A stretch of 64,000 nucleotides of DNA from Candidatus Phyllobacterium onerii (GTDB lineage Bacteria; Pseudomonadota; Alphaproteobacteria; Rhizobiales; Rhizobiaceae). The stretch is taken from the NCBI RefSeq assembly GCF_028331445.1, contig NZ_JAQMHX010000011.1, positions 62,001 to 126,000 on the forward strand. Direction: 5' to 3'. Shown piece after piece: positions 1-64,000 of this stretch. The notes beneath the pieces were generated by a model. It was not told the DNA's origin, did no database searches, and saw nothing but the letters and a program-made list of their open reading frames with translations. The translations under genes and the position numbers were made by a program. The first letter of the stretch is position 1. Each line of letters begins with the position of its first letter.

Positions 1-65
1 TTCAGGGCATGCTTCAAGTTCTCTACGATGCTGAACGGAGGCTGGATTTGGATGAAACCCGCCAC
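1..65 (-). CDS. Possible start of an unidentified gene, cut by the window edge
   Basis: A GTG codon at 65, three bases after the stop of the M41 peptidase gene, opens a frame that stays open to the window edge. It reads roughly MAGFIQIQPPFSIVENLKHA, which looks like natural protein. The position suggests a third gene in the same operon as the AAA and peptidase genes. No clear ribosome binding site is visible and only about 21 codons are seen, so neither gene status nor family can be established. Confidence 0.35.
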   Translation of the reverse strand, partial: MAGFIQIQPPFSIVENLKHAL

Positions 66-68
66 TGT

Positions 69-848
69 TCAAGCGGAGCTGGCGGGACTGGGGCAGCGCC
101 GTCCTGCCTTTGACAAATCCAGATGATCAATGGCCTGCTGCAGCGAACTCCCCTCCAATGTGGTTTCCTCGATCAGGATTGTGGCTAGGTGTTCTACATT
201 AGCTTTTGCTGTGGTGATGATCGCCCTGGCGCGGGCATAAGCATCCACGAGCCGCTCATGGACGGCTGACGCCAGCATCGGCCGCAAGCCAAGGATGCTT
301 GCTTCCACGTCTTTGTCGAAAAAGAGCAACGGCTGGTGTTCGCCGAAACCGAAGGAGCATTCGAGCGTGAATGCTAGTGTCGTCGCCTTGGCGAGGTCGC
401 TGTCGGCCGTTCCTCCGGAGCCAGCCGAGATAGAACCGATTATCACCTCCTCGGCCGCACGTCCCGCCAGGATGCAGGCCAACTCCGCTTCAAGATCGGT
501 TTCCATCGTATCTGCGAGCGGTTTACTCCTCCCCGTATTGAAGGCTCTGCCATCGTGGGTATTGATGCTGATGACATCAATCGTCCCTTGCTGCAGCACC
601 AGCCGCGCCACCGCGTGACCCGCTTCGTGGATCGCGATCCTCTTTAGCGTCTCCGGACTCCCGTTTGATTTGTCGGCGAGGAGCAAACGCTCAAGATCCT
701 CATATGTTATGGTTCTGCCGTCCCGGCGGGCCTCAAGTCGGGCAATCCGCACAAGCCTTTCAACGTCAGCCCCGCTCATGCCCGCTGCCTGCGCTGCCAG
801 ACGGCGCAGCACGCTTGAGGCATCGCCAGCGGCGGTTTCTCTTTCCAT
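69..848 (-). CDS. FtsH-like M41 zinc peptidase carrying the AAA lid at its N-terminus
   Basis: This 259-residue protein resembles the C-terminal half of FtsH. Residues about 20-60 look like the FtsH AAA+ lid (MSGADVERLVRIARLEARR). HEAGH follows near residue 75 with two zinc ligands and the catalytic Glu. A downstream SDLAKAT segment supplies the expected Asp ligand, so the peptidase looks intact. No membrane segment is visible. The ATG at 848 overlaps the stop of the upstream AAA gene (TGATG) and has an AAGGAG six bases before it, so it should be translated as a separate, coupled protein. It probably forms an ATP-dependent protease with that partner. The substrate is unknown. It may be cargo of the neighbouring Tn7-like element. 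Confidence 0.85.
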   Translation of the reverse strand: MERETAAGDASSVLRRLAAQAAGMSGADVERLVRIARLEARRDGRTITYEDLERLLLADKSNGSPETLKRIAIHEAGHAVARLVLQQGTIDVISINTHDGRAFNTGRSKPLADTMETDLEAELACILAGRAAEEVIIGSISAGSGGTADSDLAKATTLAFTLECSFGFGEHQPLLFFDKDVEASILGLRPMLASAVHERLVDAYARARAIITTAKANVEHLATILIEETTLEGSSLQQAIDHLDLSKAGRRCPSPASSA

Positions 849-2695
849 CACTGGCTCCTTCCGTGTTGACCGGTTCGAGGGGAAGTCTCTGGTGGCGGTA
901 CCGGGCGGGTAGCGACGACATGATCGAGATCAGAAGCGAGGTGAAAGCGCAGAATATCTGACAGCGTCCTGATATCGGGAAGTTTGACCGCGAGATGCTT
1001 CTCCAGCCTGCCTGAACGGATGATAGCTCTGTCGACGCTGTCGACGCGGTTGGTGGCAGCGAGAACAACGACCCCCGGCAAATCGGAAATGCCTTGCAAA
1101 AGCTCAAGCATGCGATTGACAGCGGAATTCCAGAAACCGGAGGAATGACCCGACTCCTGGCGTGTGCCGAGCCCATCAATCTCGTCAATGAAAAGGATTG
1201 CGGGTCGAAGCTGGCGTGCTTCTTCAAATGCCGCTTCCATATCCCTGATCAGGTCATCGAGACTTCCGGCCCCGGCCCATGCTGCGACAGACGTGGCAAC
1301 CAAGGGAATTCGCGCCGAATTGCAAAGAGCTTCGGCAAATGTCGTCTTGCCGGTGCCCGGGGGACCGAAGAGCAAGGCTTTGCTTGCAAGTTCATTCCAC
1401 TGCATCGATCCGTTTTTCCACTCCCCGAGACCAAACAGAAGATTTTCCGTCCACGCTCGCGCCTCATCGAATCCTGGCAAGGTTTCCACAGTCGGGACAG
1501 GAACGAGTCCTTGCGGATCGCCGACAGCCTGCGGTTCAATGACTTTGTGGGAGCGCCGCTTGCCCAGGGATTTGGATGCTCTGCGTCCAAAGACCGGGTG
1601 TGGATCGGTTTCATCGTCCTCGGCAATGAATTCTGTCCTTGCGATCGCGAAGCGGTGCAGTTTCTCGAGGGCCTCGTCTGCGGTGTTCCCGGTTCTGATC
1701 GCCGTCGACATGTCGAACAGTGTCAACAATTCGCACAGGTCCTCAGGAATTTTCCCGTCCGGCTCTTCGTCGAGCACAACGCGCATCGTCATTCTGATGA
1801 TTTCCATTGATATCGTTGGCGTTACCAGATTGACCTTTGCCGAAATCTCCATCCATTCCGGCAATGGATCCGGTTTGCTTGCCACCCCAAGAATCGGCAA
1901 CCGGGACTTTACCGCGTTTGCAAGTTTCCACTGCAAGTGCTCGGCCTTTTGCGAGCCCCACTTCGAGCCCTGGAAAACGATCATCTCCCGGGTGGCAATC
2001 TCATTGACCGGTTCCGGCCAAGTGCCACGTCGCGTGATCTTGAAACCATCGATCATCGCATAGGTGCTGCCGGGAATAACAATTCCGAACTCCAGCAAAT
2101 CGATGAGGACATCCTCCACTCCCTCAACGGGTGCATAGAAATTGATGAACGGCTGCGGCTCCCGCAGAATTCGACGAATCCCCGCAAGTCCGCCTTGCAC
2201 TTTCTCCAATGCAGCCGCCAGAAGCAGGCAGGTGCAGACCTCTGCCGTATCTGGTCGCTGCGCCAAGCCGCGGATGAATCCTGCAGCAGTACACGTCGAC
2301 TCGAAACGATCCTCACCGTGGGGCTGAGCGCCGGCCCGCAACGATTCCTGACCCGACAAAGGATTCGAGCGGCGGTACCCAGGATCACGCTCAGCACTTA
2401 TACTGGCAACCTCATCGACCTCATCCCATTCGTCGTTCAATTGGGCGCACATGGTTTCGAGCGTCGGCGGTCCTACATCTCGTGAGGCGGAAAGCGGTCC
2501 TTTGAACACCTTCATAAGGTGGCCTACGGTTTCCGGATTAACCCCAGGTGACAAATCAAACGCCGAAATGGCATGTCCATCCACCGTAGTAGTTCGCTGT
2601 TGAAGGATCCCTTTTGCAAGCGCTCGACCAGCCAATCTCCGTTTTTCGCGGCGGACAAGGCGTTGAAGGAAATATGGTATAATTTTGGAGACCAT
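848..2695 (-). CDS. AAA+ ATPase, FtsH-like core without lid or membrane anchor
   Basis: This 615-residue protein has about 400 N-terminal residues I do not recognise, followed by an FtsH/CDC48-type AAA+ core. Walker A is GPPGTGKT (about 444-451), Walker B is ILFIDE (about 500-505), a sensor-like AATNRVD follows, and RSGR sits at the arginine-finger region. The protein ends just where the AAA lid should start; the lid is at the N-terminus of the next gene. FtsH has two N-terminal membrane helices, and none are seen here, so it is probably cytosolic. It is translationally coupled to the M41 peptidase and divergent from an Xre regulator. The likely role is unfolding substrates for the peptidase. 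Confidence 0.85.
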   Translation of the reverse strand: MVSKIIPYFLQRLVRREKRRLAGRALAKGILQQRTTTVDGHAISAFDLSPGVNPETVGHLMKVFKGPLSASRDVGPPTLETMCAQLNDEWDEVDEVASISAERDPGYRRSNPLSGQESLRAGAQPHGEDRFESTCTAAGFIRGLAQRPDTAEVCTCLLLAAALEKVQGGLAGIRRILREPQPFINFYAPVEGVEDVLIDLLEFGIVIPGSTYAMIDGFKITRRGTWPEPVNEIATREMIVFQGSKWGSQKAEHLQWKLANAVKSRLPILGVASKPDPLPEWMEISAKVNLVTPTISMEIIRMTMRVVLDEEPDGKIPEDLCELLTLFDMSTAIRTGNTADEALEKLHRFAIARTEFIAEDDETDPHPVFGRRASKSLGKRRSHKVIEPQAVGDPQGLVPVPTVETLPGFDEARAWTENLLFGLGEWKNGSMQWNELASKALLFGPPGTGKTTFAEALCNSARIPLVATSVAAWAGAGSLDDLIRDMEAAFEEARQLRPAILFIDEIDGLGTRQESGHSSGFWNSAVNRMLELLQGISDLPGVVVLAATNRVDSVDRAIIRSGRLEKHLAVKLPDIRTLSDILRFHLASDLDHVVATRPVPPPETSPRTGQHGRSQ

Positions 2696-2861
2696 GCTGG
2701 CTCAAACCCCTTTGTCGCTAAGAAACGCTTTGCAAATGGATTGGCTGCAGCCCAGAGGGACCAATCCTTTAAGCTCACTCCGTTGCGCAACGCGCAAGGA
2801 TTCGGTTCGTGTCTCTGTCTGGCGACCGATTCGTGATCGTTGAGAACTTATATACACTTGC

Positions 2862-2924
2862 TTCCCTTTTTTCGCAAATTTATTCCTTTTTTTCGCAAAT
2901 ACATTCCCCAATTTCGCACGGCCT
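2862..2924. repeat. Three 21-bp tandem repeats, probable operator
   Basis: Units start at 2862, 2883 and 2904. The first two share TTCC, a T-run and TTTCGCAAAT; the third is diverged (TTCCCCAATTTCGCACGG). The period is exactly 21 bp, two helical turns. A further TTTTTTCG lies at 2951. They sit between the divergent AAA gene (start 2695) and the Xre gene (start 2980). That suggests an operator for the Xre protein, although transposase-binding sites also repeat at about this length. Confidence 0.6.
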
Positions 2925-2979
2925 CTTTCAAGCCGAGCTAATTGTTGACATTTTTTCGAAAGGGGGAACTTTGGCACCT

Positions 2980-3222
2980 ATGGAGCCACCTTCAGCCCTC
3001 TTACGTGCCGCACGCGTTGCCTTGGACATAAGCCAAAGCGAACTGGCTAACCGATGCGGTTTGAGCAAACGTACTGTCTATAACGTTGAACAGGGACAAG
3101 GAACTCTCGACACTATCCACCGTATTCGAAAAACCTTGGAGAGTGAGGGCATCAAGTTTCTGCTAAGCGAAGACGACCCGGCATATTGGCCAGGATTCCG
3201 AGTTGACCCGAGCATACTTTAA
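2980..3222 (+). CDS. Xre-family HTH transcriptional regulator
   Basis: This 80-residue protein is almost entirely one Xre/Cro helix-turn-helix domain: LLRAARVALDISQSELA, then a recognition helix in CGLSKRTVYNVEQG, then IHRIRKTLESEGIKFL. This is the single-domain type found in mobile elements and toxin-antitoxin loci. The ATG at 2980 is used here. TTG at 2971 is an alternative because AGGGGG at 2961-2966 lies only four bases before it. The gene is divergent from the AAA/M41 pair, and the three 21-bp repeats upstream are plausible binding sites, so it probably represses itself, the AAA/M41 operon or both. No toxin partner follows directly. Confidence 0.8.
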   Translation: MEPPSALLRAARVALDISQSELANRCGLSKRTVYNVEQGQGTLDTIHRIRKTLESEGIKFLLSEDDPAYWPGFRVDPSIL

Positions 3223-3831
3223 CGAGAGTGATGCCGGCTACCTGATCGCATCGGTCTTTGCAAGACCCTTAGCTGCAGCACTCAATAGTACTTATTTTAA
3301 GTCGCTTGATTGCGGAGTGGAATCCGCGAACTCGCAATCACTTACGCCTCGATCAAAAATGTCAACAATACTTTGCTTCTTTGCATTCTCACGGAGTCCT
3401 TTTCAAATCCGCCAAGCGAATTAGAGGTATTCACCATCCCCTAACCATGGAGAAAAATTCGCATCGAAATAGTATAATTATGCGTAATGAAAGCAGAAAT
3501 TATAAATTAATACCGTTTACTCTTGTCTTTCAATGTTATAAATAGGTATAGTCGGGTTAGGCGAGCGATTAGCATCGCCATGGTTCGGGGCAAGAGAAAC
3601 TCTTACTCTTGATACACCATCGTCTATCGGCGTATAGATGAAAATTTGTTATTTTTCTCCTTTACAAATGGCAAAAAATACTATATCTTACATTTTTCTG
3701 AAAGTAACACTCGAATAGTCGGCGAGCAAAACTCTCGCCGCGGTGACGTGCCACGAAACGATTGTGAAGTCGCGCCAGCATCGCCGGGGAGACCGGCCTG
3801 GCAACTTACAACACCATTGATCGAGGTCACT
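3223..3831. other. AT-rich intergenic stretch with no convincing gene
   Basis: These 609 bases between the Xre and PIN-like genes contain only short frames with unnatural composition. The middle part (about 3440-3560) is notably AT-rich. It may hold promoters for the transposition genes or remains of lost genes. No tRNA-like or CRISPR-like structure was seen. Confidence 0.5.
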
Positions 3832-4485
3832 ATGAATTACCTTATGCTCTGCACATCCGTGCTCTCAATCGGTTCCGATACGACTACTCCTCATGGAATG
3901 GCCGTTCAAAAGTTGTTGTCTGCTTTGCGGCGCGACTATGAATTTTGCGTTTCACCTACCGCTCTTCAAGATCTGAACTTTGGAAGAATGCTTGCAATGA
4001 GCAACGGGGTTCCGTGGATCGATGACCTGGACCGCCTTATCAGTACCGCTTCTTCAAACAAAGTTTTTGAAATTACCGAGGAGACAGCGGTGATCGGGGG
4101 TGAGGTCAAGGCAAAAATCGCCGAACGATGCATACCAAAAAAGATTGCCGAGTATCGAAAATGGCCCGCATGTATTCAAAACTGGGTAATCGCGGCCACG
4201 AGCCAGCGACTGGGGCTGAGCGAAGGTGACATCTTGTTGTGTGCTTTGGCCATACAGCACCAAGCAACTTTGCTAACCGCGAAGAAAGCTTTCGGCCTGT
4301 TTCGAGAAGTCATCCCATCCCTAACGGTAATCCAAATCGCTCAGGACGGTAGCGTATCGACGAAACAGTTATCGCACTGTCATGTTGCGGCAAATCGAAA
4401 AATGGGCGGGCTACTACCCCATGGAAAGGAAGCTACCATGGCTACCGAAACAAGCAATTATGCAAAAAATTACGACTGCTCGTAG
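3832..4485 (+). CDS. PIN-domain-like protein with altered first acidic residue
   Basis: The 217-residue protein has the outline of a PIN-fold ribonuclease: a short first strand (MNYLMLCTSVLSI) and, late in the chain, LSEGDILLCALAIQHQATLLTAKKAF, which resembles the PIN pattern of an Asp followed by a helix and a strand ending in T-K/D-AF. PIN toxins normally begin with LDTSVL, so the first catalytic Asp appears to be Cys here. It may be inactive, or the match may be only structural. The ATG at 3832 is chosen for GAGG at 3823-3826, although the frame is open about 190 bases further upstream. The gene is co-directional with tnsA 170 bases away. No antitoxin was recognised next to it. Confidence 0.6.
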   Translation: MNYLMLCTSVLSIGSDTTTPHGMAVQKLLSALRRDYEFCVSPTALQDLNFGRMLAMSNGVPWIDDLDRLISTASSNKVFEITEETAVIGGEVKAKIAERCIPKKIAEYRKWPACIQNWVIAATSQRLGLSEGDILLCALAIQHQATLLTAKKAFGLFREVIPSLTVIQIAQDGSVSTKQLSHCHVAANRKMGGLLPHGKEATMATETSNYAKNYDCS

Positions 4486-4558
4486 CCCGTAGAAACGTCG
4501 TTGAGGTGCTCGTGCAGCAGGTTGTTTACCTCTGGCTTTTGTATGAAAGGAATATCCT

Positions 4559-4696
4559 ATGTTTAAGCCACGCTCTCTCCTGGACGCCAAACTTCAGTCC
4601 CGCGCGTTTGGCATTTCAGATGGTCCATCCGTTGCAAATGACGATTTTGCAGGGTGGCGCGGCAAAACCTTGGTAGGAGGCTATCATATAGCGTAG
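4559..4696 (+). CDS. Small ORF before tnsA, 45 residues
   Basis: This 45-residue frame begins MFKPRSLLDAKLQSRAF and has a strong ribosome binding site (GAAAGG eight bases before the ATG). It overlaps the start of the TnsA frame by about 40 bases. It has no match I recognise. It could be a leader peptide coupling translation into tnsA. Alternatively it could be the true N-terminus of TnsA joined by a frameshift or sequence error, since TnsA itself has no good start codon. Confidence 0.5.
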   Translation: MFKPRSLLDAKLQSRAFGISDGPSVANDDFAGWRGKTLVGGYHIA

Positions 4697-5388
4697 CTGC
4701 CAATGACGACAGCTGGTCGTGTGACAGGCCCGCCATCCATATTGATGAATCCGTAGCGATGCGCGAGCCTAAGAAAAGGAAACGTGGGTCGAAGATTGGC
4801 TTTATTATCGATCCCTTCCGGCGACGGAAGATCTGGTACGAGAGTGGTCTGGAGGAAAATTTGCTTAGTGTACTCGTGGCAATGCCGACTGTGGCGGAAG
4901 TCCGAGAACAACAATTAGTCAGGTTCGTCAGACAGGGGCGTGATCGTAAGCATTTCTTTGATTTTATTGTCCGCTGGACCGACGGCTCGGTGACAGCATT
5001 TGCTGCTAAGTACAGTCAGGATATCGACCGCGAGCTCTTGCTTGACTTATGTGCGATCAGGGACTCGCTTGGCGACGTTGTCGCCGACGAATATTCCACC
5101 CTAAGCGAAACTGACTTCGACCAGATCACGATTGAAAATTCGAAACTGATCATTGCCAGTGCACGGGATTTCGACTTCGAGGGACAACGCGCCGTGAGGA
5201 TGCTGTTGCACTCAGTTGGCCGCGAAGTACGGCTAGGCGAAATCGCTAGTGCAACTGGCCTTGGCGAACGCGGGTACCGCGCAGCTCTGAGTTTGGTCCA
5301 GAGTGGCGATCTTGTTTGCGCCGCGAACAAACCGCTTGAACCTAGCGCATTGGTCTTTAACGCACTTCACGGATGTGAAGCGCGTTAA
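4654..5388 (+). CDS. tnsA: TnsA-like transposon endonuclease
   Basis: TnsA cuts the 5' ends of Tn7-like elements while TnsB cuts the 3' ends, giving cut-and-paste movement. This 244-residue protein has a restriction-endonuclease-like core: Glu in ESGLEENLL (about 63-68), Asp in FFDFIVRW (about 103) and Lys in FAAKYSQD (about 119). That is the E-D-K order of TnsA, with Ala where TnsA has Gln before the Lys. A C-terminal helical region follows (about 175-244), plausibly the TnsC-contacting part. The GTG at 4654 has a poor ribosome binding site; an ATG at 4759 would drop 35 residues of basic, low-complexity sequence. It is the first gene of the tnsABC-tniQ operon. Confidence 0.8.
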   Translation: MARQNLGRRLSYSVAANDDSWSCDRPAIHIDESVAMREPKKRKRGSKIGFIIDPFRRRKIWYESGLEENLLSVLVAMPTVAEVREQQLVRFVRQGRDRKHFFDFIVRWTDGSVTAFAAKYSQDIDRELLLDLCAIRDSLGDVVADEYSTLSETDFDQITIENSKLIIASARDFDFEGQRAVRMLLHSVGREVRLGEIASATGLGERGYRAALSLVQSGDLVCAANKPLEPSALVFNALHGCEAR

Positions 5389-5460
5389 ACATTGGTCACC
5401 GATTTTATTTAACAGATTCCAACCGGCACGTCGAAATCAACGAGCTTAGGCGGGGATAAC

Positions 5461-7719
5461 ATGACAGATCGAAGGGAGCGCGCGCATCTATTCGGACGCC
5501 ATGACCGTTTGGTCATCGACGGCCAGTGCTACAGGGTCGACGACAAAGTAAAAGGTGTCCACTACCTGCAACTAATCAACGACAATCTGATCGAAGATTT
5601 CTTCGTCACTAAAACTGACCGAGAAATCAATGATCTGATTTCAAAAAATCGGCTTCGGATCGATGAGGGATACTTTTCGAAGACCTTGTCGCTGTTGCGT
5701 ATGAAATACGACAGCTCCGACCTCGGTGATCTATCGGAAGATGAGCTGCGCACCGTGGCCTGGAAAAAAGAATGGTGCGTCAGGTTTCTTACGAACTCCG
5801 GAGATCGAGCCGCGGCTTGGAGGCCTAGTCGCAATCCGGCGGATATGAAGCAGTTCATTTCAAATGAGATGGACAACATGGATCAATGGTACTTGGATCA
5901 ATTCGGCACACGTCGTCCGCCAGGCCGCCGTCGAAAAGGAGAACTCCGAAAGGCATTCGATTATCCCAGCGCAAGCACACTTCGCGACTGGTTGAAGCTT
6001 TTCGCTAAATTCAAATATCGCATGGACGCCTTCCGTCCGAACTACGCGGAGTGTGGAAATCGCAATCAGCTCGACACGCGCGCTCTGGCACTCATTGAGG
6101 AAGAGGTCAAAAAGTTTGGCAGCGTTCTCCGACCGCTTATGGGCGATATTTATGAGAATATTGAAGCAAAGTTTTATGAATTTAACAAGAACTTAGACGG
6201 GAAACATCATATCAAGGTAAGCGACAAAGCAGTCCGCAGAAGAATCCACATGATGGACCCCTTTCTTTTAGACGCTGCTCGATATGGTGAAGATTATGCT
6301 TTGCGTAAGTATACCCCCGTAGGCAGGGGAATGGTTGTGACGCGCTTGCTCGAGCACACTGAGATGGATGACTGGGAAGCCGACCTACACACGCTCATTG
6401 TGAAGTCCAGCGTCTGGAATAAACTTTCTAAAGAGGCTAAAGCAAAGGTCCCACGTACCCGTTGCACCCTCACTATCGGCATCGAAAAGTTGAGTAGATG
6501 TGTCGTCGGGATGCATCTGAGTCCCCACCCTCCTTCAGCTGCCACAGCGAAATCGGCGCTTCGCTCCATCATGATCGACAAGTCGCCGCAAGCCAAGTTC
6601 GCGGGAGCAAAGAGCGACTGGAACATGCACGGTACACCAGAATATCTGTCGACCGACGGTGGGGCAGTTTTTCTCGGAGAGTATGAAGAAGCTCTTCGCA
6701 TGTCGGCGGTTTCGCGGAGTCTGCCCGAAAAGGATCCGAGGATGCGTGGGACGGTAGAATCGTTCTTTCGGACGCTCAAACGGCTTTGTCGCTATTTTGC
6801 TGGAAGGTCGTTTGCCAACGTTGTCGAAAAGGGAGACTACCCCGCCGAAAAAATGGCATCGTTAACTTATCAGGAATTCTATAAGTCGCTCATCATTTTT
6901 ATCGTGGACTATTATCACCATCGAGCTCATCGCGGTCTAAACGGCGGAACTCCGTATGGCAAATGGCATTCGGAGGCCTCTCGAGGTCTTCCCCCTACCC
7001 GTTCCAGACAGCAGATTATTGTGGCATTTGGCCTGCGCGACACCAGAAAAGTTGACAAAGAAGGCATTACCTATGTCAACCAACAGTACCATTCTGAAGA
7101 CTTGGGAGCATTGTATCCTTTAGTTGGAGATATGTTGCTCGATATTATTATCGATCCTGATGACCTCAGCATGATCCTCGTCCGTGTTCCAAAATATGTG
7201 AAGGACCGCAAAGCGTTTGAAAACAAGGATTATATCGAGGCTAAATGTCAGACGGCGTTTCGAGAAGGCGTGACGTTGGTTGATGTGCTGGAAGCCAACA
7301 AAGACGTTATGGAAGAAGTCCGAAAGCAGCAAGAGGCAGGCCGGCCAATCCGCTTGGCGGCCCATGGCAAATTGCTCGATATTGCAGAGGATGGCCAACG
7401 TATTGCCGGGGTGCCGGCGGCCGAAATTACGCAAAAAGACTATGACTCCATTAAACGTCGACTGGAGCGTAAGGGTAAAGCTGCGCTGACCGGCGTAAAC
7501 TATGCCGAAGCGCCCGTGATCACCGAGAGCGGTCGACCTGGCAAAGTCGTCGCCGAATCCGCTCGAACTAAACCACGTGCTCCGGGCAAGACACCGTCAG
7601 AGTTAGAGTCCTCTGGTCCAACCGATGTCATCGTAAAACAATTAGTTGAGGACAGCGCCTCCTTGCCTCGGCCGCTCAAATTCTCTGATTCAATGAACGT
7701 GCCAGGAGAAGACGAATGA
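5461..7719 (+). CDS. tnsB: TnsB-like DDE transposase
   Basis: This 752-residue protein is the catalytic transposase. It binds the element ends and performs 3'-end cleavage and strand transfer. The rve/RNase H core carries Asp in DDWEADLH (about 308), Asp in STDGGAVF (about 399) and Glu in MRGTVESFF (about 433), a full DDE triad. The N-terminal 250 residues should hold the helix-turn-helix DNA-binding domains. After about 520 come a Mu-type beta-barrel region and a long polar tail that may contact TnsC. GGCGGGG precedes the ATG. The 3' end overlaps tnsC by four bases (ATGA), so the two are translationally coupled. Length suits TnsB (about 700 residues). Confidence 0.93.
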   Translation: MTDRRERAHLFGRHDRLVIDGQCYRVDDKVKGVHYLQLINDNLIEDFFVTKTDREINDLISKNRLRIDEGYFSKTLSLLRMKYDSSDLGDLSEDELRTVAWKKEWCVRFLTNSGDRAAAWRPSRNPADMKQFISNEMDNMDQWYLDQFGTRRPPGRRRKGELRKAFDYPSASTLRDWLKLFAKFKYRMDAFRPNYAECGNRNQLDTRALALIEEEVKKFGSVLRPLMGDIYENIEAKFYEFNKNLDGKHHIKVSDKAVRRRIHMMDPFLLDAARYGEDYALRKYTPVGRGMVVTRLLEHTEMDDWEADLHTLIVKSSVWNKLSKEAKAKVPRTRCTLTIGIEKLSRCVVGMHLSPHPPSAATAKSALRSIMIDKSPQAKFAGAKSDWNMHGTPEYLSTDGGAVFLGEYEEALRMSAVSRSLPEKDPRMRGTVESFFRTLKRLCRYFAGRSFANVVEKGDYPAEKMASLTYQEFYKSLIIFIVDYYHHRAHRGLNGGTPYGKWHSEASRGLPPTRSRQQIIVAFGLRDTRKVDKEGITYVNQQYHSEDLGALYPLVGDMLLDIIIDPDDLSMILVRVPKYVKDRKAFENKDYIEAKCQTAFREGVTLVDVLEANKDVMEEVRKQQEAGRPIRLAAHGKLLDIAEDGQRIAGVPAAEITQKDYDSIKRRLERKGKAALTGVNYAEAPVITESGRPGKVVAESARTKPRAPGKTPSELESSGPTDVIVKQLVEDSASLPRPLKFSDSMNVPGEDE

Positions 7720-8798
7720 CCCGCGTGAAAGCTCTTGGAAGGCCAGTCAAATCCTCTTCATCTATGCCAAGCGAAGCGTCGGCTACACCACTTGATGATT
7801 TTTCTGATGACGACTTCTTCGATTCAATTATTACCAAACTACCGGCCAAAAGTCGGGAAACGATCGAAATCATCAGTAAGGTCAAGAGCACATATATCAC
7901 CAGCGGTAGAGACGCTGTTTTGAAGAACTCGTTTGACGATTTTCTAGAGAAAATGTTTGCACGACGCAACGGGCTCCGGGACGACGGGCGTGCTTTCTTC
8001 GTCACCGGCGCTAGTGGTGCCGGAAAAACTTATTCGATCGAACATCTGCTAGCCGAGAACGAGACGATGCAACCCCAGGTGAAGTCGTTTGGAACTATCA
8101 AACCCGTGATCTCGGTTGCGCTGCTAGGGCCCTCCACACTCAAAATTCTCGGTCGGAGTATCTTGCGGCAAGCAGGATACGAACTGGTCCAGAACATGGA
8201 ACAGGGCGAGATCTGGGACATGTTGCCAGCCCAGCTTCACCACCGAAAAGTTCTCATTATCCATGTTGACGAAACTCAACACATGTTGAAGCAGACAAAG
8301 ACCGACACGGAGCGAGAGAACCTCGCAAAAGCCTTCAAAGGCGTGATGAATTATAAACCATGGCCGGTAAGCTTCATCATGTCGGGAATGCCGGAAACAA
8401 CGGAGCTTGCGAGACTCGATGAACAAATTGAGCGACGCGGGTACTACATCGATCTACCGGATATTGAACTACCGGAGAGCCGCGCCCTAGTTCTAAAGAT
8501 CATCAACAAATCTGCTGAAGCGGCGGGCTTACAAGCAGACAAGGTCGTCAACAGCGATCTTCCGGAACGTATCACCCATGCGGCACGATATAGATTTGGT
8601 CGCATTACCCAAGTCATGTTGGAAGCAATTCAGGTTGCGTTGAAACGAGGGGATCCACATCTAAGCCGGGAACACTTCGCCTACGCGTACCTTGGACTAT
8701 CGCACGCTAGAGGTCATGATGAGATGAACCCGTTTCTCGTTGACGACTGGGAACGGTTGCCTCCGGGTTCATTCTTAAAAAAGTGGCGCGATGACTGA
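7716..8798 (+). CDS. tnsC: TnsC-like AAA+ transposition regulator
   Basis: TnsC/TniB ATPases assemble on target DNA and link the target selector (TniQ) to the transposase. This 360-residue protein has Walker A GASGAGKT (about 98-105) and Walker B VLIIHVDE (about 179-186) followed by TQHM, typical of the TniB/TnsC family. A sensor-like MSGMPET and a C-terminal AAA lid follow. An acidic Ser-rich N-terminus (about 15-40) may be the part that contacts TnsA or TnsB. It overlaps tnsB by ATGA and tniQ by TGATG. It is shorter than E. coli TnsC (about 555) and similar in size to TniB-like forms. Confidence 0.92.
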   Translation: MTRVKALGRPVKSSSSMPSEASATPLDDFSDDDFFDSIITKLPAKSRETIEIISKVKSTYITSGRDAVLKNSFDDFLEKMFARRNGLRDDGRAFFVTGASGAGKTYSIEHLLAENETMQPQVKSFGTIKPVISVALLGPSTLKILGRSILRQAGYELVQNMEQGEIWDMLPAQLHHRKVLIIHVDETQHMLKQTKTDTERENLAKAFKGVMNYKPWPVSFIMSGMPETTELARLDEQIERRGYYIDLPDIELPESRALVLKIINKSAEAAGLQADKVVNSDLPERITHAARYRFGRITQVMLEAIQVALKRGDPHLSREHFAYAYLGLSHARGHDEMNPFLVDDWERLPPGSFLKKWRDD

Positions 8799-10747
8799 TG
8801 CGTGGACGGGTACATAAGCCACTCGATTGGCACCATGGTCTGGAGCGGCGCGAAACCGTTGCAGGATTTGCTTCGCGGCTGGCGGCATTGAACGGAAGAA
8901 GCATGCCGCGTTTTCTTCGCGACATGATGATCCACCCCAGAACTGTCGACAAATCTGACACGGCAGCCCTCAAAGCAGTCGCCATACTCGGCAACGCGAA
9001 TTGCGAAATGCTATCTCGATATACTCCCGAACCGCTGGGCGATAAATTCTATCTTGTGAACGGCCAGCAGTTTGGACGCTTGTCAATCAGCCGTACGTAT
9101 TTTCGCTACTGCGCTCACTGTATCCAAGAAGATCTCCGATCTTACGAAGGCCCGCCAACCGCGCGTCCTTGGTTACGCTTGGAATGGACTCTCACTCACT
9201 TTCGTTCTTGCGTACGTCATCAAGTTTTTCTCGACAGTTATCATCCGGACCGCAGAAGATTCGAGCCTTTCGATTTCTCTCGGGCAGTCGCGGGGCTTAT
9301 CCCGAACCTTGGGGAAATCCTTGTCGCTTCTGTGAACGCTCTCCCATCTCCTTTTCAGGACTGGCTACTTCACAGGATTGACGGTGGAAAAAATGAAGAG
9401 AATTGGCTGGACGATGTGCCGCTGTATGCGGCAGTCAGCTTTTGCGAAGCGCTGGGCGTGTCAGCTCTGCATCCGCCAAAAGTAAAAACGAGCTTGTTAA
9501 CCGAACCTCAATGGGCTGAAGCCGCCGACAGAGGCTATGCGATCGCGCGCGCGGGGCCTGACGCCATTTGCGCACTGCTTGAAAAACTCAATCAACTGCA
9601 ATCCAAAACCCGAGGAGTTTGGGGGCCGCGAGACACTTATGGCCTGGTCTACGGTCTTCTACAAAAAACAGTGAGCGATCCTGCTTACGATAAATTCCGG
9701 CGGTTGGTCCGAGAATTTGCCATCAAAACTATGCCCATCGAGCCCGGGACAGATGTGCTCGGTGTAGTCGTCCATAAACGGGTCGTTCATACAATTCGAA
9801 CTGCATCTCGTGACTCCGGAGCGCATGCGCTTACGATCCGTAAACTCTTTGAGGGGCGCGGTATCACCGACGGCAGATACGCGTCAGGACTTGTCGATCA
9901 CCGGGTAACTGTCGATGCCTCTGAGATTCATAGCGTTGTCGTATCTTTAAGGAATGCACTCAGCACCCCTCAAGTCGAGAAAATGACGGGTATCCCACGA
10001 ATTCCGCTAAAAGTGCTCATCGCTGACGGTTATCTGTCAACGATTACAGGGTCTACAGGCAAGGCATACGCCAAACACCGTTTTTCAAAGAGCGAAATCG
10101 ATTGCCTCATGGATAGGCTTTTTGAGGGAGCGGTTTTAGTAACAGATCCGGGAGAAAGGCAACTGCCGGTACAATATGCCAGGCATGCTGCCTGCGCTTC
10201 GAATTCCCAGATTTTGTCGCTGATCATGGTCGGAGAATTAAAGTGGAAGGGACGGCTTGCAGGCACGTCTGACTACACTGGCCTGCTGGTTGATGCCGAT
10301 GAGATTACTCGGATTGTTCGTTCCGACGTCCAAAAGATCGGGCTGACCAAGGTCGAGTTAAAAAACTTCATTCCGGGCATGGGCCGCGACTCCGTCGCAA
10401 AATTCATTCGCGATGGTCAGCTTGAAACCGTGGAAGAATTCAATCCGGAAGCCAGGAGAATTTCGACTGTCGTTTCGAGGTCCAGCGCGCAGAAGTTTCT
10501 CGATACCTACGTCTCGCTGGGTGAGCTTACTCAGCGCAGCGGCTTGCACCACAAGCAGGTGCGATTGTTGTTAAGGGCGGTAGGAATTGAGGCGTCTTTT
10601 GATCCGGACGAGTACCAATCATTTTTTTACCAGCGCGAGCAGGTGGACAAAGCCCAGAACATTGATCCAAATTTCTGGCAATATGATAAGGCTCAAGCGC
10701 AGAATTTGGCAAAACGAGTCGACTGTAATCCGGTCCATATTGGTTGA
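8798..10747 (+). CDS. tniQ: TniQ/TnsD-like target-site selector
   Basis: TniQ-family proteins choose the insertion site, either by binding a fixed attachment site (TnsD) or through other targeting factors. The N-terminal part fits TniQ: GLERRETVAGFASRLAALNG, then a zinc-finger pattern YCAHC (Cys about 105 and 108) and CVRH (Cys about 138, His about 141). The remaining roughly 450 residues probably form helix-turn-helix modules (for example LTQRSGLHHKQVRLLLRAVG near 590), as in the long TnsD type that reads a specific DNA sequence. The length (649 residues) is closer to TnsD (about 508) than to the short CRISPR-linked TniQ, which fits the absence of Cas genes. It is the last gene of the transposition operon. 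Confidence 0.88.
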   Translation: MRGRVHKPLDWHHGLERRETVAGFASRLAALNGRSMPRFLRDMMIHPRTVDKSDTAALKAVAILGNANCEMLSRYTPEPLGDKFYLVNGQQFGRLSISRTYFRYCAHCIQEDLRSYEGPPTARPWLRLEWTLTHFRSCVRHQVFLDSYHPDRRRFEPFDFSRAVAGLIPNLGEILVASVNALPSPFQDWLLHRIDGGKNEENWLDDVPLYAAVSFCEALGVSALHPPKVKTSLLTEPQWAEAADRGYAIARAGPDAICALLEKLNQLQSKTRGVWGPRDTYGLVYGLLQKTVSDPAYDKFRRLVREFAIKTMPIEPGTDVLGVVVHKRVVHTIRTASRDSGAHALTIRKLFEGRGITDGRYASGLVDHRVTVDASEIHSVVVSLRNALSTPQVEKMTGIPRIPLKVLIADGYLSTITGSTGKAYAKHRFSKSEIDCLMDRLFEGAVLVTDPGERQLPVQYARHAACASNSQILSLIMVGELKWKGRLAGTSDYTGLLVDADEITRIVRSDVQKIGLTKVELKNFIPGMGRDSVAKFIRDGQLETVEEFNPEARRISTVVSRSSAQKFLDTYVSLGELTQRSGLHHKQVRLLLRAVGIEASFDPDEYQSFFYQREQVDKAQNIDPNFWQYDKAQAQNLAKRVDCNPVHIG

Positions 10748-10785
10748 CGCAAGAATACTTTCGTCCTTGCCATACTACTCTCTAT

Positions 10786-10971
10786 TCAAGCAGCCCTGAC
10801 AGCGGCCTGCGGCGTCTCGCCAGGCTCGATTGCACCAGCGGGCAGACTCCATCCTTCCCCTGAAGCCTTCGCCGTGAACGCACCAGAAGCAAATGAATGA
10901 GTTCTTGGCGACCCTGAACGGAACTTTGGGTCCGTTTGGAACAGAACTTTGGGTCCGCAGAAAATAGCCAA
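10786..10971 (-). pseudogene. Remnant of a Nudix hydrolase gene
   Basis: The reverse strand reads GEGWSLPAGAIEPGETPQAAVRAA and then stops. This matches the first part of a Nudix box (WxLPxGxIEPGETPxxAAxRE), but the REUxEExG half is absent. The upstream part does not look like a normal Nudix N-terminus and runs through the GGAAC-type repeats. It is a broken gene next to the transposition operon, either old cargo or an insertion target cut at the Nudix box. Confidence 0.55.
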
Positions 10972-11032
10972 TTTTATTCGTCAACAATTTCAATACCTTG
11001 CAGATAGGCAAATACGGAACATTGGGTCTCCG
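10919..11032. repeat. Three GGAAC-WTTGGGTC repeats, candidate TnsB-binding sites
   Basis: Copies are CGGAACTTTGGGTCCG at 10919-10934, CAGAACTTTGGGTCCG at 10942-10957 and CGGAACATTGGGTCTCCG at 11015-11032, all in the same orientation. Repeated transposase-binding sites of this kind occur at the ends of Tn7-like and also IS21-like elements. No copy was found in the other 10 kb of the accessory region. Confidence 0.55.
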
Positions 11033-11047
11033 TCCAATAGGATAGGA

Positions 11048-11070
11048 GGAGGAGGTAGTCTCCTCCCACA
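11048..11070. other. Candidate right end of the Tn7-like element
   Basis: Read inward on the reverse strand from 11070, the sequence begins TGTGGGAGGAGAC, close to the known Tn7 end TGTGGGCGGACA. A 7-bp hairpin (48-54 with 60-66, 5-base loop) overlaps it. The first repeat of the GGAAC type begins 38 bases further in. If this is the end, a 5-bp duplication would include 11071-11075 (CAATA). The opposite end is not visible, so this is inference. Confidence 0.4.
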
Positions 11071-11090
11071 CAATAGGGGCACGACAAATC

Positions 11091-11124
11091 ACTGGGCGAT
11101 ATCGAGAGCTCGATATCGCCCAGT
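11091..11124. repeat. Perfect 34-bp palindrome
   Basis: The arms 11091-11106 and 11109-11124 are exact reverse complements of 16 bp (ACTGGGCGATATCGAG) separated by AG. It lies between the candidate transposon end and the 3' end of the isochorismatase-like gene. There is no T-run, so a simple terminator is unlikely. Confidence 0.8.
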
Positions 11125-11188
11125 CTCGTTTATCAAAACCGCTGTGGTTTTTGCAGACGGGAAACACCCCCACCACCTTTTCCGCAGC

Positions 11189-11830
11189 TTATCTACTGGC
11201 CCAGACTGTCGACAATTCCTCAATCGTGCAAAACATTGCATCGCCCTTGTACTTCATGCCTTCCATAGCCCGGCTGGCCGCTTCCACGTCACCACCGCCA
11301 CAAGCATCGGTCACCATGATCGGAATAAGTCCAAGATCTGCACCATGACCTATGGTGGGTTCAATTCCAATTTCAGTTGCAACGCCACAGATAACAAAAC
11401 TCTTCAAACCAGAGTCGCGCATGGCAATTGCCAGAGGCGTGCCCTCAAAGGCCGAGAATGTGATTTTGTCAAAAATCACTTCGTCATCACCAACTTCGAG
11501 TTCCGGGGCAAGTGCAAAGCCTGGGCTATCGCGCAGAAACCATGGTTCCACGTCGTCCGCCGATGTTTTACGTTGCCAAGCCATCATTTGCCGAACCTGG
11601 AAAACGCCAGCCATCCGTTTCGGCATGGACATATGGCGCATGAAAAATATGCGTATCCCTTCCGAACGGGCAACTTTCAGAACCTGCAGCACGCGTTCCA
11701 AGATCTTTGGGCCATCCTTCAATTGGCGCAGTATGCCAATCTGCATGTCGTAGACAATAAGAGCTGTCGTCTCGGGTGATGCGGCTTCAGCGAGGTTTTC
11801 GGGAACGATAAGGCCGAGAAAATTCTGCAT
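11189..11830 (-). CDS. Isochorismatase-family cysteine hydrolase
   Basis: This 213-residue protein belongs to the isochorismatase-like hydrolases (nicotinamidase, ureidoacrylate and related amidases). The triad is recognisable: Asp in LIVYDMQIGIL (about 29), Lys in the segment ending IFDKITFSAF, and Cys in FVICGVATEIGIEPT. The substrate cannot be named. ATG at 11830 is chosen over 11875 because AAGGAG stands eight bases before it. The gene is cytosolic, transcribed towards the accessory region, and is the first ordinary chromosomal gene after it. It is divergent from the ModE-like regulator. Confidence 0.85.
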   Translation of the reverse strand: MQNFLGLIVPENLAEAASPETTALIVYDMQIGILRQLKDGPKILERVLQVLKVARSEGIRIFFMRHMSMPKRMAGVFQVRQMMAWQRKTSADDVEPWFLRDSPGFALAPELEVGDDEVIFDKITFSAFEGTPLAIAMRDSGLKSFVICGVATEIGIEPTIGHGADLGLIPIMVTDACGGGDVEAASRAMEGMKYKGDAMFCTIEELSTVWASR

Positions 11831-11985
11831 CGAGTCTTCTCCTTGGCTGACCTTGGGCAACTTGTTTTTCGCCAAATCAAGAATCTACGTTATCACCATC
11901 GCGTTCAGAAATTACAACCGGCCACCAAGAGAAGGCACAAAGTCGAGATGGCCGTGTACATCACTGTGCGCATTGCTATAGATAA

Positions 11986-12429
11986 ATGCGACAGTCCAAC
12001 GGTGCGGTCACGACTATGGGTCCATCTTCAAGTAAAAATTTGAGAACAGTTTTGCGGATCGATTTTCCTCATAATGAGAAAATCGGTCGTGGAAAGATGC
12101 AGTTGCTCGAGCACATTCGCGAAACCGGCTCTATTTCAGCCGCTGGCCGCGCCATGGATATGTCGTACCGTCGCGCCTGGCTTCTGGTCAGCGCGATGAA
12201 CGCCATGTTCTCCCACCCCGTGGTGGATTCTCAGCGCGGCGGCAAACAAGGCGGCGGCGCGGTGGTCACAGAATTCGGCGAGAAATTGCTCAGCCGCTTT
12301 CGTACAATGGAAGAGAAAATCGAGACTGCAGTTGCGTCAGATATCGCCTGGCTTGATGCCAATCGCAGCAAAAGCACATCCTCGGCATCCGAGGCCGATA
12401 TCAGTGAGGCTCCAACGCGACGGTCTTGA
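11986..12429 (+). CDS. ModE-like winged-helix regulator without molybdate-binding domain
   Basis: This 147-residue protein matches the N-terminal DNA-binding domain of ModE: KMQLLEHIRETGSISAAGRAMDMSYRRAWLLVSAMN, a LysR-type helix-turn-helix, then VVDSQRGGKQGGGAVVTEFGEKLL. The two MOP/DiMOP molybdate-binding domains of full ModE are absent, so it is the short form found in many alphaproteobacteria. ATG 11986 or 12016 could be the start; neither has a strong ribosome binding site. It is convergent with modC and overlaps its 3' end by 29 bases. The two dyads upstream of modA are its likely targets. Confidence 0.85.
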   Translation: MRQSNGAVTTMGPSSSKNLRTVLRIDFPHNEKIGRGKMQLLEHIRETGSISAAGRAMDMSYRRAWLLVSAMNAMFSHPVVDSQRGGKQGGGAVVTEFGEKLLSRFRTMEEKIETAVASDIAWLDANRSKSTSSASEADISEAPTRRS

Positions 12430-13474
12430 TAATCGCAAAGACCAGCATGCCCGGCCGCAGATCAAGCCTTCCGCAGGATAACTCAGTAATGCGTGCCAAG
12501 ATTATCGTTCCCTGGCAATCGACTTGAACATCGGCTATGCCCGACTCGAAGGTAATCGCGCTTACGGTCCCTTCGAGAATATTGAGCGCACTTAGCTGTT
12601 CAGGTCGAATCGTCGAAAGCATCACATCCTTGGCAAGGATGTGGACGCGAACGCCCTTTCCCACAGCAACCTCCGTTCCTGAAATATAAATTTTGGATGT
12701 TTGGAACCCGATGGTCGTCAGCTTGTGCTTTGGATCGTAATTTACGACCTTCCCCTCCACCAATGAACCTGCTTCGCGGCGATCGGTTACGATTGAAATT
12801 GAGGTTTGGCTCAAGACATCGGCTGCGGTGCCAGCCATTGCCACCTTGCCTTCGCTCATAACAATGACGCGATCGGCAAGACGCGCCACTTCTGACACCG
12901 AGTGGCTCACATAAATGATCGGGATATTCATTTCATCGCGCAGAGCTTCAAGATAGGGAAGGATTTCGATCTTCCTTGTATCATCGAGCGCCGCTAGCGG
13001 TTCGTCCATAAGGAGCATACGTGGCGACGACAATAAGGCACGGCCGATCGCGACGCGCTGCTTTTCTCCGCCTGACAGTTTGCCAGGACGTCTGTCCAAA
13101 ATATCGCCAATACCAAGGAGTTCGACAATCTTCGACAAATCTTCCGAGCGTCGCGATTTGGGAGTAAACCAGCGGCCGTAATTGAGATTTTGCTGAACCG
13201 TCAGGTGGGGAAAAAGCCGGCCTTCCTGAAATACGTACCCGAAACGGCGCTTGTATTTGGGAACGAATATACCCTTCTTCGTATCAACCAGTACGTCGCC
13301 GTCAAAAACGACCCTGCCCTGGTCCGGCCGTGAAAGGCCAGCAATGATGCGGATGATCGATGTTTTTCCTGAACCTGAACGTCCAAACAACGCCGTAACG
13401 CCGCGGTCGGACGTGAAGGCGGCGTCAAGTACGAATTTTCCAAGCATATGTTTTGCTTCAAAAGTCAGGATCAT
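12401..13474 (-). CDS. modC: Molybdate ABC transporter ATP-binding protein
   Basis: ModC energises molybdate import. The 357-residue protein has Walker A GRSGSGKT (about 31-38), the Q-loop in YVFQEGRLFPHL, signature LSGGEKQR, Walker B MLLMDEP and an H-loop in VSHS. A C-terminal MOP domain (about 290-350, with the hydrophobic ILEGTVSAITFESGIADVQV segment) marks it as ModC rather than a generic ABC ATPase. The ATG at 13474 overlaps the modB stop by ATGA. The open frame continues upstream antisense-like through modB, but that part is not coding. Confidence 0.95.
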   Translation of the reverse strand: MILTFEAKHMLGKFVLDAAFTSDRGVTALFGRSGSGKTSIIRIIAGLSRPDQGRVVFDGDVLVDTKKGIFVPKYKRRFGYVFQEGRLFPHLTVQQNLNYGRWFTPKSRRSEDLSKIVELLGIGDILDRRPGKLSGGEKQRVAIGRALLSSPRMLLMDEPLAALDDTRKIEILPYLEALRDEMNIPIIYVSHSVSEVARLADRVIVMSEGKVAMAGTAADVLSQTSISIVTDRREAGSLVEGKVVNYDPKHKLTTIGFQTSKIYISGTEVAVGKGVRVHILAKDVMLSTIRPEQLSALNILEGTVSAITFESGIADVQVDCQGTIILARITELSCGRLDLRPGMLVFAIIKTVALEPH

Positions 13475-14244
13475 TCGATGTCTACCCTGCGTCCGACAAG
13501 GTAGCCCATGAATTCGGAAGCCATCAACGCGGCCATGGAGATGATGACTGATATGATGGTCAGGCGAAAAGCACCCGCATCGCCACCCGGCACCTGTGTG
13601 AAGGTGTAAATTGCAGCTGACAGTGTCTGTGTTTCTCCCGGGATATTGGAAACGAACGTTATCGTCGCACCAAATTCGCCCATTGCCTTGGCAAACGAAA
13701 GAATCATGCCGGCGATGATGCCTGGCAGGATGAGCGGCAAGGTGACCGTCGCGAATACCCATAGCGGACTTGCACCAAGCGTACCGGCGGCATCTTCGAG
13801 CTTGCGGTCCACTGCTTCTATGGACAGCCGGATGCTGCGAACCATCAAAGGGAAACCCATCACCCCGCAGGCCAATGCTGCGCCCGTCCAGCGGAACGAC
13901 AGTACGATGCCGAAATGTTCGGCCAGAAACGCTCCGACCGGGCCACGCCGACCAAAGAGTATGAGAAGAATAAAGCCGGTGACGACGGGAGGAAGAATCA
14001 AAGGAAGGTGGACGAGGCCATTGAGGATGGATTTGCCCCAGAATTTTCCTCGCGCGAGCAACAGACCGACAAGAATGCCGAGAGGGAGGCTGGCGAGCAT
14101 CGCGACGAACGCAATTCGAAGAGTAAGGTGAACTGCTGTCCACTCTTCATTGCTCAGTGAGAACCAGTCCAAAAATGTCAGCCCCCTGTCCGGTCGTGTG
14201 CTCTTGCGAGGCTCCCGCAGTGCTAGAAGCGGAGCCAGCGGCAT
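13471..14244 (-). CDS. modB: Molybdate ABC transporter permease
   Basis: This 257-residue membrane protein has about five transmembrane helices and the binding-protein-dependent permease loop EDAAGTLGASPLWVFATVTLPLILPGI, which contacts ModC. The motif and length (about 225-260) suit ModB. The ATG at 14244 lies one base after the modA TAA; the frame runs about 30 codons further upstream, but that overlaps modA. The first 25 residues are longer and more basic than usual. Confidence 0.93.
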   Translation of the reverse strand: MPLAPLLALREPRKSTRPDRGLTFLDWFSLSNEEWTAVHLTLRIAFVAMLASLPLGILVGLLLARGKFWGKSILNGLVHLPLILPPVVTGFILLILFGRRGPVGAFLAEHFGIVLSFRWTGAALACGVMGFPLMVRSIRLSIEAVDRKLEDAAGTLGASPLWVFATVTLPLILPGIIAGMILSFAKAMGEFGATITFVSNIPGETQTLSAAIYTFTQVPGGDAGAFRLTIISVIISMAALMASEFMGYLVGRRVDIE

Positions 14245-14245
14245 T

Positions 14246-15040
14246 TTACTTGAGTACGGTGAATCCCTGCTTCTCAAAGAATGGCATAGCTTTTTCTGAT
14301 TTGATGTAATCAAACAGCGACACCGCATCAGCATTCTTGCTGTCGCTCAGAATTGCGATGGGATAAATGATTGCGGGGTGGCTGTCTTCGGGAAACGTAC
14401 CTACGATCTTGACTTCTTTGTCTGCCGCCGCGTCCGTTTGATAGACGATGCCATAGGGCGCTTCGCCACGCGACACCAGCAATAGCGCCGCGCGCACGCT
14501 TTCCGCGCCGGCAACTTTGCCTTCCACTGACGACCACACACCAAGAGATTCAAGAGCGGCCTTGCCATACTTGCCTGCCGGAACCGAATCCACAGCACCC
14601 ATAGCGAGACGTCCCTCGCCCAAAAGTGTCGCGAGATCGAAACCCTTCTTGATTTCGACGGGCTCTGCCTTGTCTTTCGATGCCACCAGAACGATCCGAT
14701 TGCCTAAAAGATTCTTGCGCGTGTCGGCCTTGATCAGATTTTTCTTTGCAACATAATCCATCCAGTCGAGATCAGCTGAGATGAAGATATCGGCAGGCGC
14801 GCCAGACTCGATCTGCTTTGCCAGAGCCGAACTCGCTGCGTAGGAGATTGCAGCTTCCTTGCCAGATTCTTTCTGCCATGCGGCTGTTATGTCATCAAGT
14901 GCGTTCTTGAGACTAGCCGCTGCGAAAACGGTTACCTTTTCTGCAGCTTGTGCAGAGCCTGCCAGCGGAATTATACCAAGCCATGCGACCGCAAGTGCGG
15001 CGACAGTCATTTTAATCCATTGACGACGATGAATTCCCAT
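14246..15040 (-). CDS. modA: Periplasmic molybdate-binding protein
   Basis: ModA captures molybdate or tungstate in the periplasm. The 264-residue protein has a Sec signal peptide (MGIHRRQWIKMTVAALAVAW..., cut after GSAQAA) and typical ModA segments: VTVFAAASLKNALDDI, SYAASSALAKQIESGAPADIFISAD and IYPIAIL near the end. ATG 15040 is preceded by GGAGG six bases away; earlier start codons in the frame are unlikely. It is the first gene of modABC. Confidence 0.95.
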   Translation of the reverse strand: MGIHRRQWIKMTVAALAVAWLGIIPLAGSAQAAEKVTVFAAASLKNALDDITAAWQKESGKEAAISYAASSALAKQIESGAPADIFISADLDWMDYVAKKNLIKADTRKNLLGNRIVLVASKDKAEPVEIKKGFDLATLLGEGRLAMGAVDSVPAGKYGKAALESLGVWSSVEGKVAGAESVRAALLLVSRGEAPYGIVYQTDAAADKEVKIVGTFPEDSHPAIIYPIAILSDSKNADAVSLFDYIKSEKAMPFFEKQGFTVLK

Positions 15041-15060
15041 ATCCAACCTCCGATAGACTC

Positions 15061-15127
15061 CGAAATATTTTCCTAAATATATCGGTGCCTCGCGGATAGC
15101 TAGTGTTATATTTTCAGGAATATATTG
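15061..15127 (-). promoter_or_regulatory. Two Mo-box-like dyads upstream of modA
   Basis: The first dyad (15061-15084) is CGAAATATTT, TCCT, AAATATATCG; 9 of 10 arm positions pair. The second (15107-15124) has perfect TATATT / AATATA arms around six bases. Both resemble the ModE operator pattern of AT-rich ATAT half-sites. They lie 21-87 bases before the modA start, where binding would block transcription when molybdate is plentiful. Confidence 0.65.
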
Positions 15128-15143
15128 AATGGAGAACGGATCA

Positions 15144-15395
15144 TTAGCGTGACCGCTCATTGACGTAGATTGACGCCTCCTTGGCTGCATCAATGAAGGC
15201 GCGCCTGACTTCGTCAGGATCCAACCGTCCCGCCCCGGCTTCGAGGCATGCTTGCTGTGCTGTCACATATTTTTCGCCACAGTTTTTTGGCCAGTATTTT
15301 GCTAGAACTTCGGCAGCCGATTCAACGCATGACACACGTCTTATAAGACGCATGCGATCTGTAATGGTGACATGTTCAAAAGCCATTCTTGTCAT
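15144..15395 (-). CDS. DUF982 family protein
   Basis: This 83-residue protein has the DUF982 pattern common in rhizobia: VESAAEVLAKYWPKNCGEKYVTAQQACLEA, then RRAFIDAAKEASI. The family's function is unknown. Proteins are small, cytosolic and usually in multiple copies per genome. The start could be ATG 15395 or 15386; neither has a clear ribosome binding site. It lies upstream of modA on the same strand, with about 100 bases holding the Mo-box-like dyads between them. Confidence 0.75.
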   Translation of the reverse strand: MTRMAFEHVTITDRMRLIRRVSCVESAAEVLAKYWPKNCGEKYVTAQQACLEAGAGRLDPDEVRRAFIDAAKEASIYVNERSR

Positions 15396-15650
15396 ATCGA
15401 TTGAACGCGATGGTTCAATTTGAGTTCCAACACCGGTGTTTGAAACCTACCGGCAAAGAGTTAAGCGGATTCGCCTATCCCGCCGCAGCCCAGAGTGTTC
15501 ATCGATGCGCGGAAGTTCGTCGGCAAATTCGATCCACCGGAGACTCAGTCGCTAAGATGCAGGGAAAATGGAGATAATAGCTCGGGCGAAAGTGTTCCCG
15601 AAACAATCCACAAGCAAGCCGGTAGTGAACCGGGGCTTGATCGAGTTTGA

Positions 15651-15746
15651 TTAGATGCCGGCAGTCCGCATCATCAACAATATCGATGTCCACAGCACCA
15701 ACATGCTGGCTAGGCCGATGAGATAGTAGTTCGGTGCTTTTTCCAT
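15651..15746 (-). CDS. Possible 31-residue single-helix membrane protein
   Basis: The frame reads MEKAPNYYLIGLASMLVLWT and ends in a hydrophobic helix (residues about 8-27) and RTAGI. The composition is natural for a small inner-membrane protein, but no ribosome binding site is visible and the frame is open further upstream. It is tentative. Confidence 0.4.
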   Translation of the reverse strand: MEKAPNYYLIGLASMLVLWTSILLMMRTAGI

Positions 15747-15911
15747 ATGTGCATTATAGCGTACGCCGCTTGTCAATCTGTTAAACTGAAACTTCAAAAT
15801 TGATACAACCGAGCAGCCGGAAAAAATATTCGTGCCTAGCTGTCGGGACAATCATACCCGGCCCGTCCTTGGTGAAATCTTGAACCATTTCAACCATTGG
15901 AGGACGACATT

Positions 15912-16325
15912 ATGGAATTCACTTCACAGACAACAACTGTCTCGAACAAAGCAGTTTGGGCTGGTCGCATTCTCAGCGGCCTCGTCATCTTGTTCATGCT
16001 ATTCGACGGCATTATCAAATTGGTGCCACTGGACATCGTCATGCAAACCAATGCTCAACTGGGGTATCCGGACAGCGTCAATCTCGCCCGGGGCCTCGGA
16101 GTGCTCGGTCTCGCTTGCACTGCGCTTTACGCATTTCCGCGAACTTCGGTGCTCGGCGCAATCCTTTTGACCGGTTACCTTGGCGGAGCGATCGCCACAC
16201 AACTACGTGTCGGCAGTCCCATCTTCAGTCATCTGTTGTTTGGCGTCTATCTCGGTCTGATGGTCTGGGGCGGCTTGTATCTGCGCGATGTTCGTGTCCG
16301 ATCGCTGATTGGCTTGACCAGTTAG
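15912..16325 (+). CDS. DoxX-like membrane protein
   Basis: This 137-residue protein has four predicted transmembrane helices (about 18-38, 60-80, 85-105 and 108-128) and the DoxX_2 pattern: LFDGIIKLVPLD, LGYPDSVNLARGLGVLGL, and GAILLTGYLGGAIATQLRVG with a HLLFGVYLG end. Family members are small inner-membrane proteins of unclear function, some tied to redox or stress. ATG 15912 has GGAGGA seven bases before it. Confidence 0.85.
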   Translation: MEFTSQTTTVSNKAVWAGRILSGLVILFMLFDGIIKLVPLDIVMQTNAQLGYPDSVNLARGLGVLGLACTALYAFPRTSVLGAILLTGYLGGAIATQLRVGSPIFSHLLFGVYLGLMVWGGLYLRDVRVRSLIGLTS

Positions 16326-16456
16326 TCGAACTGGGCCGATGCCAGAAGTCGTTTCTACAACCCTTATAGCGACACATATACTTCGTGCAATTTTAACACG
16401 AATTTAAGTCAATCTACTTAGGATTTAGCGAGCACAGTCAACACGATGGCAATCAA

Positions 16457-16621
16457 ATGCGTGGAACTCACCACAGACAGCTTGAACCTCGGGACTTTCT
16501 GATCCTTGCGATTCTATTTGTCTTGGTTCTGGGGGCATGCTGGCTTGTGGGTACAAGCTTCATGGATACGGCTAAGGCCGGCCATACTCCAAATGCCGGC
16601 TTGGTAAGCGAAGCCCCCTGA
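16457..16621 (+). CDS. Possible 54-residue membrane protein
   Basis: The frame from ATG 16457 has a polar N-terminus (MRGTHHRQLEPRDF), one clear hydrophobic helix (LILAILFVLVLGACWLVGTS) and a short polar tail. The layout is that of a small single-pass membrane protein. There is no strong ribosome binding site and no family match that I recognise. Confidence 0.45.
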   Translation: MRGTHHRQLEPRDFLILAILFVLVLGACWLVGTSFMDTAKAGHTPNAGLVSEAP

Positions 16622-16662
16622 TCTGCGTTACCAGACAACGCTGGCAATTCGGCAGATGAACA

Positions 16663-17055
16663 CTACTGCGTGGTGACCATCGGGCTAGACGAATCTTTTG
16701 GCGCGGCGAACGGCATGGTGAATACTTGCCCTGCGATTCCTGCGGCGAGTCCCGACGAAAAAGTCAGCGGCGTACAACTGCTAAGCGCATCGATTGCCGA
16801 TGCAATGAATTGCTGACGGACCTTGTCGTCCCCGTCGATAGCGATGCTCGTTGGCCGCGGCTTGCCTATCAGCGTTCCATCTCGTTTGAAACTGAAGCTC
16901 AAGGTTACGGAACCTTTGGCGTCGGACGGTGCTTGCCAGCACGTGTCGATAGCGCGCCCTACATCGTCCATCGTCTTCAGCGGCTCTGCTTTGGATTGAG
17001 TAGAAAGACAGATCAGAAGTGCGCTTGTGACTGCGAGAGATTTGACAACGTTCAT
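16663..17055 (-). CDS. Exported hypothetical protein, TonB-C-like
   Basis: This 130-residue protein begins with a Sec signal peptide (MNVVKSLAVTSALLICLSTQSKA). The rest contains one pair of cysteines (DTCWQAP and SSCTPL) and a KGSVTLSFSFKRDGTLIGKP strand pattern, like the C-terminal domain of TolA/TonB proteins. It is probably periplasmic. ATG 17055 has CAGGAG seven bases upstream and is preferred over 17211. Function is unknown. Confidence 0.7.
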   Translation of the reverse strand: MNVVKSLAVTSALLICLSTQSKAEPLKTMDDVGRAIDTCWQAPSDAKGSVTLSFSFKRDGTLIGKPRPTSIAIDGDDKVRQQFIASAIDALSSCTPLTFSSGLAAGIAGQVFTMPFAAPKDSSSPMVTTQ

Positions 17056-17238
17056 TTCGTTACTCCTGCCCTTCAATGCCACAAGATCAGAATCAGTTGC
17101 AGTACGAAACGTGATCGTGATCAACCCATACATTTTACCACTATATTTCCGTGATAAAATAGAATTCGACGTAAAAACGAAGGGTAGGGTAAATATTGAC
17201 AGGCCGCACACTGAGCGCGGCCCGCCGTTTTCTTTTGA

Positions 17239-18207
17239 TTATTGTAGCCCGTTGGCTTTCAGTATCTCCGGAGCATTTTCCTTGGTAATGGCTTGCGTAT
17301 CCAGGACGATCTTCTTTTCCACCTTCTCGCCTGCAAGCACTTTTAAAGCCTGACGCAAGCCCTCGGCACCGGGGGTTGGGTAAAGGAACGTCGCGGCCAA
17401 CTCTCCCTTGTTAACCCATTGAACGCCTTCGTTCGGTAGGCCATCCACGCCGATAAAGAGAATGTTCTTCTCGCGGCCGGCGTCCTTTGCGGCCAGGTAG
17501 GCGCCATAAGCCATGGGATCATTGTGACCATAGACGAGCGTTATGTCTTCATGATTGCGCAGCGCAGTCGCCATGATGTTATAGGCCTGATCCTGCTTCC
17601 AGTCGCCTGACTGCTTGTCGAGAAGGTACTTGATCCCTGGCTCAGCGTCGGTGTTCTTGTGAAAGCCATTACTGCGATCGTGGCTGGCCTGCGTGCCGAG
17701 CCCGCCCCAAATTTCGACGACAGTACCCTTGGCTTTACCTTTGCCACCAAGGAGTTCGACCGCATACTTACCCGCCGCTTCCCCGATGACGACATTGTCG
17801 CCGCCGATCCACTGCGTGTACTTTTCTGTGTCAACGTTACGGTCCAGCACTATGACTGGAATCCCTGCATCCATGGCTTTCTCGACAACACCTGTGAGGC
17901 CTGCAGACTCTTTCGGAGAAATCAAAATCGCATCGACTTCCTGACGAATGAAGTTTTCAACGTCGGCGACCTGTTTTTCCGTCTTATCCTGCCCGTCCGC
18001 AACGAGGAGCTCGACATTGGCGTGTTTCTTGGCCTCAGTCTCAAGGTCTTTGTTGAACTGGACGCGCCAAGGCTCAACGGTCGTCGTCTGGCTGAAGCCG
18101 ATCACATACTTATCCTTCGCACCTGCGACGGACGCGTTGAATGCGAGCGGCGCGATCAAGGCTGTCGCCATGGCCCATTTTGCAAATTGTCTGCGGTTAA
18201 TACTCAT
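17239..18207 (-). CDS. Sugar ABC transporter substrate-binding protein, RbsB family
   Basis: This periplasmic binding protein (322 residues) of the ribose/xylose/galactose class has a twin-Arg-like signal (MSINRRQFAKWAMATALIAP), two lobes and typical motifs: YVIGFSQTTTVEPWRVQFN, DAILISPKESAGL, AGIPVIVLDRNV and NILFIGVDGLPNEGVQWVNKGEL. The substrate cannot be named from sequence. It is followed by the permease and ATPase genes of the same importer on the same strand, though it is transcribed last. Confidence 0.9.
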   Translation of the reverse strand: MSINRRQFAKWAMATALIAPLAFNASVAGAKDKYVIGFSQTTTVEPWRVQFNKDLETEAKKHANVELLVADGQDKTEKQVADVENFIRQEVDAILISPKESAGLTGVVEKAMDAGIPVIVLDRNVDTEKYTQWIGGDNVVIGEAAGKYAVELLGGKGKAKGTVVEIWGGLGTQASHDRSNGFHKNTDAEPGIKYLLDKQSGDWKQDQAYNIMATALRNHEDITLVYGHNDPMAYGAYLAAKDAGREKNILFIGVDGLPNEGVQWVNKGELAATFLYPTPGAEGLRQALKVLAGEKVEKKIVLDTQAITKENAPEILKANGLQ

Positions 18208-18242
18208 TTTCTCTCTCTCCCTTTGGGTTTAACTGCCGTGAG

Positions 18243-19565
18243 TTAGTCGTCCGATCCTTGCGGATTCTTGATTTGATGGGGTTCGGATTTGTCGATCACA
18301 TCGCGTGCCCGGAGTTGCGACAGAAAGAACAACCATCCGCTGGAACGCCGCTCCTGCAGCAGAACAGCGATGATGATGATCGCGCCCTTCAGAACAAGCT
18401 GGGTGTTGCTGTCGATGTTGTTGAGTTGGAGGATATTGCTGAGAAACCCGAATATCAGGACACCAACGAGTGTGCCGATCATCGACCCTCGCCCGCCCAT
18501 TAGGCTCGTACCGCCAATGACAACGGCCGCGATGGCGTCGAGCTCAAGTCCCGTCCCGGCATCCGGCTTTCCCTGCCGATACTGCGCAACATAAAGAATC
18601 CCGGCTAGAGCGGCCAGATAGCCCGATATGGCATAGACGGTGATCTTTACACGCCAAACAGGCACACCGGCCAAGCGGGCAGCTTCTTCATTTCCCCCGA
18701 TTGCGTACACATAGCGCCCAAATTTCGTAAATTTCAGGATTACCCAAAAAAGGACGATTATGCCGGCAAAGATGACACCGGGGACCGGGATGATCCCGAA
18801 TATCAACGAGCGCAGCGCCTCGAAATCTTCCGTGGCATTGCTTCCCGTATAAACAGGCCAGACGGCAGTGTTCTGGCCGGCAGTCAATCGCGCGATTCCG
18901 AGGCCGGCGACCATCATGGCCAAGGTGACTATGAAGGGTTGCAACCGGCCGCCGACGATGATCAATCCGTTGATGGTACCAAGCATGAAACCGACTGCCG
19001 GCACGACCAGGAGGACGAGGATAACTCCTGCCTTTCCTTCTGAGGTCAACGCTACTCCAAATGCCAGGACAAGAGCTGCTGCTGCTGCAACGGCCAGCAG
19101 CAATTTTGAGATGGCCGGCTGGTTCGCGCCCGCGTCGAGTATAGCCCTTCGCTGCAATTTTATGCCGAAAGTGAGAGCGCCAAATACTACTAAAAACGCC
19201 AACAGAAATATCGCCGGGACGCCTAGTAGATAAGCGGAGGACCATCCCTCATTGGTCAAAAGCATTGCGCAAACGACCGATCCCAATGCCAATACCGAAC
19301 CGACAGAAAGATCGATTCCAGCGATGAGAATAACCAGCGTCATTCCTACCGCGGTGATGCCGGTAACGGAGATTTGTCTGAATACGTCGGAAAGATTTCC
19401 GAACGACAAGAAGATGTTATGACCTTTTGATGAGACGGGCGAGGAAATAACACCCACCAGAAAAAGCAATGCTAGTCCCCAATAGAGCTTTGTGGACTTA
19501 AGAACGCTCTTCAATCGTTCAGTGCTGTTTGATGATTGCATGATCTGCTCGCTTGTATTCGTCAT
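18243..19565 (-). CDS. Sugar ABC transporter permease, RbsC family
   Basis: This 440-residue inner-membrane permease is longer than RbsC (about 320) because it has an extra hydrophobic stretch around residues 120-190 (RRAILDAGANQPAISKLLLAVAAAAAL), as in XylH-type permeases. Typical motifs are GITAVGMTLVILIAGIDLSVGSVLALG and GLELDAIAAVVIGGTSLMGG with GRGSMIGTLVGV. It overlaps the ATPase gene by ATGA. Confidence 0.9.
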   Translation of the reverse strand: MTNTSEQIMQSSNSTERLKSVLKSTKLYWGLALLFLVGVISSPVSSKGHNIFLSFGNLSDVFRQISVTGITAVGMTLVILIAGIDLSVGSVLALGSVVCAMLLTNEGWSSAYLLGVPAIFLLAFLVVFGALTFGIKLQRRAILDAGANQPAISKLLLAVAAAAALVLAFGVALTSEGKAGVILVLLVVPAVGFMLGTINGLIIVGGRLQPFIVTLAMMVAGLGIARLTAGQNTAVWPVYTGSNATEDFEALRSLIFGIIPVPGVIFAGIIVLFWVILKFTKFGRYVYAIGGNEEAARLAGVPVWRVKITVYAISGYLAALAGILYVAQYRQGKPDAGTGLELDAIAAVVIGGTSLMGGRGSMIGTLVGVLIFGFLSNILQLNNIDSNTQLVLKGAIIIIAVLLQERRSSGWLFFLSQLRARDVIDKSEPHQIKNPQGSDD

Positions 19566-21118
19566 GCAGCCTCTCCCGTGAGCGCATTCCCCAGGGGTGT
19601 AGCAAGCTCCATTACCCGTTCTTCTGAGAACTCATGGCTCTCGATGGTCCCCACTGCTCTGCCTTCGCACATAACAAGAATCCGGTTTGAAAGCGCCAAC
19701 AGTTCCGGCAGTTCCGAACTGACCATCACAATTGCCACCCCCGATTGGGCAAGCTTTCTCAAAAGATCATAGATCTCGTCCTTTGCCCCAACATCGATCC
19801 CGCGCGTCGGCTCATCAAGCAAGACAACCGTTGGATTCGTTTCGAGCCATTTGCCAAGAACGATCTTTTGCTGATTTCCGCCACTCAGTTCATCGATTTG
19901 TTGATCCGGACTTTGGCAGCGAACGCGCATAGCCTTGATCATTCGATTGGCAACGGCATTCTCCTGAAATCGCGTCACCCAACCGAGCGGCGCGATCCAT
20001 GGCAGTGAAGGAAGAACCGCGTTCGACCGAATATCCGCCTGCATCAAAAGACCCGTACCTTTGCGGTCTTCTGTGAGAAACGCGACACCCCTGGCCACCG
20101 AACCTCGGGGTGTGAGGGACTGAGCGTCAGAGCTTGCTCCTGCACGTTGAATCGAACCTGAGCGCTTGCCAATTGCCGAACCGAATATGAGTTCCAGCAC
20201 TTCGGTCCGGCCCGAGCCAAGGAGACCGCCAATGCCCAGTATTTCACCGGCATGAAGGTCGAAACTCACGTCATCGACCACACCATGAATCCGGCCGCGC
20301 GAGTTCGGTCTCTGAAGGCCGAGATTTCTGACGGACAAGACGACCGGATTGCTGGTCACTGATGCTTTCTTTTCCTGCTTTTTCAGCTCGCGTCCAACCA
20401 TCATCCGGATCACATCGCGCTCACTGATTTCGCCCGATCGCCGCGTAGCAATAAAATTGCCGTCACGCAGAACAGTGATCTTGTCAGCCAGCGCGAAAAC
20501 TTCACTCATACGATGTGAGATATAGACGATCGCCACCCCTTGGCGTGCCAGTCCGCGAACGAAGCTGGCGAGGCGCTGTGCCTCTGCCTCCGACAAGGCT
20601 GATGTTGGCTCGTCGAGCACAAGCACATCCGCGTCCAGGGAAAGCGCGCGTGCAATCTCCACAAGTTGCTGCTCTCCAACACGCAAATTCTCGACGTCCG
20701 CACGTGGGTCGATATCAATGCCGAACCTTGCGAGAATTTCTGCACTTCGGGTTTCTATTTCGCTGTAGTCGATAAACAAACCGGCTTTGAGCGGTTCCCG
20801 TCCCAGAAAAATATTCTCTGAAACACTGAGACTTGGAATGAGATTGAGTTCTTGGTGGATGATCGCGATGCCGTTGCGCTCCGCTTCCTTGGGGGTCGCA
20901 AAATCGACCTCGCGTCCACGAACCGTCATTTGTCCGCTACTTCGACGGTGAACACCGCTCAAAACCTTGACGAGTGTTGACTTGCCCGCACCGTTTTCAC
21001 CCATCACAGCGTGGATTTCGCCAGCATAAACATCAAGATCTATGCTTCGCAGGGCCTCGACGTGAGCAAAGGATTTGCTGATCCCGCGTAACGAGACGAT
21101 TGGGGACTGGCTCTCCAA
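19562..21118 (-). CDS. Sugar ABC transporter ATPase with two ATP-binding domains
   Basis: The 518-residue protein carries two ABC domains as in RbsA/XylG/MglA. Domain 1 has Walker A GENGAGKS, signature LRVGEQQLVEIARAL and Walker B VLVLDEPT. Domain 2 has the degenerate Walker A GLLGSGRTE and signature LSGGNQQKIVLGKWL with VVLLDEPTRGID. The TTG at 21118 has GGAGGAG a few bases before it. The ATG at 21160 gives 532 residues but lacks a ribosome binding site and lies inside a likely operator, so TTG is preferred. First gene of the operon, divergent from the GntR gene. Confidence 0.9.
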   Translation of the reverse strand: MESQSPIVSLRGISKSFAHVEALRSIDLDVYAGEIHAVMGENGAGKSTLVKVLSGVHRRSSGQMTVRGREVDFATPKEAERNGIAIIHQELNLIPSLSVSENIFLGREPLKAGLFIDYSEIETRSAEILARFGIDIDPRADVENLRVGEQQLVEIARALSLDADVLVLDEPTSALSEAEAQRLASFVRGLARQGVAIVYISHRMSEVFALADKITVLRDGNFIATRRSGEISERDVIRMMVGRELKKQEKKASVTSNPVVLSVRNLGLQRPNSRGRIHGVVDDVSFDLHAGEILGIGGLLGSGRTEVLELIFGSAIGKRSGSIQRAGASSDAQSLTPRGSVARGVAFLTEDRKGTGLLMQADIRSNAVLPSLPWIAPLGWVTRFQENAVANRMIKAMRVRCQSPDQQIDELSGGNQQKIVLGKWLETNPTVVLLDEPTRGIDVGAKDEIYDLLRKLAQSGVAIVMVSSELPELLALSNRILVMCEGRAVGTIESHEFSEERVMELATPLGNALTGEAA

Positions 21119-21155
21119 AATGCTCCTCCCAAAACATTCTTTCAAGTTGGTGTGT

Positions 21156-21170
21156 AACATGTTAGATGTT
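21156..21170. promoter_or_regulatory. Candidate GntR operator
   Basis: Perfect inverted repeat AACAT-GTTAG-ATGTT in the divergent region between the sugar ATPase gene and its GntR regulator. The position suits an operator controlling both genes. Confidence 0.5.
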
Positions 21171-21243
21171 ATTGGATCAGAGTCAAATATTTTAGTTTTG
21201 AGCGTTCACAGGATTTTCGCAGAGAAACAATGGGGGTCTGAAC

Positions 21244-21948
21244 TTGCAGCTTCGTTCTCCGAGCAGAAACTTCAAAGAGCAAAAAGTTGTCTCGGTCACG
21301 CGCAAGGACCAAGTTTATACAATATTGAGACAGGCGATCATTTCGTCGCAATTGTCACCGGGCGAAACCATTCGCAAGGAGCTTGTTGCGGTGCAATTAG
21401 GTGTTTCCCGCACCCCGGTCAGCGATGCAATAAACCGGCTCGCGGATGAGGGCCTTGTTGAGATCTATCCGCAGACAGGAACCTTCGTCGCACGACTATG
21501 GCTCGACAAGATCGAAACGGCGCAGTTCGTCCGCGTCGCGCTCGAGACAGCCGCCATTCGCCGCACTGCAGAGCGTGCAACACCTGAAACCATCGCTGGG
21601 TTTCGGCAAAATCTGGAACGTCAGCGCAAGGCCGCCGACAAACAGGATTTCGAACAGTTCTACGAACTCGATGAGGCGCTGCATGATCTTATTTGCGATG
21701 CCGCAGGACTAGTGGGGTTGCGTGAGATCGCTTCAAAGGAACGCAGTCAGATCGATCGCGTCAGAAGACTTTTGCTTCACTACGAAACCCGGATGATCGA
21801 GACTTTGGCGGAGCATGAGGCGATCATCTCTGCCATCGCCGACAAGGATCCCGACAAGGCCGCCAAGACGATGGAAGCACATATAGCCCAGATGGGCAAA
21901 ATGCTCTTGCATCTCAGAAACAAACGCCCGGAACTGTTTGGAAGCTAG
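21244..21948 (+). CDS. GntR-family regulator with FCD domain
   Basis: This 234-residue repressor has an N-terminal winged helix (VYTILRQAIISSQLSPGETIRKELVAVQLGVSRTPVSDAINRLADEGLVEIYPQTGTFVA, split here as residues about 22-80) and a C-terminal helical FCD ligand domain (about 95-225) with Asp and His residues that bind metal or ligand (ELDEALHDLI, LAEHEAIISAI). The TTG start at 21244 follows GGGGGT. It is divergent from the sugar importer and probably controls it, with a sugar acid or related metabolite as inducer. It converges with, and overlaps by four bases, the DUF1349 gene. Confidence 0.88.
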   Translation: MQLRSPSRNFKEQKVVSVTRKDQVYTILRQAIISSQLSPGETIRKELVAVQLGVSRTPVSDAINRLADEGLVEIYPQTGTFVARLWLDKIETAQFVRVALETAAIRRTAERATPETIAGFRQNLERQRKAADKQDFEQFYELDEALHDLICDAAGLVGLREIASKERSQIDRVRRLLLHYETRMIETLAEHEAIISAIADKDPDKAAKTMEAHIAQMGKMLLHLRNKRPELFGS

Positions 21949-22517
21949 TCGTGAAGATTGCGCGAAATCGCAGAACCGACAGTCAAATCGCGAAACGTCG
22001 CCTCGAAACCGCCTCTCTCGGGTGAGCACGCCATGATACCTACTGAACCGTCACCCGATGAAAATGGGGCCAGACGGGCTAGTTGCCATGCTCCACCGTT
22101 GAGCGAGAACTGCACGCGCACTGCGTCCCCGTGACGCGTCAATCGCACGTTTATCTCATCTTTAGTACTCGAACCATGAAGGGGGATGACAGACCAATCT
22201 GACGTGCCGTTAGTGACGACAACGCTGAAATGCATCAGTCCATCCGTGTATTCGATACCGGTCTTGATCCAATGGTGCGGGTCGATGCGCAGCATCAATC
22301 CCGCTTGATCGTAGAGCTGTTGATAATCACCGCAAACCGTAACGCTGGCTGTAAAATCACCACTAACCGGCGTCAAATAGGCATGGCCATTGTCACGCTT
22401 GAAACCGTAAAACGTCTGCTGCCAGAAGTCGGTCTTTTCCTTGGTCGCAAGGTGGAGTTCGTTGGCATCGCCGCTGAAGGCCGCCGGTTCATTCAACCAG
22501 CTGAATAAATTGCCCAT
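21945..22517 (-). CDS. DUF1349 family protein
   Basis: The 190-residue protein has the DUF1349 concanavalin-like fold: WLNEPAAF, TDFWQQTFYGFKRDNGHAYL, ASVTVCGDYQQLYDQAGLMLRIDPHHWIKTGIEY and VQFSLNGGAW. Members are often near carbohydrate genes and are thought to bind or modify sugars; no activity is established. It is cytosolic (no signal). It lies 23 bases downstream of the iron ABC operon on the same strand, so it may be its last gene. Confidence 0.8.
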   Translation of the reverse strand: MGNLFSWLNEPAAFSGDANELHLATKEKTDFWQQTFYGFKRDNGHAYLTPVSGDFTASVTVCGDYQQLYDQAGLMLRIDPHHWIKTGIEYTDGLMHFSVVVTNGTSDWSVIPLHGSSTKDEINVRLTRHGDAVRVQFSLNGGAWQLARLAPFSSGDGSVGIMACSPERGGFEATFRDLTVGSAISRNLHD

Positions 22518-22540
22518 GGATCCAGATCTCGCACTTGTGT

Positions 22541-23602
22541 TTATTCGAAGACATGTGCCTTACCAAGCACGACTATCTGAACACGACTCCCAACCGCGGG
22601 CAAATTGATACTTGTCGTCTTGATCACCAGCGAAGGCTTATCCGGCTTGCCATGACTAGGATCAGTCAGTGAAATGGCGATAGAACAAGAAGCACCGCCG
22701 AATTCAGTCCGGGTGATATTCCCGTAAAAACCCGTATCATCGTTGGTGTCAGCAGAGACCGGAGAAAGAACCACCTGCTCCGGCCGGAGCATGATCTTCG
22801 CAGGACCTGAGTGAAGTGAACTGGTTTCTATACGGCCGAGTCGGCAAACGGCCCAGCCATCGTTGAGCTGGGCATCCAGGATGATGACGTCACCCAGAAA
22901 GGCGGCAGTGTATGGATCGCGGGGATTCATATAGAGATCTTCGGGTGAACCTACTTGCAGAAGCTTGCCCTCCCGCAAAATGGCAACCTGATCAGCAAAC
23001 GAGAGAGCTTCGGCCTGATCGTGGGTAACCAATATGGCGGTGATCTTCTGAGTACGCAGCACCTCGGCCACCGATGTCCTGATACCTTCGCGGAGACCCG
23101 CATCCAGAGCGGAAAACGGCTCATCGAAAAGCATTAGTTTCGGCTGTCTGGCCAGTGCGCGAGCGAGTGCAACACGCTGCTGCTGACCTCCCGACAATTG
23201 ATGCGGACGTCTATCCCGCATCGCCGGTGTGAGTTCAACCAGATCCATCAGGGCCAGAATGCGTTTGTCGCGTTGCGGAGTATTTCGTTCGAGCCCAAAC
23301 CCGATGTTGTCGCTGACAGTCAAATGCGGAAATAAGGCACCATGTTGTGCGACGATGCCTATACTGCGACGATGTGCAGGCACCACGGCCGGTCCGTTCG
23401 CCAGAACACTTCCGTCCAACACGACCCGACCGGTATCAGGTACTTCGAACCCAGCGATCAAACGTAGCAGCGTAGTTTTTCCAGACCCGGAGGAGCCCAC
23501 GACAGCAGTGCGACTGCCCGCCGGCACATCGATGGTGACATCGTCGAGAGCGGCAACTTTGCCGTAGCGCTTGCTAATGCCGGTGACCGTTAAAAATGTC
23601 AT
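22541..23602 (-). CDS. fbpC: Fe(III)-type ABC transporter ATP-binding protein
   Basis: This 353-residue ATPase has Walker A GSSGSGKT, signature [19 protein letters not shown], Walker B LMLFDEP and an H-loop in VTHD. The C-terminal region (about 240-350) is a regulatory OB-type domain of the FbpC/PotA class. The ATG overlaps the permease stop by ATGA. Association with an iron-binding protein and an IRO-like motif supports ferric iron import. Confidence 0.88.
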
Positions 23603-25188
23603 CGTCCGCCCATTCTCTTCGATTGTGCATAAAGCAGAAGCGTCATGGGCAGGGACAAGAGCACCATCATAAGCGCGTAGGGTGCCGCACCCACATAGTC
23701 AATCTCGCTGGTGAGCGACCAGAACTGCATCGCAAGCGTCCGGGTGCCGTTTGGTGCCAGCATCAGCGTCGCCGTCAATTCGTTGGTTATTCCCAGGCCG
23801 ACCAGCGCCATGCTGACCGCAACGCCGGGAGCAGCAAGGCGCATGGTAATCTGCCTGACTGCCTGCGCGGGTGACCGTCCAAGCGCCATGGCTGCCTGCT
23901 CAAGCTCGACCGGCACCTGCGCAATATTGGTGCGCAAGCCAACGAGCGACCTGGGAAGAAACAGCAAGGCGTAGGCGAGCAGCAGCGTGAACACTGTCTG
24001 ATACAGAGGAAGCGCGACGCGTACGGTTACGGTCACCAGTGCCAATGCCACCACCACTCCCGGCAGAGATCCGACATAGTAGTGGCACGCCTCCATAATC
24101 CGTTGAAAACGGCCCGGCGCGCGAACTGAAAGCCAAGCCATTGGCACGGTGATGGTCGTGGTCAGGAGAGCACCTGCAACCGCAAATATAATAGTTTGGC
24201 CAAGAGCCGTGCCAATCAGGTCCAAGCGCCAGCTGCCTATGCCGCCGAGAGACAGCCAACGGGTGAGAGTAACGAATGGAACGCCGAGAGACAGCCCGGC
24301 TGTGATCAGGCAAATCAGAAAGGCGGGTATCGCTAGCAAGCCCAATCTTTGTTTAATCGGATCGCGTGCAGCGCCCGAGCCGACCCGGGCATAGCGTTCA
24401 TTGCCTCGCAAAAGTGCTTCAAGGCCCAAAAGGCCGAAGCAGCAAACGACCAACACGCCACCGAGCATATTGGCTGCGGGACCATTAAAGGCCGACTGAA
24501 ACTGATCGACAATGGCCGTCGTGAACGTATCGAAACGTATCATGACGTAGAGACCATATTCGGCAAGGAGATGAAGCCCGATGAGCAACGAGCCCCCGCA
24601 AATAGCGAGACGCAATTGGGGTAATACTGCGAAAAAGAAGACACGCCATGGATCGTTGCCCAGCGAAGCGGCGGCGTCTTCGATTGCCGGATCCAGCCGG
24701 CGGAGCTGGGCGGAAACCGGTAGATACAAGAATGGAAAGTATGCCAAAACCGACACCAGAACACCGCCGAAAAGCCCGTGCAGGCCGGGTATCAGGCTAA
24801 CCCAAGCATAGCTTTGCACAAAAGCTGGGACCGCAAGTGGTGCTACTGCGAACCAGGACCAGATGCGCGCTCCGCGCAAGTCGGTGCGCTCCGTGAGCCA
24901 TGCAAGCGTAACTGCAAGGATGATGGATATCGGTATCGTGACCGCCACCAGCATTGCGGTATTGATCAGAAGCTCACCCACCCGTGGGCGGAAAATCAGG
25001 GCCGAGGCGGTTTCCCAGCCAGTCTGTATGCCGATCCAGATGACAAACCCGACGGGCAGCAGTGAGACAAGCGAAACGATCGCTGCTGCCAGAACCACAG
25101 GCGCATTCGACATCCAACGGCGCCGGTTGAGCGGGTGGGAAGCTTGGAGAAGGTCGCCTGGCTGGTAAAGTGACTGGCTTGGCGGCAA
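23599..25188 (-). CDS. fbpB: Fe(III)-type ABC transporter permease, two fused domains
   Basis: The 529-residue permease has about 12 transmembrane helices and two copies of the permease coupling loop: [21 protein letters not shown] in the first half and [23 protein letters not shown] in the second. This duplicated layout is typical of FbpB/SfuB. The start could also lie slightly further downstream. It overlaps fbpC and is separated from fbpA by two hairpins. Confidence 0.9.
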
Positions 25189-25208
25189 AGTAAATTGCTT
25201 TCATTGTT

Positions 25209-25286
25209 GCAGCTATAGTTCAGTCAACAACTGACTGTAGCTGCTTGGAATTGAACGACATCCCCGAAAGAAGCGCCGGGGATGTC
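25209..25286 (-). terminator. Two hairpins between fbpA and fbpB
   Basis: A perfect 10-bp stem (25257-25266 with 25277-25286, arm GACATCCCCG) is followed, in transcription order, by a long imperfect stem (25209-25224 with 25231-25244). Neither has a strong T-run. Such hairpins after a binding-protein gene often stabilise its mRNA or reduce readthrough into the permease. Confidence 0.6.
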
Positions 25287-25321
25287 GCTGGCGAACTGTT
25301 AGCTCGACCAGTGTATTACGG

Positions 25322-26341
25322 CTAGAGCAAACCAGCAGCGGTCATCAGATCGGTGACCTTTTTGCTATCGAGCTTCGACGGCTCGACTTTAGGGGCTTGC
25401 AGGTCAGCAAGCGGAACCAGTTTGGGGTTGGATGTGGCTCCCTCACCTACGGCATATTCGAAGGATGTGCCGTCTCGCAGGATCTCCTGGCCGCCTTTGC
25501 CGGTAACCCACTTTACGAATGCCTGTGCCTGCTCCTTCTGCTTGCTGGAGGCCAAAACGCCGCCACCCGAGACGCTTACGAATGCGCCCGGATCTTCATT
25601 CTTGAAGTAGTGTGAGGCGATGTTTTTGCTGTTCTCTCCGGTCTTGGCCTGATCCCCGAAGTAATAATAGTGGTAGATAACTGCACCCTCGACTTCGCCG
25701 GCATTGACGGCCTTCATGGCCGTGCTGTTGCCCTTGTAGGGCGTGAAATTTTCCTTCATCGCCTTCAGCCATGCAGCAGTCGCTTCTTCGCCCTTGAGCT
25801 GGAGAAGTGCACCAACAATTGCCTGGAAGTCAGCGCCGGATGGTGATGCAGCCCAACGGCCTTTCCAGCTGGACTCTGCGAGATCCAGTAACGATTTCGG
25901 CAGCTTGTCCTCGGTCAGCTTGTTCTTGTCATAGACGAAAACGGTGGAGCGGGCTGCAACACCGACCCAATGACCATTGGTCGGGCGATAATTTTCGGGC
26001 ACCTGTGCGAGAATATCCGCATTTAGAGGCTCGAAGAGGTTAGCGCTGTCGACGAGCGCCATACCTGGTGAATTTTCCGTCAGATATACGTCCGCAGGTG
26101 AAGCTGCTCCTTCCTGGACAAGCTGGTTGGCGAATTCCATATCGCTACCGTTGCGCAAAGTTACCTTGATTCCCGTTTCCTTGGTGAAGCCAGCCGCCCA
26201 GGCTTCGGTCAGGCTTTCGTGTTGTGCGTTGTAGACAACAATGCCTTCCGACTCACTCTGTGCCGTTGCCAGCATTGTTGAGCCGGCAAGACCTGCGGCA
26301 AATGCCACAACTCCGGCCAAGGATGATAAAGAGAATTTCAT
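25322..26341 (-). CDS. fbpA: Periplasmic iron(III)-binding protein of an ABC transporter
   Basis: The 339-residue protein has a Sec signal peptide (cut after MLATAQ, about residue 28), then GIVVYNAQHESLTEAWAAGF as in FbpA/FutA. The YHYYYFGDQ segment holds clustered tyrosines in the position of the iron-binding pair, and WVTGKGGQEILRDGTSFEYAV is typical of the family. It is the first gene of the iron operon. Upstream lies a TGA-N9-TCA motif, expected for RirA control in rhizobia. Confidence 0.9.
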   Translation of the reverse strand: MKFSLSSLAGVVAFAAGLAGSTMLATAQSESEGIVVYNAQHESLTEAWAAGFTKETGIKVTLRNGSDMEFANQLVQEGAASPADVYLTENSPGMALVDSANLFEPLNADILAQVPENYRPTNGHWVGVAARSTVFVYDKNKLTEDKLPKSLLDLAESSWKGRWAASPSGADFQAIVGALLQLKGEEATAAWLKAMKENFTPYKGNSTAMKAVNAGEVEGAVIYHYYYFGDQAKTGENSKNIASHYFKNEDPGAFVSVSGGGVLASSKQKEQAQAFVKWVTGKGGQEILRDGTSFEYAVGEGATSNPKLVPLADLQAPKVEPSKLDSKKVTDLMTAAGLL

Positions 26342-26405
26342 GGCGACCTCCGTTTTATGAGCATGCGGCTTGGACAGCTACACCTTGCTTTCCGATAATC
26401 ATTTA

Positions 26406-26420
26406 TGATGAAAATTGTCA
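26406..26420 (-). promoter_or_regulatory. IRO-like box (TGA-N9-TCA), possible RirA site
   Basis: TGATGAAAATTGTCA fits the TGA-N9-TCA iron-responsive operator bound by RirA in rhizobia. It lies about 65 bases upstream of fbpA, consistent with iron repression. The motif is short and could occur by chance. Confidence 0.5.
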
Positions 26421-26600
26421 ACTTATATCGCATCCGGAAGGCTTGCCGAGTGGCATGCACCAGCGATTTTTGCTGCACCCGATTGCGTTCATCTCGCTGA
26501 CAAATACACCGGGCAAATTGGGGTTCACTGTGCGATTCGCACGGGCTGCTAATTACCGAACCGCAGGCGCTCAATGCGAACTGCATGCTATGGAATTTGT

Positions 26601-27350
26601 ATGTCTCAATCCATCAAACCGTCCCTCGCCCGATACGCCGCAAGCACCAATTTCGACATTCCTCGACATTTGGGAACACGCTATGATGTGATTGGAACCT
26701 TCCTGCCGGAACCGGGTAATACCGTTGTCTGTCATCTGGTGGACGGCTCAGCCTCAGAGCGCGCTGTGATTGAGGTGCGAGACCGAATGCTATCGATGCC
26801 CGATTCTGGCAAACTGACATTCACGCCTGTGTCCAGCCTGCACATGACGTTGTTTCAGGGGATCATCGAATATCGTCGCGCGCTGCCATATTGGCCGCTG
26901 GATATTCCTCTCAATACCGGCATTCACGAGATGACACGGCTGTACCTGGATCGGCTCAGACAATTCGAAAGCCTCGGGTCGTTCCGAATCAAGGTGATCG
27001 ACGTTACTCCTGTGGGTCTGACCGTCAGCGGGGCTACTTCGGAAGACGAAGCTGTCATAAAGAAATGGCGCGACGCACTCGCCGTTCCGTTCGGCTACCG
27101 CCATCCGGATCACGATGCCTATGTCTTTCATATCACCTTCGCTTATCCCGTTGAATGGCTGACTGATGACCGCCTTCCCGCCTGGCAAAAGCTACTGGAC
27201 GAGTGCCTCCTCTATCTTGTGAGGACAACGCCCATTATCGAAATTCACCCACCCGCCTTTTGCAGCTTCACGGACATGAATCATTTTGAAGAGTTGCTGG
27301 TTCTGGGCAACAAGCATCATCTAGCATCTGCGTCGAGCATGGCGAAATAG
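26601..27350 (+). CDS. DUF1868 protein, 2H phosphoesterase-like
   Basis: The 249-residue protein carries two H-x-T motifs, SLHMTLFQGI (about 86-95) and YVFHITFAYP (about 178-187), the hallmark of the 2H phosphoesterase superfamily, with DUF1868 surroundings (RYDVIGTFLPEPGNTVVCHL). Such proteins act on cyclic nucleotides or RNA ends, but the substrate here is unknown. ATG 26601 is chosen for the GGAA spacing and natural N-terminus; ATG 26574 is possible. It is divergent from fbpA. Confidence 0.82.
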   Translation: MSQSIKPSLARYAASTNFDIPRHLGTRYDVIGTFLPEPGNTVVCHLVDGSASERAVIEVRDRMLSMPDSGKLTFTPVSSLHMTLFQGIIEYRRALPYWPLDIPLNTGIHEMTRLYLDRLRQFESLGSFRIKVIDVTPVGLTVSGATSEDEAVIKKWRDALAVPFGYRHPDHDAYVFHITFAYPVEWLTDDRLPAWQKLLDECLLYLVRTTPIIEIHPPAFCSFTDMNHFEELLVLGNKHHLASASSMAK

Positions 27351-27493
27351 GCCTGCATCGCCGTTCCGGTTGCGTCGACTGCCGGGCGCCGCAGCCCATA
27401 ACTTCATAAAACTGTCATACTTGGGAAACGAAAAATTGAAGGGTCAGGGAAAAATATACATCTAAATGATTATCCCCTCCCCGGAGTTTTCCC

Positions 27494-29293
27494 ATGAGTT
27501 TTCGTCCAGCGGAAATGTTGGTTTTGCGTCGTTTTGGCGATGATCAGCTCGTTACACTCGCAAAACTAGCTATTGAAACCGCCTTTCAGCCCGTCGTTGA
27601 AGCTGCAAGCGGCGCGACATTTGGCTATGAATCGTTGATGCGTGGCTATGACCGACTGGGCTTCCAATCACCCTTGGAGCTCCTGGACAAAGCTCACGAC
27701 GTCGATCAATTGCTGGAGCTTGAGCAAATGGTCAACAGTCGCGCCTTTGCCGAGTTCGGCGGACTGCCCGGCTATAACCAGCGAATGCTCTTTATCAACA
27801 TGGATGCAAGGCTCATTGGCCTCGGTACCGGTATCGTGGAACGACTCACCAATCATTTAACCAAAGCGGGTATACGCCCCTCCTCAATCTGCTTCGAACT
27901 GTCCGAACGCTTCGACAACGCGCAGGATCCGGCATTTTCTGAACTCATCAAAAAGCTGCGTCATTCCGGCTTCAAGCTGGCCATCGATGATTTTGGTGTC
28001 GGCTTCAATGGCCTTAAGCTGCTCTGCGACTACGCAACGGACTATGTCAAAATCGATCGCCATTTCGTGTCAAAGCTGGATTCTACACCGCGCAAACGGC
28101 ACATCGTCAAACAGATCGTTCAGACCGCGCATATGCTTGGCGCCAGGATCATCGCTGAAGGGGTTGAAACCGAAGCAGAATTCGTAATCTGCCGGGAACT
28201 TGGCTGTGATCTGGTGCAAGGATATTTCATCGCACGCCCTACCACGCATTTTGGCGAACTGCAGGATTCGTATCCTCATCTCGAACAGGCGGGATCCTTG
28301 CGCAGGCAGACGACAACGCTGGACAGCATCCTGATCAGAGCGCAGGTACAGCGCCTGCCGGCCGTGCGAGAAAATGATGATCTCGACAAGGTTTTCGAGC
28401 TTTTCCGCAATAACCCGCAACAAAGCTTCTTTCCCATCCTCGGTGCTAATGACGAGCCACGCGGCGTATTGCATGAGCATCATGTCAAGGGCAAAATCTA
28501 TCACCCATTCGGTCGTGACCTATTGAAGAACCGCATTTATCAGCGCGGGATAGCGCACTTCGTCACCGGGGCACCCATCGCGGATATCAATACGCCTGCG
28601 GAGCAAATGCTTAAAATCTTCGCTGGCATGAATGGCAGCGATTGCGTGATCCTGACAGAAAATCTGCGTTATGCGGGCGTGCTCTCAGCTTCGTCGCTTT
28701 TGAAAATCATCAATGAAAAGCTACTCAAGACGGCCCAGGACCAGAATCCGCTAACCAGCCTTCCGGGTAACAGATCCATTCGCGACTATGTCCAGGATGT
28801 CATGCGCGACGGCTCCGACGCGCGCTATTTCTGCTATTTCGACTTCGACAATTTCAAGCCCTTCAATGATCACTATGGCTTTCAGAAGGGCGATCTCGCC
28901 ATTGCTCTTTTCGCCTCTTTGCTCAGACACCATTTCGTCGGAGAAGATAAATTCCTGGGCCATGTCGGTGGCGATGACTTTTTCGTCGGCATTACAGGGG
29001 GAACACGCGGCGAGCTGGAACCAGTATTGACACAACTGTTGCTGGATTTCAGCGTCAAAGTCCGCGAACTTTACAGCCCGGAAGACCGCGCAGCTGGTGT
29101 TATCCTCGCCCATGACAGGACGGGCGGCGAACGTCTATTCCCACTGATGCGGTGCAGCGTCGCCGTACTGGAAATCGCGCAAGGCCATATGCAGGTCGAC
29201 GTAAATCGCGTTAGCGCATCAATCGCCACCATCAAGGCTTCGGCAAAGGAAAGCGTGACAGGCCTGGTTTTTAGCGGATTGAGCGAAATGTAG
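27494..29293 (+). CDS. EAL-CBS-GGDEF cyclic-di-GMP protein
   Basis: This 599-residue cytosolic protein has an EAL domain first (ESL at 46-48 instead of EAL, FELSER about 133, IDDFG 163-167, VKID about 184, AEGVET 220-225), a middle region resembling paired CBS modules (about 280-410) and a C-terminal GGDEF domain with FDFDNFKPFND and GGDDF (491-495). Most phosphodiesterase catalytic residues are present. GGDDF varies from GG(D/E)EF, so cyclase activity is uncertain. The order EAL-CBS-GGDEF without membrane segments suggests a regulator of c-di-GMP sensing adenine nucleotides or similar through CBS. Confidence 0.9.
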   Translation: MSFRPAEMLVLRRFGDDQLVTLAKLAIETAFQPVVEAASGATFGYESLMRGYDRLGFQSPLELLDKAHDVDQLLELEQMVNSRAFAEFGGLPGYNQRMLFINMDARLIGLGTGIVERLTNHLTKAGIRPSSICFELSERFDNAQDPAFSELIKKLRHSGFKLAIDDFGVGFNGLKLLCDYATDYVKIDRHFVSKLDSTPRKRHIVKQIVQTAHMLGARIIAEGVETEAEFVICRELGCDLVQGYFIARPTTHFGELQDSYPHLEQAGSLRRQTTTLDSILIRAQVQRLPAVRENDDLDKVFELFRNNPQQSFFPILGANDEPRGVLHEHHVKGKIYHPFGRDLLKNRIYQRGIAHFVTGAPIADINTPAEQMLKIFAGMNGSDCVILTENLRYAGVLSASSLLKIINEKLLKTAQDQNPLTSLPGNRSIRDYVQDVMRDGSDARYFCYFDFDNFKPFNDHYGFQKGDLAIALFASLLRHHFVGEDKFLGHVGGDDFFVGITGGTRGELEPVLTQLLLDFSVKVRELYSPEDRAAGVILAHDRTGGERLFPLMRCSVAVLEIAQGHMQVDVNRVSASIATIKASAKESVTGLVFSGLSEM

Positions 29294-29335
29294 CGTCGCG
29301 GCCCACGGACAGAAGCCGAGGCCACGACATGGTCG

Positions 29336-30718
29336 TTACTTTGGCTGCCGCGATGCAACAGCCTCCATCAGCTTGCCAGCAAGCATCTCATATTTCTCAT
29401 CATAGTGATGGTCGCCGGCAAGCTCGATCTTCTGAACTGCAGAAAGCGATGGAGCCGTGCACGCCGTGTCATCCTCTTCCGAACCATAAACGCATAGGAC
29501 CTTGTCCAACGGCAGCTTCGCAACCGCCGGCGCTACCTCATTATCGCCGCCCAAGCCAAGCCACGCACCAACAGAAACCTGGAACGGCGTGGTCTCTTCC
29601 GTGCCGATCAAGCCGACAAGACTGATGCGATCTTGCAACTGTTTCGGTAGAAAGGGCCAAGAAAACGGGATCGTATTGGCGCCGAAGGAATAGCCGAGCA
29701 AAACCACGGGCAATTTGCCGGAGGGGTCAGCCTTGGCGACAATCCTCGTAATGTCCTTGGCAATGTCTTCCGGTTTGCGCAGCGACCAGAAATAGCGGAG
29801 CGAATCTACGCCGACGACGTGCACACTCCTTTTCGCAATAATATCGCCAACGGACTTGTCGATATCACGCCAGCCGCCATCGCCCGAGAAGAATACCGCG
29901 AGGTACTTAGCCTGGCCATCAGCGGCAGGAACGTCGATGGTGGGTAAGGCCTCCGCTGAAGCATCTTCCTTGGCAATATCGACTGCTGCATCAGCCGCTA
30001 TTACAAACCGCTCAGCTTTGGTGGCACCAATTTTTTCCTGCGCTAGAAAAAATCCGGCACTCGGAGGACCCTTGGGATCAGTGTCAGGCTTCTCCCGCAC
30101 AATCGTCGCCGGATTGGGTAGATCGGCGTCATAGGAGTAGCTGAACCCCTCGCCCGGAACGGCTTCGTAGTCCGCACCTTCGCACGAGGGGAGCTTCGTT
30201 TTGAGCGCTACTGATGGATCGATTGAAACCGCACCGGCAAGCGTTGCGGCCGGTGCATCGGACATCGACGCGTAAGCCATGACACCACCCTCGCCGATAC
30301 CGATAACCACCGGATGCATATAGGTATCGATGGCAATCTGGCGCTGAGCTTCCTTTGCTATGCCTTCAAGATCGGAAACAAAATAGGTGCAATCACCCGT
30401 GTCCTGATCGAGTTCCTTGCGCCATTTCTCCAGATCAACCGTCAGTACGAGAAAATCGCGATCCAGCAGCAGGTTCGTCAAGGTTTCGTCATCAGTGCCA
30501 AGTCCACCTTTCTGCGACACCAAGATGGCAATACCCGTCGGCTTGCCAGACGGTTTCAACAGCGGGACGTCGTTAAGGCGCTCGGACGAAATGAGGATTC
30601 GGCCGCCCGAAGACCCGAAACCAAGTCGAGGGAAAAAATGGAGCGTTGCGGAGAGACCCACGCTAACGAGAACAAGTGCAAGTATGGCGAAGAGGTAGGG
30701 CCTGCGAATGAATTTCAT
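29336..30718 (-). CDS. acvB: AcvB/VirJ-family lysyl-phosphatidylglycerol hydrolase
   Basis: The 460-residue protein has an N-terminal membrane anchor or signal (FAILALVLVSVGLSATLHFF) and a C-terminal VirJ/AcvB alpha/beta-hydrolase domain (about 265-455) with nucleophile motif LLGYSFGANTIPF and late DHHYDEKY. The middle resembles a degenerate first hydrolase copy. AcvB/AtvA in Agrobacterium and Rhizobium is periplasmic and hydrolyses lysyl-phosphatidylglycerol, needed for acid tolerance and plant interaction. The gene follows lpiA with ATGA overlap, the known operon. Confidence 0.9.
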   Translation of the reverse strand: MKFIRRPYLFAILALVLVSVGLSATLHFFPRLGFGSSGGRILISSERLNDVPLLKPSGKPTGIAILVSQKGGLGTDDETLTNLLLDRDFLVLTVDLEKWRKELDQDTGDCTYFVSDLEGIAKEAQRQIAIDTYMHPVVIGIGEGGVMAYASMSDAPAATLAGAVSIDPSVALKTKLPSCEGADYEAVPGEGFSYSYDADLPNPATIVREKPDTDPKGPPSAGFFLAQEKIGATKAERFVIAADAAVDIAKEDASAEALPTIDVPAADGQAKYLAVFFSGDGGWRDIDKSVGDIIAKRSVHVVGVDSLRYFWSLRKPEDIAKDITRIVAKADPSGKLPVVLLGYSFGANTIPFSWPFLPKQLQDRISLVGLIGTEETTPFQVSVGAWLGLGGDNEVAPAVAKLPLDKVLCVYGSEEDDTACTAPSLSAVQKIELAGDHHYDEKYEMLAGKLMEAVASRQPK

Positions 30719-33336
30719 CGTTTAAAGACCTCGAAGGGGCTGCCGCTCACCAGATTTGTCGCATCGATCAGCGAACGAGGTGTCGCGAGGCCCGGGGGGC
30801 AAATCAGATAATAGGGAGTCCATTTCGGGCCGAACTTATCCTTGAAAGCGCGCAGTCCGTCAAACCGGTAAAATTCAGCGCCGCGGCGGTAGATAAATGA
30901 ACCGATACGGTTCCACCGGGAGGCCAGATGGCTATCGGAAAGGCCTGACAGGGGCGCAGCGCCAAGATTGAACCAGCGGTAGCCTTCGTCCTTCGCAGCC
31001 ATCAGGAGATTGGCGAACAACCCATCCATGATGACGCTGGATGCATCAGGCACATGCCGCATCAGATCGACGGCAATTTCTTGATTACCTGCACCGCGCC
31101 ACACATTGGCAAAGGCCACGATCGCGCCTTCTTTGCGCAGGACTGCAATGTCAAAGTGTGAAAGGTAGGCATTTTCGAACGAACCAAGCGAGAAACGCTT
31201 CTCGGAACCAGATTTCATTTCGAGCCAGGCATCGGACACGGCGCGAAGCTCATCCATGATATCCGCGGTTTGGCCCTTTGGAAGGATTTCGAAGCTGATC
31301 CCCTCCTTTTCCAGGCGCCGGGCGGCATACCGCAAGGGCTGGCGCTTGGAGCCCTCAAGCGAGAAATCGCTGAGATCAACGCGTGCGACTTCGCCAAGCT
31401 TCAGGGCGGTCAAGCCCATGTCCAGGAACAGAGGCAGTCTTTCCGGACCCACGCCATAGAATACCGTTCTAGTGCCGGTGCGATCTGCCAGTCCTCGAAA
31501 AGCCCAGGCCAGATCGGCGATCACATCATCGCTGCCCACTGGCTCACCCATTGAAACCAGGCTCCCGCCCGAACGGGCATACATGACAAAGCCTTTGCCT
31601 TGGGGATCCATCAGGAAGCGCTTATCACCAAGCAAGGCAAGCGCATCTGAAGCGCTCGGGGACATAGCAACGAGATCGGGCACTTGTTCGGGAATGGGCT
31701 GAGCGCGCAGTTTGCTCCGGCCGACGCCATTGATGATCGTATTGATCGTTATCGCCGCGAGAACGGTCAGGATGAGTACGGAGACGCGCAGGAAACGCGA
31801 TGCCTGCGCATCCCATGCAAACTCCCACCACAGTTCATTCGCATATTCGACATGCCGATAGGCGAAAAGACCGAGCCAGAGAATGGCAAACGCCGTTGTG
31901 CCGACGCTGGCCAGCCAGCCCCAGGACAAGCTGAAATGTTCCCCCAGCGGTTTGCGATAGAATGAATCGCGAAACAGAAGAAGCGTGCCTGCCATCAAGG
32001 CAAGCATGAGCGCTTCTTCCCAGGCAAGGGCCTTGGTCAGTGCGAAGATCGCCCCAAAGCTGAAGAGGATCAGCGCAAGGAACCAGGCGCGCCAGAGACG
32101 GCGTGCGAGGCCCCGCGCGACGATCAACAAGGCCAACCCGACGAAACTCGCGCCAAGATGAGACATTTCCAGAAACGGCATCGGCAATATGTCAGCAAGC
32201 ATTTCTAGCCGGTGGTGAAGATCGGGAATGACTGCGGAAATCAGCAGAACGATACCGCCAAGAAAGGCGATACCAGCCGAGAGTGGCGGGATCAGCGGCT
32301 CAAACATTCGCACAGCGGAAATGGTTGGACCGGCGATGAGATGGCGGCGGCGCAAGACTTCAGAAACGACGAAACCCGCTATCGCTACCAGAAACGGAAT
32401 GAGGGTATAGATGACGCGGTATGCGACAAGCGCCGCTATGGCGTCGGGGTTTTGCCCCAGCCCAAGGCCCGCAACAATAGTTGCTTCAAATGCACCGATG
32501 CCACCGGGTGCATGGCTGATGATACCAAGAGCAACAGCGACCACATAGACAAGAGCAAACGCAGGAACACTGTTCACAGAGCCTGCCGGAAGCAGGACAT
32601 AGAGCGTCGCAGCCGCCGCAGCCACATCGACCAGACCGGCCAAGATCTGCAGCAGGGCGCCCTGCGACGAGGGCAAGCGAACAGATAGCCGGCCGATGTT
32701 AAGCGTGCGCTCGCGGCGAGAAAGCCAGTACAACAGGACCGCCACAGCAAGGAGAACCAATATACCGATCAGTTGATCGAGAACCGGTCCGAACGATAAT
32801 ATCCAGGGTATCCGTGAGGGATCAATGACGAGGGCGACAGCAATCAGGATGGTGAAAGCAAACCAGATCGCCATCCAGGAGGTACCGATAATCCGGCCAA
32901 TATCCGCAATATCGATGCCTTCTGCAGCATAGACCCGATAGCGAAGTGCACCGCCGGTAAGCAGGGAAAACCCGAGAGCGTTCGAGATTGCATATCCCGC
33001 ACCACCTGCCATGGCTGATATGTGATAAGGCACCCGCCCCGGTGCGATCGTTTCGACAGCAACCACATCATAGAGCGCAACGGCTGCGAAACTCACAAAT
33101 GTAAAGAATAGCGCAGTCAACAGGACACTGCCTGGTATGGCATGGAGCGACTGCTTGACATCGCGGATCGAAATGCCGCTGGAAAGATGATCCAGAACCA
33201 GCAAACCGATCACGGCAACGGCAATTCCGAAAAACGCGAACAACGCGGATTTTGTCTTCTTGCCCCACGGCAGTCTTGACTGCGCGCGGGCTTCAATCCT
33301 GCGTGTTTGCTTTTCGTTGTCAGGAATGGACGTCAT
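30715..33336 (-). CDS. lpiA: Lysyl-phosphatidylglycerol synthase (MprF/LpiA)
   Basis: The 873-residue protein has about 14 transmembrane helices in the N-terminal flippase region (UPF0104) and a soluble C-terminal synthase domain (DUF2156, about 540-860, with YARSGGSLVSMGEPVG and YRWFNLGAAPLSGL). It transfers lysine from Lys-tRNA to phosphatidylglycerol and flips the product, raising resistance to cationic peptides and acid. Size matches LpiA of Rhizobium tropici. Operon order lpiA-acvB is conserved in rhizobia and the pair is typically acid-induced. Confidence 0.94.
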   Translation of the reverse strand: MTSIPDNEKQTRRIEARAQSRLPWGKKTKSALFAFFGIAVAVIGLLVLDHLSSGISIRDVKQSLHAIPGSVLLTALFFTFVSFAAVALYDVVAVETIAPGRVPYHISAMAGGAGYAISNALGFSLLTGGALRYRVYAAEGIDIADIGRIIGTSWMAIWFAFTILIAVALVIDPSRIPWILSFGPVLDQLIGILVLLAVAVLLYWLSRRERTLNIGRLSVRLPSSQGALLQILAGLVDVAAAAATLYVLLPAGSVNSVPAFALVYVVAVALGIISHAPGGIGAFEATIVAGLGLGQNPDAIAALVAYRVIYTLIPFLVAIAGFVVSEVLRRRHLIAGPTISAVRMFEPLIPPLSAGIAFLGGIVLLISAVIPDLHHRLEMLADILPMPFLEMSHLGASFVGLALLIVARGLARRLWRAWFLALILFSFGAIFALTKALAWEEALMLALMAGTLLLFRDSFYRKPLGEHFSLSWGWLASVGTTAFAILWLGLFAYRHVEYANELWWEFAWDAQASRFLRVSVLILTVLAAITINTIINGVGRSKLRAQPIPEQVPDLVAMSPSASDALALLGDKRFLMDPQGKGFVMYARSGGSLVSMGEPVGSDDVIADLAWAFRGLADRTGTRTVFYGVGPERLPLFLDMGLTALKLGEVARVDLSDFSLEGSKRQPLRYAARRLEKEGISFEILPKGQTADIMDELRAVSDAWLEMKSGSEKRFSLGSFENAYLSHFDIAVLRKEGAIVAFANVWRGAGNQEIAVDLMRHVPDASSVIMDGLFANLLMAAKDEGYRWFNLGAAPLSGLSDSHLASRWNRIGSFIYRRGAEFYRFDGLRAFKDKFGPKWTPYYLICPPGLATPRSLIDATNLVSGSPFEVFKR

Positions 33337-33525
33337 AAGGGGTTCCGAAGCTATAAACGGATTAAAGTAATTTCGATTTCACCATGAAATTGGGACGGCG
33401 TCATTAGCCCTGCAATAATGGCGGGATTGAGCCGAGAACAAAGGCAAATTAAACAACGCCTGCATCAACGTCGATTAAGCACGTTGGACCTGTTATTTGA
33501 ATACTGGTTCTATGGTCAATTCGAC

Positions 33526-34005
33526 TTAAGTCGCATCCAGTACCAGGTGGCGATGGCTTCCCGGTGCTTTGACACGACCGACGGCGGCCGATGGCGGTTT
33601 TAGTCCCATGCCTTCAGTAATGGCTGTCGCAACAGAATTGCTGTTTTGAACGAGAAAAGAATAACGCAGCTTGGACAGCCGAATCCGCTCGGCAACATCC
33701 ACCGCTGTACGCCAACGCGCCGCAATGGACGAAACACTACCTTCCAGAAGCAGCGTCGTGCGCGACGTAGGCCGCACATAGAATTCAGGACAATATACAA
33801 GGTCGCGTTTAGTATAATCAGTGACAACGGCAGTCAGGGGCCCGCGAATCGCGCAATAGTTGAAACTGCCATCCGCATGGGCGGCACCACCATTGATTTC
33901 GTAGAGTGGCCTGCCGGTGTCATCGGTCCAGACAACAAAATTATGGCTGACAATCCCCGCGAAACGCGGGATTGGATAGGAGCCAAAAAGAATGCGGTGG
34001 TTCAT
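33526..34005 (-). CDS. Hypothetical protein
   Basis: I do not recognise this 159-residue protein. There is no signal or membrane segment. It contains a possible papain-like (NlpC-like) layout, with SHNFVVW near residue 20 and QNSNSVATAI near 122 at the place where such folds carry NCNS, but the Cys is Ser here. That could mean an inactive relative or simply chance. The gene is isolated, between lpiA and an FAH-family gene. Confidence 0.55.
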   Translation of the reverse strand: MNHRILFGSYPIPRFAGIVSHNFVVWTDDTGRPLYEINGGAAHADGSFNYCAIRGPLTAVVTDYTKRDLVYCPEFYVRPTSRTTLLLEGSVSSIAARWRTAVDVAERIRLSKLRYSFLVQNSNSVATAITEGMGLKPPSAAVGRVKAPGSHRHLVLDAT

Positions 34006-34306
34006 GTAGCGTGACTTTAAGTGACAGAATTATGACTAAGGGAGTTCCTCAATAGAGCATTTTTCAGCAAAGACAATACTCAGGTCTTTCACGGAATTTT
34101 GAGCTTTTTTAACTTAGCCGACACACTACCAGTGCAGTTAAAATCAACAACGGGGAATCCCCGCGGAAACATCCATTTCTGAGCCAAAACCGAATTATTC
34201 GTCGGAATATTTGCGGCCTTTTCGAAAACAATGCGATGAAATTTATTTTGCGCTTTTTGCAGATTGGCAGAGGCAACTGTTTCATTTCGTTGACAAAACA
34301 TCGGCG
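34006..34306. other. Intergenic region, no supported gene
   Basis: Contains one 70-codon minus-strand frame (34089-34301) of unclear reality that resembles no family I know, plus AT-rich sequence. No repeat or RNA structure was noticed. Confidence 0.4.
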
Positions 34307-35002
34307 TCAGACAACACGCACGCGTATTTCACCAATTCCGTCCACACCTCCGATCATCTCGTCGCCAGGTAAGATAGCGCCCACACCAGCTGGAGTGCCC
34401 GTATAGATGAGATCACCAGCTTGCAGCGTGAACAGTGTCGAGAGGTAACCGATCGTCTCCGGCACTTTCCAAATCATTTGGTCCAGGTCGCCGCGCTGTC
34501 GTTCAGCTCCGTTGACTTTCAACCAGACTGCCCCCTTGGCCGGATGACCGATGTGTGTGGCAGGCACGACAGCCGAACAGGGCGCAGAAGCTTCGAATGC
34601 CTTTCCAACTTCCCAAGGACGGCCAAGCTTCTTGGCTTCCCCTTGCAGATCGCGGCGGGTCATATCGAGACCAACCGCATAGCCAAATACATGATCGAGC
34701 GCATTTTCAGTGGCAATGTCGGAGCCACCCTTTCCAAGAGCAACAACCATTTCCATTTCGAAATGGACATCTTTCGTCGCAGACGGATAGGGGAAATCGC
34801 GGCCATCGGTAAGCAGGCAATCCGGATTTTTTTGGAAGAAGAACGGCGGCTCGCGGTCAGGGTCATGTCCCATCTCGATGGCGTGATCAGCATAATTCCG
34901 CCCGACACAATAAATCCGATGAACCGGAAACAGCTTGTCAGAGCCGATCACCCGCAAAGTCGGTTGCGGAAGCGGCTCGAAAACAAATTCATTCTGATGC
35001 AT
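34307..35002 (-). CDS. Fumarylacetoacetate hydrolase family protein
   Basis: The 231-residue enzyme has FAH-family motifs: IYCVGRNYADHAIEMG, a metal-binding EMEMVVALGKGG (the E-x-E pair), YAVGLDMTRRDLQ, and GDLIYTGTPAGVG near the C-terminus. It is close to fumarylpyruvate or acylpyruvate hydrolases that cleave C-C bonds in aromatic degradation (NagK type). No pathway genes surround it, so the substrate is open. It is divergent from the GH144-like gene. Confidence 0.87.
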   Translation of the reverse strand: MHQNEFVFEPLPQPTLRVIGSDKLFPVHRIYCVGRNYADHAIEMGHDPDREPPFFFQKNPDCLLTDGRDFPYPSATKDVHFEMEMVVALGKGGSDIATENALDHVFGYAVGLDMTRRDLQGEAKKLGRPWEVGKAFEASAPCSAVVPATHIGHPAKGAVWLKVNGAERQRGDLDQMIWKVPETIGYLSTLFTLQAGDLIYTGTPAGVGAILPGDEMIGGVDGIGEIRVRVV

Positions 35003-35157
35003 TCTTACGCCTCACCTCAAATTAATTGGCTGACCTCGATCTCAGTCTTCTCAGACAGCATGACACATACTAGGTGTTATAGAGATCAGACAAATCGCCA
35101 ATGCAACCTGTCATATGCAGCGGCATAACGCCCTCAACAAGGATTTCGACCTTTCCC

Positions 35158-36456
35158 ATGCATCAGAGACTTGATCTGCAAGATCCGTTGCATGCGGACG
35201 ACAGCGACGATTTCCTGCTGGAACAAGTCCAGCGGGCGAGTTTCCGCTATTTCTGGGAAGGCGCTCATCCGCGGAGCGGTCTCGCGCGCGACCGCTCCGG
35301 CCGGACTTCTGATCCAAATAATGACCTCGTCGCTATTGGCGGATCGGGCTTCGGTTTCATGGCTATCCTCGTTGCCATTGAGCGCGGCTGGATTACACGC
35401 GATGAGGCACAGATCCGCATTGAAAAGATGTTGTCGGCGCTCGAACGCACGAAACGCTATCAAGGCGTCTTTCCGCACTTCATCAACGGAGTGGATGGCA
35501 CGACCGTACCCTTCACCCGCCTAGATGATGGTAGTGACCTGGTTGAAACGTCGCTTCTCGTTCAAGGAATGATTTGTGTCCGGCAATATTTTGCCTCCAA
35601 CGGCGCCAAAGACACCGCCATCCGTGACAGGATCAATCGGCTGTGGCGATCGGTCCAGTGGGATTCCCACATCAAACCGGGGGAAAAGGTTCTCTACTGG
35701 CACCACAGTCCAAAATTTGGCTGGGCGCGCAATGTGCCGATCCGGGGCTGGAACGAAGCGTTGATCACTTACGTCCTGGCTGCCGCCTCCCCTGACCATG
35801 GTATCGATCCAGAGATCTATCACGAAGGTTTTGCGTCAAATGGCGCCTTCATCAATGGGCGAGACTACTACGGCGTCAGGTTACCACTGGGCCCGGACTT
35901 TGGCGGCCCCATGTTCTTTGCGCACTATTCTTTCTGCGGTCTGGATCCGCGGGGCCTTATAGACCAATACGCCGACTACTGGTTGCAAAATTGCAGCCAC
36001 GCGGAAATCAACTACCTGCACAGCGTTCACAATCCAAATGGTTATATCGGCTATGGTCAAGATTGCTGGGGCCTATCTTCCAGTCACGGTCCGAGAGGCT
36101 ACCGGGTAAGTTCGCCCGGTTCAGATTTCGGTTTGATTGCGCCCACTGCGGCTCTCAGCAGCCTGCCCTACGTACCAGAATTCTCGATGCGCGCCTTGCG
36201 TCATTTCCTGACACTTCCCCTTGGCAAGGTGAATGGCAGGTTTGGTTTCGTCGATGCGTTTTCGCCTTCCAGAAAATGGTTCGCCAGAACCTACCTCGCC
36301 ATAGATCAGGGCCCGACTATTGCCATGATCGAAAATCACAGAAGCGGCCTACTGTGGAAGCTCTTCATGAGCGCGCCGGAAATCCAGAATTCTCTCCAAA
36401 ACCTTGGCTTTGCAAGCCCTCATCTGGTCGGACCACGGGAACCAAACAAGGGTTGA
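35158..36456 (+). CDS. GH144-like glucanase/glucoamylase family protein
   Basis: The 432-residue protein fits the (alpha/alpha)6-barrel GH144 (COG5368) family: FLLEQVQRASFRYFWEGAHPRSGLARDRS, then LDDGSDLVETSLLVQGM, WHHSPKFGWARNVPIRGWNEALITY and GYGQDCWGLSSSHGP. Known members cleave beta-1,2-glucan, which rhizobia make as cyclic osmoregulated glucans. No signal peptide is visible from ATG 35158, suggesting a cytosolic role unless the start is elsewhere. ATG 35101 would add 19 residues. The ribosome binding site is weak for both. Confidence 0.82.
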   Translation: MHQRLDLQDPLHADDSDDFLLEQVQRASFRYFWEGAHPRSGLARDRSGRTSDPNNDLVAIGGSGFGFMAILVAIERGWITRDEAQIRIEKMLSALERTKRYQGVFPHFINGVDGTTVPFTRLDDGSDLVETSLLVQGMICVRQYFASNGAKDTAIRDRINRLWRSVQWDSHIKPGEKVLYWHHSPKFGWARNVPIRGWNEALITYVLAAASPDHGIDPEIYHEGFASNGAFINGRDYYGVRLPLGPDFGGPMFFAHYSFCGLDPRGLIDQYADYWLQNCSHAEINYLHSVHNPNGYIGYGQDCWGLSSSHGPRGYRVSSPGSDFGLIAPTAALSSLPYVPEFSMRALRHFLTLPLGKVNGRFGFVDAFSPSRKWFARTYLAIDQGPTIAMIENHRSGLLWKLFMSAPEIQNSLQNLGFASPHLVGPREPNKG

Positions 36457-36527
36457 GGCATTGCTTCTGTCGGGGCAATTGATCATCTTCTGATCGAACT
36501 CCGCATCCTCCCAATCAAGGATCAAAC

Positions 36528-37439
36528 ATGAAAATCCATGCTGTTTTCAACCGCGATGGCGGTACGTTTCGCACCATGGATATCAAGTTGTTCACTGAAA
36601 CAGCCAAGGAAATTTTTGAAAAGCATGGCCATACGTTCGAGAGCGAGATTGTAGCTGGCAAAAGCATTGTGAAGACATTGCAAAAAGTTGCTGCCGAGGC
36701 GGGCGAGCACGTTCTGATGGCAGGCGGCGGCGACGGCACGATTTCGGCCGCCGCTGATGTTGCCTGGAAGGCCAAGGTGCCGCTCGCGGTACTACCCGCC
36801 GGAACTATGAACCTCTTTGCGCGCGCCTTGAAAATTCCGCTGGACCTAAACGTAGCCTTGGAGAGCCTCGCCAGCGGCACCATTCAGGCGGTCGACATTT
36901 CCACCGCCAATGAGGAAAGCTTTGTTCATCAGTTTTCGATTGGTTTCCAGCCGCAGATGATCAAGCTTCGCAACACCTTGGAGTATCGCTCCCGCTGGGG
37001 TAAGCGTCTTGCAAGCATCCGCGCATTTGCAAAAGCCATGGGCAATCCGCCGCGCTTCGCCGTGCGCATGGTCATCGACGGCACCCCGACAGAGCGAACC
37101 GTTTCCGCTATCTCGATTTCGAATAATCCTTATGGTAGCGGCGTTTTGCCGGTACCTGACAAAGTCGACCACGGCGAATTGGGCGTTTACGTTGCCGGAG
37201 GCCTGACCCCTGGCACAATAATAAAGTTGGCGTTTAGCGTTCTGACCGGGTCATGGCGCCGCAACCCCGACGTCGACGAAACCCTTGCCAAGGAAGTTGA
37301 GTTGCACTTTCCGCACCTGCGGCGCAGCGCGAAAGCGACCATCGACGGAGAGTTGATCCCGCTCCCACGAGACGTCAAAATTGCCATTCATGCGGGAGAA
37401 CTTAAGGTTCTTGTCCCTCAAGACACACTTTCCATATGA
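36528..37439 (+). CDS. Diacylglycerol kinase-family lipid kinase
   Basis: The 303-residue protein has the DAGK catalytic signature GGGDGT (about 67-72), preceded by an N-terminal VFNRDGG and followed by LAVLPAGTMNLFARAL and IDGE near the end. Family members phosphorylate diacylglycerol or sphingoid lipids and share the NAD-kinase fold. Substrate is not set by the sequence. It starts 72 bases after the GH144-like gene and ends at a hairpin shared with the convergent lipoprotein gene. Confidence 0.9.
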   Translation: MKIHAVFNRDGGTFRTMDIKLFTETAKEIFEKHGHTFESEIVAGKSIVKTLQKVAAEAGEHVLMAGGGDGTISAAADVAWKAKVPLAVLPAGTMNLFARALKIPLDLNVALESLASGTIQAVDISTANEESFVHQFSIGFQPQMIKLRNTLEYRSRWGKRLASIRAFAKAMGNPPRFAVRMVIDGTPTERTVSAISISNNPYGSGVLPVPDKVDHGELGVYVAGGLTPGTIIKLAFSVLTGSWRRNPDVDETLAKEVELHFPHLRRSAKATIDGELIPLPRDVKIAIHAGELKVLVPQDTLSI

Positions 37440-37440
37440 A

Positions 37441-37466
37441 AACGACGCGGTTTTGACCGCGCCGTT
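37441..37466. terminator. Bidirectional hairpin terminator
   Basis: Arms 37441-37451 (AACGACGCGGT) and 37456-37466 (ACCGCGCCGTT) pair with one mismatch around TTTG. It lies between the convergent lipid kinase and lipoprotein genes, so it can end both transcripts. The T-run after it is weak. Confidence 0.6.
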
Positions 37467-37487
37467 CAAGTCTAGCTGGATACGATG

Positions 37488-37910
37488 TCAGCTACTTTTC
37501 TTTGATTTCTTGACTGGCGCCGGCTCTCCGGCCGCCTTCCTTGCGGCGGCCTCTTCGGCAGCGAGCTGATCGGCGCTCTTCGGCATCGTGTCGACGACAG
37601 AGCGCACCTTACCCTTGTCGGTAACGGTGCACATTGCGTCGCGGATATCGACCTTCAAGCGCACCTGATTTAGGCCGCCACCCATTGGTTCGGCATCGAC
37701 GGCCTTGATGTTGCTTTCGCCCATGAAATATTTGGAAGACGCTGCAGCAATGCACGGTTGAGCTAGAGCGGCGTTCACAGGCGGACGTACGGGCGCAAAA
37801 GTCGGCATGGTCGGCATCATGCTGGGTGCGCCGGTGGTAGAACATGCGGCCATTGGAATGAGGATTACCAAGGGGGCAATCCGGCTTAAAATATCGGTAG
37901 GCAGGCGCAT
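37488..37910 (-). CDS. Lipoprotein, unknown function
   Basis: This 140-residue protein has a lipoprotein signal (LVILIPMAACS, lipobox MAAC near residue 23), a Pro-rich linker, and a short conserved-looking region (SNIKAVDAEPMGGGLNQVRLKVDIRDAMCTV, about 67-97) with a second Cys in PCIAAAS. The C-terminus is Lys-rich. It looks like a small outer-membrane lipoprotein common in Hyphomicrobiales; no activity is known. Confidence 0.72.
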   Translation of the reverse strand: MRLPTDILSRIAPLVILIPMAACSTTGAPSMMPTMPTFAPVRPPVNAALAQPCIAAASSKYFMGESNIKAVDAEPMGGGLNQVRLKVDIRDAMCTVTDKGKVRSVVDTMPKSADQLAAEEAAARKAAGEPAPVKKSKKSS

Positions 37911-38034
37911 GGTTCTCTCCGCAAAGTCTTATCGCAGGACTGGATATAGGCCGGAAACTATTCGGTTTTTATCATTTGTCTAGTGGCACAACTGCCACAA
38001 TGGGACTTTATTGCCACAAGTCCATCCCAGTCCG

Positions 38035-38910
38035 TCAGCGGGAGGCCGACAGCATCCAGTTGAGTACCGCGCGCCAGTCTGTCATGCGAATTGGCGTACC
38101 GTGATTGCCGCTCTCAAATCGATGCAACCGCGCGGGATAGCCCGGTGCCGATGTCCGTATCTTCTGGTAGAACGCCTGCTGCTTTTCGACAGCAAAAACC
38201 GGATCACGACTGCCATGGGCGAAGAAGACCGGCACACGGCGTTTGAACGGAGCAGATCCAATGAAGTGCTCATCCCATAGCGATCCGAGAAGGATCAGGC
38301 CTGAGATGTTTTTGGATGTTTCGGCATCCTGCGCCAGCTTCCAGCACAATGAGCCCCCCATCGATCCACAGGCGACGAAGAGCTTTGCTTGTGGCGATTG
38401 CGCCTTGAAATAATCTATCACACCCGCAACTTCGCTTTCGCCCCTGTCGCCGAAGTCACTGAATTCTGGTGTGATATAGAGTCCTCCATTGCGATCCATC
38501 AGGTTCTTCAGACGATTGAAGTTACCACCGAACGTGAAGTCGTTCATGCCTTGCTGGCGATTGCCGCCCTGGCCGTGCAGATAAATGGTAATGATAGACG
38601 CGCCTGAAAGTTTCCCCACCGTCATGACCTTTAGCGGTCCCTTGTCTGTCGTAACGACAAGGTCCTTTTGCGAACGTTTCGGCTGAAGTGAGATGTAATT
38701 CTGTTTGACGCGTCGTTCCGGCACCTGATCGCGACCGTTGATATCCCGCATTTCGTTATAATCGACCACGACATAGTCACCACCGTCGCCGGTCTTCAAA
38801 ATACCCGGATAGGCAAAGAGATCATCTTTGTAGGGTTCGAGCTGCAATGCCGCCGCGGGGCTCGAAAGGCAAACGAACGCCAATGCGCCGAGAATAAAGG
38901 ACCTGATCAA
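38035..38910 (-). CDS. Secreted alpha/beta hydrolase
   Basis: The 291-residue protein has a Sec signal (cut after SSPAAA, about residue 21) and an alpha/beta-hydrolase core: oxyanion LHGQGGNR, nucleophile elbow GSMGGS (about 182-187), acid in FAHGSRDPVF and catalytic His in SGNHGT. It is predicted periplasmic or secreted with esterase- or lipase-like activity and unknown substrate. It follows the molybdopterin protein by nine bases on the same strand, so it may be read through from the maturation operon. Confidence 0.85.
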   Translation of the reverse strand: MIRSFILGALAFVCLSSPAAALQLEPYKDDLFAYPGILKTGDGGDYVVVDYNEMRDINGRDQVPERRVKQNYISLQPKRSQKDLVVTTDKGPLKVMTVGKLSGASIITIYLHGQGGNRQQGMNDFTFGGNFNRLKNLMDRNGGLYITPEFSDFGDRGESEVAGVIDYFKAQSPQAKLFVACGSMGGSLCWKLAQDAETSKNISGLILLGSLWDEHFIGSAPFKRRVPVFFAHGSRDPVFAVEKQQAFYQKIRTSAPGYPARLHRFESGNHGTPIRMTDWRAVLNWMLSASR

Positions 38911-38919
38911 GCGAATTTC

Positions 38920-40539
38920 CTATCGGATGGGCTCGGTAATAGTACCACCCGCGCGATGCAGCATATCCGGCGTATCGACGTCAAGGGCAGCCGCCTCGCC
39001 AAGCTCCACATCGATGACAGGAATATCACCACGCTCGATCAAATGACGTGCACCAACATCACCGGCCAGACTGAATACTTCATTGAACAAGATACGCGGC
39101 AGGATCACCGGATTGCCGCGCTTACCCTCGAAAGTCGCCCTCACGACTGATTGACCGCCGGCGCTTTGAAAACGCCTGATCATGGCCTGCAGATCGGTCA
39201 CGGACAAAGCAGGCATGTCGGCCAGAAGCATCATCACGCCATCGGACGACGATGGTACGTTCCTGATCGCGGTTTGCAGCGATGAGGCTAGCCCGCTGGC
39301 ATAGTCCTTGTTAAGGGCAATCATCACATTGAGCCCATCCAGCGCAGCGCTGCATTGCTCTGCCATATGCCCGAGCACGGCGACGACAGGACGCCCACCC
39401 GCCTCGATCGCAGTCTGAGCCGAGCGGCGTATCAGCGGCACATCATCGAAAGTGGCCAGCAATTTGTTTGGACCCATCATGCGGGTCGACTGGCCGGCAG
39501 CGAGGAGCGCGATCGCAACATGGGGCCGCGCCACCGACGGGCGTGGATCGCGTGGCTGCGGACGCGTTGGAATTTCCATCAACAAACCCCCGACACCCAT
39601 TCCAACGATGTCTGCCTTGGTCACAGGCACATGCGCCATCAACCGGTCGAGCACCCAATCAAAGCCGTTTTCCTTGGGGCTCCTTGCGCAACCGGGAGCG
39701 CCAATCAAAGGCTTTTCATCAAGTTCGCCAAGGATCAGCAGGTTTCCCGGATCGACCGGCATGCCGATATGACTAACGACGCCGCCTGCCTCCCTGATTG
39801 CCGCGGGAACGATATCGTCCTGATCGACCACCGCGGAGGCGCCAAAGACGACGACGAAGTCATTTGCTTCCTGCAATTTGCGTATGGCTTCCGCAAGCGG
39901 TTTGCTCGCATGGGGCGGGCGCAGTTCGGATGTCACAACTCCATGATTGGCTGCAATCCGTGCTTCGATGACGCGGCGCGTCTTTTCGAGTACCGTCGGC
40001 TTGATTGACGGCAGCGTCGTCTGGATCAAGCCGATGCGTGAGCCTGCAAAACCGCGCACGCCAAAGGCCGTGCGACCACGCGCCAGCTCCGCGATCCTAT
40101 CAATTACAGACACAGGAACGGCAAAAGGGATGATTTTGATAGTGGCAACCATCTGCTGCTGCTCAACCCTGTCGAACGCTTTCAACGTGGCGATCGTCAC
40201 GGAAGGATCGACAGCATTGATGGCATTGATCAAGTCAGCATCCACTGTGAAAAGCCCGGCCGTTTCGGCATAGCAATTGACCCTGCCGGTCGATGCTGGC
40301 CCCGCCTGCACGCCCGACCATTGCAATGCTGCAGTTATTCGTCTGGCCGCTTCGTTTTCTTCGAGATCAACGTCTTGCAAGCGCGCGGCAATGACATGAG
40401 TCACGCCCGCTTCGCGCAATTGCCCAAGGTCATGTTCGTTGAGGACATGTCCTTTTTTCAGCTTCAGATTCCCGGTATGGGTTGAGTGTGCAAGGATAGC
40501 GCCAAGAGCGTCCTTGAGAGGAATTTCACCAAAGATCAT
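38920..40539 (-). CDS. Fused molybdopterin-binding/nucleotidyltransferase protein
   Basis: This 539-residue fusion has an N-terminal MoeA/MogA-type molybdopterin-binding domain (about 1-335; VVVFGASAVVDQDDIVPAAI and GMPVDPGNLL) and a C-terminal MobA/MocA-type nucleotidyltransferase (about 343-539; LLAAGQSTRMMGPNKLL and MLLADMPAL). It should attach CMP or GMP to molybdopterin, giving the dinucleotide cofactor of xanthine-dehydrogenase-type enzymes, probably MCD. The 3' end of the xdhC gene overlaps its start by ATGA. Confidence 0.9.
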   Translation of the reverse strand: MIFGEIPLKDALGAILAHSTHTGNLKLKKGHVLNEHDLGQLREAGVTHVIAARLQDVDLEENEAARRITAALQWSGVQAGPASTGRVNCYAETAGLFTVDADLINAINAVDPSVTIATLKAFDRVEQQQMVATIKIIPFAVPVSVIDRIAELARGRTAFGVRGFAGSRIGLIQTTLPSIKPTVLEKTRRVIEARIAANHGVVTSELRPPHASKPLAEAIRKLQEANDFVVVFGASAVVDQDDIVPAAIREAGGVVSHIGMPVDPGNLLILGELDEKPLIGAPGCARSPKENGFDWVLDRLMAHVPVTKADIVGMGVGGLLMEIPTRPQPRDPRPSVARPHVAIALLAAGQSTRMMGPNKLLATFDDVPLIRRSAQTAIEAGGRPVVAVLGHMAEQCSAALDGLNVMIALNKDYASGLASSLQTAIRNVPSSSDGVMMLLADMPALSVTDLQAMIRRFQSAGGQSVVRATFEGKRGNPVILPRILFNEVFSLAGDVGARHLIERGDIPVIDVELGEAAALDVDTPDMLHRAGGTITEPIR

Positions 40540-41249
40540 GCTGTCTTTTCCAGATGCCGCGCGGTTTGGAGTCCTCTCGCACGAAATGCCTTGATCACCT
40601 CGGCCATAACTGCAACGGCGATCTCGGCGGGGCTGGCGGCACCGATATCAAGGCCGATAGGCGAATGAATCAAAGCGATCTCATCCTCGCTGAACCCCAG
40701 CGCCTTGAGCCGCTCAACACGCTTTGCATGGGTCTTGCGGCTACCCAGCGCGCCGACGTAAAAGCATCCCGCTTTTAGAGCCCGCTCCAGCGCCTGATCA
40801 TCGATTTTCGGGTCATGCGTGACGACAGCAACCGCCGTATAGGGATCAAGCGGTCGCTGCTCCAGTATATCCTGCGGCCATTCTGCAAAGAGTTTGATAT
40901 CCGGAAAGCGCTCGGGCGTGGCAAACGCTGTACGTGGATCGACGATTTCCATATCGTATCCAGCAATCTTTGCCATCGGCGCCAGGGCCTGGCTGATGTG
41001 CACAGCGCCAATCACCACCAGACGCGGCGGCGGCACATGGACGTTCAGAAAGAACGAGCGGCCCTCAATCTCGGCGAGGCCCGATTTTCCTGACAGGAAC
41101 GCCTGCTTGACCGCATCGCCGAGCAGACCGGCAACCGGATCGCCCTCCCTGATCACGCGGTCACGCCCGTCGCCGAGATCGGTCAGCAATAATGCCGCAC
41201 GGCGGGCTTGCCGTTCTGCATTGAGTTTCTTCAGACAATAGGGATCCAT
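40536..41249 (-). CDS. XdhC/CoxI-family maturation protein (Rossmann part)
   Basis: The 237-residue protein carries the XdhC C-terminal Rossmann domain: PPPRLVVIGAVHISQALAPMAKIAGYDMEIVDPR, VAVVTHDPKIDDQALERAL, FYVGALGSRKTHAKR and HSPIGLDIGAASPAEIAVAVMAEV. XdhC proteins bring sulfurated molybdenum cofactor to xanthine-dehydrogenase-type enzymes. It is normally preceded by an N-terminal XdhC part, which is a separate gene here. Confidence 0.9.
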   Translation of the reverse strand: MDPYCLKKLNAERQARRAALLLTDLGDGRDRVIREGDPVAGLLGDAVKQAFLSGKSGLAEIEGRSFFLNVHVPPPRLVVIGAVHISQALAPMAKIAGYDMEIVDPRTAFATPERFPDIKLFAEWPQDILEQRPLDPYTAVAVVTHDPKIDDQALERALKAGCFYVGALGSRKTHAKRVERLKALGFSEDEIALIHSPIGLDIGAASPAEIAVAVMAEVIKAFRARGLQTARHLEKTA

Positions 41250-41251
41250 GC

Positions 41252-41584
41252 TCAGCCCAGCCGTTCGACATAGACTTTGATACGTCCGCCGCAGGACAGA
41301 CCGACCTGCCAGGCGGTTTCGTCGGCGACACCAAATTCAAGCATGCGCGGTGTGCCCTGGCTGATCACATCCATGGCTTCGGCAATGACCGAACCTTCAA
41401 CGCAGCCGCCAGAAACCGAGCCCTCGAAATGGCCCGCCTCGTCGATCACAAGATGGCTGCCGACGGGGCGTGGTGCCGATCCCCAGGTTTCAACGACAGT
41501 AGCAATCGCCACGTCGCGGCCTTCGGCCATCCAGCTTTCGGCGATCAGCAACGGATCGCGTATTTGTTCAGTCGGATTTTGCAT
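41252..41584 (-). CDS. XdhC/CoxI-family N-terminal protein
   Basis: This 110-residue protein is the N-terminal XdhC half: VAIATVVETWGSAPRPVGSHLVID, GSVSGGCVEGSVIAEA and WQVGLSCGGRIKVYVE, with the conserved Cys pair thought to bind the cofactor sulfur. It lies two bases before the Rossmann half, so the two probably act as one unit. ATG 41584 is chosen; 41602 is possible. Confidence 0.87.
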   Translation of the reverse strand: MQNPTEQIRDPLLIAESWMAEGRDVAIATVVETWGSAPRPVGSHLVIDEAGHFEGSVSGGCVEGSVIAEAMDVISQGTPRMLEFGVADETAWQVGLSCGGRIKVYVERLG

Positions 41585-41605
41585 TGTATGACAGTACCAC
41601 AAACT

Positions 41606-42838
41606 TCAAGATTGGTGCAACCAGCGCTTCGGATCGTCATCGTTACCGCGCGGTCGGCTGAGTGCCCGGCACAGATCCTCCAAAGCCTCCATATTGTGCA
41701 CAGCACGGAAGTCGTCAACATAGGGTAACATAGCTTTTACACCACGGGCGCGTGGCTCAAAACCTTCAAATCGGAGCAAGGGATTGAGCCAGATCAGCCG
41801 ACGGCAAGATTTCGATAGGCGCTCCATCTCCGCTTCCAGGCCGCTCGTATTCTCGCGCTCCAGTCCGTCGGTGATGAGCAGCACCACCGCACCTTGGCTG
41901 AGAACGCGTCTCGACCAACAACGATTGAATTCCCGCATGGTTTCGCCAATGCGCGTACCGCCCGACCAGTCCTGTACAGCACCCGTGCAATGGGCAATCG
42001 CATCGTCCGGGTCACGATAGCGCAGGGACCGCGTGATGTTGCTCAGCCGTGTGCCAAAGACGAAGCAGTGGACCCGGCGACGCTTGGCCATCATCGCATG
42101 CATGAAATGCAGGAAAACGCGGGTGTATTGGCTCATTGAACCCGAAATATCGGCAAGCACGACCAATGGCGGATGCACTTCGCGACGCGAGCGGAATTTT
42201 GGTAAAATGAGATCACCACCGGTCCGCAGGCTCGCACGCATCATCGCTCTCGGATCGATACGCGCGCCCTTCGGGTCACTTCGGAAACGCCTCGTCTCGA
42301 CTTCATCGACGGGCAGCGTCAGGTCATCCATCGCCCGGCGCGCCTGGCTGAGCTCATCGGCCGACATCTGGGCAAAGTCCTTGGTCCGCAGCACCTCCTT
42401 GCCGGAAAATGTCAAACGTGCGTCCACATCGATCTCGGGCGGGAGTTCTCCAGACTGGTTGCGCGAGCTTTCCTTGAACAGCGCTTCGGCCACGCGAGCT
42501 TCGGCAGCCCTTGGCTTCGATCGTTCGCGCGCCAAGGCAACGGGCGAGAACATGGCCAGCATTTTCTCGATCAACTCGCGGGAGCGCCAGTAAAGCCGGA
42601 ACGCCTCATCGAATGTCGCATGATCCTCGCGGCGGTTGACGAGCACACTGTGTAATGTCCAATAAAAATCATCCCGAGAGCCGATACCACCGGCCAAAAC
42701 CGCCTCTATCGCGTCCCTGACGGAAGCCGGGCCAACCCGCAACCCGGCCTTTCGCAAGGTGCGGGCAAAATAGACGATATTGTCCGCAAGGCGGCTTTCC
42801 GTCCTTGCTATCTCGGGTGATGAGGCGAATGTTTCCAT
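41606..42838 (-). CDS. CoxE-like VWA-domain protein
   Basis: The 410-residue protein belongs to the CoxE/VWA family: N-terminal NIVYFARTLRKAGLRVGPASV, then a VWA domain (about 225-390) with MIDAS motif LADISGSMSQYTRVF. CoxE works with MoxR-type ATPase CoxD in assembling the molybdenum-copper centre of CO dehydrogenase-type enzymes. It follows the MoxR gene by one base. Confidence 0.9.
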   Translation of the reverse strand: METFASSPEIARTESRLADNIVYFARTLRKAGLRVGPASVRDAIEAVLAGGIGSRDDFYWTLHSVLVNRREDHATFDEAFRLYWRSRELIEKMLAMFSPVALARERSKPRAAEARVAEALFKESSRNQSGELPPEIDVDARLTFSGKEVLRTKDFAQMSADELSQARRAMDDLTLPVDEVETRRFRSDPKGARIDPRAMMRASLRTGGDLILPKFRSRREVHPPLVVLADISGSMSQYTRVFLHFMHAMMAKRRRVHCFVFGTRLSNITRSLRYRDPDDAIAHCTGAVQDWSGGTRIGETMREFNRCWSRRVLSQGAVVLLITDGLERENTSGLEAEMERLSKSCRRLIWLNPLLRFEGFEPRARGVKAMLPYVDDFRAVHNMEALEDLCRALSRPRGNDDDPKRWLHQS

Positions 42839-42839
42839 G

Positions 42840-43751
42840 TCACGCCGCGTTCAGTTCCGCCTTGACCTCATCGAGTATTCGCCGCCCCTCGCCGCCGGAA
42901 ATCCTGGCTATGTCATCCTGATATTTGAGCAAAACACCGATCGTATCGGATACCGTCTCCGGATCGAGCGCCAACTTGTCCATTTCGGTCAAGGCCCCCG
43001 CCCAGTCGATGGTTTCGGCCACACCCGGCAGCTTGAATAGGTCCATATCACGCAATTTCTGCACGTACCGGACGATCTCATCCGACAGGCGTTCATTCGC
43101 AGCAGGGACTTTGCGGCGGACGATCTCAAGTTCCCGTGCAGCGGAGGGATAGTCTACCCAATGATAGAGACATCTGCGTTTCAGTGCGTCGTGGATCTCA
43201 CGAGTCCGGTTGGTCGTTATGATGACGATTGGTGGTTCGGCAGCACGGATCGTTCCAAGTTCCGGAATCGTGACCTGATAGTCCGACAGCACTTCGAGTA
43301 GGAAGGCTTCAAAGGCTTCATCGGTTCGATCAAGTTCGTCGATAAGAAAAACCGGGGCCTTACCCGGGTTGCCCGACAGCGCCTGCAGAACGGGCCGCCT
43401 TATCAGGAATTTCTCTGAAAAAACATTGCGCTCTATGGCTTTCTTATCAACCTTGCCACTTGCTTCATCGAGGCGAATCTCGATCATCTGCGCTGCATAA
43501 TTCCATTCATAAACAGCAGAAGAAACGTCGAGCCCTTCATAGCATTGCAGGCGGATCAGCGGTCGGTCCAGCGTTGCCGCGAGTACTTTGGCGATCTCGG
43601 TCTTTCCGACGCCCGCCTCGCCTTCCAGGAACAACGGCCTCTTCATTCGCAAGCTGAGGAACAGCACCGTCGCCAACGCACGGTCCGCGACATATCCGCC
43701 AGCCTCGAGCAGCGCCAGCGTCTCTTCGATCGATTGCGGCAGTTCAGCCAT
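42840..43751 (-). CDS. MoxR/CoxD-type AAA+ ATPase
   Basis: The 303-residue protein has Walker A GEAGVGKT (about 42-49), Walker B VFLIDELD with the usual DRTDEAFEAFLLEVL, and TTNRTREIHDALKRRCLYHWVDYP, the MoxR arginine-finger region. MoxR ATPases act as chaperones for cofactor insertion; CoxD is the one for molybdenum hydroxylases. Next to the CoxE-like and XdhC-like genes it should serve that role. Confidence 0.92.
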   Translation of the reverse strand: MAELPQSIEETLALLEAGGYVADRALATVLFLSLRMKRPLFLEGEAGVGKTEIAKVLAATLDRPLIRLQCYEGLDVSSAVYEWNYAAQMIEIRLDEASGKVDKKAIERNVFSEKFLIRRPVLQALSGNPGKAPVFLIDELDRTDEAFEAFLLEVLSDYQVTIPELGTIRAAEPPIVIITTNRTREIHDALKRRCLYHWVDYPSAARELEIVRRKVPAANERLSDEIVRYVQKLRDMDLFKLPGVAETIDWAGALTEMDKLALDPETVSDTIGVLLKYQDDIARISGGEGRRILDEVKAELNAA

Positions 43752-43764
43752 GGCGTCTCCGGTG

Positions 43765-44337
43765 CTAGTCTCCCGAACTGTGATAGGAGCGATTGAGATA
43801 GATCAATGAACGGCCAGGGTCGCCCATATTGAGGGCGGTGACTTTACCATAGATCACATAATGCGTTGCGACTTCGTGTGTAGCTATGATGCGGCAATCG
43901 AAGCTCGCCAAGGCGTTGGTGAGCACTGGAGCACCGGTTTGCAGTGTCTGCCAATGCCCGAGCGCAAACCTGTCCGGCTGGGACAGATCGCCCTTGCCTG
44001 AAAAGGCTTCGGAAAGCGCCTGCTGTTGGAACGAGAGCGTATTCAGTGCGAAAACCTGATTTTCGATGAACAGATGATTGAAATCATGATTGCGATTGAG
44101 ACACACGAGCATCGTCGCCGGATTGTCCGAAACCGAGCATACTGCCGAAATTGTAAGGCCGCGGCGGCCTGCCGGACCATCGGTGGTAAGGATATGAACC
44201 GCCTCGGCAAAATGGCTCATGGCATTGCGAAATGCGAGCGGCTCTATTTTCTGATCTTTGGCAATTAGCACAATTCTATTTCCGTTGTCCGAACCATCAC
44301 TATCGCAACATGTGTCCCAACCATAGGGGCAGGTCAT
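43765..44337 (-). CDS. RutF-like flavin reductase
   Basis: The 190-residue protein fits flavin reductases: FRNAMSHFAEAVHILTTDGPAGRRGLTISAVCSVSDNPATMLVCLNR (N-terminal, split here), FALNTL, ASFDCRI and HYVIYGKV. It reduces FMN or FAD with NAD(P)H for a partner monooxygenase. The first 30 residues are atypical, so the real start may be later. It precedes the MoxR gene by 13 bases; whether it belongs functionally to the molybdenum cluster is unclear. Confidence 0.85.
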   Translation of the reverse strand: MTCPYGWDTCCDSDGSDNGNRIVLIAKDQKIEPLAFRNAMSHFAEAVHILTTDGPAGRRGLTISAVCSVSDNPATMLVCLNRNHDFNHLFIENQVFALNTLSFQQQALSEAFSGKGDLSQPDRFALGHWQTLQTGAPVLTNALASFDCRIIATHEVATHYVIYGKVTALNMGDPGRSLIYLNRSYHSSGD

Positions 44338-44445
44338 ATTTTACGATAACTTCCTTTTATATAGCGCGAGATTGCTAAGAATGAAGGAAACAGCTACCGA
44401 AAACGTGCAACTAATACCCATCAAAGAGGAAACGACATTTTCGCA

Positions 44446-45528
44446 ATGAACCCCACAATACGCGCCGCAACCTTTGGCCTTTGCATAGCTGCCGCAAGTG
44501 TCGCACATGCGGAAGACAAGATTGGTGTTATCGCGCCGCTTTCCGGTCCCTTTGCGCGCCTTGGAACGCAAGTTGTCGATGGTGCGACGATTGCGGTGGC
44601 TGCGAACAAAGGCGGCCAGGCGATATCAATTACAACGGCCGATGACCAATGCAGTGCGGCAGGCGGCGACGCGGCAGCAAAACAGCTGGTTCAGGCGGAT
44701 GTTGCGATAGTCATTGGCTTTCTTTGCACTGAATCGCTCGAGGCCGCTCTGCCTATCCTTAGCCAGAAGGGCATTCCAATCGTCACTCCGGCAATACGGG
44801 CCCAAACACTGACCGAGCTGCGCGCCGATCAGCCTTATCCCGTCTTCAGAACCGCGCCATCCGGTCGCAATGAGGCCAACGAAACCGGTGATATCCTGGC
44901 CGGTCTGTGGCATTCGGAACCGTTTGCCATCATCGATGACGGCACGATCTTCGGGCGGGAACTTGCAGCAGGGGCGCGGGCCCGTCTGGAGGAAAAAGGC
45001 CTGAAACCGGTCTTTGCCGATACATATCGCCCCGGCCTCGACAATCAAAATGCACTGGTCAGCCGGCTGAAACGCGCAGGCGCCACACAAGTTTTCGTTG
45101 GCGGTGAACGCGATGATGTTGCAGCCATAGGGCGAAGCGCGGCGGCGCTAAACTATTCGCTTGTCATCGCCAGTGGCGAGGCTCTTGAGGCGGCAGGCGA
45201 TGGCAGCGCGCTCGCCATCGGCACGTTGATGATCGCACCACGCGAGCCACAAACTCTGGAAAGTGCTCGAAACGCCAAGAATACCATCGAGTTGGCCGGA
45301 AAAGTGCCGGAAGGCTATACGATACCGGCTTACGCTGCGACCGAAGTGGCAATGCAAGCTCTCACTACCGCGCAATCACAGGCAGGATCCCTGCAGGAGA
45401 TTCTGCACACGAATGTCTTTGAAACTGCGCTTGGCACGATGCAATTCGATGCCAAAGGCGAGCGCATCGCCGATACTTACCGCCTGCAGAAATTCGATGG
45501 AAACCAGTTCGTGCTGGAGACTAATTGA
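44446..45528 (+). CDS. Branched-chain-amino-acid-type periplasmic binding protein
   Basis: The 360-residue protein has a Sec signal (MNPTIRAATFGLCIAAASVAHA) and the LivJ/Peripla_BP_6 fold: EDKIGVIAPLSGPFARLGTQVVDGATIAV and later ATQVFVGGERDDVAAIGRSAA. The ligand is unknown. No permease or ATPase gene adjoins it, so it either serves a transporter elsewhere or is a sensor. It is translationally coupled to the P1 peptidase gene (TGATG). Confidence 0.87.
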   Translation: MNPTIRAATFGLCIAAASVAHAEDKIGVIAPLSGPFARLGTQVVDGATIAVAANKGGQAISITTADDQCSAAGGDAAAKQLVQADVAIVIGFLCTESLEAALPILSQKGIPIVTPAIRAQTLTELRADQPYPVFRTAPSGRNEANETGDILAGLWHSEPFAIIDDGTIFGRELAAGARARLEEKGLKPVFADTYRPGLDNQNALVSRLKRAGATQVFVGGERDDVAAIGRSAAALNYSLVIASGEALEAAGDGSALAIGTLMIAPREPQTLESARNAKNTIELAGKVPEGYTIPAYAATEVAMQALTTAQSQAGSLQEILHTNVFETALGTMQFDAKGERIADTYRLQKFDGNQFVLETN

Positions 45529-46532
45529 TGTTGAAGGCCGGTCCACGCAACCTCATCACTGACGTCGCTGGGTTAAAAGTCGGGAACGCTTCCGACAGCA
45601 AACTCAAATCCGGCTGTACAGTCGTGTTATGCGAGAACCCGGCAACCGCGGCAGTCAAGGTGCTCGGCGGCGCACCGGGCACGCGCGAGACCGACCTACT
45701 CGAGCCGCACAACACGGTTGAGCAGGTCAATGCGTTGGTTTTGTCGGGCGGATCGGCATTCGGTTTGGATGCCGGGTCGGGCGTTCAGGCCGCCCTTCGA
45801 GAAGAGGGCATTGGTTTTGAAGTCGGCGCGCAGCGTGTTCCAATCGTCCCGGGCGCCGTTCTCTTCGATTTGCTGAATGGCGGCGACAAGGAGTGGGGTC
45901 ATTACCCGCCCTATCGTGAGCTTGGCTATGAAGCAACGCAGTCGGCATCGAGTGATTTCACGCTTGGGACCGTGGGCGCCGGGACAGGAGCAACTGTCAA
46001 AGGGCTGAAGGGCGGGCTGGGCTCAGCCTCGTCGATCCTCGAAAGTGGCGTGACCATCGGCGCCCTCGTCGCGGTGAATGCGCTTGGTATGGTAACCATC
46101 GGAAAAAGCAGGCATTTCTGGGCTGCACCTTTCGAAATCGGTAACGAGTTCGGCGGACTTGGCCTGCCGCATCCCTTTCCTGCCGACGCCGCCGAAATCG
46201 GGACCAAGTTCAGCGACGCGGCGCGGGATGCCAATACGACAATAGGGGTCATCGCTACCGATCTGATCCTTACGAGCGCTCAGGCCAAGCGCTTGGCCAT
46301 TGCCGCCCATGATGGTTACTCCCGCGCAGTCTGGCCGGCACATACGCCTTTTGACGGTGATCTGGTGTTCGCCCTCGCCACCGGAACCAGCGGCAGAACG
46401 CCGGAAATTGCTGAATTCATTGACCTTTGTGCCGCGGCGGCCTCAACAATGGCCCGCGCCATAGCACGAGGCGTTTATTCCGCTACGCCTGCGGATAACG
46501 ATCCCTTTCCGGTCTGGCGATCACTTCGCTGA
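45528..46532 (+). CDS. P1-family peptidase (DmpA-like)
   Basis: The 334-residue protein matches the self-processing P1/DmpA aminopeptidase family: [14 protein letters not shown] at the N-terminus, [41 protein letters not shown] around the autoprocessing site, and [47 protein letters not shown] near the end. ATG 45528 overlaps the stop of the binding-protein gene. Probable N-terminal nucleophile hydrolase acting on small peptides. Confidence 0.9.
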
Positions 46533-46602
46533 ACAGTTTCGATTGTGCGATACAGCCGCGCGTGATAACCGGCGCCCACAGAATTTCTACCGGAGACAGA
46601 TC

Positions 46603-47274
46603 ATGAGCCGTCCGCTCGTCATATCACCTTCCATTTTGGCCTCGGATTTTTCAAAACTTGGCGCGGAAGTAAACTCGGTTTTGCGGGCAGGCGCCGACTG
46701 GATCCATATCGATGTGATGGACGGGCATTTCGTCCCGAACATCACCTTTGGTCCGGAAGTGGTAAAGGCGATCCGTCCGCTGACGGACGCAGTTTTCGAT
46801 ACGCACCTGATGATTTCGCCCTGTGACCCCTATCTCGAAGCCTTCGCCAAGGCCGGTTCGGACATCATCACGGTCCACGCAGAAGCCGGACCACACCTGC
46901 ACCGCTCGCTTCAGGCTGTTCGGGCGCTTGGCAAGAAGGCTGGCGTTGCCATCAATCCCGCGACGCCAGAATCCGCCATCGAATATGTACTGAACGACGT
47001 CGACCTCATCCTCGTCATGACTGTCAACCCCGGTTTTGGCGGGCAGAAATTCATTGCGGAAACGCTGGAAAAGATCAAGAAAATCAAGGCTATGATCGGC
47101 GACCGACCTATAGATCTCGAGGTCGACGGCGGCATTACCCCTGAAACGGCTGCGCTGGCAGTAAGGGCTGGCGCCAACGCACTTGTCGCCGGGTCCGCTG
47201 TTTACAAAGGCGGAAGCGAAGCGGCCTATAGATCCAACATTGACCTCATCCGAAGTTCGGTCCACAAAGGATGA
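46603..47274 (+). CDS. rpe: Ribulose-phosphate 3-epimerase
   Basis: The 223-residue enzyme interconverts ribulose-5-phosphate and xylulose-5-phosphate in the pentose phosphate or Calvin pathway. Signature motifs are [51 protein letters not shown] and EVDGGI with [11 protein letters not shown] 46603 follows GGAG and gives a normal-length protein. Confidence 0.96.
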
Positions 47275-48005
47275 CAATGATATTACGCCGCGTTTTTCTT
47301 AGCCTTGTCGTTGCGTCTTCGCCAGTCGCGGCATGGGCCGGAGACGCTGCAAAGCTTGATATCATTGGCTTTTCCAAGGATGGCGGCACATTCGCCTTCG
47401 AGGAATATGGCGTCCAGGATGGCTCTGGTTTCCCCTACGCCAACCGGTTCTATATCGACACGGCAACCGACAAGTTTCTGGCCAAAACGCCGGTTCGGGT
47501 CAGGCTCGACGACGAAAATTCGTCACTTGAAAACGCTCGCGACAAGGTCGGCCGCGATGCACAAGGCGTGACATCGCTCAGCGATGAAGAATTGCGCGCC
47601 AATGCCGGCAATGCGGTAGCTTCGAACCCTGTCACGGAGCTTTCGGCTGATCCGTTCAAGGTCAAAATCAACCCGCGATTCGTGTTTCCCGCGATTGACG
47701 CAGCGCTGACGATACAGCTTGAAGAGATCGCCGTCCCGCCGAGTGAAACCTGTCAAAATCTGGGTGAAATCAAGGGCTTCCGCCTGACGCTGCTTGAAGA
47801 CAAGACTGACGCCAAGCCCGAAATGCTCCACGAAGACGCCTCCGTTCCGGCCAGTCGCGGCTGTCCGCTCGGCTATAGTATCGGCGCGGTCCAGACCCTA
47901 TATCCGGACGGCGGGAAACCGGTAATTGCGGTGATGATTGCGGTGCGCGGCACAGGATTCGAAGGCCCCGACTATCGCTGGCTGGCAGTCACCCAGCAAC
48001 GATAG
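47271..48005 (+). CDS. DUF2259 family periplasmic protein
   Basis: The 244-residue protein has a signal peptide ([14 protein letters not shown]) and DUF2259 features: [30 protein letters not shown] and [12 protein letters not shown]. Its role is unknown; family members are exported. The start overlaps the rpe stop. Confidence 0.82.
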
Positions 48006-48089
48006 TGTGAAAAGTCGCCAAATGGCGCGTTGAGTGATCGCCCCACCTCTGATAGACCGCGTTTAAAGCCTAAAACGACAGGAAAACAT

Positions 48090-49406
48090 ATGATCCCGCG
48101 CTATTCGCGTCCCGAAATGGTCGCCATCTGGTCCCCGGAAACGAAATTCCGCATCTGGTTCGAAATCGAGGCGCATGCCTGCGACGCGCTGGCGGACCTT
48201 GGCGTCATCCCGAAGGAAGCGGCCAAAACCATCTGGGAAAAGGGCGGCGCAGCCACTTTCGACATTGATCGTATCGATGAGATCGAGCGCGAGACCAAGC
48301 ACGATGTCATTGCTTTCCTTACACATTTAGCCGAAATCGTTGGCCCGGACGCGCGTTTCGTTCACCAGGGCATGACCTCGTCGGACGTGCTCGACACCTG
48401 TTTCAATGTGCAGTTGATGCGTGCCAGCGATATCCTTCTGAGCGATCTGGACAACCTTTTGGCAGCGCTGAAAAAGCGCGCTTTCGAGCACAAGGACACG
48501 GTCACCATCGGGCGCAGCCATGGCATCCACGCCGAACCGACGACCTTCGGCGTCAAGCTGGCGCAGGCCTATGCCGAGTTCGAACGCTGCCGTAGTCGTC
48601 TCGTCGCCGCACGCGCGGAGATTGCAACCTGTGCTATCTCCGGCGCTGTCGGTACCTTCGCCAATATCGACCCGCGCGTGGAAGAACATGTCGCCAAGGC
48701 ATTGGGAATGCAGGCAGAACCGGTTTCGACACAAGTGATCCCGCGTGATCGCCATGCCATGTACTTTGCAACCCTTGGTGTCATCGCATCGTCGGTCGAG
48801 CGCCTCTCCGTCGAGATCCGCCATCTGCAGCGCACCGAGGTTCTGGAGGCGGAAGAGTATTTTTCGCCAGGCCAGAAGGGCTCATCGGCCATGCCGCACA
48901 AGCGCAATCCGGTGTTGACCGAGAACATGACCGGGCTCGCCCGCATGGTTCGCGCTTTTGCGCTGCCGGCGATGGAAAATGTAGCCCTGTGGCACGAACG
49001 CGATATTTCGCACTCGTCGGTCGAGCGCATGATCGGCCCCGACGCGACAATCACCCTCGATTTTGCCTTGGCGCGTATGGTCGGCGTCATCGAAAAGCTG
49101 TTGGTCTATCCGGATAACATGTTGAAAAACATGAACAAGTTCCGCGGATTGATCCACTCGCAGCGAGTGCTTCTGGCGCTGACGCAGGCCGGGGTTTCCC
49201 GCGAGGACTCCTACCGTCTGGTGCAGCGTAACGCCATGAAGGTCTGGGAGCACGGGGCCGATTTCCTCGAAGAACTGCTCGCCGACGCCGATGTTCGGGC
49301 TGCCCTGCCCGAAGCGACGATCCGCGAGAAGTTCGACCTCGGCTATCATACCAAACACGTCGATACGATCTTCAGACGCGTGTTTGGCTCAACCGGCAGC
49401 AACTAG
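48090..49406 (+). CDS. purB: Adenylosuccinate lyase
   Basis: The 438-residue enzyme performs two beta-eliminations in purine synthesis: SAICAR to AICAR plus fumarate, and adenylosuccinate to AMP plus fumarate. Motifs: MIPRYSRPEMVAIWS N-terminus, the catalytic His region RSHGIHAEPTTFG, TSSDVLDTC, and the fumarase-superfamily signature GQKGSSAMPHKRNPV. ATG 48090 is preferred for its AGGA and conserved N-terminus; a frame 20 codons longer is open. Confidence 0.97.
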   Translation: MIPRYSRPEMVAIWSPETKFRIWFEIEAHACDALADLGVIPKEAAKTIWEKGGAATFDIDRIDEIERETKHDVIAFLTHLAEIVGPDARFVHQGMTSSDVLDTCFNVQLMRASDILLSDLDNLLAALKKRAFEHKDTVTIGRSHGIHAEPTTFGVKLAQAYAEFERCRSRLVAARAEIATCAISGAVGTFANIDPRVEEHVAKALGMQAEPVSTQVIPRDRHAMYFATLGVIASSVERLSVEIRHLQRTEVLEAEEYFSPGQKGSSAMPHKRNPVLTENMTGLARMVRAFALPAMENVALWHERDISHSSVERMIGPDATITLDFALARMVGVIEKLLVYPDNMLKNMNKFRGLIHSQRVLLALTQAGVSREDSYRLVQRNAMKVWEHGADFLEELLADADVRAALPEATIREKFDLGYHTKHVDTIFRRVFGSTGSN

Positions 49407-49694
49407 ATTAAAGCCCCAGATTGATAAAAGCATTCCGGATTCGAGGATTCTTGCATAGGAATTGAACATTCCTGAATGTGAATCGGACGAAGTTGCGTAA
49501 TTCACCCGCCCAAATAGCGGTTACATCAGGTGCAACAGCGAAAAACCGCCAGTAAGAACGGGATGGTTCACGAAATTAATTGAACGAGCGTTCGATTAAT
49601 TTTACCGGGATTTTGCGCGCGCTGACGTTTGATTGGTTGAAACGCCGTGACGGCGGGTACGGAGCTCTCGCTTTATCATCAAATACCTGCCTGT

Positions 49695-49888
49695 CCGTCA
49701 TCCTCGGGCTTGACCCGAGGACCCATGGCAAAGGAGCGAGGCGATATCCACCATTGTGGCGGCGTCCAGTTATTGAAAAATGGTGAGGCAGCTTATCACC
49801 GAGAAATCGTCCGGCTGGATTCCGTGGGAGCACGACACGATAGCGCTGCTCAGCCGTGGGTCCTCGGATCAAGCCCGAGGATGACGGA
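49695..49888. repeat. Palindromic repeat pair (family A) after purB
   Basis: 49695-49730 reads CCGTCATCCTCGGGCTTGAC and continues to ACCCATGG; 49856-49888 is nearly its inverse. Each half is itself palindromic (CCTCGGG/CCCGAGG). Two further copies occur at 61481-61517 and 61641-61676. The 521-base interval 49407-49927 holds no supported gene. Confidence 0.75.
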
Positions 49889-49927
49889 GAGATGGATCCA
49901 GGACGAAGGACGTCGCGTAAGCGCCAA

Positions 49928-50818
49928 CTAACCCTTTGCCGGAACGATCCTGATGACATTGCCCCAGGGGTCAACGATCTCGCGTTCGTCCTTGGCATCG
50001 GCGGAGCTGAACTCGGCCCAGGCCAATCCGGAGCGATCATTGTCGCGGCGCCCGGCGCCGCGGCTTTGCCAGGAGTTGGCGGCGACGTGGTGATGGTAAC
50101 CGCCGGTTGACATAAACACCGCACTGCCGCCAAACCCGGCAACCGTCTGCAACCCGAGCTCATCCTGCCACCAGCTTTCGGCCTCCTTGGCGTTGCCGAC
50201 ACGCAGGTGCAGATGGCCAACCATCGTCCCGTCAGGAGCCATGTCGAAAGGCACCTCGTTGCCGGGTTCGCCGAGCAGATTGCCAACGTCGAGCGCCTCG
50301 GTGCCCATCTGCACGGATGAGCCGTTCCACTTCCAGCTCTCATGCGGACGGTCGGCATAAATTTCAACGCCGTTGCCTTCCGGATCGGTCAGATAGATGG
50401 CCTCGCTGACCAGATGGTCGGAAGCGCCGACGATCGGCGTGCGCTTGTCAATTGCCCGCCGGGCCCAGCGGGCGAGATCGGCGCGGGCCGGCAAGAGAAA
50501 AGCCGTGTGGTAGAGGCCGGCGCTGTGCGGATCATCGGCACGGATGGCCGAGGCCTGCTCGATCTCGAGCAGCGGCGTTTCGCCCGCACCTAGAATGACC
50601 GACTGGCCCTTGCGTGAAATCTCGCGCAGGCCAACAACGTCCTCATAATATTTCGCCAGCGCATCGGCATCCCTGGCCTTGATGCCAACCTTCGACACGT
50701 GCGTCGGCGCCGTTGCTGCAAAGGAAATCTTGTCCATTTTTGTCTCCGCGCGGGAACTTCCCGTCGATACAGCAAGGGCGGCAGCGCCAACAACCACATT
50801 CCGGCGCGTGAGCTTCAT
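49928..50818 (-). CDS. VOC-family protein with twin-arginine-like signal
   Basis: The 296-residue protein has two VOC (glyoxalase/extradiol dioxygenase) modules: VSKVGIKARDADALAKYYEDVVGLREI (about 45-70) and GHLHLRVGNAKEAESWWQDELGLQTV (about 200-225), each beginning with a His or acidic metal-ligand candidate. An N-terminal TRRNVVVGAAALAVSTG resembles a Tat signal, odd for a VOC protein; MDKISFAAT downstream may be the ancestral start. ATG 50818 has GAGGGG six bases upstream. Substrate unknown. Confidence 0.78.
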   Translation of the reverse strand: MKLTRRNVVVGAAALAVSTGSSRAETKMDKISFAATAPTHVSKVGIKARDADALAKYYEDVVGLREISRKGQSVILGAGETPLLEIEQASAIRADDPHSAGLYHTAFLLPARADLARWARRAIDKRTPIVGASDHLVSEAIYLTDPEGNGVEIYADRPHESWKWNGSSVQMGTEALDVGNLLGEPGNEVPFDMAPDGTMVGHLHLRVGNAKEAESWWQDELGLQTVAGFGGSAVFMSTGGYHHHVAANSWQSRGAGRRDNDRSGLAWAEFSSADAKDEREIVDPWGNVIRIVPAKG

Positions 50819-50955
50819 ACCCATCCCCTCGCAACATATCAGTTTCGTTGTTGCTAACGTCGGATTTATCGAGGCTCGAAACAAGCCCGGCACGAGCGAA
50901 CAGCTTGTTCACAAATACTGAACCCACCGAGGGAGATTGTTTACAGCACAAGGCC

Positions 50956-51020
50956 CCTCATGGTGAGCTTGTCGAACCACGCACCACTGTTTTACGTGGT
51001 TCGACAAGCTCACCATGAGG
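50956..51020. repeat. Palindromic repeat (family B) with 26-bp arms
   Basis: 50956-50981 (CCTCATGGTGAGCTTGTCGA and on) is the exact inverse of 50995-51020 around 13 bases. Further copies at 61108-61133 and 61199-61224. Confidence 0.8.
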
Positions 51021-51153
51021 GCGCTCGTAAAATGCCGTCTAACCGCGTCGCCGCCTGCTACAATCTTACATATCGGTAAAATGCTTGGCATTTTCGCAAC
51101 GCCTTTTGGAAACAGACCGCTTTAAGCTGGCTACGCCCAACGGAGTTTGAAGA

Positions 51154-51555
51154 ATGGTTCGCTGTCTATTGATATCCTTCACATACATCGCATTGCAAAT
51201 AAGCGCCGCCCATGCCGGCGGCACATCATTCGAAGGTAAGTGGCAGCAGATTGCTTCTACCGCTGGCGAATGCCGAACCTGCGCAGTTGAATTCAAATTC
51301 GCGGGCGCATTGCTCAGTGTTAATGCGAATAATGGATGGAACGCCACTGCCCAAAATGTCTCGGACTCATCCAGGTCGGCATCTGCGAACGGCCATTGGA
51401 GCAGGGACGCTGGCTATCTGGCGGGTTCACCGTTCAGGGCATTCTTCGAGATCGTGGATTCACGCTTGTTTATGAAGATGCTCGTTCGAAAGAAGGACGG
51501 ATCGATGATGGCGATCAAAGCCATCTTTGAGCGACCGTCTCAACCAACCGCATAA
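51154..51555 (+). CDS. Small exported protein of unknown function
   Basis: The 133-residue protein has a signal peptide (MVRCLLISFTYIALQISAAHA, cut before GGTSFEGKW) and a lipocalin-like GKWQQI start to the mature chain, with ANGHWSRDAGYLAG and a C-terminal FMKMLVRKKDGSMMAIKAIFER. It is probably periplasmic. I do not recognise a family. Confidence 0.6.
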   Translation: MVRCLLISFTYIALQISAAHAGGTSFEGKWQQIASTAGECRTCAVEFKFAGALLSVNANNGWNATAQNVSDSSRSASANGHWSRDAGYLAGSPFRAFFEIVDSRLFMKMLVRKKDGSMMAIKAIFERPSQPTA

Positions 51556-51822
51556 GCCGATGATGGTTTTCATCCACTTCGATCCGCGCCAGCGCCAGCG
51601 CTTCAACTCCAATGATTGGAGATTCGATGTGAACAAGCTTGATGTAGCGCGGCGGCAATTCATATCCGGTGGTATCTGAACGAGCCGCTGGCGGCCAAAT
51701 ACAAGAATATCCATTGGGACAAGCAGCGGCACTAAAAATAAATATTTAACTTCGCTGTAATATCAATATGTTAAGCAATGCAGAAACGCCCCATGAGGGA
51801 GGCAGGGCCGCTCGCCCTTGGC
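51556..51822 (+). other. Degenerate coding-like stretch
   Basis: Two overlapping frames look partly natural: one reads FIHFDPRQRQRFNSNDWRFD and on to RRQF before stopping; another, one frame over, reads IRWYLNEPLAAKYKNIHWDK up to a stop near 51735. The switch suggests a frame-shifted gene remnant. The rest is AT-rich non-coding sequence. Confidence 0.35.
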
Positions 51823-52806
51823 TCATTCGACCGGATATGGCCCCTCGGTAAAGCTCCGCGCATGATAGCCTTTTGTGCCGATCAAGCGCGCCAAGGGACT
51901 GCGTGTGTCCTCGCCGCGAGCCAGCCGCCCGATCAAATACCGGAAATCATATTTCGGCTGCCAGCCGAGTTCGGTTCGCGCCCGCTCATTGACGTAGACG
52001 CGGTCGATGCTTGGAAGCATTCTCCAATCGCGCCGCGCAAACTCGGCCGCGTATTCGGGCACACGGCGCTGCACGGCACGCGGGGCATCGGTGCGTAAAT
52101 CAGCCAGATCGTCTGCTGTAAACGGTGTCGTCGCGCTGATGATATAGCGGCGAAAGCCGAGTGCCGGCGCCTTTTCGGCCGCCAGAAGATGCGCACTGAC
52201 GATGTCCTCGATATCCACCCGGCGATAGAGAAACTCGTTCAGCTTGGTGTTTTCATCGGCAAAGCCGCTTCGCACGCCCTTATCGTCGTCCTCTTCCGGA
52301 AAAAACCGCGAGGTGCGCAACACCATCGTCGCCAAGCGCTGGTTGCGATGAAACAGCTGGCAAAGGTCTTCGGCTGCCGCTTTGGTCACCCCATAGATGT
52401 TCTTCGGGACAGGCCGCACATCCTCGGTGATCCAGGCGGCAGGCACACCTTGCGGCGGGACCAACGCATCGCCAAAGACACTCGTCGTGCTGGTATAGAT
52501 GAAGGATTTGACGCCGGCCGCCACCGCTTCTTCCAGAAGGTTCAAGGAACCGGTGATATTGGTATCGACGAAATCCTGCCGCGCATGCGTGCCGACATGC
52601 GGCTTGTGCAGCGTGGCCGCATGGAAGACGGTCTCGATACCCGCCATGCAGCGTTCGACGAAAGGCCGGTCGGCTATCGAACCGACATGGGTGGTGAACG
52701 GGCCCGCCGCGATATCAAGCCCGGCGACCTCGCGACCTCTGCCCTGCAATGTGCGCACCAGCGCCTCGCCCAGATGGCCGGAGCTGCCTGTCACCAATAT
52801 CGTCAT
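51823..52806 (-). CDS. NAD(P)-dependent epimerase/dehydratase, extended SDR
   Basis: The 327-residue enzyme has a Rossmann start (ILVTGSSGHLGEALVRTL), TSTTSVFGDA and the YGVTK active site of extended SDRs. The substrate is probably a nucleotide sugar or similar. The C-terminal half (about 190-327) is the substrate domain. It is flanked by repeats and is not in an obvious operon. Confidence 0.85.
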   Translation of the reverse strand: MTILVTGSSGHLGEALVRTLQGRGREVAGLDIAAGPFTTHVGSIADRPFVERCMAGIETVFHAATLHKPHVGTHARQDFVDTNITGSLNLLEEAVAAGVKSFIYTSTTSVFGDALVPPQGVPAAWITEDVRPVPKNIYGVTKAAAEDLCQLFHRNQRLATMVLRTSRFFPEEDDDKGVRSGFADENTKLNEFLYRRVDIEDIVSAHLLAAEKAPALGFRRYIISATTPFTADDLADLRTDAPRAVQRRVPEYAAEFARRDWRMLPSIDRVYVNERARTELGWQPKYDFRYLIGRLARGEDTRSPLARLIGTKGYHARSFTEGPYPVE

Positions 52807-52889
52807 GGTTGCGTCATTCCTCCCAGAACTGGAATCGGATGAAGGTTAGCATTGGCGTTGTTTGCGAGTGAAGAGTCTCTGCAAAGGCT

Positions 52890-53085
52890 GATGCCGATTA
52901 TCTCTCCCCTTGCGGGAGAGAAAGCGATTTCAGCATCTTAGCCCTTGCTAAGTGCTAGAAATCGCCAGAGAGGGGATTTCAAATCATTCGCTGCAAATCC
53001 CCTCACTTGGATTTTCAAAGGATTTAGCAAGTGCTAAATCCAAGAAAACCCTTTCTCTCCCGCAAGGGGAGAGATAACCGGCATC
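52890..53085. repeat. Mosaic palindromic element, about 196 bp
   Basis: Outer arms 52890-52924 and 53051-53085 are inverse copies with one mismatch over 35 bp. Inside lie at least two further hairpins: 52925-52964 (CGATTTC/GAAATCG with nested CTTAGC/GCTAAG) and about 53020-53042 (GGATTTAGCA/TGCTAAATCC). No gene is present. This resembles composite REP/BIME-type elements of rhizobia. Confidence 0.75.
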
Positions 53086-53240
53086 GACTGTCGTCATCTG
53101 TCACCGACCTGCCAGTGCGAGGCCGCCCAGACTTCGCAGCGGAGCGGCCTTACTATCGCCAGACAGCGGGTATTGCATCATGGCATCTTTGAGTTTACGG
53201 CCTAAAATGAGTGCCAGTCTCACGCGGCGAGGGTAATATT

Positions 53241-53591
53241 ATGAACGACTTTTATGTCGGACAGAAAGTCGTTTGTATCGACGACAAATTCAAGAATGTC
53301 AGCATCGACCAAATCATCCGAAAAGGCCAAATCTACACCATCCGCTGGATTGGCATGTACCAGCACTACGTCGATGGCGAATTCCTCGGCATCAAAGTCG
53401 AGGAAATCCACCGCGGCAATGATGACGGCCCCGAGGGTTATGGTGCCGCCGACATGCCTTACCGTGCGTCCCGTTTTCGTCCATTGGTGAAAGACAAGAT
53501 TGGCCAACTGCGAAAGCTGTTGACCCCCAAATCGGACGAACCGGATGAACCAACAAAGAAAACCCCGGTGAAAAAGAAGGAGAAGGTCTGA
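53241..53591 (+). CDS. Conserved-looking hypothetical protein
   Basis: The 116-residue protein begins MNDFYVGQKVVCIDDKF and has a beta-rich core (KGQIYTIRWIGMYQHYVDGEFLGIKVEEI) ending in a Lys-rich tail. It is small, soluble and of a kind often seen near prophage or mobile genes. GAGGG precedes the ATG. Function unknown. Confidence 0.65.
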   Translation: MNDFYVGQKVVCIDDKFKNVSIDQIIRKGQIYTIRWIGMYQHYVDGEFLGIKVEEIHRGNDDGPEGYGAADMPYRASRFRPLVKDKIGQLRKLLTPKSDEPDEPTKKTPVKKKEKV

Positions 53592-53827
53592 ATTCTGGGG
53601 CAGCCAACGCGTCAAGAATTGCCGTCGGCGTCCTTATGAACGTTTCGCATTTATTCGCTATTCCTGCCCGGTTGGCCCGTGGATATCAGACCAAAGTATA
53701 ACTCAGGCAAACCAGCGCATGATGGAGCATCCATCTCTGTCTCGCTACTGTGATCGTGGGTCGACATTGCTATTGCCGTACTCACGACCGCTCCTTGTGA
53801 GCTTACATCTGACGAAGGATTGAAGCC

Positions 53828-53929
53828 GTGGATAAGATGGATACGCTTTGGTTAATGCTTTTTCTGATGGGCTCGGTGAGTATCGTCGCCCTTACATTCA
53901 CGACCAGCGAAATATTCGCTCTGTATTGA
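53828..53929 (+). CDS. Possible 33-residue membrane protein
   Basis: GTG 53828 with AAGGA about nine bases upstream opens a frame reading MDKMDTLWLMLFLMGSVSIV and ending TSEIFALY. One hydrophobic helix (about 6-23). It is a plausible small inner-membrane protein; no other support. Confidence 0.4.
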   Translation: MDKMDTLWLMLFLMGSVSIVALTFTTSEIFALY

Positions 53930-54127
53930 GCTCGAACCTGCGGACTTGCAACATGAGGGCTACAACTTGGCCCTCACTACGGTCCTATAAATCGGCGAGC
54001 CGCCTGGACACGCATTCAGCAAGCCAGGCAACAGCCACTCCAGGAAATACAGCCATCAAGGTGCGATAGACCCAGCGTTTAACAGCTCAAGCGTTGCCGT
54101 TCGGCGATGACGGCACGACTGGACGGT

Positions 54128-54787
54128 TCACGCCAGGTTTTTACGCCGCGCCAACTCTGCCTCGCTCGGCTGTTCCGCTCCGAACGAGCCAGTGACAATG
54201 TCGCCCGCGCGCACGTATTTGTTGATTGTGACGCCGGTGCCCGAGACCTTTGACGAAACGAGTTTCAGAGCGCCGGGAGAGGCATGGCCGCTGAACAGCC
54301 TCTTGCCCTTCCCCAATATGAGTGGAAACATGAAAATGTTCATCTCGTCGACCAGGCCATTTTTGAACAGGGTTTGCAGGAAATCGGTGGAGCCCTGGGT
54401 CAACAGATCCGGCCCCTGCTCGCTTTTCAGCTTCGTGACTGCCGCGACCACATCCGGGCCCAGAGTTTGGCTGTTCTGCCAGTCAAGTTTCAGGTCTGGA
54501 TTGCGGGTCGCAACATATTTGTGGACGCGGTCGAACAAGGGGCCGATCGGATGGCCGGCGTCGACATAGGGCCAATAGGCGGCAAAAATGTCGTAGGTTT
54601 TCCGGCCGAGCAGAAGATCAAAAGGCTTGGCAAACATCTCCCCCACGGCCTCTTCTCCTGCCTGGTCAAAATAGGGGGCAACCCAGCCGCCATATTTGAA
54701 GTCGCCTGTTGGGTCTTCGTCCGGGCCACCTGGTGCCTGCATGATACCGTCGAGGCTTACAAAAGCACCAGTAATGATCTTTCTCAT
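54128..54787 (-). CDS. Dihydrofolate reductase-family protein (RibD-C-like)
   Basis: The 219-residue protein has the RibD C-terminal/DHFR fold: MRKIITGAFVSLDGIMQAPGGP, LLLGRKTYDIFAAYWP and QGSTDFLQTLFKNGLVDEMNIFMFPLILGKGKRLF. Members are NADPH-dependent reductases of uncertain substrate and are common in soil bacteria. Not the housekeeping folA type. Confidence 0.85.
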   Translation of the reverse strand: MRKIITGAFVSLDGIMQAPGGPDEDPTGDFKYGGWVAPYFDQAGEEAVGEMFAKPFDLLLGRKTYDIFAAYWPYVDAGHPIGPLFDRVHKYVATRNPDLKLDWQNSQTLGPDVVAAVTKLKSEQGPDLLTQGSTDFLQTLFKNGLVDEMNIFMFPLILGKGKRLFSGHASPGALKLVSSKVSGTGVTINKYVRAGDIVTGSFGAEQPSEAELARRKNLA

Positions 54788-54971
54788 GTTTAGTCTCCTT
54801 CAACGCTGCCGTTATGCGTTAAAGACGTTCGCCAGTGGCATTTGCCGACAGCGCCGAGAAAAATTGTGCGTTCATACACCGCAATCCGGGTTCTGCGCAG
54901 GTCTGCAGGGTAGAGCTGCTTGTGCCTGCCTCCCATCACAAGGGAAACAGGCACCGGCTGATTGTACGTTC

Positions 54972-57071
54972 CTACTGGCATTCAATCACTGGATTGACCC
55001 AATCGGCATAGTCAAAGGATTTGTAGTCGTCCCCGGGTTTTACGAAGAGCCGTAACGTCTGGACCTCACGCAGGTCCACTTTCAACAATTTGGACTGATC
55101 GTTGGGCGTCATTACACCGCTATTGGCCAGGAGATTCCCGTCGCCCCAAATTTCGAACGCAACATTACCATATCCCTTCCGGTCACTGGGAGGTTTGGAG
55201 AAATACTGCTTGTCGACGCCGACACTGACCGAGAGCTGCGTGCACTTTCCACCAGGACGGAAATAGAGATGGGATCGAGAGGCCACACCAAACCCTTTCG
55301 CAAATTCGGTTCCGCCAACATTGAGTCTGCTTCCGTCACCCGCCTTGTCCTCGCCATTGGACATGTTCCTTTCGGCGGGACCCCAACCATTGATATGATA
55401 GACCCAGGGCCGATCGCTGAGAGCGCTTTCGCCCTTTGGAAAGGCAAACTCCTTGCCCTGCACTTTCAGCACCAATACGCCATGGGAAGGTATTGTTGCG
55501 CTGTATTCCTTGTCGAAAGTGCCGAGGTCCTTCTGGCTGGAAAGATCGCGCAGTTTCGCAGGACCTGCCTCAAGTCCAAGGTCGGTCCATGCGACGGTGA
55601 TCTTCGCCGGCTGGGCACTGCGGTTGAGCAGTGCCACTGCGCGTTCACCCATGGCAACGAGCGGCTTGTTCCAGACCTGCAATCCGGCTGTGTCCTCACG
55701 AACCTGGACTGCCTGAATGTTCAGCGGATCCTGATTGACCGCAATGATGTCCTTGTTGGTAAGGGTTTTCAACGTTTCCGGCGTTTGGGTGCGAATATCG
55801 TTGCCTGCAAGCAACGGGCTCGCCATCATTGCCCACATGGCAAAGTGTGTCTTGTTCTCCTCCGGTTGCGGCAGCTTGCCAACCTCGAGCATGTCGAAAT
55901 CATTCCAGAAGCCCGGCGTTGCATAGCCAGCCACGGCCGCGCCGAGTTCGAGTACTCTCATGACCGATTTCAGCTCTGGGCTCTGGTGGTCTGACCGGCG
56001 GTTATCAAAGACATCGGTCACATCGTCAGCGACGCGCGACATGTGCGCAAGTCCGGGTATATCGAGTTGCGGACGATCACCCTTCTCATCGTAATTCGAT
56101 TCAGTATCGAAGATATGGATGCTATAGGACATATTCCGGCCCGTTCTGGCCAAGGCGTCGCGCATTATCGCGGCTCGTGCGTGGTCCTTTGGTCCCGAAC
56201 AGTCATCATATTTGACATAATCAATACCCCATTCGGCATAGGTCTTTGCATCGATCTCTTCATAGCCTGCACTGCCAAAATAGTTTTGACATGTCACGGC
56301 GCCGAACGAAGTATAGATGCCGATTTTCAAGCCCTTTGCGTGAATCTTTTCCGCCAGGCTCTTGATCCCGCTTGGGAACTTGTCGTTTGTCGTCGGCTTG
56401 CCGTTCTTGTCACGCGATTTCCCTTCCCAGCAATCGTCCAGATTGATGTAGTTGTAACCCGCATTTGCCATGCCGTTCTTGACGATGGTATCGGCAATTT
56501 CGAGGATCATCGTTTCGCTGACGTTGCATTGAAACGTGTTCCAGGCGTTCCAACCCATCGGCGGGATCTTCGGTGCCGGCAGGGCTTTCGTGCCGTCCGG
56601 AAATCGAACCTTGTAAAGGGTCGGAAATGGTTCGTAAGGCGCGGCCACGACAGGGGCAATCTTCGCGCGCATGGTGGCACCCTCCTCGCTCAACCCGGCG
56701 ACCTCAAGCAGTGTCGCGGCATCGGCCAGCCGCCCCTGCTTTTCGAGTGCGGCGGCGGTGTTGCGGGCAAGCTGTGCGAAGCTGGATTTGGTTACTTCCA
56801 ATTTGCGTTCTGCTTCCACGATAGCTGCTGATGAGACACGGCCCTCACCCTTGAGACGGTCAAGATTGGCCTGCGCGGAAGATATCTCGCCTTTGAGCTT
56901 GTTCAGTTCGTCCGTCAAAACGGCTTTGGCCTTGGCGGCTTCGGCATCCGCCCAGATCATTGCCGGGTCGGGAAACGTTGCCTCCGATGTCTGTTTCGGC
57001 GAATGGTCAGAGCCATTGCAGGCCGCGAGACAAACCAATGCGGTGGTAAAAAACATTCTCAAATACTTCAT
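54972..57071 (-). CDS. GH27 alpha-galactosidase-like lipoprotein with NPCBM domain
   Basis: The 699-residue protein has a lipobox (CLAACNG, Cys about 19), a coiled-coil region (about 45-110, LKGEISSAQANLDRLKGE), a GH27 barrel (about 165-530) with MGWNAWNTF, NYINLDDCW, YVKYDDC (nucleophile Asp region) and a C-terminal NPCBM-like domain (about 555-699, YHINGWGPAERNMSNGED). It should release alpha-galactosyl (or related) residues at the cell surface or periplasm. ATG 57071 follows GGGAGGA; the longer 57104 start lies in the operator repeats. Confidence 0.87.
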   Translation of the reverse strand: MKYLRMFFTTALVCLAACNGSDHSPKQTSEATFPDPAMIWADAEAAKAKAVLTDELNKLKGEISSAQANLDRLKGEGRVSSAAIVEAERKLEVTKSSFAQLARNTAAALEKQGRLADAATLLEVAGLSEEGATMRAKIAPVVAAPYEPFPTLYKVRFPDGTKALPAPKIPPMGWNAWNTFQCNVSETMILEIADTIVKNGMANAGYNYINLDDCWEGKSRDKNGKPTTNDKFPSGIKSLAEKIHAKGLKIGIYTSFGAVTCQNYFGSAGYEEIDAKTYAEWGIDYVKYDDCSGPKDHARAAIMRDALARTGRNMSYSIHIFDTESNYDEKGDRPQLDIPGLAHMSRVADDVTDVFDNRRSDHQSPELKSVMRVLELGAAVAGYATPGFWNDFDMLEVGKLPQPEENKTHFAMWAMMASPLLAGNDIRTQTPETLKTLTNKDIIAVNQDPLNIQAVQVREDTAGLQVWNKPLVAMGERAVALLNRSAQPAKITVAWTDLGLEAGPAKLRDLSSQKDLGTFDKEYSATIPSHGVLVLKVQGKEFAFPKGESALSDRPWVYHINGWGPAERNMSNGEDKAGDGSRLNVGGTEFAKGFGVASRSHLYFRPGGKCTQLSVSVGVDKQYFSKPPSDRKGYGNVAFEIWGDGNLLANSGVMTPNDQSKLLKVDLREVQTLRLFVKPGDDYKSFDYADWVNPVIECQ

Positions 57072-57087
57072 GAAAATCCTCCCGTTT

Positions 57088-57117
57088 AAAAGTATGACTT
57101 TCAAAAGTATGACTTTT
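57088..57117. promoter_or_regulatory. Two tandem 15-bp operator-like repeats before the GH27 gene
   Basis: AAAAGTATGACTTT occurs at 57088-57101 and again at 57103-57116; the second is a perfect dyad AAAAGT-ATG-ACTTTT. The GT-N3-AC core suits GntR-type regulators. They sit 17-46 bases before the start codon, where repression would be effective. Confidence 0.5.
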
Positions 57118-57221
57118 AAAACGGAACCACAATTCGCCTAAAGTTTAAGCAGGTTGCTTCAATTAAAGCCGATCACACGCCCCATATTGCGCACCACCGC
57201 CATTTTTCCTAAATACGGCGC

Positions 57222-57770
57222 ATGAAAGTCAAAGATACCGATATTATCATCGTTCCCGGCTATACCAATTCCGGCCCCGATCACTGGCAGACGCGCTGGG
57301 AGACAAAGCTTTCCACCGCGCGCCGCGTCGAGCAGGCGGAGTGGACGAAACCTGTGCGCGAGGATTGGGTGGCCGAGGTGGTCAAGGCGATCGATGCCGC
57401 GACGCGCCCGGTGGTCGTGGTGGCGCATTCGCTTGGCGTGCCGACCTTCATCCATGCTATCCCCGAGATCGGCGACAAGGTCAAAGGCGCGTTTCTGGTA
57501 ACGCCGCCGGATGTTTCCAACCCGAAGATCCGGCCGAAACATCTGATGACCTTCGGCCCCTACCCGCTGGAGCCGTTTACATTTCCATCCATCGTCGTCG
57601 CCAGCCGCAACGATCACTATTGCTCCTACGAGGTCGCCGACGAACTCGCCGCATCATGGGGTTCGATGATCATCGATGCCGGTGACAGCGGCCATCTCAA
57701 TTCGGAATCCGGGCATGGCCCCTGGCCGGAGGGTTCGATGGTTTTTGCAAAGTTTCTCTCGCAACTTTGA
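57222..57770 (+). CDS. RBBP9/YdeN-family alpha/beta hydrolase
   Basis: The 182-residue protein shows the small RBBP9-type serine hydrolase fold: IIIVPGYTNSGPDHWQTRWE, nucleophile AHSLGVPT, and C-terminal GDSGHLNSESGHGPWPEG with the catalytic His. Cytosolic, substrate unknown. Confidence 0.88.
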   Translation: MKVKDTDIIIVPGYTNSGPDHWQTRWETKLSTARRVEQAEWTKPVREDWVAEVVKAIDAATRPVVVVAHSLGVPTFIHAIPEIGDKVKGAFLVTPPDVSNPKIRPKHLMTFGPYPLEPFTFPSIVVASRNDHYCSYEVADELAASWGSMIIDAGDSGHLNSESGHGPWPEGSMVFAKFLSQL

Positions 57771-57894
57771 TACGTTGGCTTAGCTGACGGACCCGAAAAA
57801 CGATGTCTTCCTTGATCTCTGCGGGCATTGCTATAGGCTCGACCGAAGCAGTGTCTGCGGACAGCAAAAACTGCGCTTAATGGAGGAACCACCA

Positions 57895-58554
57895 ATGAAA
57901 CTCTACTCGCGGCCGCTATCCCCCTATTCCTCCATCATCCGCTGCATCGCCTACTACAAACAAGCTCCCATCAAGATCGTCGCGCCGCCCTCGGGATTTC
58001 CGATCCCGGAAGAATTCCGCGCCATTTCGCCGTTCAACCGCATACCGGTGCTGATCACCGGCTCAGGCCTCACCATCGTCGAAGCCTCGGTGATCGCCGA
58101 ATATCTGGAAGAACATTTCCCCGAACCAGCGCTGCTCCCGGCAGATTCCCGCGACAGGGCCATTGTACGAATGACTGCTCGCACAGCCGAACTCGAGGTG
58201 CTGGCGCCAGTGATGGAGCTTTTCGAACTGTTCTTCAGGAAGTCGAAGGATGATGCGCGTATCAGCAAGCTGTTCAAGCAGATGGAAATTGGCCTGACCG
58301 AGATTGAAAAGCGCATTGGCAATGGCCCCTACGCGCTGGGCGATCAGATGACGCTGGCCGATGCCTGGCTAACGCCGACACGTTTCGTCTTCAACAATTT
58401 CCGTGTCATCTCCGGCCGCGAGGATCTGCTCGATCCCTACCCGAAATTCGATGCGCTTCAGCAACTGATTATTCAGGATCCGGTGCTATCGCTGGTCTGG
58501 TACGAAATGACCGACGGGCTCAAAGTGTTCCAGGGTGAGCTCGAGTCCGCTTAA
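57895..58554 (+). CDS. Glutathione S-transferase family protein
   Basis: The 219-residue protein has the GST N-terminal thioredoxin fold (MKLYSRPLSPYSSIIRCIAYY, FNRIPVLITGSGLTIVEASVIAEYLEE) and a helical C-terminal domain with MTLADAWLTPTRFVF. GGAGG precedes ATG 57895. It probably conjugates or reduces electrophiles; substrate unknown. Confidence 0.9.
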   Translation: MKLYSRPLSPYSSIIRCIAYYKQAPIKIVAPPSGFPIPEEFRAISPFNRIPVLITGSGLTIVEASVIAEYLEEHFPEPALLPADSRDRAIVRMTARTAELEVLAPVMELFELFFRKSKDDARISKLFKQMEIGLTEIEKRIGNGPYALGDQMTLADAWLTPTRFVFNNFRVISGREDLLDPYPKFDALQQLIIQDPVLSLVWYEMTDGLKVFQGELESA

Positions 58555-58577
58555 ATTCCAGACCGGAGAAAATACGC

Positions 58578-58994
58578 ATGAAGACGCCGACGATCGCAAT
58601 CGCCGTAATAATTTCGCTCGGCGTCCTTGCCGGTTGTCAATCGAAAGGCAAACCCGGGCCGGGCTCTCTGGCCTTCTCATCGGAAAAAGCCGCGTTGCCA
58701 ACGATGGAGCGCGTGGCGATCGCTGCCAACAATTGCTGGTTCAAATCGGGCGATTCAAGTTTCAAGCCGTATCGTCTGGCGCCGGAACTGAATTCCTATT
58801 CGGGCCGCCCGCGCATCCTCGTCGTCCCCGCGAGTAATCCGGGCGGACGCCCGCTTCTCGTCGTGCATGCGGAAGGCAACCCGGCGAAGGTCGAAGCCTT
58901 CGGTCCGCTCATGAGCAATTCCGCCGGAAATCGTATCGCCGGAGATGTGCGGCGGTGGGCGGGCGGGCAGACATCCTGCTCGGCCAGCGGATGA
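58578..58994 (+). CDS. Lipoprotein, unknown function
   Basis: The 138-residue protein has a lipobox (LAGCQ, Cys about 20) and a mature region with two cysteines (ANNCWFK and QTSCSAS) that may pair. Composition is typical of small rhizobial lipoproteins. It starts 23 bases after the GST gene on the same strand, perhaps one transcript. Confidence 0.75.
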   Translation: MKTPTIAIAVIISLGVLAGCQSKGKPGPGSLAFSSEKAALPTMERVAIAANNCWFKSGDSSFKPYRLAPELNSYSGRPRILVVPASNPGGRPLLVVHAEGNPAKVEAFGPLMSNSAGNRIAGDVRRWAGGQTSCSASG

Positions 58995-59035
58995 AAAATG
59001 GCTGAGGCCGTGCGCAGTGCGCCGGCCTCATAACC

Positions 59036-59299
59036 TCAGGAATAATACCTTTCGAGATCCGCTTCCACGTGATCGCGCGTCAAGCCGAGGTCTTTCAACC
59101 CGTCATCACCGAGCGATCCAAGCTCCAGTCTCGTTCGCCGCTTCACGGCTGCATTTTCCAGCCAACGCATGACGCGGGTAAGCAAGTCGTATTGGAATGG
59201 TGGTACCAGGCCGAACTGCCAGGATCTATGTAGATAGGACCCATATTCGCCTCCATGTGACGAGCGATCGCCTTTCATATCGGTATTGGCACCCCCCAT
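59036..59299 (-). CDS. DUF1127 protein
   Basis: The 87-residue protein ends with a DUF1127 domain (YDLLTRVMRWLENAAVKRRTRLELGSLGDDGLKDLGLTRDHV, residues about 38-80; Arg-rich helix then a short helix). Small DUF1127 proteins in Agrobacterium and Rhodobacter act in phosphate, stress and RNA-related control. The N-terminal 30 residues are variable; start ATG 59299 or 59278. Confidence 0.85.
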   Translation of the reverse strand: MGGANTDMKGDRSSHGGEYGSYLHRSWQFGLVPPFQYDLLTRVMRWLENAAVKRRTRLELGSLGDDGLKDLGLTRDHVEADLERYYS

Positions 59300-59311
59300 C
59301 GCAAGAGCGCC

Positions 59312-59551
59312 TCAATCCCAGAAGAATCGCTTGATCTCGCGACGCGCTTCCGCGGGTTCAATACCGACATCGTTCAACAGATCATTGCTGAGCTCGCTGA
59401 GATGCATGCGCGTCCGGCGCTTCGTCATGGCGTTGCCAAACCAGCCGATCAGTGCGGATGCCGTGTGCAACAATCCGCTGTTCTGAGAACGTGCCGCGTG
59501 GCTTTCGGCGCCACCAGACCTTCTAATTGTATCTATTGTACTCATTGTCAT
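59312..59551 (-). CDS. DUF1127 protein, tandem copy
   Basis: The 79-residue protein has the DUF1127 domain as HTASALIGWFGNAMTKRRTRMHLSELSNDLLNDVGIEPAEARRE. It precedes its paralogue by 12 bases on the same strand and is divergent from the MocR regulator. The two copies differ a lot in the N-terminal half. Confidence 0.87.
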   Translation of the reverse strand: MTMSTIDTIRRSGGAESHAARSQNSGLLHTASALIGWFGNAMTKRRTRMHLSELSNDLLNDVGIEPAEARREIKRFFWD

Positions 59552-59637
59552 TGTCCTTGGGAGGTCAAATTGACTCTTTTTCGTGCGATTGTTATATGAA
59601 TTGACTCAATTGGAAGCGCAATATAATAATTGTTACC

Positions 59638-61053
59638 ATGACAAATTGGCTCCCTGAACTTGAACCCGGAAAAGGCCCGCTTTATCTGCAGCTGGCCGAC
59701 CGCATCGAAACCGACATTGCCGGGGGCATTCTCGCGCCCGGCACCAAACTGCCGCCGCAGCGTAATCTCGCCTTCGATATCGGGGTGACGATAGGAACGG
59801 TCGGCCGCGCCTATAATCTCATTCGCGAGCGTGGTTTGGTCAGCGGCGAAGTCGGGCGCGGCACCTATGTGACGGATCACAAGGAGGCCGCGCTGGTTCA
59901 GGCGGCGCCGCACACGGAGCCATTTGGCGGCACGCGCGGTCCGGTGGCGACGCCCGGCAAGATTCGCATGGACTCGACGGCTGCAATCGAGGTCGGCCAG
60001 TCCGCCGCAATGGAACAGCTGCTGGCGCAGATCACCCGACAATTCCCGCGCGAGATGTCGAGCTATTCCCGCACCCTTCCCGCATCGTGGCAGGAGGCGG
60101 GAAGCAAATGGCTGTCCGGCGCAGGCTGGGTGCCGGAACCGGCGTCCATCGTGCCGACACTCGGCGCGCATTCGGCAATTCTCGCGGTGATAGCGGCGAT
60201 AACAGTTCCTGGCGACAGGGTCGCTTTCGAGGATTTGACCTATTGCTCGGCAGCGCGCAGCGTCAATCTCATGGGGCGGCGCAGCATCATCCTGCACACG
60301 GACAATGGCAGCGCGACGCCGGACGATTTCGAGCGGCTCTGCGCGCAGCAGCATCCCAAGCTGGTTTTTCTCATGCCGTCGCTACACAACCCGACCGCAA
60401 CGACTATGCCGGAGGATCATCGCCGGGCGATTGTCGAGATCGCGCGGCGGCACAATGTCTGGATCATCGAGGATGAGATTTACGGGTCGGTGATGGGGCA
60501 CGAGCATATCAAGATCGCAGATCTCGCGCCGGAGCGGACATTTCATATCGGCGGCCTGTCGAAATCCGTGGCTGCAGGTGTGCGCGGCGGCTGGGTCGCC
60601 TGCCCTCCGCACCTCGCGGCGCGTGTCCACACGGCGCACAAGATGGTCACCGGCGGCATGCCATTCATCATGGCTGAACTCGGCGCCCAACTGGTCAATT
60701 CAGGCGAAGCCGACACGATCCGCGGCAAGGTCCAAACCGAGATCGCTGCGCGGGAAGCGATTGCACGCTCGGTCTTCGCGGGCATGGAGTTCACCTCGCA
60801 GCCGCTTTCGCCGTTTTTGTGGATGAAATTGCCTGACCCATGGCTTTCAGGCACGTTTAAAAGCGCCGCACTGAATGAAGGCGTGCTGGTCGACGACGAG
60901 GATGAATTCAAACCGGGCCGCACAGAGAAAGTGTTCCACCGCGTGCGCCTCGGACTGACGGTGCCGGAAACGCGCGATGAGGTGGTTCAAGGCTTCAGCA
61001 TTCTACGCCGGCTAATGGAAACGGATAACGCGAGTTATGACAGTTATTCTTGA
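59638..61053 (+). CDS. MocR-type GntR/aminotransferase regulator
   Basis: The 471-residue protein joins an N-terminal GntR winged helix (YLQLADRIETDIAGGILAPGTKLPPQRNLA, residues about 17-75) to a PLP-dependent aminotransferase domain (about 115-465) with the cofactor Lys in HIGGLSKSVAAGVRGG and IIEDEIYG. MocR proteins regulate PLP, amino-acid or taurine metabolism genes. Target unknown; the divergent DUF1127 genes or its own promoter are candidates. Confidence 0.9.
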   Translation: MTNWLPELEPGKGPLYLQLADRIETDIAGGILAPGTKLPPQRNLAFDIGVTIGTVGRAYNLIRERGLVSGEVGRGTYVTDHKEAALVQAAPHTEPFGGTRGPVATPGKIRMDSTAAIEVGQSAAMEQLLAQITRQFPREMSSYSRTLPASWQEAGSKWLSGAGWVPEPASIVPTLGAHSAILAVIAAITVPGDRVAFEDLTYCSAARSVNLMGRRSIILHTDNGSATPDDFERLCAQQHPKLVFLMPSLHNPTATTMPEDHRRAIVEIARRHNVWIIEDEIYGSVMGHEHIKIADLAPERTFHIGGLSKSVAAGVRGGWVACPPHLAARVHTAHKMVTGGMPFIMAELGAQLVNSGEADTIRGKVQTEIAAREAIARSVFAGMEFTSQPLSPFLWMKLPDPWLSGTFKSAALNEGVLVDDEDEFKPGRTEKVFHRVRLGLTVPETRDEVVQGFSILRRLMETDNASYDSYS

Positions 61054-61100
61054 GATAGGTTAATTGGCAAGCGAGGTTGAACCCGCACTTGAGGTCAATG

Positions 61101-61232
61101 CCATGTGCGTGGTTCGACAAGCTCACCATGAGGGAGATTGGTGGCTGTAAAGATAAACGCCAACGTTGCAGAAATTAACTCCCTGCAATCTCCCACCTCC
61201 TCATGGTGAGCTTGTCGAACCACGCACATGGA
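61101..61232. repeat. Palindromic repeat family B, inverted pair
   Basis: 61108-61133 and 61199-61224 are inverse copies of the 26-bp family B arm, extended by CCATGTG/CACATGG on the outer side. The stretch 61054-61718 holds no full gene: only repeats and the antitoxin remnant. Confidence 0.75.
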
Positions 61233-61317
61233 ATTAGTATCAATTATAATCTTCCTGATTCCGCAGCAAATTCATTTTACTTTTTTGAGTTCATGCAATG
61301 ACCATTCCTTTTAAACA

Positions 61318-61500
61318 TTGAAAGAACGCTGGAATGCCGATCCCGCATTTCGACATGCGTACGAAGAAATTGGTCCAGAGATCGAAATTGCTTTTCGCAA
61401 GACCGAAGCACGTGATCAGACGCTAGCTTCTTCGTCAACTTCAGGTACCCCGCCCTCCGTTAAGGTGAAGCGACTCTCTCTCCGTCATCCTCGGGCTTGA
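61318..61500 (+). pseudogene. Remnant of a HigA-like Xre antitoxin
   Basis: The frame begins MKERWNADPAFRHAYEEIGP and continues EIEIAFRKTEARDQTL, which resembles the N-terminal helix region of Xre antitoxins (xxWxxDPEFRxAYxxLxPEF then ARxxxGLTQ). It then runs into repeat family A at 61481 without an HTH. No toxin gene is near, so it is a decayed toxin-antitoxin locus. Confidence 0.45.
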
Positions 61501-61676
61501 CCTGAGGACCCACGGCAAAGCAGCGCTGTGAATTGAGCGGGCGTGACGGTTTCCAGATAAGAAGTCAGTCAATGAAGAGCAGCTTCCCTGCGATATCCTG
61601 CTGGACAAAGTCGAGTTAGCGGAAACACTTGCCCTCCTTTGCCGTGGGTCCTCGGGTCAAGCCCGAGGATGACGGA
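61481..61676. repeat. Palindromic repeat pair (family A), second site
   Basis: 61481-61517 and 61641-61676 carry the family A sequence in opposite orientation, matching the pair at 49695-49888. Confidence 0.75.
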
Positions 61677-61718
61677 GAAGGAGGCGCTAAACGGCATCTG
61701 CCCTTGAGAATTGCCTCC

Positions 61719-62045
61719 TCACCCCTTGCCCAAATACGGGATCGTCCCGGCGATATCGGTATCGTCGATGAGCTGGAAGCGGCTTTCGCTGCCTTCCTGG
61801 CGCGCCTTGCCGTGAGGAGCGTATTCCGGATCATTTGCAAAGGCCATCGCGGCATCCGCATCCGGAAACTGGATAAGTGCGATGAGCGTCGTCTCCAGCG
61901 GCTTACCTTCAAGCACTTTGATATTACCGCTGCGTGAAAGATATTTGCCGCCATGTTTCGCTGCTATGTCATGCACGACAGCTGCATATTCCGGCACCCA
62001 TTTGTCATCAGTGATTTTAACGTCGGCGATCAGGAAAACCGTCAT
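61719..62045 (-). CDS. DUF1330 family protein
   Basis: The 108-residue protein has the DUF1330 ferredoxin-like fold: MTVFLIADVKITDDKWVPEYAA, HGGKYLSRSG and LIQFPDADAAMAFANDPEYAP. Function unknown; small cytosolic proteins of this group are widespread. AGGAGG precedes ATG 62045; the frame extends further upstream. Confidence 0.88.
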   Translation of the reverse strand: MTVFLIADVKITDDKWVPEYAAVVHDIAAKHGGKYLSRSGNIKVLEGKPLETTLIALIQFPDADAAMAFANDPEYAPHGKARQEGSESRFQLIDDTDIAGTIPYLGKG

Positions 62046-62147
62046 TGCATTCCTCCTATGCCGGGCTGTCGAAGCCCGTAAAGTCCGGTGACCCAAATGC
62101 AGTGTTGCACGGGGAAGCGCCAACTTCCAGTTGCAGAAACGCTTTGT

Positions 62148-62915
62148 TCAGATTGCTGTAAATCCATTATCGACAAACAGGTGCGTGCCGGTGATGAAGC
62201 TCGCCTCGTCGCTGGCAAGGAAAAGTGCGGCGCGCGCTACTTCTTCCGGCTCACCAATGCGCCCCTGCGCTGCCATCATGGCCTCGTCCGAGACATCCAC
62301 GCCTTGCTTTTGCAATTCATCCACCTCGCGCAAACCGTGCGGTGTACGGATAAACCCCGGGCAGACGGCGTTGCAGCGAATATTGCGGTCGCGAAACTCG
62401 ACGGCGATGGCCCGCGCGAACATGTGACAGGCGCCCTTGGTCGTATCGTAGAGAACTTCCATCGGCGTTGCCGCCACAGCTGAAATGGACGAGGTGCAGA
62501 CGATCGAACCGCCGCCAGCGTCGAGCATGTGCGGGATGACTGCGCGCGTCATCAGATACATGGAGCGCACATTGACCGCGTGCAGCCAATCCCATTCTTC
62601 CACCGTCGTCTCGAGGAACGGCTTGATGACGATGGTACCCGCATGGTTGAAGAGAACGGTGACATTGCCATATTTTTCCGCAACACCGGCAACGGCCTTT
62701 TGCACCTGTGCCTCATCAGAAACGTCGGCGACGAAATAGCTCGCGACACCGCCAGCCGCCGTGATTTCCGCCACGGTACTAGCAGCCGCCTGCTCGTTGC
62801 GGTCGACGATCGCCACTTTCGCGCCCTCGGCAGCGAAAAGTTTCGATGCCGCACCGCCCATGCCTGTCGCTCCACCGGAAACGATTGCCACCTTGCCTGC
62901 CAGCCTGCCCGTCAT
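62148..62915 (-). CDS. Short-chain dehydrogenase/reductase
   Basis: The 255-residue classical SDR has the TGxxxGxG variant GGATGMGGAASKLF (about 14-27), NHAG, catalytic Ser in CTSSISAVAAT, and Y-x3-K as YDTTKGA (about 156-162). The C-terminal ASFITGTHLFVDNGFTAI is family-typical. NAD(P)-dependent, substrate unknown. Confidence 0.9.
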   Translation of the reverse strand: MTGRLAGKVAIVSGGATGMGGAASKLFAAEGAKVAIVDRNEQAAASTVAEITAAGGVASYFVADVSDEAQVQKAVAGVAEKYGNVTVLFNHAGTIVIKPFLETTVEEWDWLHAVNVRSMYLMTRAVIPHMLDAGGGSIVCTSSISAVAATPMEVLYDTTKGACHMFARAIAVEFRDRNIRCNAVCPGFIRTPHGLREVDELQKQGVDVSDEAMMAAQGRIGEPEEVARAALFLASDEASFITGTHLFVDNGFTAI

Positions 62916-63062
62916 TTGAATCCCCTTGAACCCATTTTATTGCTTGTGAGGGTGACGTTACGCCGGGCGGCCGGCCCCGACAAGCGCCCCAACCTTCGAG
63001 CCGCGACCCTCTCTGTTGATTCAGTCCTTTTTCCTATCGCGCCGCAGCACTACATAAGCTAA

Positions 63063-64000
<938 letters not shown>

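Follow-up and report, generated by a model that had tools for sequence, protein, structure and literature searches.

Two overlapping genes at the beginning of the window, which is the whole analysed DNA stretch of 64,000 nucleotides from Candidatus Phyllobacterium onerii, probably encode the two chains of a single soluble zinc protease driven by ATP. Both chains jointly tile one canonical FtsH, and the cut between them is the hinge between AAA core and AAA lid. The features of the window are as follows.

848..2695, minus strand: gene 1, AAA core protein of 615 aa, without lid and without peptidase
69..848 (259 aa) or 69..851 (260 aa), minus strand: gene 2, AAA lid fused to M41 peptidase
1619..2278, minus strand: conserved N-terminal region of gene 1, residues about 140-359, from family alignments
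926..1495, minus strand: AAA core region of gene 1, residues 401-590
1343..1366, minus strand: Walker A of gene 1, GPPGTGKT
1175..1192, minus strand: Walker B of gene 1, FIDEID
681..812, minus strand: AAA lid at the head of gene 2, with GAD motif
132..650, minus strand: M41 zinc peptidase domain of gene 2, with HEAGH at 615-629
846..860, minus strand: junction, with AAGGAG at 855-860, gene-1 stop TGA at 848-850 and gene-2 start GTG at 849-851 or ATG at 846-848
2980..3222, plus strand: divergent Xre-type regulator of 80 aa from the ATG at 2980, with HTH_3 match

In Pfam, gene 1 matches the AAA core (PF00004, residues 441-571, 102.5 bits); lid and M41 matches are absent there, and the lid profile is also empty for this protein. 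Gene 2 contains AAA_lid_3 (residues 15-54, 28.3 bits, cut-off 27.2) and Peptidase_M41 (PF01434, residues 67-239, 72.1 bits, gathering cut-off 29.9). Besides Walker A and B, also the SRH arginines and HEAGH are intact in the sequences of the pair. As an M41 protein gene 2 has HEAGH, SDL and a PF01434 score above the gathering score; S150 and D151, in the motif that would supply the third zinc ligand, are invariant among 35 aligned gene-2 proteins. A previous sequence-only reading had described a two-component enzyme, in which the core ends before the lid and the lid heads the next protein together with an intact M41 domain, and both the Pfam domains and the tiling on FtsH bear this out. The gene-1 stop overlaps the gene-2 start, and gene 2 lies in another frame with a ribosome-binding site of its own, as had been claimed from its AAGGAG, which stands six bases before the ATG. 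Likewise, the claimed lack of membrane helices holds for the window pair, since the highest 19-residue hydropathy means of 1.47 (gene 1) and 1.35 (gene 2), taken from plain hydropathy and not from a dedicated predictor, do not indicate a transmembrane helix. Among the split loci introduced below, a segment with a hydropathy of at least 1.8 is found in 8/69 gene-1 and 4/69 gene-2 proteins.

The same genome also keeps a separate canonical FtsH of 647 aa. On this FtsH the family profiles lie at 160-344 (core), 355-391 (lid) and 419-601 (M41), and on the window at residues 401-590 of gene 1 (core) and at residues 14-57 (lid) and 68-240 (M41) of gene 2, which is why the two chains are read as one FtsH cut at the core-lid hinge. 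The gene-2 profile also matches solved FtsH chains, e.g., 2ce7. The pair shares with FtsH a classical AAA core with Walker A and B and SRH arginines, AAA_lid_3 and an M41 zinc peptidase with HExxH, and the order of these parts is kept along the two chains. However, it differs from FtsH in having two chains that are cut at the hinge instead of one with core, lid and M41, in lacking an indicated N-terminal transmembrane helix, and in its scores for the FtsH family TIGR01241, which are 106.5 and 79.8 bits and thus below the cut-off of 600.

The arrangement was compared in 110 loci, consisting of 14 chosen from 80, a further 80 regions (all listed matches of at least 227.9 bits and some chosen from the weaker ones), another 15 regions, and the window. 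A locus was named split when its best M41 ORF carries a lid but lacks the core, and the core is found on an ORF of its own; a lid on gene 2 is therefore part of this definition. On this basis 69 loci including the window are split, 33 are fused and 8 are of other type, and as L218 repeats L007 there are 68 distinct split loci. The search for co-occurring homologues, which the earlier reading had proposed, thus found the same cut in 69 fetched loci, and in 0/69 does gene 1 have a match to the lid profile or to M41. Among the other loci, L134 and L147 have a lid-M41 gene without a visible core, whereby the contig ends at L134 and the 492 bases upstream in L147 contain no recognisable core gene; L170 and L181 have a fused gene and in addition a lid-less M41 ORF, and L178, L184, L186, and L191 have a lid-less M41 ORF alone. 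Among the 120 matches listed per search of the protein database are core-only proteins without M41 (P0002-P0024) plus fused proteins; within P0121-P0240 there are numerous proteins of about 220-310 aa that consist of lid and M41 or of M41 alone. In three public plasmid records the core half carries the annotation “ATP-binding protein”, while its partner is called “ATP-dependent Zn protease” or “hypothetical protein”.

Motifs were counted over 69 split rows (68 loci plus the pair P0002/P0123) and 34 fused rows. Walker A is intact in 67 of the split rows (exceptions are L006, which is cut by a contig end, and L149), Walker B in 68, the arginine-finger motif in 67, HExGH in 67 (exceptions L131 and L155) and the GAD-type motif in 67 (exceptions L156 and L217). 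The fused rows have Walker A in 28, HExGH in 31 and the GAD-type motif in 29 cases, and G, A, and D of the lid are invariant among the 35 aligned gene-2 proteins. Gene 1 is short or broken in L128, L135, L151, and L172.

In 297 genomes of the window's family, the gene-1 profile finds 61 places at E ≤ 1e-110, when the best candidates, up to four per genome, are scored. Sorted by eye against the fetched loci, these are 8 fused and 53 unfused places, the latter spread over 41 of the 297 genomes and all with an adjacent gene 2. With the best 8-9 candidates per genome scored at E ≤ 1e-55, the gene-2 profile has two matches in 297 genomes of the order, both from the window's family and one of them the window, and in 289 genomes of the class it matches the window's genome alone. 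At this sampling the pair seems to be confined to one family. Matches come, among other named genera, from Phyllobacterium, Agrobacterium, Hoeflea, and Neorhizobium. Furthermore, gene-2 matches at E ≤ 1e-15 occur in 12 plasmid records, with fused genes perhaps among them, and no match at E ≤ 1e-10 was found among 50,697 phage records. The distances of core and lid-M41 correlate with r 0.83 (maximum of 500 permutations 0.17), a mirror-tree correlation that is expected for any two linked genes.

Since lid-less M41 ORFs stand in six loci (as second ORFs in L170 and L181, alone in the other four), an M41 peptidase can persist without an attached AAA module, and gene 1 and gene 2 might be co-expressed and still work separately, as an unfoldase or remodeller and as an ATP-independent peptidase, respectively. 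We consider this improbable. The lid, kept in gene 2 with its GAD motif, would be without evident use if the core were lacking, the partner adjoins all 53 unfused high-scoring cores in the 297 genomes, and fused forms are present within the same clade.

The neighbourhood had been thought to fit a defence or stress cargo module, and the pair might be cargo of the neighbouring Tn7-like transposon, selected as a defence module. TnsA-, TnsB-, TnsC-, and TniQ-like genes are indeed close by in the window (4654-10747), and there are restriction-type clusters near some related loci: out of 60 split loci, 8 have a C5-methylase-like neighbour (this name being a reading), 9 an HNH and 5 a type I methylase neighbour, all as raw counts, whereby a single representative gave each of the clusters HNH, type I methylase and type I nuclease its name. 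However, homologues of the window's TnsB, TnsC, and TniQ are present in 0/109 other loci within the fetched stretches, with a TnsA-like ORF in one of them, and no ends that enclose the pair came out of a search for repeats, both inverted and direct, in the surroundings of these Tn7-like genes. The G+C content per kb of the pair (0.53-0.59) is above that of the Tn7-like block (0.50-0.53), and PADLOC gives for gene 1 AAA-core matches only, the best of which is IetA (1.9e-17). The cargo explanation has thus become quite unlikely. Repeats were found at 10920, 10943, and 11016, together with a 10-bp inverted repeat at 2940-2949/10980-10989; if these were ends, the pair would lie outside the Tn7-like element. 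As a known defence system the pair was rejected, as the PADLOC matches are limited to the AAA core of gene 1 and a weak one in the lid region of gene 2 (mad1, E 0.0023). A defence or stress role of the pair is possible, the indications being circumstantial only.

The Xre regulator, which had also been named as a neighbour, recurs in a window-like form beside 14 of the 109 other loci (4 split, 6 fused, 4 other), upstream and on the opposite strand in all 14. These are a minority, however, and most split loci lie behind a different gene. This gene family, c1, is found in 53 of the 63 split loci whose upstream stretch spans 2.5 kb or more, always upstream and on the same strand. Over 48 of its members it has a conserved PD...D-x-K motif, from which it is read as a putative PD-(D/E)xK nuclease fold; the one member that was scanned has no Pfam match. 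A small c5/c8-type gene is upstream in 57/68 split loci, a gene without Pfam hit that we presume to be DUF3102-like in 39/68, and a DUF6538-bearing protein, which from its motifs is read as a probable tyrosine recombinase, in 24/68. The counts for operon genes come from profiles built from the same loci, and those for gene clusters are affected by antisense shadow ORFs and missed genes. None of these four genes is present in the window. A DUF6634-type gene accompanies Xre in all 14 loci but is missing from the window. The neighbour families c1, c2, c3, c5, c11, and c20, each represented by one protein, had no PADLOC match at E ≤ 0.001. For the window pair, the divergent Xre is the most plausible candidate for a regulator or target, and as our best guess the most likely role of the protease is regulated proteolysis by an accessory, i.e., island- or plasmid-borne, system.

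A gene-2 start is available in a -4 overlap in 44/69 and in a -8 overlap in 12/69 split loci (56/69 together), whereas 11/69 have a gap of 39-541 bases and 2/69 are unclear. Of the 56 overlapping starts, 51 have an SD-like sequence ahead of them, and 9 of the 10 distinct gaps contain a DUF6634-type gene by profile match, a name that rests on the Pfam match of one member. For 12 pairs of relatives, taken from loci other than the window and with some loci used twice, dN/dS of gene 2 is 0.08-0.30 in all 12, and that of gene 1 is 0.15-0.24 in 11 and 0.60 in L165/L166, the latter on very few differences. Both genes are under purifying selection in the relatives.

These short overlaps would also permit programmed ribosomal frameshifting that yields a single long product from both frames. 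Starts of the -4 class and of the -8 class, however, use different frames, so the frame step varies among loci, which argues against such a mechanism, and the DUF6634-type gene between the halves in nine distinct loci and the SD-like sequences ahead of the second start speak against it as well; we regard it as very unlikely. Least credible is that one continuous AAA-M41 gene has decayed or been frameshifted in this strain alone, since, even though continuous homologues of 859-896 aa exist in the window's genus (L208-L210) and are in the joint tree the sister of the window and its closest relatives (support 88), these relatives, the Phyllobacterium pair P0002 (81% identical) and P0123 (88%), which come from one organism and from contigs of equal length, are likewise split, as are 67 other distinct loci, the gene-1 end TGQHGRSQ is common to the window, P0002, and P0003, starts and SD-like sequences recur as given above, 11 of the 12 pairs from other loci show a low dN/dS for both genes, and the catalytic motifs are intact in both parts of the window. 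Continuous relatives of about 870 residues, which had been named as the refutation of a designed split, do therefore exist, but they do not turn the window into a frameshift of one strain. Both kinds of frameshift were rejected on junction classes, tree, motif counts, and dN/dS.

A joint tree of core and lid-M41 (103 rows, quick method, SH-aLRT only) places the 69 split rows and 14 fused rows in one group of 83 rows with support 93, a branch that is not starred. It needs a minimum of 8 changes between split and fused, of which at least 2 are forced by starred branches; an earlier tree of lid-M41 alone (95 rows) needs 3. The joint tree does not tell gain of the split from its loss. A fourth fused gene of the window's genus, L211, is placed apart from L208-L210. 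The soluble relatives in which AAA and M41 are fused, among them P0025 of Aureimonas and L208-L213, share the N-terminal region, core, lid, and M41 with the window pair and are nested among the split ones, but form one continuous chain. The 14 nested fused genes are 699-953 aa long. Their core-lid linker, taken as the distance between profile hits, has 10-96 residues, in contrast to 3-10 residues in the fused genes of the outgroup (measurable in 16 of 20 rows). This difference suggests that an elongated hinge was cut and re-joined more than once, by repeated fission or re-fusion.

As best reading of the two proteins, we propose a composite ATP site in a two-chain AAA+ protease. Gene 2 would form the M41 ring with the lids on top, and six gene-1 cores would dock on these lids, so that the second chain would complete each ATP site in trans. 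With its aromatic pore loops, gene 1 would then feed unfolded substrate into the M41 chamber, and the overlapping genes would yield near-equal amounts of both chains. The hinge would first have grown long and only then have been cut and re-joined, since the nested fused relatives have long core-lid linkers. In a study on ClpX (PMC7112951), the hinge connects the large and the small AAA+ domain, ATP hydrolysis needs parts of both domains, models let the hinge between them drive the power stroke, and function is largely lost when the hinge is altered in length or one hinge is deleted. From these findings a lid-less core is expected to need the gene-2 lid in trans, and a hinge-less motor would not be expected to work, with ClpX belonging to a different AAA+ clade. 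More tentatively, and with rather more doubt than confidence, it can be proposed that the family has a hinge-cut AAA+ motor whose lid sits on another polypeptide, whose power stroke would run via non-covalent core-lid contacts and for which the assembly of two chains, with ATP sites in trans, would be the on-switch, fission and re-fusion having occurred several times in one family.

The part of gene 1 in front of the core had been described as about 400 N-terminal residues of unknown kind. This stands with respect to Pfam, but residues 140-359 are conserved across the family. Possibly this region is a degenerate AAA module, which is a suggestion: the probabilities from profile comparison were 1.5 and 2.0 percent, 2 out of 150 column-shuffled templates equalled or surpassed that score, the best of them surpassing it, and among solved structures the region has a single match at chance level (E 1.5). 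Among the MoxR-vWA conflict systems, those with FtsH have a catalytically inactive AAA domain ahead of the FtsH-type ATPase, as suspected here for gene 1 (PMC7159879). A Pfam scan of ten representative neighbours found no MoxR or vWA proteins.

If the hinge is truly absent in a conserved family, the need for covalent continuity becomes directly testable with the fused sisters for comparison, and likewise whether splitting of the motor serves regulation. As the cut recurs in dozens of related bacteria, nature may run such a motor without the hinge that ClpX needs. In the titles and abstract openings of the open-licence literature among the matches listed, no AAA+ module split at the hinge is described, and the main text of an FtsH review contains neither “split” nor “lid” (PMC9020784). 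IetAS is an anti-phage system of an ATPase and the subtilisin-type protease IetS, and similar to it the window has an AAA ATPase gene paired with a protease gene. However, the partner in the window is an M41 metallopeptidase instead of a subtilisin, the IetA match spans the AAA core only, and the combination of IetA with IetS is thus not given. In ClpXP and HslUV, ATPase and peptidase are on separate chains as well, and each ATPase has a complete AAA module, whereas in the window pair the cut falls inside the AAA module and the lid goes with the peptidase.

The uncharacterised c1 family, one of the clusters of neighbour genes around the protease loci, is tightly linked to the split protease, and homologues of it are present at 53 of the 63 split loci that have 2.5 kb or more of upstream sequence. 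A PD...D-x-K motif is conserved across the family, and the one member that was tested had no match in Pfam. A family member is found at one of the fetched relative loci:

L142:5538-6578, member of the c1 family

Other genes adjoin or interrupt the protease as well. In L007, L120, L126, L143, L144, L146, L148, L154, and L155 the two protease halves are separated by a DUF6634-type gene, and at other loci this family is located before or after fused forms, i.e., continuous AAA-M41 relatives. Next to the protease in L138, L149, L181, and L191 is a further AAA ATPase (cluster c32, approximately 510-530 aa); in L181 and L191 this ATPase neighbors a lid-less standalone M41 ORF, perhaps another split arrangement.

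Three features may bear on the boundaries of the Tn7-like transposon:

Window 4654-10747, Tn7-like TnsA/TnsB/TnsC/TniQ block
Window 10920, 10943, and 11016, GGAACTTTGGGTCCG-type repeats just downstream of this block
Window 2940-2949/10980-10989, 10-bp inverted repeat

The GGAACTTTGGGTCCG-type repeats and the inverted repeat may represent the ends of the Tn7-like block, and if so, the split protease would be outside of the element. Separately, a 25-bp inverted match (23/25 identical) was observed between window 3244-3268, directly downstream of the divergent Xre-type regulator gene, and 63665-63689, within a gene that reads like purL.

Approximately 5 kb downstream of gene 2, which encodes the AAA lid and M41 peptidase, the window's genome contains a peptidase-like sequence (L196:10289-11059) with a HEFGH motif and an in-frame stop, which we take to resemble an ImmA/IrrE-type peptidase.
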